A DNA stretch of 64,000 nucleotides from Quillaja saponaria (lineage: Eukaryota; Streptophyta; Magnoliopsida; Fabales; Quillajaceae): positions 17,709,071 to 17,773,070 of the forward strand of contig CM055618.1 in assembly GCA_029379385.1 (NCBI GenBank), written 5' to 3'. Shown piece by piece: positions 1 through 64,000 of this stretch (the first letter of the stretch is position 1; the number at the start of each line of letters is the position of its first letter). The notes under the pieces were generated by a model. That model was given only the letters and a program-made list of their open reading frames with translations. It was not told the DNA's origin and ran no database searches. The translations under genes and the position numbers were made by a program.

Positions 1-256
1 GCAATTACAAATCTGTTCAGTTCCCTGCTCCATTCTTTGTCTGCTGCTTCCCGCAGCCTCAGACACTGATCATTCACATTAGGTTTCACAATCTCTGATA
101 TTTGCTCAATCTCTGCGCTTTGCTTCTCTGTTTAGTCTGACAATGGACAATTGGATTTAGCTCTTTCTCCTTTGAAGTTAATGGCGGCTGTGTCATAAGC
201 CCTGGCCGTTTGCTCTACCGTCTCGAAGGTTCCCAGCCAAATTTTCAAGATCAGCC
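1..256 (-). pseudogene. AP2/ERF transcription factor remnant, runs off the left edge
   Basis: Read leftwards from about 250, one minus frame gives the second half of an AP2/ERF DNA-binding domain: [20 protein letters not shown], then a Gly-x-Arg-Ala-Lys step and an N-x-PLSD ending, the usual end of the domain. A TAA at 132-134 directly follows the domain. Beyond it the same frame stays open to base 1 and reads like a normal acidic and basic protein tail (EKQSAEIEQISEIVKP). The first half of the domain (the YRGVRxR block) is missing; its place is taken by the tail of the neighbouring PPR pseudogene. ERF proteins bind GCC or DRE boxes, but this copy lacks half of its DNA-contacting sheet and is unlikely to work. 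The family call is firm from the motif; the subgroup cannot be told. Confidence 0.7.
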
Positions 257-3242
257 TTCATGATGTGGTTTACATTCCAGAAGAATACTAATTCCAGGCG
301 TTTTTCTTACATGTCTTCATTCCATGTGAGACCTCACTGTATTGGCATCCTTCCACCTACCAGCTGCCGCATAGATATTATACAGCATCACATATGATCC
401 CGAATTCTGAAAGTCCATTTCCAGGAGAAACTTTCCAATTTCTTCTCCAAGTTCAACATTACCATGAAGTCTACAAGCACCCAACAAAGAGTCAGCATGG
501 TCAAAGAAGGTTTGCAGTGCAGTCCCTTAACAATGTCATAAGCCTCATTCAAGTGACCTGCTCTTCCAAGAAGGTCCACCATGCAAGCATAATGCTCCAT
601 TGTTAGTGGAATCCCCTGCTCTACCATAGAGTTGAATACCATGCGAGCTTGCTCAACCAAGCTGCAGTGGTTACATGTAGATAGTATACATGAGTAAGTA
701 GCCTCATAAGGTCTAATATCTGAAAGTTCCATCTGTGTGAAAAGATCGAAGGCCTCTTCCCCATCTCCGTGCAACCCATACCCATTAATCATCACAGTCC
801 AAGAGATGGCACCCTTTTCATCCAACGTATCAAACAGCTTTTTTGCACACAAAAGGTTTCCACACTGTACATGCATATCTATAAGAGCATTGCTAACAGC
901 CACATCTTTGTCAAAACCCTTCTTCATTAAGTAAGCAATGACAGAATGATTAAGATCTGTGCCATTTAGAGTTAAGATCTGTGCCATTTAGACGAACAAA
1001 TTAAACTTAGAAGTGTTATATAGTCAGGTTCAAGTCCCTGTTGCAGCAAATCACCGAAGAATACAACCACCTTTTTGGCACTGATTGATTGGATGTGGAC
1101 TGACATGATAGCATTCCACAAAGATGTATCTCCCTTTTTCCCCATTTCAAACAACAGGCATACATTCATATTTCCAAATTTAGCGTACATGAATATCAGA
1201 GATGTAATAAGAGGGGTCTCTCTTAGAAATCCTAATCTCAATAGAAACGCATGGACAGATTTACCCGGTAACTGAGTAGAGCACGCAGGCAGTAAATTTA
1301 GCAAGGTTACATCATTTGGCTTGTGCTTGTCTTTTATCATTTGTCTAACCAAGAGAAGGATCTCGTTATGCAAGTTGTGATATCGGAAACCAGTTAACAA
1401 AGCATTCCAAGACACCACATGTCTCTCAGGCATGATTTCAAAAAGTAATTTCCCAGCATTAACATCTCCGCAATTACGATACATGCTTATAAGTGCATTA
1501 ACTACAGAAACGTTGCAACCAACTCCGCTCTTAATAGCATAACCATGAATAACCCTACCTTGTCCCAAATCTTTGCTCCCTCTGTAACTAGGGAGAATAC
1601 TTATCAAGGTGATAAAATCCATTTCTAAATCCTCCCTCTGCATCTGCTGAAGAAGGATGGCTGTCTTATCCACTTCTCCATTATGTATGCACCCACATAT
1701 TAATGTATTCCATGACACAACATCCCTTGTTGTCATTTTATGAAATAAGCCAAACAACGAGGAGATCTGACCACAGTCAGCATAAAAAGATAAGATTGCA
1801 TTTGAGACATTAAGACTCGAGTCAATACCTTTTCTAATCTTAATTGCATGGGCAGACTTACCAGGCAGAATAGCCTCTAACTTGGAGCATGCAGAAAGAA
1901 TATTAATAATGGACACTGCATCAATACCATATCCTGCAAACTGCATTTCACGAAATGCAGCCAAACCGGCATCCCACTTTCCATTATGCACATATTCCAA
2001 AACCATAGAGTTCCACAACATAATATTTCTGCTAGGCACCTTATAAAACAGAAACTTCGCTGATTTGACATCTCCATGCTTCATATACATACAAATAAGA
2101 GCAGTTACAATAGAAACCTGATTTTCCAGTCCTTGTTTGATCAGGCAAGCATGAAGGGATTCACCATCCCAAACACAATTAGATTTCTCACACGAAGGAA
2201 GAATGGAGACAAACGTGATAGTATTAGGCTGGATGTCAGCTTGGAGCATTAGTTGGAACATCTTAAAGGCTTCTAGAGGCTGTTGCCTCTGTGTGTAATG
2301 CAGATATCATAGAATTCCAAACAATAACATCATTTTGAATTGCCGAATCAAACAAGTTTCTAGCAACTGATAAATCCATGCCACCAGCATACATTGAAAT
2401 AAAAGCAGGGTTCAAAAATCCCTCTGAATAGTATTCAGATTTCACAGCAAAACCATGGAGAGATTTACCATTATTCAGACATCCCAAACGTGTACAGACA
2501 GGAATGATGCTGGCTAAAGTGCTCAGGTTAGGCTTTAGACCCGTTTCATGAATCTTCTTGAAAACCTCGAAAGCCTCCTGATCAAGTCCATTCAAAGAAT
2601 AACCCGCAATTAATGCAGTCCATGAAACCAAGTCTGGTTGCGGAATTCTATCAGTCAATACACGTGCGGTTCTCATGCAACCAGACTTTGAATAGAAGTC
2701 AACTAAAGAAGTTTGTATAACAAGATTTTTCTCAAACCCATTCCTTAAACAGAACAATGGACCTGTTTTCCAGACCCAAAAGCACCCAGAGCAGAACAGG
2801 CCGTAATGGCAAACGGAAATGTAAAATCATCAGACGGGCAACCTGAGTCCTTACAATTCGCATAGATACATAAAACATCTTCGTAAAAACCATAACTGCA
2901 AAGGCCCTTAATCATCAGATTCTGCAAGACCACACTTGGCTTGCTGATTCTTCGAAACACAGAAAGAGCAAAATCTGGAGCACCCAAATGAAAACATGTC
3001 TGAACAAATTCTCCAATCAAAAAGTTGTTTACAGCTAGACCGTGAACAATTATAAAAGACTTCAGAGACTTGAGATTCTTGACGTTCCGGCTTAGCCTCA
3101 AAAGACCAACAAAATTTCGGGAATAGATTGAATTATGAGGTGAAATTTTGTCTCCTAATTGTCTAGGCCCGGAACGAAAGAGTTTTGAAGTGGTACATAA
3201 CAGGGGAAAACAATTAAGTGGAACCTGAAAATACGCTGGCAT
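257..3242 (-). pseudogene. PLS-class pentatricopeptide repeat (PPR) gene with multiple frameshifts
   Basis: Four minus-strand reading frames join end to end into one PPR protein of roughly 950 residues. They carry repeated motifs such as VSNALIDMYxxCG, VVSWNALLTGF, KPNDVTLLNLLPAC and GKSVHA, typical of PLS-type organellar RNA-binding proteins. The first ATG in frame is at 3242. Continuity needs four frame changes: a base missing in the A-run at 2747-2749, an extra A at 2297-2298, a disruption near 985-995 beside a 20-base direct repeat (951-970 and 973-992), and another near 502-507. An in-frame TGA at about 312-314 then interrupts a tail that still reads RKTPGIS. PPR genes normally lack introns, so splicing is a poor explanation. 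Neighbouring genes read cleanly, which argues against poor sequence quality. Working copies act in mitochondria or plastids in RNA editing or processing; no DYW domain is seen here. Confidence 0.85.
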
Positions 3243-4065
3243 TAGAATTGGAAGAACAAGAGGCAGATTCAAATCCCGTCGACAATTGCGTGCTACAACT
3301 TTTTCTTGAGTTCCCGCACTTTCTCTTGTACTCCTTTCAAAGTTTTGAAGTGGTAGCTTTAGAGCATCATTTATTAGTTATCATTGCTTTTAAGTAAGTG
3401 CCCAAGGAGTGTGCACCTTATGGTCTGCAACCAAATACACGTGCTATGGCAGGAGAAGGTTTTGTTATCACTGCTTCTTATGGTTGTTTGGCTTTTGTTT
3501 CCAGTATGGCAGGAGAAGTTTTTGCAGTGGCAAGTGATCAAGACCAGCTGGTATGTGATATACGGTGAAAATCGGATTCAGACTCGAACATAATTTGGTC
3601 TCTTATAAGAGAGACAATCTAAAGCAAAATTTAATTTTAAAATTTAAATTTGGTTTTGAATTAGATATACTTTTAAAGAAAATTGGTGTGGCTGTAATAG
3701 TAAAATATGACTCAGCTGTAACATGACTCAAGCATGAGAGAATCCATATTCGGTGAAAATCTCATGTTTTGCAGGTTCGTATAAACTCTCATAATATGAA
3801 AAGCCAAGCTGCGCTTTCATCTTGCACAAAACGCATTCATCACTTGCTACATTTATTTCTTTCACTAGATCTGAAATACAGAACTTCACCCCAGAGAAAA
3901 GCAACTCAATTACTTGATATTGTCAATATAAAGTTATAAACACATAAGTTAAATCAGGTCATACACATAATTGATACATATCACTCTTTTCGTTTAGAAG
4001 CGTTACATATATCTACATTAATGTAACAGCATGACCCAGAAAACATCCCATCTGCATCGATTCTC
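3243..4065. other. Intergenic and centrin 3' region
   Basis: No gene recognised. A 14-base motif (tatggcaggagaag) occurs twice, around 3442 and 3503. The plus frame containing both copies is open but short and matches no family I know. The bases just left of 4066 are probably the 3' untranslated region of the centrin gene. Confidence 0.6.
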
Positions 4066-6661
4066 CTAGCGACCAAAACCAGTTCTCTTCATCATCCTAA
4101 TGAACTCCTCAGCATTGACTTCTCCATCACCTGCACATTTCAAACCCATGTCAGGTTACATCTTTGCAAAACATGGAAAAGATATCACAACAATTAAGGG
4201 GTAAGTAGAAGATACTTTTAATTTCAATTAAAAGTCCAATGACAAAGAATACTTTTTTACTCAAGGCAGAAAAAAAAAAAATGGAAATGCCATTAGATAA
4301 GCAAAGTGAAAAATGGAAGGTGTGAAGTTTATTAGTACAATTAATTCTCAGTATAGACTCCTTTATAAATCATTTCTATATTTGTAAGACAAGATAGTAT
4401 CATATTATAAGCTAGTTACATTTCCTATAAATACCATGTGCCTTGTATATACCACTCCTATAGTTGGGAAGATACAAGACACATTTGAAATAAGTAGTAA
4501 TCTATTGATTTTTCACAAGAAATATATCTGGTTTCTGATCTTCTTTCTATTGGTAAAACAAATAACACTCAAAGCATGGACCAGTACCCATGATTTCATC
4601 CTCCCACCCTTGCAACTTAAAAGAGGAGGTGTTATTGAACCCAAAGTTAAAAGTTGAAGAACTTTTTAACCATGACCAATCATATCCAACCAACAGCTTG
4701 CATTTTGCCCACATAAGCATCAGAATTTCCCCAACTCTTCAATCATTCCAAAGAAAGTTACCGAATGATTGCGTCTTTGTTATAACTATAAATTGTTAAA
4801 AGGATTTGTTATAAGGCATTAGTTAAGATGCAATAAATATGTCTTTGGAAATTAAGACTTTCCAAAAGTAGCCATTTATGCATTAAATACCCTCAAATCA
4901 TGGTCATTTACCGTAATAAATACTACAAGCTTTCTACTTATAAAACCTTAACAAAGGCTTTAAAACACATTAGAAAAATCTTTGTTAAAAAATCAATCAA
5001 ATGCATTACATGATTTAAAAACCAAAATTTCCAAGTAATTTGATTTCAGCATGATCCAGAAATAGAGATAAGGAGTGATCTATCCAGTTCTACTTTTTTT
5101 TTTTTTTTTGGGTACAACTATTCAGATCTAACTCGTGCAAATTGAAGATGGAAATGCCAGCAAAAAGTTTGAAAAAGTTTATTCAATTCATGTAAAAGAC
5201 AGAGCAAGTTTGATAAGATGAGAATCAACTCACGATCTCGGTCTGCTTCATCAACCATATCCTGAATATCTCTATCAGTAAAATTCTCACCCAGCTCCTT
5301 TGCAATAAGCTTAATGTCAGTGACAGATATCTTGCCCTGAATTGCAACTAAGTAATCAGTACCACAAAGATGAAGCAGATGTGATATCAAACAGTACAGA
5401 AGTTTACATTTTTATCTTGGTCAATAATGTTAAATGCTTTCATAAGCTCCTCTTTAGTGTCCCTTTCACCTATTTTCGCTGTCATCATGTATGCAAATTC
5501 ATCAAAATCAATAGCTCCACTGCCATCTTTGTCCACATCAGCGATCATTTGATTAATTTGCTGGAATGATTCAATGGATCATCAATTATAGATGTGCCAA
5601 AGTTCTACAGAAAAGAATATAAATAAGAGGAAACTATGATAGTTTTCAACAGTCCAGTCAGTCAAACAACATAAGAATAGTATCCGGAAGAAAGTTCATA
5701 GGGGAAAACTGCCAGGAAAAATAAATAAAACTTGCAATATCAAAGTCATCTAAAATAAATAAAACTTAAAACCCTAGCTTTAAATAATCAAACTTGCAGA
5801 TGCAAATTCTGAAACAACAGAAGGACTCAAAACTAATAGCACTAAGGAGGGCATAGCAGTGCTGCAGTGGTTATATTTTTTGGCAATTATCACATGGATA
5901 AACAGTTCAACAAACAAACCAAGAGTTTATCTTTGTAAATGCAGATACACAACAAACAAATATGTGAGACTGTTCATTGTTCAATGACCAAACTCGGATA
6001 AACATGTTACCTCCTCTGTCATCTCAAAACCAAGGGCCCTGTCAAGAGAAAACGTTAGTCAATGTAAAGTTTTCATGACAACCAACATATATATTTAAAT
6101 CAAAAAAATTGTCAGGACGTTCATACCTCATTGCAACATTCAGCTCTTTAGCATCAATAGTCCCTGAAAAACAGGATCAAACTAAGATATCAACATAAAA
6201 ATTTATAAATATATAAAGAATGGAAAATATATTACCAAAATTTACAATACCTGAGCCATCAGTGTCAAACAATTCGAATGCTTCCTTAATCTCCTGCCTC
6301 TTCTGTTGAGTTAAACCATGATGGCGTCCTCTTGGTTTATCTGTCCTGGAATTTCCTCTATACAAAGTTCCCTGATGAAAGAACAAATTGAGATTCAAGA
6401 AGAAGTTTGTCACCAAAGTATTACATCGTGAATTTGATAAAAATAAGCAACTGAGCCTCAATGATAGAAAGCTTTAGACTAGCCAATAGATCGTCAAGAT
6501 GTTCCAAATCACAGCGCAATTCAGATTGGAAACAAGTGACCAAGACAATTTCAGGACAAAAATTAGATTGGAATAATGCAAAACTGTTTATAATCAGGAT
6601 AGAGCCACCTCTTGGGATGCACAGGCCACAGAAAGTGGGGAAGAGAGAGAAGAAGTACCAT
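4066..6661 (-). CDS. Centrin (caltractin), EF-hand calcium-binding protein
   Basis: Seven coding exons join to 510 nt, 169 residues: 6659-6661, 6251-6371, 6127-6163, 6011-6038, 5408-5560, 5234-5336 and 4066-4130, all with GT-AG introns. The first coding exon carries only the ATG. Four EF-hand loops lie at residues 37-48 ([12 protein letters not shown]), 73-84 ([12 protein letters not shown]), 110-121 (DQDKNGKISVTD) and 146-157 ([12 protein letters not shown]). The third ends in Asp instead of the usual Glu, so it may bind calcium more weakly. The basic N-terminus ([20 protein letters not shown]) is typical of plant centrins. Centrins bind calcium and act in microtubule organisation, in nuclear pore mRNA export (TREX-2) and in nucleotide excision repair with Rad4/XPC. 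Length matches the family. A site-II-like ATGGGCC lies upstream at about 6828. Which paralogue (CEN1 or CEN2 type) is not settled. Confidence 0.93.
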
Positions 6662-8939
6662 TATTATTCTCTAAAAGTTTCACCGGCGTGGTATGGCTGT
6701 TGCTTCCGGAGCTAGGGCAAGCAAGATCAGAAGACAAGATTTCCGAGTTTTCGTCGCACGGAGGTGTGAGGTTGCTGTCCAGAAAATAATTACCATGTTC
6801 CAGCAGCGTGGTAAGTTAAGCGATTTATGGGCCAGGCTTTTGGGTTTTTTTATATCCGACCTGGCCTGCTCAATATTAATCAAACTCCAATTCATTTTTC
6901 GGCAAAAATCATACTCAATTACAAACGGGTGGACTACTCCATAATATAAAATACTCACATGCACATGTTTACATGTATCAAATAATTTTTCTTTTGAAAA
7001 TGTAAAGTAAAAATTTTAAATCTTTGAGCCTATTTTAAAAAAATAATAAATAAATAAATTAGTGTGTGAGTGAGAATAAACTAGGTAGTTATTAAAATAT
7101 TAATTTTTTTATTTTTCTAATTAATTTAAATTAATAAAAAATTTATTTAATTTATGTGGTTGATAGGATAACGGAGAATTATTAAGAGAGAGAAATTAAA
7201 TTTTATATTTTTTTAACTAATTTAAATAAATAAATTTATATTTATTTATAAGTAGAAGACCTTGAAGAGTGTTTTACTTTTAAAATAGTATGGATAATTG
7301 TTAATTGAAAATTAGGTTAATAAAATATTGACACATTATCTATCACTTATCTAATATTTTGACACATTACTTATCAATTCTCTCTTACTTGTGTTAAATT
7401 ATATCATCTAGCCAAGTCGCAAATTAATTATCTCTTATCTCTACTATATTTATTTAATGTATGCAATTAAATTTGTACTTCTTCAATCTCCTAAAGTTTT
7501 TTCTCTTCTCTCTCGTCACTTGTGAAACATCAAAAAAATTATATTAAAAAAACAATGTATAGGAGCATATAAGGCATGATTTGAGAAGGAAAATATAAGT
7601 TAAATAGACAAAAATCAACAAATGAATTTAATTAGTAAAATAACCAATGAAAATGGGATGCCGTTAATCATCTTCAAACAATTGGTAAAACACAAAAACA
7701 ATAGCATAACTCTAATAAATTTTATTTTTTTTAAGTTTATCTACTATTTTGGTTATTCAAAGTTATATCAATCTTTAATTCGTTGCTTCAAAAAAAAAAA
7801 TCAGTCAATTTTATTTTTCAAGATTCAAAATTTATCAATTAGATTTTATTTTGTTATTTATATATTATGAATTAACAAAATAAACACACTTGATATAAAG
7901 ATAACAACGTACATAATTTATTTTAATATATTACAAAAAAAAGAAAAAATAGTCATTTTATAGTTCAATTATATAAAATTATTTTATTTTTACATAATAT
8001 GAGAATGAGATAATATATTTTAATTAAAAAATTATAAATCCTAGAAAATAAAATTGATTAAAAATATTTTTTATGACTAAATTAAAAATTAAGATAATCT
8101 TGAGAGATAAAAATAATAGTTAAGCTTTTCTTCTTATTTTTTTTCTCCAAAATTGGACTAAATTGTTTATCAATTTTCAACAATAGTGACACCGTCAGCT
8201 GAAAAATCAAGTAAACTGAGCCTAACCTTCTACTAAAAAAATCATATCAATTCCACAAGGGTCAAAAAAGAGAAATTAACAATTTGTTAAAAAACAAAAA
8301 TTATAAACTTATAATTTTTTATAAATAATTAAATAATTCATAAATCGCTAAAAACATAGTTAATAATTTCTTCTAACAAACTTAAGATTTTATAAATACG
8401 AATACAAAAATTTGTATTTGCAGTATCTACTGATTATGATTTTAATACATAAAATTTATAATATCTTCCACTTGTATTATAATTTTAATATTATTTAAAG
8501 CATATTAATTTATAATAATTTTTCACTCCAAATACAAGAGCTATATCTAGAAGCAATTCTCCACCGTCAGATTATTGTCTGACACAAATAATATATAACA
8601 CATTTTGCTAGATGCATACGGACATTTTATGTTCATCCACAAGCAACTTATTAAGTTGAAGATTGAAAGAGGGAGAGAGACTCAATAGTCATTTGCCTTT
8701 GATCTCCATCATCGCCCACATATTTATTCTATATCAATTCTACAATCAAACTAGTACAGTACTTTTACATACATTATACAGAAACAATTCAAAAGCCATA
8801 TGCTATTTCTCTTCTACCAACGTATATATACTAGTAAAGTATATATGACTGGTTCGTTGAGCATTGGGTCATTTACCAATTACCATACGCAGCCTACCAC
8901 CATTTTTCTTATTCTCTTTCTAATTTGATCCCGTCTTCC
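6662..8939. other. AT-rich intergenic DNA
   Basis: Contains the presumed centrin promoter (6662-6950) and, to the right, presumed HSFB1 3' UTR. Between them are long A/T runs with stops in all frames. No repeat with clear ends and no gene is seen. Confidence 0.6.
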
Positions 8940-10453
8940 TCAATTGCAGACTTTGCTACTCTTCATAATCATATTCCCTGGTGCTCCAAAGTCAACAACT
9001 TTCAATTCCTTCAGACGGGCCCCACTGAACCCCATTTTCTCATCCCGTCCTCTCTTCTTCCCATTTTTTCCTTTCAACCAAACACCAAACAGTTTCAAAC
9101 TTTCCCCACCAGAACCTTCTCCATCGTCAACCGTGTTTCCGTCATCATCAGTGTCAACAGTAACGTTGTCCCCCATCGCTTCATCGCGGCTGGACCCACA
9201 GCTTCCTTGCCGCATTATGCGATTGATCTGATCCGGACCCACCTTCAGGTAGTCCGACAGAAAAGCTACCAGCTCCTCACATTGTTTCTTGGCTCGCGCC
9301 AGTTCCGAGCTCAGTATCTCGTTGTCCTTCTTCAATTTCCCATTCTCATTTGATAACCCGGCATATTGAGCCGTGGTTATCGTCTCCACCGAACCCGGAT
9401 TCTTCGAATCCGGTGAGGTACTAGAGGTAGATCCCAGGTCCTCACCACCAGAGTTCGACGGAGAATGACCACCCCCTCCTCCGCCGGTTTTATCCAACAG
9501 CGCCACGGATTGTAGCACTGCAGTTTTCCGGCGTCGGATTTGGGACAGTAGCTCTTTCTGTCCTCGCTTGAAATACTCGTTGGCGAATTCCCATTTGTCC
9601 GGTACGATCTTTCGAAATCCCTGGAAAGTGGAAAGATACGCAATTTGATTACTATCGCAAAGTCGTCAGGGTAGGGAAAAAAAAAAACTTTATCATGACC
9701 CTACACGGGTGAACTAAATAGACGGCGCAAACAACCGTCCAATGCATTAAAGCCCGACCCGGCAGCCAAATAAAAATCAACAATAGATTCACATGAAGGT
9801 CCCATCAAGCAGTTCTAGAACCCAGCCACAAAATTAATGCACCATACCACAATTGGACCAAATCAACAATTTTTATTTTTTTTGTCATACATTATTGTTA
9901 ATTCTAGTTTTGTTATTGCCAATCTAAAATTTTAATATTGAAGTATTTACATCATAATTTTGTGATATCAAATTTTTTTATTGCTAACATGATATCTAAT
10001 ATCTATAATTTCTATTCGTGAGTTTAGATAAATATTTATGTTTACAAAATTATCCTTATTTATTCGGACTTGACATAACACAATAATCAATTTGTTTAGG
10101 TATTGCTTGATTATTTAAGCAAACCAACCAAATTCATAAATTGCATATAATTATCAAAAGCAACAAATTGAAACAGCAGTACTTTATTAACATAATCAAA
10201 TAAATAATACTAATAATAATGAAATTTTGAGACAGGAAAGGCCACATACATAAGTGTTAAGCTGGCGGACGAAGCTTGAAAAATTGTTATGCTTGAAATA
10301 ATTGGGAAGTAAATCCCTGGCAAAATCCGCAGTTTTCCAGACCACAAAAGTGTTACCACTTTCACTCCAAGATATCACATCGTCGCTACTGGGATCATCC
10401 ACCAACTGGTACGTCTTGGACAAAAACGGCGCCGGTACCGATCTCTGTCCCAT
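8940..10453 (-). CDS. HSFB1: Class B heat-shock transcription factor HSFB1 (TBF1/HSF4 type)
   Basis: Two exons, 10250-10453 and 8940-9620, give 294 residues. The winged-helix HSF DNA-binding domain covers about residues 6-98 ([20 protein letters not shown], then [17 protein letters not shown] at the exon end and [17 protein letters not shown] after it). The single intron sits at the position conserved in plant HSFs. A heptad-repeat oligomerisation region follows at roughly 150-195. LFGVWLKG at 245-252 is the class B repressor tetrapeptide LFGV. A basic stretch KKRGRDEK at 256-263 is the likely nuclear signal. The C-terminus SSKVCN matches HSFB1 rather than B2 or B4. HSFB1 binds heat-shock elements, represses or tunes heat genes, and in Arabidopsis (as TBF1) drives the growth-to-defence switch. 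The leader has uORFs, and a heat-shock element lies upstream, fitting stress control at both levels. Confidence 0.95.
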
Positions 10454-10577
10454 TTCTTCCCGATCTACCCTTCGCCTACCTCACAAATTTACTGTACTAA
10501 CCTCGATCTAAAATCTAAACAAAGAAAATTGAAAATTCTTCTAGATTGATCTACTAATTTAGGCTTTTGAGGGTTAA

Positions 10578-10712
10578 CTAGTATGATGAGGAGCAACTAA
10601 AGAGAAGAAGAGCGGTGAGGAATTCCCAGTCCCAGCAATAAAAGCCACAGAGGAAGAAGCTGGAGTGAACCGGATTATCTGAAAGCTTGCCGAGATGATG
10701 ATCAGAACCCAT
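10578..10712 (-). promoter_or_regulatory. Conserved peptide uORF (uORF2) in the HSFB1 leader
   Basis: A 44-codon ORF starts with ATG at 10712 and stops with TAG at 10578, 124 bases before the main ATG. Its second half reads FYCWDWEFLTALLLFSC and is rich in Phe, Trp, Tyr and Leu. From memory this block matches the conserved uORF2 of Arabidopsis TBF1/HSFB1, which blocks translation of the main ORF until immune or heat stress releases it. The N-terminal half (from MGSDHHLGKL) is not expected to be conserved. The ORF is too short for usual gene calling. Translation from it would hinder HSFB1 synthesis under normal conditions. That it acts here is inferred from the match. Confidence 0.88.
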
Positions 10713-10764
10713 CGATTTGATCCAGAACGAGTTCTTCAAATTGGTAATTCAGGACAAAGACCAT
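10702..10764 (-). promoter_or_regulatory. Upstream uORF1 in the HSFB1 leader, overlapping the uORF2 start
   Basis: ATG at 10764 opens a 20-codon frame (MVFVLNYQFEELVLDQIDGF) closed by TGA at 10702. Its last 11 bases overlap the first 11 of uORF2 in another frame. A ribosome translating uORF1 would terminate just past the uORF2 start, so the two starts compete. Arabidopsis TBF1 also has two uORFs, so the pair layout is shared; I claim no sequence conservation for this peptide. Confidence 0.6.
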
Positions 10765-10907
10765 AATTAATTTCCCAACGTACAAGAAAACGAAAAAAAG
10801 TAAAGATTAGGAGTAATACTCTTCTGCTTAATTCGTGCACGGGACTCTATTAAAGGGAAATGAACAAAGGAAGAGGCCAAATCAAAGAAAGTGACTGGGT
10901 ACGGTGG

Positions 10908-10925
10908 TTCTAGAAATTTTGAGAA
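10908..10925 (-). promoter_or_regulatory. Heat-shock element upstream of HSFB1
   Basis: The plus strand reads TTC-ta-GAA-at-TTT-ga-GAA: four alternating units at the 5-base spacing of an HSE, with one mismatch (TTT for TTC). It lies about 455 bases before the main ATG and about 145 before uORF1, a plausible promoter position. HSFs bind such arrays, so heat induction and feedback by HSFB1 itself are possible. Confidence 0.6.
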
Positions 10926-10995
10926 ACACTAGTTCTTTTAATTTTAATAAAACGCACCCAGAAAAAAATATATATATCCGTGAGAATTTCGTAAT

Positions 10996-11457
10996 GGCGT
11001 GTTTGGCATGTAGAATTGTGCTTTAAATGGCAGTTGAAAATTGTAGTTAGATTGCTCAAATTTATCTTTTTAAGTTTTGTTATAACTAATCTTAATTGTC
11101 CCCCAAATTCATTGAATTTGAAAACTAATAAGAATTGTCTCAAAAAAATACTAACATTAAATCATAATCCAAGACTTGATAACAGTATTGTCCCACTTTA
11201 ATATATAATATAAATATTATTGTATTGTATATTGAGGAGAGAATTATAATTTTAAATTTATCTTCTTGTTATTGTTTGAATTTGGAATTACATATTTTCA
11301 CAACTTGCTGTCTTATTAATCGTGCTATGTAACAAATGTCAACTATGAACATCGTTGAAATTATAATTTCGGCTTTAATTTGTATAATGTAATTCAAACA
11401 GCCAATTGAATATTCTATTTAATTTCAATTGCATTTTGCTGTTTGCCAAACAGATCC
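10996..11457. mobile_element. Candidate MITE with TGTTTGGCA-type inverted ends
   Basis: The left end reads GGCGTGTTTGGCA and the right end, reverse complemented, reads GGATCTGTTTGGCA. Beyond these, both ends share looser similarity with CAGTTGAAA-like blocks. The interior is AT-rich and non-coding, about 460 bases in all. The ends resemble the GGNNTGTTTGG termini of Tourist/PIF-Harbinger miniature elements. I could not confirm a clean target-site duplication, so family and exact borders are tentative. Confidence 0.45.
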
Positions 11458-14400
11458 TTGAAAAAATACTGAAGATTTGCTATTAGTAAATTGTAGGGAA
11501 GCTTCTAACACATTTCTTCAGGAAAGGGATGTTGATTTGTTTTGGGAAGGAGTGGTTACAAATATTGTGCAAATGAACACGTGGCTTTTACTCATTTTAT
11601 TTTCCAAGTAGAAGAAGAAAAACAAGAAAAGAAGAAGACTGGCGAAGCGGGTAAGGAGCCTTTTTCTTTCATTCCCACCTAACAATCTCTAATTCCATTT
11701 TCCAATTGCTTCATCTCGTCCTTATCGGAAACAGTATAATTTCATGATTTTAATCTATTTATTATTAAGTGAATTAGTTCCTAGTTTAATTCGCTAACAT
11801 CCAAATAAATAACAAGATATTAGAGATTCAAACATAACTACGTACTTAAACTATAAAATAAATATAAGTAATAGAATTTAGTTTTAACTTTTAACATTTT
11901 TACAATATTACCTTAATTATATTATACTTAATTTCAGTCCTCCCCTTCTCCATCCCATATTACCCATTCAATTGACAACTTCTTCACAAACTCATTGAAA
12001 AGGACATCAATCATATCAAACTTTTTCAACTATACAAAATCTAACATTTCATCAAACATCTTCCGGGCATTTCAAACATTAGTCTTGTTTTTTAGGTTTT
12101 CCATTGTAAAAAGAAAAAGAAAAAAAAAACTCAAGGGTATATAGGTTTCAAACTTTTTAATGGTTTAATTAAATTGATTTATCCACAAATCAGATTAATT
12201 TTGATATGAATTCAAAATAAGAATTTTAATTTAGAATAAATTGAATTCCCATGTAATTTGTATTTTGAAATATAATAATTTAATAAATTTATTTAGAATA
12301 AATAGAATTCCCTAAAAATATTGATTTCAAACATACTATAGAGTATATCATTGAAAATAGTTTTTTTTTTTTTTTTAAGAAATGAAATGTCAAAACAAGT
12401 AATCTACCTAGTATAGGGTGTGACACATATATATTATGAAACCCAACCTTAAAGTTGCGGAAAGAAAATAGCATCTTCAAGTTGAATTAACAAACGGAAT
12501 ATCTATTTGGTGTGTGTTTTCACATCACATTAAATCTAAAGGTACATACCTAACTTTGATTATTATCCATTTTTAAATAAAAACTTTCATTATTATATTA
12601 AGAATTATGAATACATATAGTAATTTTTTTTTATATGATTAAAAAAGTAAAAACAAGAGAAATTTTATGGACTAAAAAAAAAAAAAAATTGTTACATGAA
12701 TGAAATTTTGAGTGGATTTTTTTATGAAACTAGTTATTTTTGTGATAAATAATTATGTACACAAAACAAGCAAGCAATGGCTGCTTTGAGAAGGTTATGA
12801 TATGAAGTGACAGTTAAGTCCTTAGCTTGATGGTCTAGCTAGGCTCCAAATGTACAAGCTCTTTCACTAGGAAACCATTTAACTCATGAAATAAGTCTAC
12901 TCCATAAGGACATAACCCCTAATTTTTCAACACCTATAATATTTGGAAGCTAAGAATGAAAATGACTTCATATAGCACATAGACATGTGTAATGCGTCCC
13001 CGATTTTCTTATGGGATCTTGACTTTCATGAACCAATTAATTATAATAGCACAAAATAATTAATATTTTATTTTTTAAGAAAAACCTAACTTGAAAACTA
13101 TAAATTAATACAAGAGAGGTAGTTGTCTCATTTCCTTATTTTTAGTAATTATGAGTTTCGATTATAGATATTTATTATACAATATTTAAATATTTTATTA
13201 GTTGTATCAATTAGTATCATGAGTTAATATATATATTTTTTTAAAATTTATTATTATATATATAAATAAAATTATTACCAAGTTAAAATATCAGTTTAAT
13301 TATCTAGAACAATCAACAACCCCCAAACCAGCCAATCAACCTGATGAAATAATTTTCTGTTATATTATTGCTAACACATGTTTCTTCCAGAAGGTCGTGT
13401 TTCATATGTGACTTACGCATGATCTATGCCTACGTGAATTTATGAATAGTAAGTTAATAGCTGTAAGATTTTCCGTTTTTTCTTGTAAAATTGTTGTTTT
13501 CCTTTTTATTTGTTTTTTTTTTGGTTTTGGTTTTTAGGAAGTAATAAAAAATGAAAACCATTTTCAAATTTAAACTAGCATATATGGCAAACACACACGC
13601 GTTGTGTGTGAATCTTATTAATAATACATATATTTTTAATTATAATTAATTTACATATTAAAAAAATTAGAATGAATAAAATAAATAAATAAATTTTATT
13701 AAACATTAATTCATAATATAAATTTATATTTTTTATTAATTACCACCTATGACTAAAAAATAAGAGACCTTTTGTGTTAGTTATTGCTGGGAGATTTAAA
13801 AATATAAAGAGTTTGAGTTTGAAATAATATGTTATCTTAATCTTATTTCATATAATTATTTAATTATTATAAATATTTAATAATTATATTTATCTTGTAA
13901 TTCATGACTCTCATATCAAGTCAGCTGAGTGAGTTCAGCATTTGAATTCATGGAATAATACTAGTTGTTATTACGAAAATGGTCATGTCAGCATCTCAAC
14001 CTTACAAACAAGAAGGTTGCATGGTCTTTTAAGTTTTTCATTTTGATTGTTTAAGTTTGAATTGGGACTTCTAATTAATAATAAATTACAGACATTGTAT
14101 TGGAAAAATAAAGTAAGCGATGATGGAGATGTGAGGGTTTACTTGTTACCAATATAATGTTTGTCGTATGCAATATTCTCTTGAACAACATAAACTAAAA
14201 TTATAAAGAAATTAATTCACTAAACCAAATTGGTGTTCTTGTTTCTCTCTCATGATTTCTTCTTTCTATTAACTAGATGTACTTGGTCCTTGCGATGCAC
14301 ATATAAAATTTTATGAGTTTTTTTTTTATTGTTGCTTTTGAATTTTTAAATAAAAAAAATTTATGCGTAGAAATATAATTAGTTTGTTACTTGAATATTT

Positions 14401-16196
14401 AAACTTTTTAATGGGTTATATTTAAATCTAATTAATTTTTTATTTTAAATAAAATTTAATTCATATCTATATTTTTGTTGAGTTAAAATTAACAAAAGAA
14501 TAAAAATATTAATGCATAGAAGTATAATACACAAGTGTATTTCTTATTCTTAATAAATCTTTATTTATATGTTAAACAAATATTGAAGTCTAATATGAAT
14601 TTGGTGATTTTTTTTAGTTATTACAGGAACTAGTCTTTATACGATGTCAAGGTATAAATAGAAATTTTTATTTTTTTTTTTAATTATTACAAAAAACTTT
14701 GCTTCGAATATTCATAATGATGTGTCAGTTTTCCGGCCCACTTAAGCAAATATGGACTCTCTACTCCCATAGGGGAAACATTGCGACTGCGGACCATGTA
14801 AGGCCCGTAGAACTTTTTTTTTTTTTTGGGTCAGAAAGCCCGTAGAACTTGAAGTATGAAAGAGCTAAATATTTGTATACTAATCAGTATTTCTAATTCT
14901 AACATTTACTATTTAATGTCATTAAATAAACTTATTTATTATGATCTTAATTATTTTTACACTGTCAATTAATAAATATTTATTTATTTTAGTTAAAAAT
15001 GAAACACCATAAATTTTCTGTTCATATAGATTGGAACTAAGAAAGTATTTGTGGAATATTAACCCATATAGAGCAGACCAAAGAAAGTGGTGCTTGGATG
15101 GTTGAGGCTTCTTGGTGCCAACCGCATGCATTTCAAAAGTCTAATCAATCAAGTTCGACAATATATTGCACCTCCACTAGCTAAATTAGAAACACCAAGA
15201 AACAACATCCATATTCCCCATAGAGATGACAGGCGTGGGGTATCAATATCATGAAGCAAATATTTTTAGCATGTGAACAAGTGGTGAGTAGCTCAAATCC
15301 TTTTCTATAAATCTTCCCATCCTAAAAAAAATAATAATTCGATCTCAAATTTTGATATACAACATAAATAAAATTATGTTAATTAAGCCTAAATCAATAT
15401 ATATTTTTATTAACCACGTAAATTAGCCACAATGTCATTGACAAAACCATCTACATAAATAAGACTATCAAATTAATTTTTATATAATATTTATAATAAA
15501 AAAATAATATAAACTTATATTATTATCCTTCTTACATTATGCTAAATAATATAAAATTATATGAGAAAAATAATATCATAATTATAAAAAATTTATAATA
15601 TATAATTATATACGGTGCATCAAATAAATAAAAAATGTTAGATCCATTTAAAAGCTGAATGGGTAATGTAGTTGCAAGCATCACAAGACAACAATCATCC
15701 AGCACTTCAATATGAATCAAATGCTACTCTTTTGACAAAACAAAGAAACAAGAAATCAATGAAAGAAAGCTAGCAGTCATTGTTGCCTTTCGGCAATATT
15801 GTTATTTTCTCATTCTAGTCTTAATTATTTTAGCAAAAACAATATTCTCTCTCTAACTTAAATAAAGCAGTGGAACAGAAAAGAAAAAAGAGAGATGTCC
15901 AACCAGGTATTTCAACTTGAGGAGGCAAACATCTTTTGACCTTTTTTGCATACAAATCTTAATTTAAAATAAAAATCTAAACCTTAAATTAACCTTGTTT
16001 TGAAAAAGACTAGAAAAGTTTTACAAAACTGCCGACAGCTAAACTTAAACCAAAAGATAATGGAATGGTTTTTCACATTAAAGAAGAAAGTCGGTGGGGG
16101 AAGCATTATGATTTGATGTTGATGTTTGGTTACTCCTGCTAACCCTGGTCTGGTTCCCACTTAATCCTGGTTTAACATCATTTGAATTCATCATAG
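11458..16196. other. Long AT-rich intergenic region
   Basis: No coding region supported. A 13-base motif (gcccgtagaactt) occurs at about 14803 and again about 35 bases on, separated by a T-run. An ACGTGGC G-box-like site is at about 11579. Numerous A/T homopolymers occur. Short ORFs here have no family features. Confidence 0.6.
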
Positions 16197-16880
16197 TCAG
16201 GATGAATTTTGCCTCACTGCACAAGCAACGACCTGAGCCCATTGTCTCAACCTTGTCTTCACCGTCTGTGGATTATCGCCTGTACCCAGTTACCAATTTC
16301 CCGAGAAACAAACACCCAAACATGAATTAAACATAAAATTCACGGGAAAAATAAGAAGAAGAAAGAATATTTACCCAAATTAATTGACAGAGAAAAAAGC
16401 TCTAAGTAACTGGAAAGTGAAGCTATGCATACCGCGGCCGAATATGGTGGTGTGGGGGCTACCGAGGGGAGAGGGGGTTTCACACTCAGACGGAGTGGGT
16501 GAAGACGACGTCGTTGTGATGGAGGACTTGGGGGCAAGCAATTCATTGTAATTTTTGTTAACGGCATAGTACAGGCCGAGAGCCGGTAAGGTATCGGACA
16601 GGCGTTGATCGAGCTCAACCTCAGGGGAGGAATCGAATCCGAAACCCAATTCAATACACGCTTTGAGCTCGTCAAGGTCTTCGTCCGTTACGCTTTTACT
16701 ACGACGGTTTTTGCTGTTGCCTTTGCGTCGAAGCCACGCCTCGTCGCGATATGCATCTGGGGACCACGATCGCTGCTTGTACAGAGGTGCAGGCTTCAAG
16801 CGATGAAGCAGAGGATGCTGATCCCGCGACCGAGGAGGGGGTAAATATGGTGGTAGCGGCGGCGCGTGAGGTTCAGACAT
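16197..16880 (-). CDS. DUF1685 family protein
   Basis: Two exons, 16433-16880 and 16197-16279, join in frame to 176 residues with the ATG at 16880. The N-terminus is rich in Pro (residues 5-31), followed by a basic Ser/Arg patch (51-63). At 65-82 is the family hallmark DEDLDELKACIELGFGF, then a segment with LPALGLYYAVNK. The second exon supplies the conserved end TVKTRLRQWAQVVACAVRQ. The hallmark and the terminal helix together identify the plant-specific DUF1685 family. Family members are small proteins of unknown biochemical function, some reported as stress or hormone responsive. No signal peptide or membrane segment is visible. The intron phase and the joined Gly-Asp codon support the model. 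Confidence 0.88.
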
Positions 16881-19437
16881 GGTAGTAACAGACCCACAGC
16901 ACAGCCCCTTTTCGTTGGGGTTGTGCGGAGGTCCAGAGACCTCGCACGCTGGGTTTGAGAGCGCAATGGCTTGTTGACTGTTTGGAGGAATTTGATTGGG
17001 AAGGAGATGATGCGCTGCCTATAAGGCACAAGCAAAGGGTAGTGAGGTGTTTAACTTGTGGCCGTGGGGTCAGTGGAGCAAAGAAAAACTTAACCTTCAT
17101 TGGTCCACCTCATGATGATCTGTCTTTTTCTTTTCTTTTTTTGTAGTTTTCCCGGATTTTATTTTCCTGAAAGATAACAATTTTCTTTTTCTTTTTTTAC
17201 TTGCGGTAAAAAAAGAGAGTATATATAATGAAATAAACTTGCAGGTCAAGGAAAATTACTATTTTTCTATCCATGGTGATCAACATTTCCTAATATCTTC
17301 CAGATTTTTTGGCCTATTCAATCGTGGTATTTTTTAGGAATGTAATTTTAAAATTAGTATAAAAAAAGGCCTATTGACAATTACTTTACTGTAAAGTATA
17401 AGAGTTTTTGTCAATTTCGTATTTTTTTTGGTTTAATTTTACACAATTTTTTGTCATAATGATAGCTAAAATTTAAAAAAAGAAAAAAATATACTGTTAG
17501 GACGAAATTGATAAATTATGATACTTTTGGGACAATTTTTTGATTATTAAAATTGACAAAAATATAATATTATAGGAATTATAAATGTCATTTTGTCGAA
17601 AAATAATTTAAACACAAAATACATAAACTAAATAAAAATTTTAATTAGTTCATAGGAAATTATGTATTTATGAATTATACAATGAGATGTAATTTTTTTC
17701 ATTCATCTCTCATCTTAAAGGAAGCCAAGCTTTGAACGCAAATTCTTGATATACAAGATAATATTTTTAAGAAAATCACTTATAAAATAAACATATCAGT
17801 GTAGTGTGGCGTAGGTTAACATTTAAAAATAACAAGATGGCATATAGTGAATATAGAAATAATTAGTAAAATGATAATGGTGATAAGCTGACCTGTGCTG
17901 CATAATAATTGGATATATAATAGAAATGTAGACTACCTTTATACATATATTAGTGTGAGGTGACTTGAAAGTTAAAAACTACATATCTTCTAATCAAGTG
18001 AACTAATAACAAGAATATACCAAGATTCTATACAGATTCTTGAGGCATGGGGCCTCTGACCAAACACCATACAATTGATTAGACAAAACCTGTAAGATAC
18101 ATACGATGTAAAAATATTGATACGTAGGCTCTAGTATCTTACTGGTGGAACTAGAACCGTGAAAAGACAAGCGAACCTTCTATATCAATAATTATAATTA
18201 GTTGAAAACACCGTAAGATTGATTTGGTTTTGTTTGGCGGCTTAATTAAATAATTTAATAAATTAAAAAGTGAAGGCAGCTGCGTTAGAGAATGTAGGCC
18301 GCTTCTCAAGCACAGCGCGTTGTTTTTTTTTTTTTTAAATATATATATATTCTTGATTGTTTTTATAATAAATAATTATAATTTTTTTTTGATATCTTAT
18401 TAGTATTCTTATATTATTTTGGTGTGAAGCAGATTTTGTTTCGATCACAAGTATTTTAAGACTCTTTAATTGCTTGAACTATATCTTGTAAATTAATTAT
18501 AAATAATTTAAATTGATTACAACAAAGTTGAAGCTTTTATTATTTTTGTTTTAATAAATTGATTGAACAAACAAAAATGCAGTTATTATTATTATTTTTT
18601 ATTTCTATCAACAATTTTCATAATTTTATAACATAAGACATGCATGTTCTTTTAGTTAATTTATGCAAGAAACAATTTTATTTTATTTTTTATAAAATTA
18701 TGATTGTAAATTATAGTTTTTTTTATTTCATTATTTCTTACAAATATCTTACAGTATGAGCCTAATCTCAAAAAGCCTAATCTTCTTTGAGATTTGTGTC
18801 TATCTTTTTCATAAGTATTTTTCTGCTTATTTGAGTTTATCACATTATAGAGACCCTTCAATCTTTGAGCTAAAACATGTATTATTACTTGAACTACGAC
18901 TTATAAATTAATTCATAATTTTTAAGTCATCAAAACATAACTAAAAAAATAGTTTGACATTTACAACAATAGTTTGAAATCAAAAGCAAAATCATACAAA
19001 CTCTATTTTGTGTGACCCACGTATGCTATGCATTATTATCACTTCAGTACATACTCGACTTTTTTCTTCTTTTTGTATGTATATTGTTAGAAATAATACA
19101 TCATCGAACACTATTTATTTTCTAAGCATATTTATCATTAAACACATAATTTAACAATTGACGCGTCTTTCTTCAACCCTACTTTTAACAAATATTTTTA
19201 TTTACATACATAATGATTGCACTTGGTTAATACTATTATATTTTTTTAATAAAAAAAGTTTATTTTTTATTTTTTATTACTCACAAGTATAATTACATTA
19301 TTCAGGTGTGAATTTAACCTTGTCTAATTCATGACTGTCCGTTTCTATAAATATTTTCCTGTCAAACTTAAACTCCGAACAAAAATAGATTTTCAAATTA
19401 ACTAATAAACCAGTTAAAAAGAATACTTTGTATCATA
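16881..19437. other. AT-rich intergenic region
   Basis: The first 250 bases are probably the DUF1685 promoter and leader. The rest is AT-rich with A/T runs, for example at 18321-18334. No gene or bounded repeat is seen. Confidence 0.6.
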
Positions 19438-19706
19438 TGGGCCAACGACATTACCAAGGTTAAGATTTAATTTTATTGGGCCATAATTTAGTTTTTAATG
19501 GTCCTGGCCCAAACTCGAAGTCTCCCAAACCCCAGAAAGAAGCGCCAACGTGAAAACGTAAAACAGTCATCCATTGTCTTTCTCGCGTCTATTTTTTCTG
19601 TACTGTGCTGTAGGAACGAAAAACAAAGAATTAGGGTTGGATTCTTCAGCGAACACAATCGGATCGAAATCGATCGGGGAGGGGGAGAGAGAGAGAGAGA
19701 GAGAGG
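19438..19706 (+). promoter_or_regulatory. Promoter and leader of the CLASRP-like gene
   Basis: Three site-II-type motifs lie at about 19438 (ATGGGCC), 19478 (TTGGGCC) and 19506 (GGCCCAA), typical of promoters of housekeeping and dividing-cell genes bound by TCP factors. A GA dinucleotide run (19684-19705) ends directly before the ATG at 19707. No clear TATA box is seen. Confidence 0.55.
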
Positions 19707-22700
19707 ATGTGGCACGAAGCAAGGAGGTCGGAGAGGAAGGTCCATGACATGATGGACGCTGCTCGAAAAAGAGCTCAGAGACGTGCTGTTTATTTGGCAA
19801 AAAGGCGAGGTGATCCTCAGCAATCGATACAGGTCATTGGTTCTCGATGCCGTACATATCGAGACGATGGCCTCTACCAATCCACGGAGGATCAGCAGGG
19901 CCTGTTAGTGTCTTTTCACACTCTAACTTTCCTTAGCTTCGTCTTTAATTTCATGTGTAAGATTATAGGTAGATACTAGATAGACATGTTTTGTAACCTA
20001 CTTAAGCAAGCAAGAAAGGTAGCGGTTAGCTGAATTGAATTTTTTGAAAATTAATAAGGAACATGTGAAAATTCTTTTGAATGGGTAGAATGTTAGAATC
20101 CTACTATTAATTCTTCAAATTTACCTGGAAAGGAACAAGAAAGATCAAATGAGCTCTCCTATAATTAACAAGGTCGATGATGATCGGTGTTATAGGTCGC
20201 AGTGTAATTTGCCAAGTTACCTCCATTTGGAAGTAGGCAGATAAAATTTAGTCTCTGTAGAATTATTTTCCTTTGCTTGTAAACAGCGGCTTGTGTTGGA
20301 GTATAATGTAATCTTGCGAACCAATAATGGGTTATAATTGTTTTATTGAATCTGACCATACACTTGTGAGAACTTGTAAACGGCCAAAATTTCTTGCGGG
20401 GTAAGGTTTAGTTTCTAATTTCTGTTTGCTATGTCCAATGAATTCATCTTTGCTGAGATTTTGTATCCCATTGGAGTTGGAGCTGACCCGTTACTTACAT
20501 TTCAGGATACCTTGGAATGGGAAACAAGATATTTTGATTGACAGGTAAAGGGGTCTACTAGAGCCTGGCCATTTTAGCTGACAGAATGTTCTATGTGCTA
20601 TTTTAGTGTGATTATTTTCTTAATGATGTCTAAGGGGCTCATAATCCTCTTTACCTAAGCAGATTTGATGGGCGTGCCCTTCTTGATTTCATTCGGGATA
20701 CTGGATCTAGACACTTTCGGGTCCAGGAAAAGTCAGAAGAAGAGGAAGAATTAGAAGAGTTAGTTAATTTTGAGCGTTATCGGGATTTAATAAAGCATCA
20801 ACGTAGAGGATGTCGGTACTTTTTAATTTTTTGACATTGTGTTGATTCTAAAACCATTTTACTATTTCGTACTTTATATTACCCATGGAAATGCAATACA
20901 AGACAAAGATTATATGTTATTATAGTCAATCTTATGGCAAGGGATTGTTTCTGAAGAATTTTACAATCTAAGCTTTGCACGTCAACAGTTAGTGATGAAG
21001 AGGGTTTGCAACATGTTAATCAAGTGATAGAGGCAAAGGTTGCTGCTCTATTTGCATCAGAGAGGTATATAAGCTTTATGTGTTTCTGAAACTGCACCTT
21101 TTTTTTAACTATTGCTCATCTTCATTTATTAGTTGATGAAATCAGTTGTGATCAAGTTATAAATGTTTCAATTTCTGTTCTTCTCATGGTTATGCCTGTT
21201 TCTGGACCTCTGATACATGATATTGTTTAGCCTATTTCTAATAAGAAATTAAATGGTTTTATTTTTACATTTATACCAAACTTTGTTTATCTTATATATA
21301 GACATGGTCAGTTTAGGTGCCTTGGTGCGTTAACATGCAATACCTTTTATGCAAATTGAATGTTGCCTTGTCGAATCCTTTCTTTGGCTTGTATATGCAA
21401 GTCTGCTTATGTGTATATTACTTGAATCTCGTTTTAACACACAACTTTATATTGTTTCTTCTCATGCGCGCCTCTAGATCTCAGCCATCACAACCTTCTG
21501 CCAGCAAAGGTTCTTACTCGCAGGTGGGGTTTTCTTATGAAGGAAATGCAAAAGAGGAATCCCACTTTTCTGATGCTGATGATGATGAGGAAGACGAGGA
21601 TGATGAAGATGCTGAGGATTTCAACAGTGATGATAGCAACGATGAAGGAATGGAAATAATAGCAAAAGAATACGGGGTAAAAAGGTATGGTTGGCTTGTT
21701 TACATGGATAAGAAAGCTAAGGAGGAAGAGAAAAGGCAAAAGGAAGTGATCAAAGGTGACCCTGCAATTGTAAGTTCGATAAAGAGCTCCGAGTCAGATG
21801 CTCTTTGGCTTTTGTGTGTTTCAGAATGCATATGTAGATTTTCTTTCTAATCTCAAGTTATGAATTTTGTAGAGGAAGCTGAGTCGTAAGGAAAGAAGGA
21901 AGGCTTCTCAGATAGAAAGGGAGAGAGAAAGAGAAGTTGGACGGATATCTGGAGTTCGCGTGCTCCACCATGATCCTTACCGGTAGAAAAACTAGAGATA
22001 TTTTTCGGTTGATAAAAGGACTAAAAAGTGCTCCTGTTGACAAGTGGTATAACTGATTAAACTTGTGTCAGTGGTCATGATGCAACTCATTTATACATGC
22101 AGGGAATCAAGACGAAGTCCTACATATGAAGCCTATTCTCGTTCGAGAAGGTCAGTCTTTGCTATGGGTTTCTCTGGGAGATGTTTTTATGTGAAATTCT
22201 TTCACAGGAGAACCTGATTGGTACTTGCTGGTCTTGTTTCTGATCTCTAGGTCGAGATCCAGATCACAGTCATATTCCCCATCACACTCGAGGAGATACT
22301 CTCGTAGTGGGTATTCTGCTGATATTCACCGAAGCAAACCAAGGACTCCTAAAATAGAATACATTACTGAATTTGGAGGCTCTGGCGACAGAGATGCACC
22401 TAAGCTTGAAGGGTTTTCTCCACCACCATCTCCTCCACTCCAAGCTGATATGTTGAACCGGTCGGAGCACTCAACCTTTAATTCTTGCCAAGATAGATTG
22501 GACAGTCTTTTCTCTGCTGCAGCTTATCCCATTTTGTTGCCTGAGGCAATTTTTTGTGGTTTAGAATAGATCAGGACTAGGTTTGTCAGAATAATTACCA
22601 AGAGGAATAGGGATGGAGGCTTCCTTTCTGGAGCTCATTGCCCCCCCTGAAATGAATTCTTTTTAAATAAACCTCAAGTTGCATGGACCTTTGCAACAAA

Positions 22701-24216
22701 TATATCTGATGCCCCTCCTTTCTTGCAGGCCATCATCTGGTGGCATACTTGAGGCATTGCATGTTGATCCTGCTTCAGGTGTATCCCTTGATAAGGAAAA
22801 GGGCCCTAAAGTAGCGAAACTGCCAGTCAGGTATGGTAATGGTTTCTTGGTTGGAATGATGGTTTTCTTCACATTTTGGTTTTCCACTATCTAATTCTAG
22901 TGGGTATGCATGAATAAATGGGGGATCTTAATGTATCCGTTATATCTATTGACTATGCTGACATGTTGACTGTAAATCTGTTGTTGCTCCTAATTTTTTA
23001 TTTATCTATTTTCCTCAGCACATCTTCAGCAATAGCAAAGTTAACAAAGGCAAGTACTTCTGGAGGGCCTTTAAAACTGCAACAGGTGGAGAAGAAAGAA
23101 ACTCCTCAAGAAAGGCTTAAAAGGATCATGAGCAAGCAGCTGAACAAACAAAGTATAACTGTGTATCATCTGTGTTGGCATTTTTGTTATGGAAGCAATT
23201 ACTTAACAAGCGTTCTCATGCAAAAAGAAAAAGAGATAGAAAAGATTATATAACTTATTACTTAAAAATGTATATATATTATAACACACAAATATTATAT
23301 ATTAATGTACATTGATATATCATATAATACAAAATAAAAATGTACAATGAAAAATATTACATATATACTATTTAAGATTGTCATTGTATCAAAATATAAA
23401 AAAAGAATGTGGAGTAATACATATGATAAACTATCAAACATACTATTATATATAAAACTGATAATGATTGTTATAATACTATAGTTAAACAAGCTACAAG
23501 CACAATTTGTGTGCTATTTTTTATTTGTTATTTCAAATTAGGCATATTCTTTCTTGTTTGAGGTGCATCCGTCAGGGAATTCTGTAGGTCTCTGTTCCTG
23601 TTTTATATTTAAGTTTTCATAAGGAAAAGAAGTAATATTAAGAGAGAAAGAATGTACAAGGGAGGAGGACAAGAAGTTCTAGATATGGCTTTTTAACTGA
23701 TTGCATTTGCAGTAAAAAAGGATACTGCTGCTGAAATGGCCAAGAAACGAGAACAGGAGCGCCAGAGGCTGGAAAAACTTGCTGAAACAAGCCGATTGAG
23801 TCGGTATAGGCGCCGCAGCCATAGCAGGAGCTATAGCCGTTCCCCTCCAAGGTAGGTTTGTACTTTACATGAGACACGCACGGTTAAAGAACAGGTTAAT
23901 ATGCCTAATATTGCAGATGCAGGAATGTTTTATTTGCTCATTCACTTCATGATAAAGTTATCTTTTTTATCAATCGCAGAAGATACAGTCGCAGTAGAAG
24001 TCCAAGTAGAAGCAGAAGTTCTCGAAGATATTATTCTCGCTCCCGTTCTAGGTCCTTGTCATGCTCTCCTTCTCGTTCAAATACCTGCTCCCGCTCCCCT
24101 TCCTATTCCCGTTCTCCAAGGTAATCTTTTTGGAATTTGTAATGTGTCCTAATCTTGTTCCTGAAGACTGATTCAACAAGATGCTTTTCAGGGTAAGAAG
24201 CCGTTCAAGATATTGA
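19707..24216 (+). CDS. CLASRP/SWAP-type SR-related splicing regulator
   Basis: Thirteen exons (19707-19903, 20506-20544, 20663-20811, 20989-21064, 21478-21769, 21873-21982, 22103-22150, 22251-22460, 22729-22830, 23019-23152, 23713-23851, 23980-24120, 24192-24216) sum to 1662 nt, 553 residues. The start MWHEARRSERKVHDMMDAAR and the following YLAKRRGDP and IDRFDGRALLDFI blocks match the N-terminal domain of animal CLASRP (SFRS16). An acidic run spans about 185-210. Then come KEYGVKRYGWLVYMDKKAKE, a basic helical stretch and a first RS segment (about 288-315). PKIEYITEFGGSG matches the CLASRP ITFITSFGGS block. TPQERLKRIMSKQLNKQ precedes the C-terminal RS domain (about 485-553). The animal protein binds CLK kinases and affects alternative splicing; a nuclear splicing role is inferred. 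Confidence 0.93.
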
Positions 24217-27200
24217 TAGATGATCCAAGAGAAATAAAGGCTATATCAGTGTATTTAATGTTACGAGTGGCAGTGTACTCTATAATTTAGAGGGGGAAGC
24301 ATTTTGTTTTCCACTTGTGTTGTGGTATATGAATTTTTGTTTTGTGGTAATGCTCTAATCTCTGGTGGTTGGGTCGTCATTTGATTTTTGGACTACTGGT
24401 TCTCGTATATCATACGTATATGAAGTCTGCTAAATGAGAGTGATATACTGATATCTGGTTTTCTCAAGAGACACAGCTAAGGACTCACAATCCACTTTTT
24501 GATTTATCTGTACTACAATCATTTTTAAATGTTTAAATGTTTTCTCTAGGAGAGGTGATAAATGAGAAGAGAAAAAATGGAATGGGTAAATTGTATCCTG
24601 TTTGGATACTGAGTAGAATAATTTTGGGGAGAAACTTAACTTTGAAGCAGAAATGCTGATTATTGTGAAACTGTTAATTTTTTACTTTATATTTTATTCA
24701 GAGAGAACAAAAAAATTAGTTCAAAAATCATTCATTTTATAGTTGTCTTTGTATTTAGTATCATAAATCTACATTAGACTGGGTGGCTACTATTCTTTCT
24801 TCTAGAGAAAAATCTTGAATGATAGGCCGGCCATGGTGATTTAAAGTTATAAGTATTATTCCTTAGCTTTTAGAGTTGAATCCAAGATCTGTTTTTCATA
24901 ACCATAAGTTTAGTAAAATAATATAAGTTTCATTCTCATATTGGTTCACTTAATTAAGCCAATGAATTTAACAAAATAATGTAATTCAAAACCTAATATG
25001 CCATTCTCTGAGCATAAATAAGGTTCAACTTGACATATATAAGATAGATTAACAGATTATGTATCAAGAATGGTTGAGGACCTCAAATAGAGGAGGATAG
25101 AAATATTAATGTAACCGAAAGCTAAGTTATGGAAGAATAAGTGAGTGGAAGCGAATTTGGGATAGAAACATACACGGGGATACATGGCCTCCTCCTTTCA
25201 TTTTCTATCTTTTTGCTTTTTGATCCCTTGAACCACACGGGATTTGCAATTTGTTCTTAACTTTAGCTATAACTAGGTTCTCAATCAGTTCTCATATAAA
25301 AAGCAAAGTAAAACTGGCCCATCAAACTCAAAACTCAAGTCTAAAACTTCACTTTATTCTATCTTTATCACAACCCACGCATCTTCTACCTCAAATGAAA
25401 GTCCTCGCCTTTAAAGCCTTTTAGCCTTAGGCCTAACTTTCAAACCTTTACTTATACCTCTCTACTTGATTTGCAGAAAGAAAGATAGCAATCACATATA
25501 AAGAAGAAAAAACAAATACTATATGCCACCAACACACGAGGGGGCTAGCTAGCTAACTACTTATTAATATTTATATATATACACACCTTGAACTCTCTAA
25601 TATTGGATAGTGATTATGATTAATACCAACAAGTTGTTATTTTAATATTAGCAAAGCTATATATTTTAATTTAATTCCAATTGTGGAGTATTTGCCAAAG
25701 ATATTACCCCTTAATCCTTCTAAAACTCAAAATTAGGTTGTCCCTTTATCTATCGGCAAAAATCGAGGTAGAAAATAGTGACCATTGTGTAATTAGTCAT
25801 TGTGTTAGGGTAATAGGATAACATATATATCAAAGAAAATTGTCTAATTGGAATGCATTGTGTAATTAATTAATGCCCTTGTCCCTAATCTAAAACTAGC
25901 TAGAATTTTATCTAGGATATCTAAATTTAGTCTTTACAAAAAGAATAATCACCATCAATGGATTGCATATCTTTTTAGCCTTTTTTCTTTACTAATCAAT
26001 AAGTGGTTAAGCTTTGTTCGGTTGTATTTGTATATACAAAGAATTGAGAAAAGAATCCAAAACTATCTATTTTTTTAAGTCCCACATGTATGAGGCTTTA
26101 ACTAACCATTATTCCTATAAGACCTAATTACTAATTATTAGCTAAACCCACTTATTTTTTTAAAGAAACATAATTTATGTTTAGAGCACATGGATGGGTT
26201 TATGTGTATGTGTATTTGATCTCTTGGACTAATAAACGTCTTATTGTATATTAGTTCTTTATTCCAACCATGTATAAAATAACATTAATTAGAAGTAGGT
26301 AATTATAATCTTTACCCTACAAAACAATTTTTATATCTTCTAAGCATGCATTCACATATGAGAATTTAAATGCACATCATTCTCACGTCATCTTGTGTTA
26401 ATATACACAATTTGTGCTTTCGCTGAAATTATTTGTATAGATTAAAATATAAAAGATTAAGAACGTTCACTTGACAATGATATAGCTCACAATGTCCACT
26501 TGAATATGATGAATTTAGGAGATTTTGTTGTTGAACATGGACCCCCACATTGCCTACTAAATCCACATACAATTGAAAACGCCATCTTCCAATAACATGT
26601 TTATTGGTTTCACATTCATACAACCAAGTAGTGAACTTTCTTTGACTCTCGTAGCTTCAAAGAAAACCCAACCTAATTTCACGTCTAGGCTTCTTCTAGC
26701 CATTATCTTTAGTTGAAAAGAACTTGCATGCAATTTGGTTCATAAAATCATACCAATCTAAGTCAAATTTCTCATTGAGAAAGTAGTTTTGTAAATGAAG
26801 TTGTGGATCCAAATAAGCCAAAACCAAATAGGGTGAAGTTTATATTTATTAATTCAAAAGTACTCTTCCTCTCTTGATGAAAAATATGCACACAAAAAAA
26901 CGAACATGGAGGGTTTGAAAGGAACTATTTTCTCTATAAGGATGGACCAACCATGCCAAAACTCAAAAAAGTCCAACAGATTAAGATTCTTTCATACATA
27001 AGTAGTATGAGCTGGTATTGAAGTTACTTCCAAACTAAGATGTTGCAAGTGTATAATTTGCTTAAAAAGTAAATTAACAAATGGGTTTGATTAATTAATT
27101 ACACTTTAATTACATTAACATTATTCTACGATGATTATTCGTGACTAACAAGTACTAACCCCAAAAAAATCATATTTACTTAGATTCGAGGTCACCTCAC

Positions 27201-27549
27201 ATGTAGATGTCAACTTGTTTAATATATACTTGATTCATAGTCAATAAATCACAATTTCATAAACCTGGCTAACACAATTAATTAATTCGTAAATCGCAGC
27301 ATCGGGGAATAAAAATGTTTTGATCACGTGCAAGAAAGCAACCGTTTAACGACTTAATCTAAACAAGTAACGCATTAATTACTACAGTACTATTTATTAA
27401 CATAAACATTATAAAGTGGATTACTATATAGCATTCATCTTTTGATCATTCACATGTTAATTTGACTAAGTATTAATTATTATATTAAAAAAAATATATA
27501 AGAAGATTTATTTGAAATATTTCTGTTTTCGAATTTTTTTATGCAGCTA
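24217..27549. other. Intergenic region
   Basis: Holds the 3' end of the CLASRP-like gene, then AT-rich DNA. A TATA-like CATATAAAAAGC near 25291 is followed by a C-rich, low-ATG stretch that could be the start of an untranslated transcript, but no coding exon follows. No other gene is recognised. Confidence 0.5.
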
Positions 27550-27786
27550 CACTACAAGAAAAAATAATATTAGTGTTTGCATAAAGGTGAATACTAAAAA
27601 GTAGATGTTTATTAGTGTTTCTCTAAATTTATTAGTGTTTCTTATCAACATCCATACTAAAGACACTAATACTTTCGGCTACTATACTACAGACGCTAAT
27701 ATACGCTAATGAGTATTAGCGTCCATTTTCTCATTAGTAACGTTTATTTTGGCGGAAGTTAATACTGTTTTTTTTTTTTTATTGTG
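27550..27786. mobile_element. Non-autonomous CACTA-type miniature element
   Basis: The left end is CACTACAAGAAAAAA, the classic terminus of plant CACTA (En/Spm) elements. The right end (T-run then TTATTGTG) is a worn inverse of it. Inside the ends lie short subterminal repeats in both orientations: TTAGTGTTT three times on the left, then ACGCTAAT and its inverse ATTAGCGT around a small palindrome near 27700-27722. The flanks are cta and tta, a near match to a 3-bp target duplication. The element is 237 bases long with no coding capacity, so it depended on a transposase from elsewhere. Confidence 0.7.
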
Positions 27787-29700
27787 TTAGTTAGTTCAAA
27801 ATATAATTATATAAATCACAGAAATTGCAGAATTTGACAATTACATTACATGTGATTTATTAGGCACCTGTCTCTTAAAATAAAATTAATAAATTTCCAT
27901 TAGTGGGGTTTTGCTTAATTATATATGAGCCATAGAAATAGGATCAAAGTCATTTCACAAATGGGTATGCATGGTTGTAGGGTGCCACCATGTGCATCCA
28001 TCCATCTTCTAAGCTAAAAGGAGATGTAAAAATATTAACTTCCTCCCGTGCCTGCTTTCTATCATTCTACGCTTTTATATTGAGTTTGTTCCTAAAAAGG
28101 CCTTAGATTGTTCTTATTTTCATCCCATTTTAAATTAATTTTCACAAATGCTTAGTAGACTTCCCTTTTGATTCCATTTTAATTTATCTTTCAGCTGGTT
28201 TTAGCTCTTTGGATTCTTTTTACCTTTGCTTGATCATACTTCTCCAACCTTTAAATTGCATGTGGTCACCCAAAATTAGTGCATTTTCTTACCAACTAAT
28301 TTTGGAGATTAAATTCAAACCCACGTGACTGCACCAATCTCATTTTTAAAAGTACATATATAATCTATCCAATGAATCAATCTAATAATCAAGAAAATAT
28401 ATATATTTTATTTATTTTATGTGTTTAAATCTTTTTTAAAAAAATTATGAGAAGTAAAATTCTAAACAAATTATAAGAAATTGATATCATGAATTCTATA
28501 ATCATTTGCGTGATGACATATTTTTATATTAGATTAGTCAAAATATCTCCAAGCTTATTTAGATACTATATGATTTCTAAACGGAAAAAGAAAATAAAAT
28601 GATACCATGGTGTTGGAGCTAACAAAAAAAAAAAGAGTAAAAATTGAGGTATTCTTTATGTGAAGGTGAAAGAAATGAATTATAATGTGGGAGTTAAAAA
28701 GAGTGGCCTCAACTTGAGGAACATATCCTTGTTACGGTGATACCCAACCCAATGATTAGCTTTTCTTTTGTTTCTTGTTCAATAAAAGGGAGGAGCCGAG
28801 GAGCGGACGAGGTGAACAAAAAAAGATTAAAATAAAAATAAAATTAAAGATGTTAACGTTAAGATAACAACAATGTGTAATTATGAACGTGTGCTTATTT
28901 TTGTATACGCTGCCAAACAAACCAAACAATGCATCATTGCTTGTACTTATGGGCCACAGGTTGGTCAAAAACAAACATTTATATGTATATGAATAATGAC
29001 AATCTGATTTAAGTGTAATATTAATAATTTGGGACTGAGTCTCAAGTTCACCTAAAATAAAATTTTAAAATTATGAGAAATTAAGATATCACTTTCTAAT
29101 AAAATGACGGCCTCTTGGTAAAGAATTTCTATGATGTCAATTTTATCCTATAAGCTTGCTTTTCAATTCTATGAAATTACTTCATAATTCTTACAATATT
29201 ATTCAGTAAGCAATAGTTAACTTTTATTTATTTTATGACACGAAATAAAACAATACCTTGTAATGCTTCAAAAATAATATCTCTCTAATTAAAAGTTTTA
29301 CAAAATAAAATTAAAAGTGTTGAGAAGTGAAACAATGACGTCCTTTAAGTCATATGGTGAAGTTACATATCATAATTAATCACACTAGTACTCTATGTCA
29401 ACATTGATCGTTACTCTTTAACTAATGGTAGTAACTAGTAGTAAGCATTGGAAAGATATTGCAATCAACTAGAAAATATGACCAAAAAATATCTTCAGGG
29501 ATGAAACTGAAATCTTAATGGAACTTTAGAGACAGAAACAGTAATTTATCTTTTCTTTTTTCTAATTACTGTTGGTAAGTAAAAGACTTAAAAGTATACA
29601 AGTCTTGCAGAACAAGAACGCCATTCCGCTACAAAAGTAGAGGGATAATTCAGGTAATGGCAACAATTCACCACCAAAATCCCAGAGTGGGCTCCACTCT
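27787..29700. other. AT-rich intergenic region
   Basis: No gene is supported. AT-rich with stops in all frames. The last 250 bases are likely promoter of the gene starting at 29926. Confidence 0.55.
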
Positions 29701-29705
29701 TCCCT

Positions 29706-29925
29706 GCTATAAATCTTTAGATTCCAGAGTCTCCTTCTCCGGAAAAAAAATGTTCCTCCACCTCCACATTTTTTCTCACTCCTCCTCACATATAGCTCAG
29801 TGCCTCAAAAATTAAAGTAGACAGAGCCAAAGAATCTAATTTCCGGCAACGGAGGAATATAGTGCACTGAGAGAGAGAGAGAGAGATAATTTCAGAGAAA
29901 CCTTTGATCACTTCTTTACAAAACA
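29706..29925 (+). promoter_or_regulatory. TATA box and leader of the SMI1/KNR4-like gene
   Basis: GCTATAAATC at about 29706-29715 is a good TATA box 211 bases before the ATG. A GA repeat lies at about 29870-29886 in the presumed leader. Confidence 0.5.
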
Positions 29926-31140
29926 ATGGTGGACGTGGACCGGAGGATGGCTGGTCTGAACCCGGCTCACATAGCCGGGCTCCGCCGCCTGTCTGCCCGA
30001 GCCGCGTCTGTCTCATCAACCACCACTGCTTCAGCGTCCGTTCCTTCACGTAATGGTCTCCTTTCCTTCTCATCCCTAGCTGATAAGGTCATTACCCACC
30101 TCCGAAATTCTGGCATACAGGTCCAACCTCGTCTCACAGATGCTGAATTTGCTCGCGCAGAAGCTGAGTTTGGCTTCGTGTTCCCTCCGGACCTTAGAGC
30201 CGTTCTTGACGCTGGGTTGCCGGTCGGTCCGGGATTCCCCGATTGGCGCTCTGCCGGAGCTCGGCTTCACCTTCGTGCTTCTCTTGATCTGCCCATCGCC
30301 GCTATTTCGTTCCAAATAGCTCGAAACACACTGTGGTCCAAGTCTTGGGGTCCGAGACCGTCTGACCCAGAAAAGGCGTTAAAGGTAGCTAGGAATGCTC
30401 TCAAGAGAGCACCTCTTTTGATACCCATCTTCAACCATTGCTACATTCCCTGTAACCCTTCTCTAGCTGGAAATCCCATATTCTTTGTGGATGAGAATCG
30501 GATCTTTTGTTGCGGTTTGGATCTTTCAGATTTCTTTGAACGTCAGTCCCTATTTGGGAGTACCGAACCCCATCCCCAGCTCCTGAAAAAGCAAAGATCC
30601 GTTAGTGAAAAGTCGGCCGGGTCGTCGATGAATTTCTCACGGCGAAGCCTAGATACGGGCATCTCCTCCGGAGGTAGAACACCGCGTTGGGTCGAGTTCT
30701 GGAGCGATGCGGCTATAGATCGGCGGAGGAGTTTCAGAAATTCGTCTTCGTCCTCGTCCTCGTCGCCGGAGAGGTTCTTTGACATGCCTAAATCCGAAGC
30801 CCCCAAATGGGTAGATGAATACATTGAACAAATAGGATCCGTTTTGAGAGAAGGCGGGTGGAGCGAATCGGATATATCAGAAATGGGGCAGGTCTCGGCG
30901 TCTGGATTCTTCGAAGGGGAGATGATTTTGTTGGATAATCAAGCAGTACTAGATGCTTTACTCTTGAAAGCGGATCGATTTTCGGATTCGCTTCGAAAAG
31001 CTGGGTGGAGCTCCGAAGAGGTATCGGACGCCCTTGGATTTGACTTTCGACCTGAGAAGGAACGGAAACTGGCTAAGAAGCTATCCCCAGAACTTGTGGA
31101 GAAAATCGGTAAACTGGCTGAGTCAGTTTCTCGGTCATAA
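29926..31140 (+). CDS. Intronless SMI1/KNR4 (SUKH)-like protein
   Basis: One uninterrupted 404-codon frame from ATG 29926 to TAA 31138-31140, GC-richer than its surroundings. Residues 70-110 ([20 protein letters not shown], then [18 protein letters not shown]) have the signature of the SMI1/KNR4 or SUKH fold: an acidic helix, the FGFxFPPDLR turn and the PGFPDWR segment. [17 protein letters not shown] and [12 protein letters not shown] (about 166-205) resemble the later strands of the same fold. A poly-Ser stretch (about 270-279) and a [10 protein letters not shown] helix region follow, then two similar segments, [13 protein letters not shown] and [15 protein letters not shown]. In fungi KNR4/SMI1 is a cell-wall signalling scaffold, and bacterial SUKH proteins are often toxin immunity proteins. 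The plant role is unknown to me. No signal peptide is seen. Confidence 0.8.
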
Positions 31141-33344
31141 TATGGAGATTTTTCATTTTTATATACTTTTTTTATTTCTTTTTGTAATATCACGTTTGAG
31201 AAAATTGGATGAAGTATGAAAAACAAAGTGCATAAATAGATGAAAATTATATTCTTTATCCTTCTTTTTTTTTTTATTGGAGGAAAACTACATTTTATTT
31301 ATAGATACACTTATTAAATAAAATTAATATTAAGAAATTATTGATTAGTGCTTTGTATTCTAAACGAGCAATGCACGTGTGTATCTTGTTGAATTACAGA
31401 GATGTTGATGAGTTTCCACATCGAGAGCTGAGTTGAGCCTGGTGTAGGACAGCAAAGAACAAAGACGTCGTCCTTTTCGATGCATTTGATAAATAAAAAA
31501 ACACAGAGCAATTGGTCTGAGAATTGGTTATTCTTTTAAGAAGATGAATCAGCGGGAGTGGAATTCAATTCAATTTCATCTTCTTTCATTTGGGAGTATC
31601 TTTTTCCTTGGAATTTGGAAAAGGGTTAAGCACTTAAAAGCAGAGAGAAAACTGACACACAAACCTTCTTGCCGTTTAGCTTTTAAGAGACAGAAAAACG
31701 AGTGTTTGTGTATGTGTGTTTAATTGCCTATTTGGCCATTTGGGTTAAGAAAAAACAGAAAAGAGATTGACTTTGAAATGCATGCATGCTGCATCTGGAT
31801 TTGGGATACGAGCCTGCCCAAAGTGTTGTAATTTGGAAAAATCAAGCAGGTCAGATTTGGAAGATAGTGTCAAAAGAGAGGTAGCACATGACATGGGTCC
31901 CAACGTATGCAGCCCCTACATAAATTGGAAGGAATAGCAAAGCATTTTCATTTCACATTCGATACACACTAACACAGCCTTCACATCACGTTGTCTTTAA
32001 TTTTCTTACTAATTTGTTTGTTGGGTAATGAGAATCAGGCTGAAAGAGTACTTGAAACTTGTTTGGAGGACTTTTTGGTTGTCGTTGTAAACATTTTGGG
32101 AGCATCTGGTGCCGGTTCACATGTGATGTGAGCGTGAAAATGTGCATTTGATTTGGATCTTACAATTTCAAATGTCTTTCAAAAGAAAACATTATGAAAG
32201 TACAGCTTTGATAGGCTAGCTGGGCTCTTAACCTAAAAAGATAATGTTTTATGAGTATTTATTAATTTACAATAAATATAACATTTTTAATAATTAAATA
32301 TTAAATAATATTAAAATTATAATTAATTTTTTTTAGTAAATATTATAAATATTTGATTTATAAAATCTTAACAATTTTTTAAAATAACCCAGTTAAAAAA
32401 TTTGTAGTAGTAATTTTATGGTAAATAGTAAAAGTACAAAACATTGAATGCTCCATCAACGGTCACCTCCACCTTTTAAGGCTCCAATTTCGACTGACCG
32501 TTGCTCTTTGTCATGTGCGTTCCCACCGTCTCATTTTACCCTCTCCACGTGACCCCCTTTCTTTGAACTTTCTCGCACGTGTAAGCCAGCCAATAGCAAT
32601 ATCTCATTTCATGAGAAACAAACAGATGGGTCCTCCTCTCATGGATTTAATTATCGGTGGTATGGGCTTTGCTCTTCATTTATTTGCTGTGTCTGCAGCT
32701 CTCAAGACACAGTATGAGAGTGTGCGAGTCTCTTGGAAACATCTTTGCCTTAATCTTCCATCATATATATTTTGTTCTAACCACAACCCTTTGATCAAAT
32801 GTACTCAATTCAACAGTATGGTGGTTGGGTGGCCAATTTTGTCTTTAAAATGGGTCATTGGGATAACTCTTGTTGTTTAGCTAAGAGCTTTACTTTTGTC
32901 CAGCAATGGGAGACCAGTATTTAAGTCCCAAAAGGTCTTTGTCAAAACTTGAGATGGTGACCTTACGCTAAAATGGTCAATTATAGCAGCCCACCCCCAC
33001 ATGCTATCTCACAGAAACTATTTTCCCTACCGATAGAAAGTGAAAGAAATAAGATGACATAGACACAACTAAGACTAATGTTATCCGAAACAACCAAAAT
33101 TAAAAGCGGAGCAATTTCTTAAATAAAAACTACAGGCACTTACTCCGTGCCTTACTTATAATGCAAGAAAGTTTGATAAAGGGGACTCTTGTTTCGTTAA
33201 CAGTTAAGTAAATATCATTCTCTAAGATTGTAACGAAAATTTCTTGTTACATTCCTGACTGACTTAACATTACTTGTATAACCCACAATACCTAAACTGC
33301 TGTACGACTTTTTGAATAACTCAGCCAATTGCAACTTGGAATGG
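31141..33344. other. Intergenic region between two converging genes
   Basis: Contains the 3' ends of the SMI1-like gene and of ZEP. A TATA-like CTACATAAATTGG at about 31916 is followed by a C/A-rich leader-like stretch and a 20-codon ORF at 32028-32090 (MRIRLKEYLKLVWRTFWLSL). An open plus frame at about 32515-32880 begins at GTG and has no family features. Neither is called as a gene. Confidence 0.5.
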
Positions 33345-35766
33345 TCATACTGCCTGGAGAACTTGCCTCCCTCCATCTTCAGATAACCTTGGAGCAGCAC
33401 ATCTGCTCACTTTAACACAAAATACCGCCTGCAAATATTGATGCAGACACAGATAATTCACCATCAGATGTATAACATTAATTTCTCCAAGAAAACTTCT
33501 GTAACTTATCCATATCCAATTCTATGGTAGGGTAAATAAAATGAACTTTCCTTATGACTGGCCATATGCAGACCACTAGTTCCAAAATTCCTTTTTTTGG
33601 GTGGAAAGGAACTATTTTTTTAGTCAAATCTTTACTAAATAAAAAATGGCAATATCTCAAAGCAAACATGTTCGATGATGATAATGCAAGAACTACAGTG
33701 TATGGATTATGTACCCACCTTCTTATCAGAACCAAATTCAATAACATCAGATGGGCGTAAGCGAGAAGGAAAATTTGGAGGTAACCGGTATCGCTTTCCT
33801 TCATTGCTGAAGATGTCAAGAGAAAGGAATTTTGGATACATTACCCTGAATTTGAACATCAAAAGGGAAAAAACAAAACAAAGGAAACTTTTGTCTGCTT
33901 ACTCAGCAATCCAGGTCCCATGTTCACTCCGCAAATCAGTCAAGAAGAAGGCACCATCCTTATAACTAATACGGGAATGCATTTGGGAAACCTGAGAGAG
34001 TCCGTGTTTTATGATGTTGAACTCCACAACTGGATGAATGGGTTTTATTGTTTAAATCATGTATTATAACTGGATAAAAGAAGTAGGTTATACTACCTGG
34101 GGTAAAGGTATTGCAATTGAAACCCCAGGGGAATCACTGTGTGATATGCTCCTGCAATCACAATACAGAAAAGGGATTATTGCACAAAGACCAACCCCCC
34201 AGCCCCCAGCCCCCAGCCAAAGGAAATAAAAAAGTGAAAAGAGAAAAAAAAACCAAAGTGTTGGGTCAGGTAACTGGAAGTCTAATATAGGCTGTAATGA
34301 AACACATTACTAAAAAGTAACATATATCAACTGATAAACCCAAAATCCAAAAAACTTCCAACAAATCAAAGATAAGCTTCAAACTAAGCATTCTCCTCAG
34401 TATGTTCTATACTATCCCCGCATAGCGTTGCTTCATAAACTGCTCTATAAGATAGAATGAATGTATTTCAGTAAAGTTTTCCTTTAGTTCTGAAAGGATG
34501 ATGACATTGTATTTCATGCATGATTACCATTCCACCACAATGTAAGCAAGTGAATTGTGGGCATACCCAATAATACAGTGTTTCTTCTCATCTCTACTTA
34601 AAAAAATAGGTTTGGAAGCACCATCTTCATTTCCATATGGTAACAGAAACCACCTACAGAACAAACAAGGACACAAAAATAAAAGATCGGCTCATCTTGA
34701 TATACCTAGAAAACGCACCAAAATTGATTATATATATATTGGCCCATTCACATACTCTCCATTAATAGCACGCTCCAGTGCCTCATCATCTTTAAACCAT
34801 CTTTGTAACTGGTCATTAGCCTTCATGAATGATTAAAACCCATTAGTGTCCAGAACATAGCAAAATCCAAAAAAAAAAAAAAAACATGATCATAAGGTGG
34901 ACTCGGCTGTGATTTATCTAAGCAACATACTTTGTCTGAGAGTCTGCAGCACGGTGACCTTCCTTCAAGGTTGGAGCTGAAAAAGGGAGGATGAGTTCTC
35001 GTGCCAATATAAACAAAGCTGATCTGTAGTTCAACTTCGTAGAGTAGATAAGATGGAGAAGAGTAGAGAAACACGAGGATTGTATAATGCAAGAAATTTG
35101 GTTTCTTATTGTTTACACTGTTTGTATCTAGGAAATTTTGAAAAAGCATATACTTATCATATTTATCAATATTTTAAACTTACCTATTTCCACCCAAGAC
35201 CCAACTTAGCATTAAAGGCATCATCTTGTCAATGAAAACTCTCCCTCCAACTCTTCCAGGATGTGGTATCCGAAACTTTGTCAGAAACTGCAAAATAAGA
35301 TCAGGCAACCATGAAATAACTTCAGAAACAATTTCTCTTAATCATTATCTCTTTTCAATGCCCAAATATCCTACCGATAAAGGACCAAGTCCGATGCCCA
35401 GATATGCCTTATAAGTGGAAGCCATGAATGCTGCCATTCTTGCCATTCCATGAATTATGGCAACCCGTACTCTTCTCGCACTCTCATAGCTGGGTGACAT
35501 TTTAATTATTATTTTTCCATTAGAAAAACAAAGAAAGAAGGATGAAGAAGATTGGATGAATCACCAAAAGATTCAGTAATAAATGATCCAATTTTAGCAT
35601 CTTAATTTTGGTATGGACCTGGGAATTTTACGTTCAATGCTAAGGTTTGAGCATATGTAGCATATCAGGTCAACCAAATTTTATCATCTCACATACTTTA
35701 GCCTCATCTCTGCAAAGTGTTTTGTCTCTCTCAATCTCCATTTCCCTCCCTTCGTTCCCACCCCCA

Positions 35767-35799
<33 letters not shown>

Positions 35800-38700
35800 C
35801 ACACGCCACACAAGTTTCACAATTCTAAAACTCCTGGGTGAGCAAGCAGTTTTTAACTGCAAAGTCATTTTGTCCGTTGCATATATGAAAAGTAAATGGT
35901 GTGTTACCTCTTCAGACAAGAAACAATATCAATTGGAATTCCTGATTTGATACGTTGTTCCCATGCTTTGTCCAATTCCAAGGCTAGCTGGTAACTGTCC
36001 TGTAATGATAAAATAAACCACATGTAAAAAGATTAGTTCAGTATTGACTAGTTTTGCAGTGTTAGTGCCCAACTGATAATGGAGCCTTGTTTGCAACTAT
36101 CTCCTCTACAAGAAATACTTGTTTCATATGTGTGCGTAAAAGTTGAGATGGATAATACTACTGTTTCTATAGGCCTAGTACAGAACACAATCTGAATGCA
36201 TAAGTGCAGAAACCATGAGAGTGCTTACGAAAATCTCATGATATAGGCAGCACTTGATGCTAACTGAAGAATAGATAGAAAACCTACAAGTCACTGAGAG
36301 AGGATCAATAGGAATAAGCCCAAAGAATCAGAGTACCTCAATTGCCATGCATCCGCCTTGACCCATATTTGGCTGCATAGCATGCACAGAATCACCAAGC
36401 AATGTCACCCGACCCTTTCCCCAAGTCAAAGTTGGGGTTCTATCATATATGTCACGTCGTAGAATTTCATCTTCTTCGGTCGCAAGTATCAGATCTATCA
36501 CATTATCACACCAGCCCTCAAATATCTTAAGCAGTCTTTCCTTTTTCCCTGCCATGGATCATTATCCATACTAGAAAGGTAAACAACTTCAAATTTTCCT
36601 GATATTACAGTCTCTGTAGTAACAGAATATTCTAAATCTTCTCTTATGTATGTATGCCCTACATATAATTCAACAGTTATCATCAAATAGCCATAAAAAT
36701 GAGTGTGTGCTCAGACCAACCACACAGAAAATGAGAAACAGCCAACAGGCAGGTAACATTCTATACTATCTATTGGAGTGACATCTATCCGATTATCACT
36801 CTTTTTTTTCTTTTTCTTTTCCAGCAAATGCTTCGCTATTTGTTGCAACTATCATCAAAACAGTTTCCACACAGCTTCTGCACAATAAACATATAAGGAT
36901 ATGTACAGAAGTGATAAGTGCCAAAACCATTTTGCAGATACAGATGTATCAATTGTTCCCCTCTATAACTTAATATTGAATCGAATTTCAAGATTTTGAT
37001 AGATCTGAGAGCTTGAATATCTGAAGAGAACTTACCATGGGGGCTATCAACCCCACCAGTTGGTTCCTTGTGAAACGCATACCACTGCATCTTTCCTGAA
37101 CCAACATCTGATGAGACAAAGTATTGTTTGTGTCCCAAAAAAACTCGGTACCTTCCAGCAGAAAAGTTCAAGTAAGCTTCGCTACTCTGTACATGATACA
37201 GTCTTAGTTCTAATAATTAACTAGTAAATGAAGATTGAAAAAGTAGGAATTATTTAAGATCATGTCATACCCTACAGATTCAATGTCAGCAGGCACAAAA
37301 TCCGCAATACCAGTATAACAAGTGTAGCCAGAGTAAATAGCTTCGCTCTGCCCAAATAAGTTTTTCCTCACCTGTTCACAAGAACATCGCCAACTAAGAG
37401 TTTACTGACATTAAACTATGAAGCAGATTATGGAAAAAGAAAAATAATAAAGAATAAAGAAAAAGATGATACCTTTGACCATATACCATCTGCCCCAACC
37501 AGAAGATCACCATCATACCTCTGACCATTCTCAAGCACCACTGATACCTAAACTTGTGGAAGGCAGGACGGAAAGAAAAACGTAAACAGAAATAGACAGA
37601 TAAACAATCAGATTTGTCTACCAATCTGTAATTCACAAGAAAGAAACAGAAAAAAATGAGATACCAATGAGGCAACCTTCAATGCAAGAGCTCTTTTGAG
37701 ACCATTACCTTATTTCCATCATCGATGAAACTAACAACATTACTGTTATTCATAATGACATCTTCCCCAACAGCATGAGCAAGGATCTGTTGCAACTCCA
37801 TTCTGCTTATAACTCTTGTGACAGGAAGCCCGCGTTCCACTGCAGGAGTGAATGTGTCAAACTTGATGTACCTGATAACCAACTACAGATCAATTTAAAG
37901 TGACTAGATGCCTAAAATCCAAAACATCATCTGGAAATGGCATCTTACTACAAGGAGAAAAATTGGCTCACTCTTAAGATTAACAGGTACAGTAGTTGCC
38001 AAGTCCAGTCTGAGAAATTTTTAAGTAAATGATTTTTACATAAAGCTAATGGAAATTTTCAATGCAAGATTCACTGTTCTATATATCGTAAAGTACCAAA
38101 ATTGATAACGAGTGATCCCAGTTGCCAGAGTGGGATCAAATCCTGCTTACTCACTCGAAGTTAGACCGTAATTAAGGGAAGATACCAGCTCCTGGGGTAC
38201 TACCAGTGGAGTTAGTTACTTATCGTTAAAAGTCTTGCCTACTCACTCATTGTAGCTCTCATAATCTAGAACTTGGTTTTAACATATATTTCTAAGTGAA
38301 AGCTTCTTATTCTTGGCCTGCACATGTAAAGTATAAGTCAGGCGATGGTTACTTTCCAAATCAAGGACACATCCATTACTCCTTTCCGAGAAAGTTGCTG
38401 AAACCAAATAGCTCCAACAAATTTGCAAAGTAAGTGATAGTAATTCCTTCGTTCCCTCCACAAAATAATAGTTAAAAAAAAATTCCAGAATGACTTACCA
38501 AGAGCCGGAGATCCCATCAACTAGTCCATTAATCCTATCACCGGTGATGCAGCCAGCCCTCATGACCTCTTCAGCAACCTCCAAATCAATAGCTTCCAAA
38601 GCAGCTAATGCATTACTCTGTATCTGAATTGGACCCCTGTACTGCCCTTCTCCCTTTATAGCACTCATATCTTTCTCCAATACCAGTACCTCAAATCCCT

Positions 38701-39022
38701 TTCTCTTCGCCGCCAAAGCAAATACCAAGCCACCGATCCCACCCCCAGCTATAAGTACCCGAAGCTTCTTCTGCAGCGGTCGATTCCCATTTCCATTGGC
38801 AGTTTGCGTCGACGGCAAAGAGGTATCGGCCTCAGCCACTGCAGCTTTGACCCACGTCAATTTCTTCCTTTGTCCATATGTTATGCTTCCCGGTTGGTGA
38901 GCAAAGTTGGTAAAGGGTGGGATTTCTAGTGAAAATTCTTTGTTAACAGGAATTGGGAAGTGGGTTCTTGAGAAAGCTGCTGTTGACAGATTAACAGAGT
39001 TACAAAACAAAGTAGAACCCAT
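33345..39022 (-). CDS. ZEP: Zeaxanthin epoxidase, chloroplast
   Basis: Sixteen GT-AG exons sum to 2016 nt, 671 residues: 38499-39022, 37709-37871, 37473-37547, 37271-37371, 37036-37151, 36337-36548, 35908-35999, 35375-35489, 35184-35287, 34931-34976, 34756-34820, 34567-34653, 34097-34151, 33903-33991, 33719-33806 and 33345-33428. The start is taken at 39022 (MGSTLFCNSVN), followed by a Ser/Thr-rich plastid transit peptide of about 60 residues. The FAD-binding GGGIGG is at about 93-98, the YRGPIQIQSNALAALEAI block follows, and GDSVHAMQPNMGQGG is at 378-392. A C-terminal FHA domain (about 550-640) and the end LQAV are typical. The enzyme uses O2, NADPH and ferredoxin to turn zeaxanthin into antheraxanthin and violaxanthin, in the xanthophyll cycle and as a step toward abscisic acid. 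No damage is seen; it is ABA1/ZEP. Confidence 0.97.
35767..35793. repeat. CT dinucleotide microsatellite in a ZEP intron
   Basis: About 13 CT units in the intron between exons 7 and 8 of ZEP, in a longer pyrimidine-rich stretch. Likely length-variable between individuals. Confidence 0.85.
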
Positions 39023-40735
39023 TGTTGCGGTTATTGGTTGAGCGGCAGAGAAAACGAAGGACACAGCAAAAAACCGGCTTTCCTACTTTCCGCCTTCCGG
39101 AGACTATGCGTTCAGCTGTGCGTGTGTCAGCATTATAAGAATGGGAAGAAATGTGCTTCCCCCTGTGGGGATGCACAAAAGACATGTGCGACTCTCTCGG
39201 CGACACATGGCAATTTCTTAGTTTTCCTATTCTAGCTGCTGCACGACACGCAGTACTCTGCATATATTTTTATTTTTTAATTAAAGATTTTCAAACGGGT
39301 TAGCTAATTTTGTCCAATTGTAATAAATATACTTGTTAAAAATTAGAATTTTTTTAAAATAATAAATATATTAAATAACATTAAAATCTTAATTAATTAT
39401 GAGTTATAAATTTTCTATTTATAAAATTTTAACAAAGGTTCTTTAAGACATTGTCAAAAAATATTTAAATTTTATAAAAGAATGAAAAAGAGTAGGAAGG
39501 CTAGAAAAATAAAGAGATTATATGTGTGTGAGAGATTATTTTTTTAATAATTATCAAGTGATGTAAGTAGATTTATTAATTAAATCATTTTTAAAATAAT
39601 TTAAAATAGTGTATTATATGGTTAACCTTTTAAAGTTTTATAATAATATAGAAGATGTAAATTTTTAATAACAAAAGTTAGATGCAATAATAAGCTACTT
39701 ATGAAAATTTCAAATCTTAAAGGAGATAATTGTTGAGAGAGTCATCTTGATAAAATCTGTGAAAAACTCGACAACTAAAAACATACAAGTTTGTTAACCC
39801 CTACTCACTAGGTTAGCATTTAGCAAATTCCAGTCACTAACTATTTCAGTGGACAAAAGCCACACCAAGTCATTTTTAGAGCACAAAGAATTAGGGACAC
39901 TTTAGTATTTCAAATAACAAGAATTTCCAACCTTATCTAGGATTTTTTTTAAGGTAATATATTTATAATATTTATTGTAAATATTCATCATAATTTTAAT
40001 GATTTATATCTTATTTTGTTAGCCAAAAAAAATTTATATATTATTTAATTTATAAGTTATTATTTAAAAAAAAAAAATTTAATTTTTTTTTTTTATAAGA
40101 GCTCTAAAAATACTATTGCAAAGCTTAAATTTAACGATCATTCTCTCTCTTAACCTTTGCCTCAAAACATTGGTCAGCTTAGTCCTTGCTTCTGATACAT
40201 GTAGGGGTGTTTAAAATTCAATTCAATATGTTCAATATGATCAAATCGATCCAAACTGGTTGGATTGAATTAAATATATTGTCGCTTAGATTGATTTAAG
40301 ATTTTAAAAGTTAATTATCCAACCTAATCTAATCCAACAATTTATATTTTCGTTTTTAAAAATTAATATATTTTCATAAAATAATATAATTTCTAATTAT
40401 TTAGTCAATAATTAACAAACTAATAGTCTCCATATCAGTCCAATTAAGCTTATTGTATATTATATTTCCGGCACAATTTGTTATAGAGAGTTAAAATTTA
40501 CTTTTCGTATATTTGTTGATAATATGCTTGTAAATAAAATAAGTTATTCCTCACACCTAATTGTACTTTTTTATGATATTATTAATTATTAAAAATTTTA
40601 AAATATATATTACAACAGCTTATTATTGTTTAATGCAAGTTATTATTTAAGCCAATGACTTAGAAAATAATAAACCTTAAATAAAAAATTCAATATGCGA
40701 TTCCCAAATTAGACTGAATTGGTTTTAAGTCTTGT
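39023..40735. other. ZEP promoter side and AT-rich intergenic DNA
   Basis: The first 250 bases right of 39022 are GC-richer and probably hold the ZEP leader and promoter. Beyond about 39260 the DNA is AT-rich with no gene. A TAGGGGTGTTTAAAATTC at about 40202 resembles the start of some hAT-like elements, but no matching inverse end was found. Confidence 0.5.
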
Positions 40736-40828
40736 ATGAATTAGATTTATCTCAAATAAAATTAGCATGAATTAGAGTTATCTCGAATAAAATTAGCATG
40801 AATTAGATTCATCTCAAAGAAAATTAGA
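40736..40828. repeat. 31-bp tandem repeat, three copies
   Basis: Copies start at 40736, 40767 and 40798 (atgaattaga followed by ttatctc or a variant, then aaaattag). They differ by a few bases each. The array lies in non-coding DNA. Confidence 0.85.
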
Positions 40829-40856
40829 ATCAATTAGGTTGGATTCATTCAGCACT

Positions 40857-40918
40857 ACTCCTGAAATTGAATCAATCCTACCCATGAACTCCTGAAATTG
40901 AATCAATCCTACCCATGA
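40857..40918. repeat. 31-bp perfect tandem duplication
   Basis: A 31-base unit (actcctgaaattgaatcaat followed by cctacccatga) occurs at 40857-40887 and again at 40888-40918, identical over nearly its whole length. It has the same period as the array just to its left but a different sequence. Identity suggests a recent event. Confidence 0.9.
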
Positions 40919-41985
40919 ACAACACTGATAACATATCTGCTCTAATTGCCGACTGGGATCATGTATGTCCAAACTGCTGCAAGAAAAATTCACTGCTTTT
41001 GGTTCTTCCAAATTCAACATTTTCACTTGGGATGTCTTCCCTCTCTCATTATAAACCTAAAAATCCAGTATGTTTCTGAGTTAGTATCCCATTGCAAATT
41101 GCCCGAGTTTGAAAAAGACCTACTGCTATGTTATCTTTATCTTGCTTGTCGAAATACAGCATTCCTTATCTTTTTCTTGGGTAGAAAGTGTGGCCTAACC
41201 TTTAATCTTAGATTATGGCAATATTTTACGTTGATGTTATATCAAAAGAAGCGACCCTCAGATGATTGATATTCTGGGAAATATGGTTGGTTGTACTTTG
41301 TAAATGATAATGGCCACAAAGGAACAATTGTTACTTTTTAAGGACGAGGTTTATTTATTTTCAGACAACACCAATCAGGTAGCTTTCAGTTGATCATTCA
41401 CTAACTTCAACTTGCTCTACTATTCCATTTCTGCATAAGCCTAAAGCTTGTCTTAGCTTGTCTTCAAGGCCTAGTCGACTACTTACTAACGCAAAAAAAA
41501 CCGACAGACCGTATTCCCAATAATCTATCTACGAAGACAATTACAAACAAATCTGCATAGTATGAACTATGAAGGGCTTCTGACTTTCCCTCTGCCTTGT
41601 ATGTATATATAGAAGGCCGGGTATTACTAACAGAACTCTCTACATTTTCTGGAATAGCAGAACGGGCTCAATCCAGCTTGTTTACAACATATGAATTGCG
41701 AAGAAATTATTGCAGATTACTTGACCATGAACAACGCTTTGCAGTAATTCATAATATCCAATTGACAAATGTTCAAAACAAGCCCCCAAATTGATCTTAA
41801 AGATCCAACGTATTACTATCATCTATACTACCACATTTAGAGTAAGATGCTTAAATTTACAAAGAAACCTACTATCAATCAAACTTTACAGTACACAATA
41901 AATTTAAAGCTAAGAGCTGACAAATTATTTTCATTTCTGTATCTTGGAGACAATACCACCAAGGCACCAACTAAATAAAAGTGTC
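40919..41985. other. Intergenic and 3' region of the RRM gene
   Basis: No gene recognised; the right part is likely 3' UTR of the RNA-binding protein gene. Confidence 0.5.
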
Positions 41986-44900
41986 TTAATATGGCCTATA
42001 CCTCCAATCTGCCCTTGCTGGTCTCCCACTGCTCATTCCATAACCCCACTGCAAACAGAAATTGAAATTTGTAAGCGTGTAAAGATAAATAATTATATCC
42101 GCTCTTTTAAAATTGTTGCATCCATGTATCAGTTTCTTTAGGCATAATAGAGATCAAGCATTATGTGACTTACGTCAATCAACAAACAGCACACAAGACA
42201 GGAGCATACTAATGGTAAACAGAAAGAGATTATTTCTACTTCCAAAACTGGCTATATTGTTAAACTTCAAACAAAGCAAAAATGTAATTTCTATATGTAG
42301 TTTTGGTATTATATGGTATACAAATGCATGTACTCACATCGTCATAATCAAGGCTTCCATACATCCTGCCATAGGTCCGCATAGGACCACCATAGCCCCC
42401 AAATGGTTCTACACTATTCATCATAAAATTACCACTTGGACCAGCATCATCAAGAGGTGTAGCTGAATCTATTGCAATCTGCAGGAGCAAATCAATAAAT
42501 ACATCAAAATATTGAAAACAAAATCCCAACAGAAATTTGTAATATTCTTGAATTAGTGCATCATTCAATGAGTAACAATTTTGCAAAGAATCAATTATCC
42601 AGATTGGCAGTGATGGAAATACTATTCAGCATACTATTTCATGTTTGTTTGCTAATGTATACTTATTTGTATGCAAAAATTGGAGTAAAAAAAGCAGCAA
42701 AAATTTGTAAATTTGCCACATATTAACGATAATATGACATAAACTATGGTCAAAAGAAACTTCCTCTAAAGATACAGAAAAATAAAGAGCGAACTATTTG
42801 ATTTAACCGCCACTAAGATATAAGGTATCCAGGTAAGCAGAAAAAATCCAATACCTGATGTCCACAAATCTCATGAGACCTCCGAGAGACACGATCTGCA
42901 ACCCCATCCTCAGCGAAAGTTACAAAACCAAAACCTCTATGGCCGGATCTCTTAGGATCCTGTGTCAGAAAAGCATAGGTCTCAAAAATTAGCTGTTAAA
43001 ACTCCCTCACATGTATATTCTTTGTTGATATCTTACCCTAGGAACGTAGACATCTAATATGTGGCCAAATCTGCCAAAATACTGGCGAAGATCCTCAGCA
43101 GTTGCTTCTTGAGGAAGCCGGCCAACGAAAATCTTATTGCCCATCCCACGAGCAGGTTCTCCCCCTATATGGACAGAATGACAAATTCAGCAACCAGTAA
43201 TAATAATCACTCAATTGGCAATTCCAGAGGTGCTTACTTCCATAAACTGGGCCCGGATGGTCGTACAAAGTAGGAGCACCAAGTGCTGCATATCTAGTTG
43301 CTTGAGACATGTAAGCATTGTATGCACCGTATCCACCCTGGGCCATCCTGCCTATTGGCCGGAAGTCGTCCTCCTGACAATAGATAATAATATATGAGGC
43401 TTAATTAAAATGGTAAAGAAAGGTTTCGTCCATGTTACAGAAAGGATGAAAATTACAACTACATGCCCCCTCCTTCTCCCCCGACACACACTCAATCATC
43501 AAAAGGTCAATCGGAGAAATTAGTAAGTACACTAACACTGCAATGATGTTACTGTTATATAACATGTTTTAAAAAAATTATTGGATAAGTTCTATAAAAA
43601 ACAATTTGTACATAAGATGTATTTTCGTGTTGTGAACAACTCTACAGTACAAGAGCCCTTGATTGTAAATTTTTATGGTGTAATTAAAATATAAATGACA
43701 TGTGGACGTAACTTCCATCTGTACTCAATTTAGTAAAATGACTAGTTAACTGCATCTAACCTTAGGTGTTGCTCGATCAACCACAACAGTAGAACCACCC
43801 AATTCGTGAGTTTCTGTCATCAAATTGTCCACTGATTCTGCAACATGAGAATATTCTCTTTCAGCAACTAACAAAATCATCTTTTAAAGTCTATACTGAG
43901 AATCTACAAATTAAACTCCTTGTTCTGTCAACAACTAGTTACATCCAATAGCTTGAACAGTAAAATTGATGGAGATCAAGCTGGCAGAATTTAAACAGGT
44001 TGCAAAATCTACTCATCTATGTTTCTTGACAAAATAAAAAATATATATAGCACTCACAAAAGTCCATCTTCTCACCATGTACCCTCAAAATCCACCATCA
44101 CTAATTTTCATCAAAACTCTATTAAAAGAGCGTAAATTTAAGGAAAACTAGTGTGCAATGAAAACCCATATAACATACAGTGGACAAATAATAGAATTTG
44201 GTACAATGGCAAATACAAATGGCCTGACCTGCACTTGCAAAAGTGATAAAGCCAATTCCACGATGCATTTTTGAGCCTTGATCCTAGGCATACGGATTGA
44301 GAAATTGACATTAATTCCACTCCCAAAAATAGTACATAACATAGGTAAATGCAAATGGCTGTACAGATCATAGGGAGAGAGCACCTTTGGCATGTACAGA
44401 TCTGTTATTTCTCCATATTTCTCAAAGTGACTGCAAGGAAATTTAAAATGGAGAAAGTGTCAGGCCTCTATATCTAACCCTCAGCATGATTCATTTGAAG
44501 TTTATAGCAATGATAGCATGCACAAAAAGTAGAAAGTAGAAACATAAAAGTGTCATTTTAATTCTAGAAATCACTCAAGTACCTCCTAAAAGTTGATTCA
44601 GTCACAGATTGCGAAATCCTCGCCACGAAAATTCTTGTAACTTTTTTGACTGGTGCCCTCATCTCCTCCTTCCAAAAGAAAACGCAAGGTAAAATGCAAT
44701 AGTCAGCAGAATAATAATGCTACATTATTATTAGATTTGGTGGTTGTTCACCAATAAAAAAATGAAACAGGCCATTAACGAGTAAACATAAGAATTTTGA
44801 AACTCAGACATCAAATTTCAATACAACCTTTGGAGTGGCTACTTTGACTTCTAACATTCTTTTACCAAGAAAGTGCTCAGTTGATAATACACTCTGCAGT

Positions 44901-46065
44901 GAGAAAGACATACCACATGAGACATATGACACATTACAAAACAACATGCGGAAAAAAAAAAAAAAAAAAAAATCAAAGGAGAAATAAAGACTCAATTATA
45001 ATAGCTTTTTCTAGTCACATCACCTTAGCATCAGCAGCTGAAGCAAATGTAACATATCCAAACCCTCGAGACCGACCCGTTGCCCGATCCTAAAGAATGG
45101 AAATTAGTAGAGTAACAAATGCCTCCAAAAGAATCTACGACAAGCTTGAACTTTTCTTTTCGAAAGTAAAGGGGTAAAATTAATGAAAACAAGGATTTGA
45201 CCAAGTTTCTATTATTTTTCTTACAGTGCATAGGAACATTAAAAAAATGTGAAAAAATGTTCACTAACCAACTTCAAGTTTTTTCATCTGAACTAGTTTT
45301 TTGTTCATTGAACAACAATTAATCTCTTGTCTTTATATTTTATATTTTAGTTGATCAAGTTTTAATTAAAAACATTGAGGGTAGTATGAGAAAAATACGT
45401 AATCTAAAATAAACGGAATAGTAGAATTCATTAAAAATAAAATCTATTTTTTATTTTGTTCCAAACATACTGTTAACATATTACAATATGTTGCCATTAA
45501 TAATCAAGTTGAGGGAGAAATAGGAGCCAAACAAGAGTGAGCGTGTACCAGTAAAACTCCTCAACCTTCCTACTAGAAAGAAATAAAAAGTTCCTTAACA
45601 TATCCTTTTCTAATTTTGTTTTATAGAAACAACTATAAGAAAAATGATTTACCTAAGGTACTACAACATGAAAAAAGAAAAAGTAAAATTGAAACAACCG
45701 GACAAGGAGAAAAGTTGAAGAGGATTTATTTCTTATGTACAGTAATTAATCATGACAGAAACACGCAATAAAAATAGAACCCATAATCCATGAAAGGGTT
45801 TGATAATTTGATAGGCTCAATAGAAAATTGACGAAGGGGCTAACCTTCATGACAATACAATCTTCTATATCCCCAAATTTGAGCATATATTCTCTCAATC
45901 CATCGGTATCAACATCCCAAGGAATGCCCAGAACCTGAAATGCAAGCATAATTTTTTTGAACCAAATAAAGTTCACCATTTGCACGGAAAATGTAAAATA
46001 TATGTACAAAGGAATGAATCAAAATAAATTGAACGTGAAAAGCTAACCACAAGCTTTCGCTCCAT
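41986..46065 (-). CDS. Three-RRM hnRNP/TDP-43-like RNA-binding protein
   Basis: Thirteen exons sum to 1077 nt, 358 residues: 46048-46065, 45845-45934, 45024-45089, 44828-44893, 44583-44668, 44385-44430, 44229-44283, 43761-43837, 43238-43373, 43037-43164, 42855-42959, 42338-42478 and 41986-42048. RRM1 covers about 4-78 (RNP2 LVVLGI, RNP1 RGFGYVTF). RRM2 covers about 92-166 (RIFVAR, RGIGFITF). RRM3 covers about 224-300 (KIFVGRLP, RGFGFVTF). The linker between RRM2 and RRM3 is Gly/Tyr/Ala-rich, and the tail is Gly/Met-rich with the end DWRYRPY, seen in a conserved plant family. The first exon codes only six residues. All three RNP1 motifs keep their aromatic residues, so RNA binding is expected. 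The likely role is nuclear mRNA processing or transport; precise targets are unknown. Confidence 0.92.
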
Positions 46066-47463
46066 GAGAATCTTGGATAGGGCGCAATGAAAGGAACCGG
46101 CAGTTGCAGAGGAAGAAAGCTTTAAAATTTACAAAAACCCAAAATTTCTCACCACTTCCTCCTGTTTGCCACTCTCTCAGCTCAGCACTCAGCGTCCTCA
46201 CCCCTCTCTCTCTAAATCTCTCACACTCGCCCCCTGCACATAATAAGCACACTACTTTCTCACACACAATTTTCGTCATTATATACCAAATGAAAATCAC
46301 CACTGCGTCCTTCAATTTTCAACTGCGATTCAAAAACAGCTCAAAGTAAAATCATAAAATTGCAATAAATTCTTGAATTACGCGCTCACTGACCTTGAAA
46401 TCTCAGGGATTTTCATCAAAACCCTAAAGCGCAGATCGTCCTCTCTATCTCTCTCTAGTCTTTACCCCTCTCGCTGGTGCCGCTCGGATCTTCTTTTTTG
46501 GGCTAGGTTCGTCTCCTTGCGGGTCTTGTGTTTTAGCCTTTTTAGAATTGGGGTATTCGGATGAGCATTAATCGGTTCAAATTCACACCAACCGGGAGAT
46601 TTAACCAAACCGCTTAAAATGGTTCAACCGGATACGCATAATTGACAATTGTGTATTCTAATTTTAAAATTCATAAATAAATAAATAAATAATCAAATTT
46701 ATCAAAAAGGTCAATTTATTGGTTTAACCAATTTAGTTGTAAATCAATGTTTAAAGTAAATCGTCTTCAACTTCTGGTGATTTATATATTATAAAATAGT
46801 TTATATACTAAATATTTTACGTTAAATCATCATCATTTTTGATAATTTATGTCTTACTAAACCGTTATTCATATATGAGGAGCGATGACTATTAATTTCT
46901 CTAACAATTATGTTTTCAAATTATAATGATTTTCGATCCAAACATCATACATTAGTAATTAAGTTATATGCAACTTTATTAACTAAAAAATTAATTGAAA
47001 AAAAAAATGCTTTTCTTTTGATGAAAGTTTTGAGATGTGTAATCTTAGATGATATTGGTTATTGTGACGATGTAGAAAAATATTAGATAATATGATTATT
47101 ACTAAGGTGTCAACATCTATTTAATTCTCGGGATTCTTGAGTAACAATTATATTTTATTATATATTATATATCTCTTCTCTTATATATTAAACTTATCAA
47201 TATATAAATTAATTATTAATTCAGCTAACAAATACGCAGAAATTAAACTCATAAAATTTCAAAGATAAAGCCCATGTTAATGTTAGGGAGCGCTTAGAGT
47301 GAAAAATACAAGCAAAAAAAAAAAAATTGATAAAAAAATTAGCATAAAAATAATTTACATGCAATAATCATGATAGAATATGGCCTCAAATAATCAAATT
47401 ATGATTTCCTACTTCCTAGTATTTGCTCATGTCTTTGTGCTTAAAACCCAGATCTTTTGGATG
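46066..47463. other. RRM gene promoter and AT-rich intergenic DNA
   Basis: The first 500 bases are pyrimidine-rich, with CT-rich blocks near 46203 and 46438, probably the leader and promoter of the RRM gene. The rest is AT-rich without a gene. Confidence 0.5.
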
Positions 47464-49465
47464 CTACTGGAGTTGAAGATAGATAGCAGCAGCTCCCAAT
47501 CTAGTTGAATTTACATAATCTTGAGGATTATGAGCTGCTAAACCAGGAAATACAAGTCCAAAAACCCTAGCTGATTTGAGTAACCAACCTTCTGCATAAT
47601 CTGGCCCTTTTGTGTATGGTATAATGAAGCTTCTTACCAGTTCCCAAATAGCATTTAGCAAAATGGGTATCCAATCCAACAGCTTAAAATAGTTCTTGTT
47701 TGGCTCTTCCTCAAGAATCTGCAACAACAAAAAAAACCAGTCAGATTAAAAATTAAGTAATAAGAACTTTAAAAAGTGGGAGAATTTTAACTTTTTTACC
47801 TTCCCTCCATAACAGCTATTGTAGTATAGGCAGGTTCCAAAATGCTTGAATAAAAACGTTGAGTCATCCATAGGCAATCTAGGAATGATATCATTACAGT
47901 ACACAAACCTCAAATACTTGAAACCATAATTTTGCAGTTGTTCTTCCATGAAATCTTTAAACTCCTTGTCTCCAACTCTAGGCTGCCCAAATGTATATAC
48001 ACCTTCCAACCTATTCAACAACCATGTTTCCTCGTGAAATGCAAGAATTGCTGGAAATAGAATTGCTAATGCACCTCCCAAGCTGTGTCCTGTCACTATG
48101 AATCTTGTCCTGCAGTTGCCCTGTAACTGTAATTGTTCTTTCAGCTTTTCTCTGATGGAATAGTAAGCTAGTTGATGTTTAGCATCCTTCTCAATTTCCA
48201 TAGGCCAACCCCTATACCTCAGCAAGCCTAGAGCTTTCATAAAGCCACCATGAATTTTTCCCATGCCAGGGATCTCATACCATGATAAATCAAGGTCAGT
48301 ACACCATGCATCTGCATCATATGGTTCAGTGCCTCTAAAAGCCACAACTATAACATCAGAGTCATCATTCTTGTCATGAAAAAAGAAGGCTTGTGTTGTT
48401 TCTTTCTCTTGAAAATCTGTAACAAGTACATTCCATGATTGATTTATACAAAATTAAAGTAATAGCTGGGAAAATATGCCTAACAAAGTATTGGGGGTCG
48501 GTCTTAACTGCAAATTTGAGTTAAGAACGATGGATTTATGCAAAAGGGGACAGATCACTTGTTCTAATATAGTCAGAATAGAATCATATAACAACTGAAT
48601 GAAAGGAATGGAATGTTATTTACCATTCCAAAAATCGTAAGAGCCGAGTACTTCCATCTGCAGAACAAGTCCAAATTAACATCTAGACGTGGGAATTATT
48701 TGACATGACAGTGAGCTAGCTAGAGAGAGAAGCTAGCTTGCCTTCCAGTGATCTCTAACAGTAGTTTCAATGAAAGCTTTGTTCTCATAGGCTATTTTAG
48801 AGGCCATGGCAGATAGAGCAGCATGATATCTGGTATCTCCTGGCTTGATATCTCTGTCCAACTCAACCCGCTTGTCTAAGTGTCCAAAAATTGACACAAA
48901 AGTTTCTGATGTTTTATCAGTCATTAACAACTTTCCTACACAGCATTAAGCCCAATATGCCCATTAATCACAAATCACAAAAGTATCAATCTTTGCTGTA
49001 TTTTACACCCAATACTATTAACAAAAGCATAATAGCTAGTAGCACCCAAACCCAATTAGTATATTATACTAGTAACTAAATTGGACGTAACCATTAGAAC
49101 AGAACCACCCAACAGAGGAAATTGACAATCAAGAGAAAGCATCAAAGCACAGCCTAACCTCGTAAAAGATCACATAACAGAAGCACCCAAGATTTGCTGT
49201 TGTAGGAGGGAAGGTTCAGCCATTGTTCAAACCATGACCCAAAGTTTGACATGGGTTTGGCAAGGGATAGCAGAATCTTTTGCCCCAAGACAGAAAGAAA
49301 AATAAACCATCTGTATCTGAAATGAATTTTCTTCTTCCCTTCTGAACACTCAACAAAAGCCCTTTTCTCAATGTCACAGCACCATAATGTTAGAAACAGA
49401 TCAACCAGACCCACTTCCTCTGGTCTCAATACCATGTAATTACCGGAAAAATCATGGGAAGCCAT
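47464..49465 (-). CDS. Class 3 lipase, oil-body lipase (OBL1) type
   Basis: Five exons (49159-49465, 48742-48935, 48624-48657, 47800-48416, 47464-47718) sum to 1407 nt, 468 residues. The alpha/beta-hydrolase nucleophile motif is GHSLGG at 288-293 (Ser290), with candidate Asp354 ([10 protein letters not shown]) and His447 ([10 protein letters not shown]) completing the triad. An oxyanion-side VVAFRGTEP precedes it. The N-terminus has a long hydrophobic stretch at about 50-75 ([16 protein letters not shown]), which in OBL-type triacylglycerol lipases anchors the enzyme to oil bodies. [12 protein letters not shown] and KGPDYAEGW are family blocks. The donor after exon 2 is GC instead of GT (AAG|GCAAGC), and it is needed for the frame. 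The enzyme probably releases fatty acids from storage or membrane lipid; the substrate is inferred from family. Confidence 0.92.
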
Positions 49466-49980
49466 GGCTTATAATTCTGATTTCTGAAAGCAAAAGAAAC
49501 AAGAACCAAAAAAATTGAAAGATTGGGACTTTAGTAGTCTCTATATATGTGTTTGTAAAGAGATCGAGAACAAAGACACATTCTGTTTACTTGGCGAGCA
49601 GGAAACAATTAAGCAATGGAGTACTGATTAGCGCTTTGTCAGGGAATTTTGCTTAATTAGAAACTATGTCTATGGATATTTTATTTTACAGTTGTATTTG
49701 ACGTGTAGATTCGTATTAATACTTGATACGTTACAATAAACTCTACCTATTAAGTTTAAAATCCCCATATATAGAATTATATGGGCAATTAGTGCTTGGT
49801 GCCAACCTTAATTGGTCAGCGATTCCTAATTGCTTACACTTTCCTTTCTTTCATAGTATTAAGTATATTAATTTGAATAGTCAAATATCATATAATAGTT
49901 AAGGAGGTATATTCTATTAATGAGTCTTAAGTCAAGAAATATTAGATTGATATTTAAATTTTTTTTTGATAATTTAAGAG
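49466..49980. other. Intergenic, lipase promoter side
   Basis: Probable promoter and leader of the lipase gene followed by AT-rich DNA; nothing else is seen. Confidence 0.5.
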
Positions 49981-50271
49981 TCCATTTGGATGGAGGGGAA
50001 TGGAGAGAGAGAGGAAAGGAGAGGAGAGGGTAATCTATATTTTTTCTTTATTTGGGAATATTTTTTTTATTTTTTTTTTTAATAGAGAGAGAGGAAATGG
50101 AAGATTTGGAAGGAAAGGATGAGTACTTCATAATGTTTCACCTATTTACTCTCCTCTAATTTCCTCTCAAACTCCTAATATGTCCTGAAAAAGTTGGCCT
50201 GATAGTTGCGGAGATATTTTTTATTTATTGATTTCAAAGTTCAAAATTTTTGATTCCCCTCCATATAAAGG
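49981..50271. mobile_element. Candidate MITE with GGAGGGGAAT inverted ends
   Basis: The left end TCCATTTGGATGGAGGGGAA and the reverse complement of the right end TCCTTTATATGGAGGGGAAT agree over about 20 bases with one gap. The inner flanks are purine-rich on the left (GAGAGAGAGGAAA) and pyrimidine-rich on the right (CTCTCCTCTAATTTCCTCTC), extending the inverted symmetry. No coding sequence. I did not find a clear target duplication. Confidence 0.5.
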
Positions 50272-50534
50272 AGATTGTGTATGCTGAATTGCTTTATCTT
50301 GTTGCTATAGTGATGCTAATGAATTTTTTTATTTTTTAAATATAATAAGGGATTATATTTAGAAATAAGATTTATTTATTTGAAAAATTAGCCCAGCAAA
50401 AACTTCAAGAATGACTTGCAAATAAATATGATGCCCAAAGATTAATAGAATCTCCTACTAATAAGAGTAACTACCATATATAATATATTCTTATAAATTT
50501 CATTACAAGTTGACGTAAATTAGTGCTTGAACAT

Positions 50535-50912
50535 TACGTACACTCACTTGGTAGTGTCTGTTGTAGACATATATGCATGTTCGAAAGTGCTTGAACATGA
50601 AATTAATCCTTATCATCGTAGGGCAACCTAGGGGCCATGCATATCGTCGCTATAAACAAACCTGTAATACCTAATATGATTATTTCTCAACTCATTTTTC
50701 ATGTATTCTCCAAAATTCTCATCTCCAGCTCTAGGTTTTCCAAACGTGTAGACACCTTCCAACCTCTTCAGCAACAATTTCTCATCATGCAACAACAAAA
50801 TTGTTGGAAAAAAAAATTGCAAGTGCTCTGCCTAAACTGTGTCCTGTCATTATATATTTTGCTTTCTTATTTTCATCCAAATGTTCCCTTAGAATGTCTC
50901 TAATGATATAAT
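50535..50912 (-). pseudogene. Decayed copy of an OBL1-type lipase exon
   Basis: Minus-strand fragments match the catalytic exon of the neighbouring lipase: a helix ending in [19 protein letters not shown], then [20 protein letters not shown], then RYYRFVYSDDM, RLPYDDKD and MFKHFRTC. One extra T in the run at about 50809-50817 breaks the frame after the nucleophile elbow. A further shift and stop follow SDDMHGP, and a TAA lies after DDKD. The second Gly of GHSLGG is Arg. A GTGAGT donor after the exon end still exists near 50545. The other exons are not found. It lies about 1 kb upstream of the intact gene in the same orientation, so a tandem duplicate that decayed is the simplest origin. Confidence 0.82.
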
Positions 50913-52886
50913 ATCAGAATTTAAGACTCTCTACCCACTCCAAGTCATGGGTTCCCCACAAACATAACCAACAAAGCAAAAACATCATTTCTTGCATTAC
51001 CAAATAAAAGTGGAAAACATAACCAGCAACTTTGGTAAAAGTTCCCCACAAAAACTTGTTGCATCTGCAAGCCTGAGTTCGTTGTACAATATCCTTTAGC
51101 CCATGTAACAAGTAAGCAGGCCTGAGGGTTTAGGTTCGAAAGGTTTTAATGTGCATTATCCAATGGGCTACCGAGAGGCCTGGTAAGAGTTAAATCTTCA
51201 TCTTTATGATCATACCAAAAACATAATTGTACGTTCTTATTTTTTTAAAATAAAATATAATTATAAATCATAGGACATTGAAATACATTGTACCTTGCAC
51301 ATGGGACAAGAAAGAAAAGAAGAATTTTGGTCCAAAAGAAGACTACCTAGATCTGCATCCTCTTATCTAACCGACCCCCACCCTCCCTTTACCCAATCTA
51401 CGTCAAGCAAACCAACAACCATTTTAATGTCGGTTTTCATATTTCATTACATACATGGAATTCATGAACATCACCAAAAGCTATACTACATTACAAAATC
51501 ACTTGATCTTATCTGTATTTAAGATGAATGGTTGCCTCAACCTAAGAAATTACTCTTGTTTTATTTATTTATTTAGTAGATACTATACATACGTATACAT
51601 ACACTTGTATTGATCAATTAATTTGACAAGGAACATGGAAAGCTTATCATGTATCCTATATCCTATATAAAAGAAAAAGAGGTGGCCAGGTAGAAGGGTA
51701 GATGGATAAACAAAATGATAGAAAGAATTGTGCTTGTCAGATAGATTTGATGGAGAAGGATTCATTGCACTTGCACTTGAAGTCGAACTTGAATGGGGTA
51801 CATATAGAAAGATAATGTAGGATCTAGTCCTTCATGTGATTTTAATAATCATGATCAAAGTCTTGTAGCTAACTTGCTAAGAGTGATCGAGAGGGTGTGT
51901 ATGTATGTGTTGGAATCTTATGAGAATGTCTCACGTGCATGGGCCTAGCTATTTACTTAATTTGACCATTTTCTCAAATTAATTCATTTTCTATAATAAG
52001 CCCTAGAACGTACTACTAGATTTGATTCCCATAGGTAGATATAAGAAGGCTAGGTGGGTGGTTTAGAGGCATGATTGTTGAGACATGAACACCCAAATTA
52101 TGCGACCCTGTCCTGGGAGGCAACCTACTTCTTAATTAACTTGATATCATATAATTACATCTATATATCTGATCTCTCTAACTAGCTTTTACCATTCTGT
52201 ATATTTTATCCAATAAGTTATTAAAACTTCAAGTTCAGACTATAAGTAATATTTGATAAAATGAAATGCATTCGTAATTGGAGATCGTGGTATTCCTTTG
52301 AAACTTTCTATAATACTCTCACAACTAAGATTGAAGCAGTTGAATTTTTTTGTCTACGCTATGGTATCTCATTGGTGGATGTTAGAATTTCTGTATATGT
52401 TTTTACTTTTTATTCAGTGATTCTCCAGCCTGCTTTCCCCAACAAATTAAGCTAATTCCACGTGTATTAACTAGGTTTTCTAAGTTACTTTTTTTATTGC
52501 GATATAGGAAAAGTGGTAAGAATATTATGTATAGAGTATTGTTTTTTGAATGTAATATTTTTGAAAATATTAGTGAATTTTTTTTTATTCACTTGTAAAA
52601 TTCAATGTAACAATCGAAAAATATTAATTTGACCCCATTGAATTATAATTTTTTTCCACAATAGTCTATCATCAAAATAAAATATATACGGTCTTAAAAA
52701 TTTGTTTATTAAAATTTAGCCACCAATCCATTAACGTTAATGAAGTTGAATGAGGCTATTTTGACATTCTTGTTTAAATCTTAATGTTTTGTTCAATATA
52801 GATATATTTTTATTTTGTATATGAAACTCTCTATTCTTTACAAAAATAAAATAATTTTGTTTTCTATCTTATTTTCTAATACCCAA
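50913..52886. other. Intergenic region
   Basis: No gene is supported. An open minus frame at 50914-51111 shows no match to missing lipase exons. The rest is AT-rich. Confidence 0.5.
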
Positions 52887-53010
52887 AGCTGGTTGGTTAC
52901 AGTGGTAAGTAAATTACAATCCCAGGAAGAAGGCCAAAAGTTCGAATCGATAAATAGGAAAGATTAATAATCATATCGTTTTTTAGACCCGAATCAGATT
53001 ATGCCCTTTT
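52887..53010 (+). mobile_element. tRNA-like SINE candidate
   Basis: AGCTGGTTGGTTACAGTGG at about 52887-52905 resembles the tRNA A-box region, and AGTTCGAATCG at 52939-52949 is close to the consensus B-box GGTTCGAATCC. The spacing of about 35-45 bases fits an RNA polymerase III promoter. No tRNA cloverleaf forms and no clear target duplication was found, so the 3' border is a guess. Confidence 0.45.
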
Positions 53011-53302
53011 GGGTGTTTGAATAATTTTAAAAATAAAGTACTTACTTTAGCGTCACTTTTTTTGTGTGAATTGAAGGGTAAGATTGAGTTACTGCATATT
53101 AGTAAATTAAGGTTGATGCCGATGGATGATCAATTGTTGGAAACTGACATATCTTCTATTAGAAAAACAAGAAGGTCTGGGTAACAATTAGACATTGAGA
53201 AATACAACTTCAAATTCTTAATTTACAATCCCTCCAAACCATGCATCAACAGACGAAACTAAACAATACATTTATGTTACAAAGGAAGAACTTGCTGTCT
53301 TC
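53011..53302 (-). other. Probable 3' UTR of the HECATE gene
   Basis: The bases left of the stop at 53303 are AT-rich and non-coding, placed to be its 3' UTR. Confidence 0.4.
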
Positions 53303-54085
53303 TCAACTAAGCATTTGCATAGAGCCCACCATTGGAGTAGGTTGGTAACCCTTCAATAAAGCAGAGTAATTCACATTGGCATTCGTCGTCATTCCCTGGA
53401 AAACAACACCCAACGATCTTTTTGCCCCAGCTTGTTCAAGTGTCTGAACCTGTTTCTTTAAGAACTTCACGTAATGTATAGCTTCATCCAACATTGAAGC
53501 AGTATCCATTTTAGTACCTCCAGGAACAAGTCTCTGAAGAATTCTTATTCTTTCACTTATTCTCTCCCTTCTGTGCCTTGCAGCCACACTCTGCGGATCC
53601 TTGGAAATCTTCACGTTCCTTCTTTTTGGTGGCTTCACAGATTCTGGGTCTATATGAATCGGTTGCATTACCGCTATCCGAAAGATCATCTCTCTCATTG
53701 CTGCCATAGAATTTCTCTTCTGTGGTGGATATGCTAATGTGTTTGGATTCTTGAGTGATCTTCCAGCTGAAATGACATTATTGTATTGAAATGGTGTTGT
53801 CATGTGTTCTTGATTTGGGTTGCTAATTAATAAAGCAGCACAAGAAACTGGAGGGTTATTAATCAAATTGGGTGAAGCTACATTTGGTTCTTGGAATATG
53901 GGTGGTATGGTTGCAATGCTTGTGGAGCTGTTTCCAGTTCCAACAGAGAACTCTGTTTCTGGATATATGGGATTGTTATAAAAAGGGTCGCAGAAATCAG
54001 TAAACTTTTCCATTTGCATCATCATTGCCATCATTTCCATGCTGTTATCCCCTGCTGATGAAGTTTTCACTATGCCCACGTCCAT
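53303..54085 (-). CDS. HECATE-type bHLH transcription factor
   Basis: Intronless, 260 residues, ATG at 54085. The N-terminus has a Met-rich segment and METEKFTDFC-like block ([11 protein letters not shown], about 22-32), as in HEC proteins. [20 protein letters not shown] (127-146) and [20 protein letters not shown] (152-171) lead into the bHLH at about 161-217, with [19 protein letters not shown] and [15 protein letters not shown]. The block is nearly identical to Arabidopsis HEC1/HEC2. The basic region lacks the His of classical E-box binders (Gln at that place), typical of the clade. HEC proteins dimerise with SPATULA and control gynoecium and transmitting-tract growth, shoot meristem activity and auxin/cytokinin balance. 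Intronless structure also fits HEC genes. Which HEC paralogue cannot be settled. Confidence 0.93.
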
Positions 54086-54328
54086 GAATTTCTTTCACAC
54101 TGAAACAGAACTGAGAGGGTAGTATGGGATGTGATAATCAAGCTGAATAACAGAGTATGGGAGAGCAGAGATTAATAGTACTGGGATCAAAGAGAATTAG
54201 GGTTTCTATCAGATTTTCAGGCAGAGATAAGATGATGGGAAAGAATAAATTAGTGGGATAGAAAGTTTGCAGTATTATTATTTCTGGAACCGACCAACAA
54301 TGTAGCAGGCCTCACTGTGAGTGGAAAG

Positions 54329-54339
54329 ACTTTATATAG
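54329..54339 (-). promoter_or_regulatory. TATA box of the HECATE gene
   Basis: On the minus strand the sequence reads CTATATAAAGT, a near-ideal TATA box about 245 bases before the ATG. The leader between them has no ATG on the minus strand. Confidence 0.65.
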
Positions 54340-57005
54340 CACCAAATTCTGACCAATTTTTTTATTCTTGGAAATGAAAATATTAAAGAAATGTTATCAT
54401 CATCAAACTCATTTATGAGGGTTTGCAATTTTTATCTCTGTTAAAAACCTGCCCATCAAGTGGGGTTGCCTCTATTAATTACTATATTTTATCAACCATT
54501 GATTTATAGCATTGTTAAATGTCAAAGCTGCACTTATGTGAGATCAATGGCTTCTATTAAGTTGGGCCCACAAATGGAGGTGCATGAACCAGCTTCTCAT
54601 CAAGTTATATGTATGTGATGCTTTTGACTGAAAAAAACGTTCTTACTTTCTAAAGATAAAGCCCCAATGAACCCCACTCCCACATGAAATTTGTCAGACA
54701 CATTGGTAGAAGACCTACTGGTACAAGTTTGAAATGGTATTTAGTTTTTTACCTCTAGCACCGGCAAATTGGTGCAGCAGAAGAGGGATTGGTGACCAAG
54801 TCCAACTAATTATATGACGTGCTTGTTGCAGAAAACAGAACCAAATGAACGAGCAAGAAGAAGAAAGCAAAGTATAAATAAACCATGTTTAGATTAGATC
54901 CCAAATGGTTCAGAGTTCACTGCTGTTTGGTCACTGTACAACCTTGGCACGCTTATCGATAAGGATTGGGAACTGGTGGTGGTGATGCAGACGTTCCTTC
55001 CTATAATGCAGAATCTACAATTGTTTGTGTTCTGCTGGTAAATTTAATTTTTCCCCAATTGGTAACTGAAGCTAACGAAATTTACATTATTGGATTAGCT
55101 TTTCAGTTTTCATGAACCTGTGTATATATTAATTCGTGCATATTTTTATGAAATCATATAGCACAAGACAATTTTCCTTGTACCATTCATAATTAGAATC
55201 ACTATCTACTCCTCTACATTACCATGTAAATCTTGTTCAAGAACAGATTATATTTTGACTCAATCTGATAAAGTAGGAAGATGACAAACTACATTGAAGT
55301 GCACATGGAAGACTTTCGTTGAAGGGTACATCCAATTTTGTGGTCTGCAGGTGAACAAGTTTTTAATCTTACCTCCTCTGATCGGGGACCAATTTGAGCT
55401 GGGAAGAGAATCCATTATTTGAAAAAAATAGAAAATTTGAAGTTGTATTCTATCATATAATTTGAATGAAGCTTTGGGATCATGCAGCAGATAATGACAT
55501 TGTTCAGAAAGGGGTCCATTTTCTCTCTTTGTAGATGATCAGTGAAATGGACTTAAATTTACTGTCATCCCAATTGCACAAATCAATGGCTAAAGTGAAA
55601 GATGCAACCTTTCAGATTGTCTGGCTACTAATAGTCATATAATCATTGTAGCTAAATGACCATTTTCACGAACCATCTGCTGCTCTTCTGGGAAAAGAAA
55701 ACTACCAGACAAAAACAAACACACACACACACGAGGTTCAAAAACTTTCTCTGTAATTGACAGTAAACAGTGACTGTTAACAGAACCTTCGTACTTGATG
55801 AGATCTCTGTATTTATTCTAAGTCTACCAACTACTCCAAAATGTAATTAAAGTGGTGGCCTGGTTTCGTGCATGAAAGATTGAAAGCTCTTTATGAAGCG
55901 GCAGAGTCAACTCAAATCTCTGAAAACTTAAATGGGTTGGCAATGGTGTTTCATAAATATAACTTGTTATAGCTTCATTGATTAGATTTGCTGGCAGCAG
56001 TAGCATCAAACTTGTTTGATCTAATGCTCTCCGAGTTTGCCTTTTGTTTCAGCAAATTCTGCACAAGGCAGGAAGGTATCATTAAGTCTGTGGCTATGCA
56101 ATTGTGGGTTGTCAACTTGAGATCGTTCTCGTTCATAAAAGCAAAAGCAACAAAAGGCAAGGTGCTGTCAAATACTACTAAAGGCCATGAGTTTGCTTTT
56201 AGACAGACGAGCCCTTTACCCAGACCTTAAGAAGAAGAAGAAGGAAAAAAAAAAAAATAAGTAGAATAGCCCAGACCTTAAGAAGAGGACCATAGTAGAA
56301 GTTCACATTGGGTGTTATCTTTTATGTGCAATATTTGGGCTTCACTGTGAAGTCCGATTCTCCCATAAAGTGCTTATTGAGCTTTTGCATATTTGTTTTG
56401 CTTTACTCCTTTTACATATCACAAATTAATATCAATTTCTTGCATCTAAATAAACTTATATCCAAGTTTCGATTTTAAAATCTAATTAGAAACAATTTTT
56501 TTTATTACTTATTTATAATATAGTAAGTATTAAACCTATTCATGAATCCTAAAATATTCTATTGTTTTACGTTTGTCAAATATATTAGAAGGGAGGTTAT
56601 AAGAATGGGTTCAGCAACAAATCACTGTTCGAAGTTTGAGGCATGAGCCTCCATCTAATCAAGTTTAATAAACTATTAAATAACATATATAACTATTATT
56701 TACACTTGATTTGCCCAGTCCAGAATCACCTATTAAATATTTCTTCTTTTTATTTGTTGATTTTTTTCTTTTTTAAATATCATATATATTAAAATAAAAA
56801 CTTTTTGTAACGGTTATCACACATGACAGTTTAAAAACTGTTATGTGGCTTTGTTGAAGGGTTTGGTTATGAGATGGACCAATAAAATTATACCATGTGA
56901 GCATAAAGTGATATAAAAAAAATTCATGACCAGACAATTTTTAAATGTCATTTAACATTCATTATTGGTTTTAATAATAATAATAATATTTTGTCTTCTT
57001 TAACT
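54340..57005. other. Intergenic region upstream of HECATE
   Basis: Moderately AT-rich with no gene recognised. A CA repeat (about 55720-55733) is present. Open frames near 55975-56230 have no family features. A 16-base repeat (cccagaccttaagaag) occurs at 56219 and 56270. Confidence 0.5.
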
Positions 57006-57515
57006 TTGATTTACCACTTTTAAATGATATCTTAGTTATATTTATTAGTCACCAATTATGAATGGCCTTTTCCTTCTCCTACTCCATTATTTTCATCAAC
57101 ATAAATAATAATTATTCTCTTTATTAATAGTTATAAGATCTATTTCAGTTAAGTTATTATATTTTATTTCTAAAATAGTTTGAATATTAATTAAGTTTTA
57201 ATTTTTGTATCTAATTTGGGTTCACCACATTTAAATGACATTTATTTACAATTTATTATTAACCATTTAATTATGAATTGCCTTTTCGGTTCTCATACTC
57301 CATATCTTTTCATCAGCATAAATAATAATAATTATTATTATTTATTAAGTGATAATTATTCTTCTTATTGATAGTTCTAAGATCTATTTAAGTTATCATT
57401 TTCTATTTTTGTTTTTAATATTGTGTAACTTCTGTTATTTCTTAATATGTGGTTTTCCATATATTTCTTACATTTATTTATGACTTAATATTATCTATTT
57501 AATTATGAATTGTAT
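57006..57515. repeat. Diverged tandem duplication of about 215 bp
   Basis: Copy one (about 57006-57195) and copy two (about 57220-57415) share an ordered set of blocks: accacNtttaaatga, aattatgaatNgcctttt, catactccat or ctactccatt, catcaNcataaataata, and taagatctattt. The offset grows from 215 to 244 because of an insertion in copy two. A third partial copy with atttaattatgaattg lies near 57496. The DNA is non-coding. Confidence 0.75.
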
Positions 57516-58438
57516 ATTGTTTTTCCTCTCAGACCTCTTCCGAGTCAATGATCATTCAATTTGACTTCTTAGTTTCTAAAGCCTTTGAACTTTTATTTTC
57601 TCCAGGTCCTCCATTTAGATTGAAGACAAGTTGAGAATCGTAATTTTGGTCTCAGTCATATTTTTAATGTGTTTAAATTATTCAAAAATTATGATATATG
57701 ATTATAATGAAAAAAATTATTTATATGTAAATTATAAAAAATATTTTCATTTATTTTTTTTATAAAATTGATTTTATTATTCAGTTTGATAATAAGAAGC
57801 ATAAAAAATATATAAGGGACTGTTTGAACGCGCCACTGAGAAACTGCCTCATACGTACAGCGTGGATGCCGGCTGCCACGTACCAAAATGGCTTGCCGGC
57901 CGCGGTGTCCATGATGCCGATCCAAACCGATGTCTATTCAACTACGCGGCGCTAAGTAAGAGTTAACATATAAAAACCTTCAAAATACAATTTTCAAAGT
58001 AAACTGACTTTGTATTGTTGTTGCATCACCGCTATTCATCTTCATCATCTGATTCCTATCAGTCTAAATTCTTATGATTCCAAAAATCAAACGACCTCCC
58101 AAATTCTATATCCTGCACATTACCACACTAGATAAATCCTCCGCACAGAAGACAAACAAGACCGCACGACAAAAATAAAACTAAAGAAAATAGAGGACAG
58201 GAGGCCCTTAATTGAGGCATTGATTGTGCACAGCTGTAACCCAATCAGACTCTTACCAACATGCCCTACAGCTCCATGTGACCTTTCTTTGTCCTCTGCC
58301 CCCTCCTCTGTTTTTTGTACACTGGCTTCGGAACCACCTCATCCCAAAAACCGATTACCCTCTAAAACTTAAAATCCCATAAGCACGGACTATACCCACC
58401 AAGTGAAAAATTCACCATCTGTGTCTGTGTCTGTGTCT
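57516..58438. other. Intergenic and RALF gene upstream region
   Basis: No coding. ATATAAAAACC near 57968 could be a distant TATA box. A short GC-rich island lies at about 57830-57955 in AT-rich DNA. A (tgtgtc)3 repeat stands just before the RALF ATG. Confidence 0.5.
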
Positions 58439-58822
58439 ATGGCTTTCCCGGCTCTTCCCAGGCTTGCCCTGTTCATTTGCTTCGCTATTTACCTCTGTTC
58501 CGCTCCCTGTGTTCGTTCTCAGATCGATGAAACGAGCTTGAAGTTGTTAATGACGGACGCTTTAGAATTTTCCACCACTACAATGTCGGTATTCGACCAG
58601 CTAGACGGCGATGAAGTGGACGGCATAGAGGGTGGGTTCGATCGTAGATCTCTTTACTGGCGGAGACCATACTATATCTCCTATGGTGCGCTCTCTGCTA
58701 ATAGAATCCCATGCCCAGCTCGATCAGGAAGGTCCTACTATACCCACAACTGTTTCAAAGCAAGAGGCCCTGTTCACCCTTACACCAGAGGCTGTTCTGC
58801 CATCACTCGCTGTAGAAGATGA
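58439..58822 (+). CDS. RALF34: RALF34-type rapid alkalinization factor prepropeptide
   Basis: Intronless, 127 residues. The ATG at 58439 opens a classic signal peptide (hydrophobic core about 9-21, cut near residue 27). An acidic propeptide follows, then the S1P-type protease site RRSL at 69-72. The mature peptide starts at about Tyr73. It carries YISYGAL (79-85), the receptor-binding motif, and four Cys at 92, 105, 119 and 125 that form the two RALF disulfides, and ends in RCRR. RRSLYWRR and SGRSYYTHNCFKARGPVHPY are diagnostic of RALF34. RALF peptides are secreted, raise apoplastic pH and bind FERONIA/THESEUS-type receptor kinases with LLG/LRX partners. In Arabidopsis RALF34 signals through THESEUS1 in lateral root initiation. 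The open frame extends upstream to a GTG, but no earlier ATG exists. Confidence 0.95.
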   Translation: MAFPALPRLALFICFAIYLCSAPCVRSQIDETSLKLLMTDALEFSTTTMSVFDQLDGDEVDGIEGGFDRRSLYWRRPYYISYGALSANRIPCPARSGRSYYTHNCFKARGPVHPYTRGCSAITRCRR

Positions 58823-59568
58823 AGAGCTAAAAATTTCTGTTCCAGTTTTAATTGTTTAATTAATTATACTATTATATAATGTAATGCGTATGTGCTTGGT
58901 TTTTTGGGTTGCAAGAGATTATCATTAGAGGTCATATCCCATAGGAGGAAAAGATCTGAGCTTTTAGCCATTAGTGTATGTGAGTTTGGGTTCGTGGGTA
59001 ATAGCTTCAACTCGTTGCTGTAGAATTTCATAACTGATATTTGTGATATTTATTTGGTTAATAATGGTTTCTAATTTGCAATTTATTTTTGTGGGTTAAA
59101 GAAATTAGCTTGTAAAACACTGAATGTGTCCTCCTTGAGTTTGATTAATTGTAGAAAAAGAAAATGGTTGAATTTGGTAAATTCACGTTTGGGTGAGTTA
59201 ATTTGGAGAGGTTTCAAGTTTCAACTATCCCAGTTGCTCTCCAACCACATATTTAATTCCCGCAACTAACATTTGTGGGAGTATTAATTGAGTAAATTGG
59301 TACATTGCGGTGCCTTAACGGTGGTGATAAATTTTATTATTCTGCTATGTAATGCATCCAGCGGCAGAACAAAAACTCTGGTGTGTAGGTTCTTGGGCAA
59401 TAGCTTGACTGATGATTGAATTGCAGTAAAATCTTAGTGCCGATAATTGAATAGATACTAAATTAATACGGCCATACTTATGAGATTGTTTGGTGACTCT
59501 TATATAGGGATTGACATTAATATAATAATAAATATTTATATTCTTATATTATATCTGGTATAAATTTA
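58823..59568. other. RALF 3' region and intergenic DNA
   Basis: The first few hundred bases are probably the 3' UTR of the RALF gene; no other gene seen. Confidence 0.5.
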
Positions 59569-59668
59569 TTTTTTTATTAAGGGAGAGGCCAAGGCTCAAA
59601 CCCTGGACCTCGAAGGGGAAGGAAAGGAAGAGAGGAATGTCTCTGGACCACTAAGGGTCTTTCTGATA
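59569..59668 (-). mobile_element. Short tRNA-like SINE with target-site duplication
   Basis: On the minus strand the unit begins near GACCCTTAGTGGTCCAGAG (A-box-like), continues to GGTTTGAGCC (B-box-like), and ends in a run TTAATAAAAAAA that forms the tail. It is flanked by GTATAAATTTA (59558-59568) and GTATAAATCTA (59669-59679), an 11-base duplication with one mismatch. Size about 100 bases, no coding. Pol III boxes, A-rich tail and flanking duplication together fit a retroposed SINE. Confidence 0.7.
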
Positions 59669-62000
59669 GTATAAATCTATATAATGGTATGAGAAAAAAA
59701 AAGATATAATTGTAAAATTATATAGTTTAATATATTATATAATCATATATTATACAATTTTATACGATACACCAAAGGAGTCATAGAGGTTGTCAGGATA
59801 ATAGGATAGTATAAGATTGTCTACTTGGTTTTTATAGTAATAACATAATAATATAGATTTATGCCCGATCTCTTTTTAATATGTCTGACAGTATAAATTA
59901 TATAATTAGGAGAGAAATAAATACAATAGTATAAAAATTAATAATTGAATAATTATACAATGTAATATATTATATAATAATATATAATGTGTTAAACGAA
60001 CTCGTATCATATATTATTCTACCAAACCAAAAGTAAAATAGAGAGGAGAGAAATAAAAAATAAAAATATCACTTATTATTTATTTCATTTGAAAATTAAA
60101 AAAAATAATAATAAAATACATATTTTGTTTTAGAATTGAAAGAATAAAAAAAATGATATATTATAATATAATTTTATGATTATACTTCTAAGATATTTTA
60201 ATTAAATATTATTAAGTATTAAATAGAAATAATAAGGTTATATTAAATCATGCTAAAATTATAAAATAACTTATCTTCTTTTCACTAAATACTTATAAAA
60301 TAACTTATCATTTAATTTTTATTTTTTGAAAAAAAAAATTCTCAAATCATGAAAAATGATATTTACCTGTCATAAAAAATAAATAAATAAAAGTTAAGGG
60401 ATTAAGTGGATGCAGTGTCCCCAAGTTTGGGCCCAAATGTATAGAGTTTATAGTTTAAACAGTCACGAGTTGGATGATATTAACAAAATCCAAGTTACAT
60501 AGTGGAAATGGGTTATCAATGTAATGCATGGTCTCTGGGCCGAAAGCTGAGGCCCTAAATAATTCACATAATGCTGAACTCTAGACTTAACCACGTTTTA
60601 ATTTTTTAAAATTACTTCGGTTTCTAATTTAGTTAGTCAGAATTTTCTTTTATCAATTTCGTCATCTGGAATTTAAGGTTTCTCCATCAATTTGCAATTT
60701 CGTTTATACATAATTTGATAATGAAAAAATATAACTTAATTGATAAATTTTAAACAGGTACCCATTTTATTAATTTTGTTTTATAGAAAATTAAATTGTA
60801 AATTAAGACAATTTTAAGAATAAAAAAAAAAAAAAAACAGAAGTTAAGCCGTGGACTCTACAGTGAGTGCTATCAGGCTATCAACTGACTCTCTATAGTT
60901 TTTGTTTCATTACTTCCTAAAAGTTATACTATTTAACAGTTAGATAATTTATAATAATTGTGGAGACTTAAAATTACACATTAAAAAATAAAGAGAAGCT
61001 CACTTATTAAGTTAAAATAATATATAATAAAATATATTAGTATATTAATTTATATAAGGTATTGTATTCAATATGAAAAATGAGAAGTCCATTGGTTTTG
61101 TTAGTAGTGCTAACTACTAACACATGGACCATCAGTAAATTTCGGATTCAACATTTTCAATAATTTAAAATTACTAAATTATTTTCTCATCTTAAAGTGA
61201 CAACTAATTTTTAATTATCAAGTTAACTAATAAAAATAACTTATCAATTTGCACACCATTTTAATATACTTGAAAACATTTAAATGAATTTCATGTCAAA
61301 TCTCCATTTTTTGTAACGAAGGAAAATAAATAAATATAACATCAAAAAAGCAATAAAATCCATCCAATAATCTTCTCTCTCTCTCTCTCTCTCTATGCGC
61401 TAAGCTCACAGCGTAAGTCTATCACCCACCTCTTGAAGTCTTTGAGTTTGAACAAAAGCTTATCCAGAAAAGACAAAAGAAAAGAGGTGCATTCTCTGCT
61501 TCTTAAAAACATCACTGTAGCATCATATTCTATGAACTTGGACTCACCTTTATCTACTTTGAATGAGAAATGGTCAAATTCAGCTTCGGTTTTATATCAT
61601 TTTTTAGGCCACAAATCAACTTGTAGGTCGCTTTTCCTAAATTAAAAATAAGTGAAGGGTTCAGTGATTGATTAAAATTCAAGAAGGTAGATATTTAAGA
61701 TTTTTGTGTGTTAGTGTCAGTTTATATATATTTTCATTAATTTATTTTTTGATTGAGTTAAACATATAAATTAGAATTCATTAATGAATGAAGTAAATTT
61801 TTAATTACAAGCAGGACAAATATTTAGTATAATTGTTAGTGATTTAAATTTTGAGGAATAATTTATCTTTTTTCCATCAACTGCTCTTAGTTCAATCAAA
61901 TGATTATTAATTAATAACTTTTATATATTATATTGTATGTCATTTTATTTAATTAATGACTCCAAGTAATTAGTTGTGAGACATACTACTAACACTCTTC
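59669..62000. other. AT-rich intergenic region
   Basis: Stops in all frames over most of the stretch. A CT microsatellite lies at about 61373-61394, followed by a GTAAGT. An open plus frame at about 61433-61645 starts at TTG and has no family features. No gene called. Confidence 0.5.
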
Positions 62001-62003
62001 GAT

Positions 62004-62084
62004 GGCCCAAATCAAATCTTGCTCGTTTAGTTGTGGGCCACTCCGTGGATTTTTTATAGCTAAAATCTAACCCTAATTGGGCCC
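62004..62084 (+). promoter_or_regulatory. Promoter-like cluster of site-II and telo-box motifs
   Basis: GGCCCAA (about 62004), TGGGCCA (about 62034), AACCCTAA (62069-62076) and TTGGGCCC (62077-62084) lie within 81 bases. Site II plus telo-box pairs mark promoters of ribosomal and other growth-related plant genes. The cluster stands 26 bases before an ATG at 62110. Confidence 0.45.
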
Positions 62085-62109
62085 AAGTGGTGGGACCGAC
62101 TTATAGGAG

Positions 62110-62325
62110 ATGCTAACAGTAACGAAGGCTCCAAATTTGTCATATGAGAAATATTACACCAAGACCGCAGTCGCTGCACGTAATATGAAAGTTGACCAAA
62201 CGCCGTCGCACCGTCGGCTTCATCAACGATTCTCTGTATCCGTGCTCACATGGGCTTCTCCATGCAGGCGACCAAATCCTAACTACTCATGTGTTTCTAC
62301 AATGAAACAAGCACTTCTACAGTAA
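62110..62325 (+). other. Short ORF downstream of a promoter-like cluster
   Basis: An ATG-initiated 71-codon frame (MLTVTKAPNLSYEKYY at the start). It is GC-richer than its flanks but matches no family I know. It could be a remnant of a gene whose promoter survives, a short unknown protein, or chance. Confidence 0.25.
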
Positions 62326-64000
62326 TTATGAATAGGAACTACCGAAATTGAGAATAGAAATAAATGTGTTACATCGAATAGGATTGGATATTTAATCTAA
62401 TCAAATCAAATTTTATTTGTTTACTATTATATTGAATTTGAATTATGAGATTTTATAATTAAAGATTAAAAAAGTTTAATTCAAATCATATTAACTTTTT
62501 ATCATTTTCAAACTTGATCCTATTCGGTCTGTACATTAACATTACTATTTCTGGCAGTATTGTAATTCAACTTTGGCTGAATTATATATTGAATAGATAT
62601 ACTTTTATTGAAAATTGATAAAATTTAGGGGAGGTGATTCATTTTGAGTATAGGTAGGTGGTGATGTTTATTGCTTAATTTGGTTACCGTCCCAAAAAAT
62701 GCCATGAGGCGTTAAGCAGCAACCATTTTAGTTATTGGAAAATAGTAACTGGAAAGCAATTGACGGCCAAAATCATGTTTCACATGTAAAGTTTTAATAG
62801 GACATAAAATTATATAGAAAATTACAAAACTTGACAACTACACATGAAATTGTTTTTGTTGGGTCCCATTAATTGATTTGAGTCCATTTGAAGTGATGCT
62901 GCAAAAAAATTGAGGTTTCAGTTGCACACATTTTGGATTTGGGGGCTGTCTTTTCAGCACCAACTAATGTTAAATGATAGTCAGGAGCACGTGAGGTGAT
63001 GTATAGAGTTTCGGTACTCGGAATTTAGTTACTTAGAAGTTCGAAGCATTGAACGTCTGCTACCTACTTTTTGAATTCTTTATCTTCAAATTCTCGTAAC
63101 TCATCACTGTCATAAAAACAGACAACTGAAGAATTGCGTGTATTTTGTGATTTTGTACTGTAAACTGTAGCCAGCAAAACAAGATTCATGCGCTGTATGG
63201 TTATGGTTGTTTTAAGAATGCTCAACAAAATATCCTAAACAGATGTTTCATATCGATCACCTTATGTGAGATGCTCATTTTAGAGAATGTAAATGAATAG
63301 AGTTTTTTGTGAACTGCTCATTTAAATGCTTGATTTATTTCTAAGCAAACCGAACGTAATTTTTATTTTAAGGTTTAGTGACTATTGTTTTTAATTATCT
63401 TTTTATTAGCTAGAGTTCAAATTCTTTTGAACCACTGTTAGAATACTTTTTTCATTGTTTGATTAAATAACATTTAACTTAAAATCTATCAAGGTCACAT
63501 ATTTGTGCTTCATTGAAAACGTGGTGCCAACAGATTTGGTTAGTAAAATTGGTTTATCCACATTTATGGGTGATACAGAATAGAAATATTACTAGAACCA
63601 AATATGTTATATAAAAAAAAAATTAATAGAACCAACTCACCAAGTACTTGCCGACATGTGAATGGTGAAGTTGGCAGACCAATCCCTGTGTTCCTAATCC
63701 ATGTTAGTTGTACTGCTCCTACTCATCCAGAACCCCTTTCTATATATGTTTGTATGTTCACGTATTTTTGTTATTTTTTTTAGTTTGTTTTATTTTATTC
63801 ATTAACTGTATTCGAATCAATTTATACGTATCTAATTAATTATTTTTTTTATCTTGTCATAATTAAGTCATCTATGTTATAATAATTTTACTTATCACAC
63901 AAGCTCTAAAAAAAATTTAAACTAAAAATCCAATGAGAATAACATATTCTTTTTTATCACCAAATCCATTCATTATTCTTAACTTTAATATTTAAACCTG
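62326..64000. other. AT-rich intergenic region to window end
   Basis: No gene or bounded repeat recognised; scattered A/T runs throughout. Confidence 0.5.

What the first reader, a model, noticed from the sequence alone, without database searches (positions are those of the whole stretch)
10578..10764. HSFB1 carries a conserved peptide uORF whose start overlaps the end of a second uORF
Seen: uORF2 encodes FYCWDWEFLTALLLFSC and ends 124 bases before the main ATG; uORF1 begins 52 bases upstream of it and its last 11 bases overlap the uORF2 start in another frame. Known: Arabidopsis TBF1/HSFB1 is held back by two uORFs, with an aromatic-rich uORF2. Inference: here a ribosome that reads uORF1 runs past the uORF2 ATG, so uORF1 could protect HSFB1 from uORF2 stalling, making a two-step switch.
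Basis: partly seen in the sequence, partly recalled or inferred. Interest (0 to 1): 0.75.

Follow-up and report, generated by a model that had tools for sequence, protein, structure and literature searches.

The report
Overlapping uORF pair before HSFB1
A plant heat-shock and defence gene carries, just ahead of its protein, a well-known conserved brake peptide, and a second small reading frame runs across the start of that brake; the brake is ordinary, and whether the overlap does anything is open.

Summary
On the minus strand, uORF1 (10764-10702, 20 codons) overlaps the first 11 bases of uORF2 (10712-10578, 44 codons) out of frame; uORF2 ends 124 nt before the HSFB1 start (ATG 10453). uORF2 is the HG18 conserved-peptide uORF already described for Arabidopsis HSFB1/TBF1: of 39 relatives found, 14 share the 16-residue core GFYCWDWEFLTALLLF exactly. 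The peptide and its repressive role are not new. The added detail is that uORF1 runs across the uORF2 start. Ribosomes translating uORF1 must then miss the uORF2 AUG, but such an overlap arises in 25-29% of simulated leaders. Its conservation could not be tested, because no plant DNA was reached; two Clitoria gene models give ambiguous hints. 'Protection' of HSFB1 holds only if reinitiation after uORF1 exceeds leakage past uORF2. A review reports Arabidopsis uORF1 as without effect in one study and inhibitory in another, against protection as the default. I favour: uORF2 is the regulated brake; uORF1 diverts ribosomes and adds a reinitiation-dependent filter. AdoMetDC and SAC51 leaders are precedents for bypass.

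The parts
10702..10764 (-). uORF1, 20 codons (MVFVLNYQFEELVLDQIDGF), stop TGA at 10704-10702; AUG context A at -3, G at +4
10578..10712 (-). uORF2, 44 codons, HG18 conserved-peptide uORF of HSFB1/TBF1; AUG context T at -3, G at +4
   Evidence: HG18 in PMC2075485 and PMC3426882 (passages)
10702..10712 (-). 11-nt out-of-frame overlap: the uORF1 stop TGA is made of the last base of uORF2 codon 3 and the first two of codon 4
10596..10646 (-). DNA of uORF2 coding the conserved block GFYCWDWEFLTALLLFS
10454..10577 (-). 124-nt spacer between uORF2 stop and main ATG (248 nt lie between uORF1 stop and main ATG)
8940..10453 (-). HSFB1 main ORF, two exons (exon 1 ends LNTY, exon 2 begins GFRK; splice sites placed by eye, frame checked)
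10908..10925 (-). Heat-shock-element-like run TTCTCAAAATTTCTAGAA upstream of uORF1
   Evidence: consensus match only
10848..10854 (-). TATA-like TTTAATA; would put a transcript start near 10825, upstream of uORF1 (inference)
   Evidence: consensus match only

Best explanation
This is the 5' leader of a flowering-plant (probably eudicot; species not identified) HSFB1/TBF1 orthologue. uORF2 encodes the HG18 conserved peptide and is the main regulated brake: its translation keeps ribosomes from the HSFB1 start under normal conditions, with release under heat or immune signals (reported for Arabidopsis, inferred here). uORF1 comes first and has the better start context. Ribosomes that translate it stop 11 nt inside uORF2, so they pass the uORF2 AUG and can reach HSFB1 only by reinitiating across the 248 nt below. 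uORF1 is therefore most likely a diverter: it trades uORF2 repression for a reinitiation-dependent route, and at ordinary reinitiation efficiency it is neutral or mildly inhibitory rather than protective. Shown here: anatomy and peptide identity. Inferred: transcript start, translation of either uORF in this species, and the direction of uORF1's effect.
For: Peptide: 39 relatives at E <= 10 (7974 candidates scored), 14 of 39 identical to the window over the 16-residue core. HG18 belongs to At4g36990 HSFB1/TBF1 (PMC2075485, PMC3426882; passages). Repression lifted by heat (PMC12303099, passage); uORF2 is the major inhibitory uORF and loses ribosomes after elf18 (PMC10499604, passages). Start contexts: uAUG1 A-3/G+4, uAUG2 T-3/G+4, main AUG G-3/G+4 (the rule that A or G at -3 is good is recalled). 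HSE-like and TATA-like sites lie above uORF1, and uORF1 holds the first ATG below 11009. One search, assumed values with p1 = 0.8 and no reinitiation after uORF2: uORF1 lowers output in 9 of 12 sets and raises it in 3 of 12. Review: Arabidopsis uORF1 without effect or inhibitory (PMC4746267).
Against: No transcript, ribosome-profiling or reporter data for this species. The parameters are assumed. PMC10499604 (passages) shows that structure below a uAUG raises its use; folding found no structure beyond shuffles below uAUG2 here (100 nt: -23.1 against -21.4 +/- 2.8 kcal/mol, z -0.60; 50 nt: z +0.97), but folding alone cannot exclude one. Of the nine stretches folded, the only two beyond |z| 2 were the 50 nt below the main AUG (z -2.78) and the 50 nt above uAUG1 (z -2.06); the latter could lower use of uORF1. 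uORF1 may be barely translated, and then it does nothing. IRES/R-motif entry below the uORFs, reported for TBF1 (PMC11062462, passage), would make uORF1 matter less.
Confidence: 0.62

Rival explanations
1. Protective two-step switch: uORF1 shields HSFB1 from uORF2, as the tiny uORF of plant AdoMetDC is said to shield its main ORF from the small uORF.
For: Geometry; good uAUG1 context; AdoMetDC precedent (PMC7503886, passages); in SAC51, disrupting each of four non-conserved uORFs lowered reporter output and the authors suggest these lead ribosomes past the conserved uORF4 (PMC6504692, passages); with assumed p1 = 0.8, uORF1 raises output when uORF2 initiation is 0.7 with reinitiation 0.4, or 0.9 with reinitiation 0.2 or 0.4 (3 of 12 sets).
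Against: Arabidopsis uORF1 reported as without effect or inhibitory (PMC4746267). T at -3 of uAUG2. A 20-codon uORF is longer than the AdoMetDC tiny uORF (12 bp in PMC7503886), and longer uORFs usually allow less reinitiation (recalled). PMC2527020 (passage) notes controversy over the effect of the AdoMetDC tiny uORF itself. Overlap not shown to be conserved, and 9 of 12 sets give a fall.
Confidence: 0.17
2. uORF1 is incidental: little translated or without regulatory role, and the overlap is chance. uORF2 alone regulates.
For: Chance overlap 25-29% in simulated leaders. One Arabidopsis study found no role for uORF1, as reviewed in PMC4746267.
Against: uAUG1 has the stronger context of the two uAUGs. 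The peptide start MVFV resembles the Arabidopsis uORF1 start as I recall it (MVVV; recalled, from no call).
Confidence: 0.19
3. The reading frames are not in the mRNA as drawn, because of a downstream transcript start or a leader intron.
For: No transcript data were available to exclude it.
Against: uORF2 peptide conservation. HSE-like and TATA-like sites lie upstream of uORF1.
Confidence: 0.02

Closest known systems
HG18 conserved-peptide uORF of Arabidopsis HSFB1/TBF1 (At4g36990 uORF2)
   Different: Here the peptide continues SSSY after FSC, and uORF1 crosses the uORF2 start; in the Arabidopsis leader as I recall it, uORF1 ends about 18 nt before uORF2 (recalled, from no call).
Plant AdoMetDC (SAMDC) tiny/small overlapping uORF pair
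   Same: First uORF terminates at or past the start of a conserved-peptide uORF, so the two are alternatives for a ribosome (PMC7503886, passage).
   Different: AdoMetDC overlap is 1 nt and the tiny uORF 12 bp (PMC7503886); here 11 nt and 20 codons. Different main ORF; polyamine control is not implied. No sequence comparison of the two was made.
SAC51 leader (HG15), non-conserved uORFs ahead of a conserved uORF
   Same: Authors suggest that upstream uORFs lead ribosomes to bypass the conserved one (PMC6504692, passage).
   Different: Six uORFs; [quoted passage not shown] thermospermine-responsive.
GCN4/ATF4-type reinitiation control
   Same: More than one uORF, with reinitiation as a possible route to the main ORF; the likeness has been proposed for TBF1 (PMC3426882, PMC6687712; passages).
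   Different: Here uORF2 is passed because uORF1 overlaps its start, not by delayed reloading (inference); [quoted passage not shown]

Membership tests
HG18 CPuORF of HSFB1/TBF1 | uORF peptide with the GFYCWDWEFLTALLLFS-type core | tested here: met
   14 of 39 relatives identical over 16 residues; G-F-Y (the anchor of the count), W5, T11 and L14 in 40 of 40 rows including the window.
HG18 CPuORF of HSFB1/TBF1 | Lies upstream of an HSFB1-type main ORF on the same strand | tested here: met
   The B1 subclass rests on LFGV and the uORF itself; no HSF tree was built.
[quoted passage not shown]
   (scan of 10451-11100): ATGs at 10764 and 10712; the next ATG up is at 11009, above the TATA-like sites. 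Holds only if the transcript starts between 11009 and 10764.
HG18 CPuORF of HSFB1/TBF1 | Represses the main ORF, relieved by heat or immune signal | not testable with these tools
   Needs reporter or Ribo-seq; reported for Arabidopsis (PMC12303099, PMC10499604; passages).
AdoMetDC-type overlapping uORF pair | First uORF ends at or past the start of a conserved-peptide uORF | tested here: met
   (11 nt).
AdoMetDC-type overlapping uORF pair | Tiny first uORF, one-nucleotide overlap, AdoMetDC main ORF | tested here: not met
   20 codons, 11 nt, HSF main ORF. Works-like comparison only; not filed as a member.
AdoMetDC-type overlapping uORF pair | Overlap conserved among orthologues | tested here: inconclusive
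   No plant DNA found (0 matches; the genome search did not complete). Two Clitoria gene models, back-translated at random: the uORF1 frame crosses the uORF2 start with probability 0.69-0.79 (P0019) and 0.38-0.42 (P0007), conditional on the uORF1 ATG being there, which 26-36% of random codon choices give.
uAUG-ds hairpin (PMC10499604) | Stable structure downstream of the inhibitory uAUG | tested here: inconclusive
   Computed fold below uAUG2 no stronger than 300 shuffles: z -0.60 (100 nt), +0.97 (50 nt). No probing, and the Arabidopsis leader was not folded as a yardstick.
R-motif | Purine-only run in the leader | tested here: inconclusive
   No run of 10 or more purines in 10451-10830; the published consensus was not scored.

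The most novel reading that the evidence does not exclude
In this lineage uORF1 has come to run across the HG18 start and acts as a true decoy, so HSFB1 has an AdoMetDC-like pair in which the first uORF raises basal or stress output by keeping ribosomes off the repressive peptide.
Probability: 0.15. Interest if true: 0.55.

Novelty: new member of a known kind. Interest (0 to 1): 0.3.

Why it matters
The TBF1 leader with its two uORFs is used as a pathogen-inducible translation cassette in crops (PMC12515504, PMC9998923; passages). If some species have a uORF1 that crosses the start of the brake, natural leaders offer a ready comparison of how uORF order and overlap set basal leak and inducibility, and a test of whether bypass of a conserved-peptide uORF is used beyond AdoMetDC and SAC51.

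Tried and rejected
Plant DNA for a leader alignment: the degenerate pattern for FYCWDWEF found 0 stretches in viral contigs and 0 in genome contigs. The third protein search (P0019 residues 70-113) found only P0019 itself. Paper searches for the peptide core and for recalled Arabidopsis strings gave 0 papers. The TBF1 paper of 2012 (PMC3298764) is not held.

Considered and dropped: that the SSSY tail makes uORF2 abnormal. Tails after the final F of the 16-residue core run from 1 to 47 residues in 40 rows, and P0028, P0029, P0031, P0032, P0033 and P0038 end in SSY or TSY, so a fixed stop position is not a defining feature. Also dropped: that residue 4 being D or E (25 of 39 relatives, 26 of 40 with the window) shows a conserved TGA in the uORF1 frame. 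It only permits one if codon 3 ends in T, and the Met nearest the core was taken as the start, which is arbitrary for rows such as P0023, P0026, P0034 and P0037. No row was dropped before the counts; paralogues and near-copies were kept, so rows are not independent.

Full report
Observation. The window carries an HSFB1 gene on the minus strand. The main ATG is at 10453; exon 1 ends LNTY, exon 2 begins GFRK and runs to the stop at 8940. The spliced 294-residue protein matches Pfam HSF_DNA-bind (E 3.1e-32) and contains LFGV. Two ATG-started frames lie in the leader: uORF1 10764-10702 and uORF2 10712-10578, overlapping by 11 nt, with 124 nt from the uORF2 stop to the main ATG. The species was not identified; that it is a eudicot is inferred from the nearest uORF2 relatives (legumes at 74-79% BLASTP identity).

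What uORF2 is. A phmmer search found 11 relatives, and the profile of these plus the window found 39 at E <= 10 (only the 7974 candidates sharing most words were scored). GFY was the anchor of the count and no row lacked it; W5, T11 and L14 of the core are also kept in 40 of 40 rows including the window. 14 of the 39 relatives are identical to the window over the 16 residues GFYCWDWEFLTALLLF (15 of 40 with the window). Named sources include Medicago, Glycine, Clitoria, Populus, Theobroma, Quercus, Carya, Brassica, Daucus, Nelumbo and Spirodela; 10 rows with FYVWGW come from sources labelled jgi, ena or lgn that name no organism and look grass-like (inference). This is homology group 18, listed for At4g36990 HSFB1 and rice LOC_Os09g28350 (PMC2075485, passages; PMC3426882, passages). 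Against the Arabidopsis uORF2 DNA recalled from memory (its translation equals P0010), 5 of 18 core codons differ, 5 of 5 synonymously. PMC3426882 says that each Arabidopsis uORF peptide has four phenylalanines; by direct reading uORF1 here has three and uORF2 five.

Transcript context. Consensus matches only: a heat-shock-element-like run at 10925-10908, TTTAATA at 10854, and TATATA at 10976 and 10974. Any of these TATA-like sites would place the start above uORF1 and below the next ATG at 11009 (inference). No transcript evidence was available.

How it may work. uAUG1 has A at -3 and G at +4; uAUG2 has T at -3 and G at +4; the main AUG has G at -3 and G at +4. Ribosomes that use uAUG1 end 11 nt inside uORF2 and thus miss uAUG2. 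In a leaky-scanning sum with no reinitiation after uORF2, uORF1 raises HSFB1 output only if reinitiation after uORF1 exceeds the fraction leaking past uAUG2; with p1 = 0.8, 3 of 12 assumed parameter sets gave a rise and 9 of 12 a fall. So the overlap ensures bypass but not benefit. In Arabidopsis the gap between the two uORFs, as I recall it, is so short that reinitiation at uAUG2 should be poor as well; the overlap would then change the degree, not the kind, of bypass (inference).

What is known of the parts. Heat lifts the repression by this CPuORF (PMC12303099, passage). In Arabidopsis uORF2 is the major inhibitory uORF, loses ribosomes after elf18, and a hairpin below uAUG2 promotes its use (PMC10499604, passages). 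A review states that one study found uORF2 but not uORF1 to regulate AtHSFB1, and that another found both inhibitory with uORF2 epistatic (PMC4746267, passage; it treats HSFB1 and TBF1 as if separate, while PMC3426882 lists them as one gene). GCN2 dependence is reported for bacterial challenge (PMC6687712, passages); the same paper cites a study in which GCN2 was not required for elf18, and PMC9998923 (passage) cites another that found GCN2 unimportant for innate immunity. PMC11062462 (passages) adds galactinol as a modulator of this CPuORF and R-motif IRES entry as a way round the uORFs. Bypass of a conserved uORF by an earlier one has precedents in AdoMetDC (PMC7503886, passages; PMC2527020, passage, notes controversy over the tiny uORF's effect) and SAC51 (PMC6504692, passages).

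Is the overlap meaningful? Simulated upstream leaders (first-order Markov, 20,000 each at assumed starts 10824, 10860 and 10945) contain an out-of-frame uORF crossing the uORF2 start in 28.8%, 26.4% and 25.2% of cases. Orthologue DNA was not reached. Of the 39 relatives, two Clitoria models (P0019, P0007) extend upstream in the uORF2 frame with L/I-W-Y-L-S, compatible with an ATGGTA in the uORF1 phase 37 and 40 nt before the uORF2 ATG; by eye, the other extended models (such as P0001, P0006, P0036 and P0038) gave no such sign. If the codon before W ends in A (26-36% of random codon choices), the uORF1 frame crosses the uORF2 start with probability 0.69-0.79 (P0019) and 0.38-0.42 (P0007), counting frames open to the end. 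This is a hint that the layout may recur, no more, and for P0007 it leans the other way.

Structure. Nine stretches were folded against 300 shuffles each. Below uAUG2: z +0.97 (50 nt) and -0.60 (100 nt), so no sign of the Arabidopsis-type hairpin. The 50 nt below the main AUG (z -2.78) and the 50 nt above uAUG1 (z -2.06) were the only ones beyond |z| 2; with nine tests these are weak. No run of 10 or more purines lies in 10451-10830.

Print check. Searches were made. One search (HsfB1 and uORF) listed 12 papers: I saw passages of 7 and only the listing of 5 (PMC6878703, PMC13187910, PMC6165531, PMC10482922, PMC9687914). I saw no mention of an overlapping uORF1/uORF2 in an HSFB1 leader. The library holds only CC0, CC BY and CC BY-SA papers and I read passages, not whole texts, so this is a limited absence.

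Verdict. A genuine, ordinary HG18 uORF in an HSFB1 leader, with an overlapping uORF1 whose effect is unknown.

Noticed in passing
P0001-P0039 and window 10581-10598: The uORF2 tail after the core's final F varies from 1 to 47 residues in 40 rows, so the conserved block is not anchored at a fixed distance from the stop codon; any arrest would have to tolerate this.
   Followed up: partly
window 388-3272, minus strand: What looks like one pentatricopeptide-repeat gene lies in four listed ORFs (388-987, 972-2261, 2263-2757, 2745-3272); only 972-2261 was scanned (PPR_2 E 5.6e-36). Pseudogene, frame errors or introns not told apart.
   Followed up: no
window 53303-54085, minus strand: bHLH gene, HLH domain E 1.7e-7.
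   Followed up: no
window 58403-58822, plus strand: RALF peptide-hormone precursor (Pfam RALF E 1.4e-21).
   Followed up: no
window 47746-48345, minus strand: Class 3 lipase exon (E 9.3e-33).
   Followed up: no
window 16380-16880, minus strand: DUF1685 protein of unknown function (E 4.9e-27).
   Followed up: no
window 29926-31140, plus strand: 404-residue ORF with no Pfam family at E 0.001.
   Followed up: no
P0019 and P0007 (Clitoria ternatea): Gene models that extend the uORF2 frame far upstream of its usual ATG; annotators have called this uORF a protein-coding gene in several species.
   Followed up: partly
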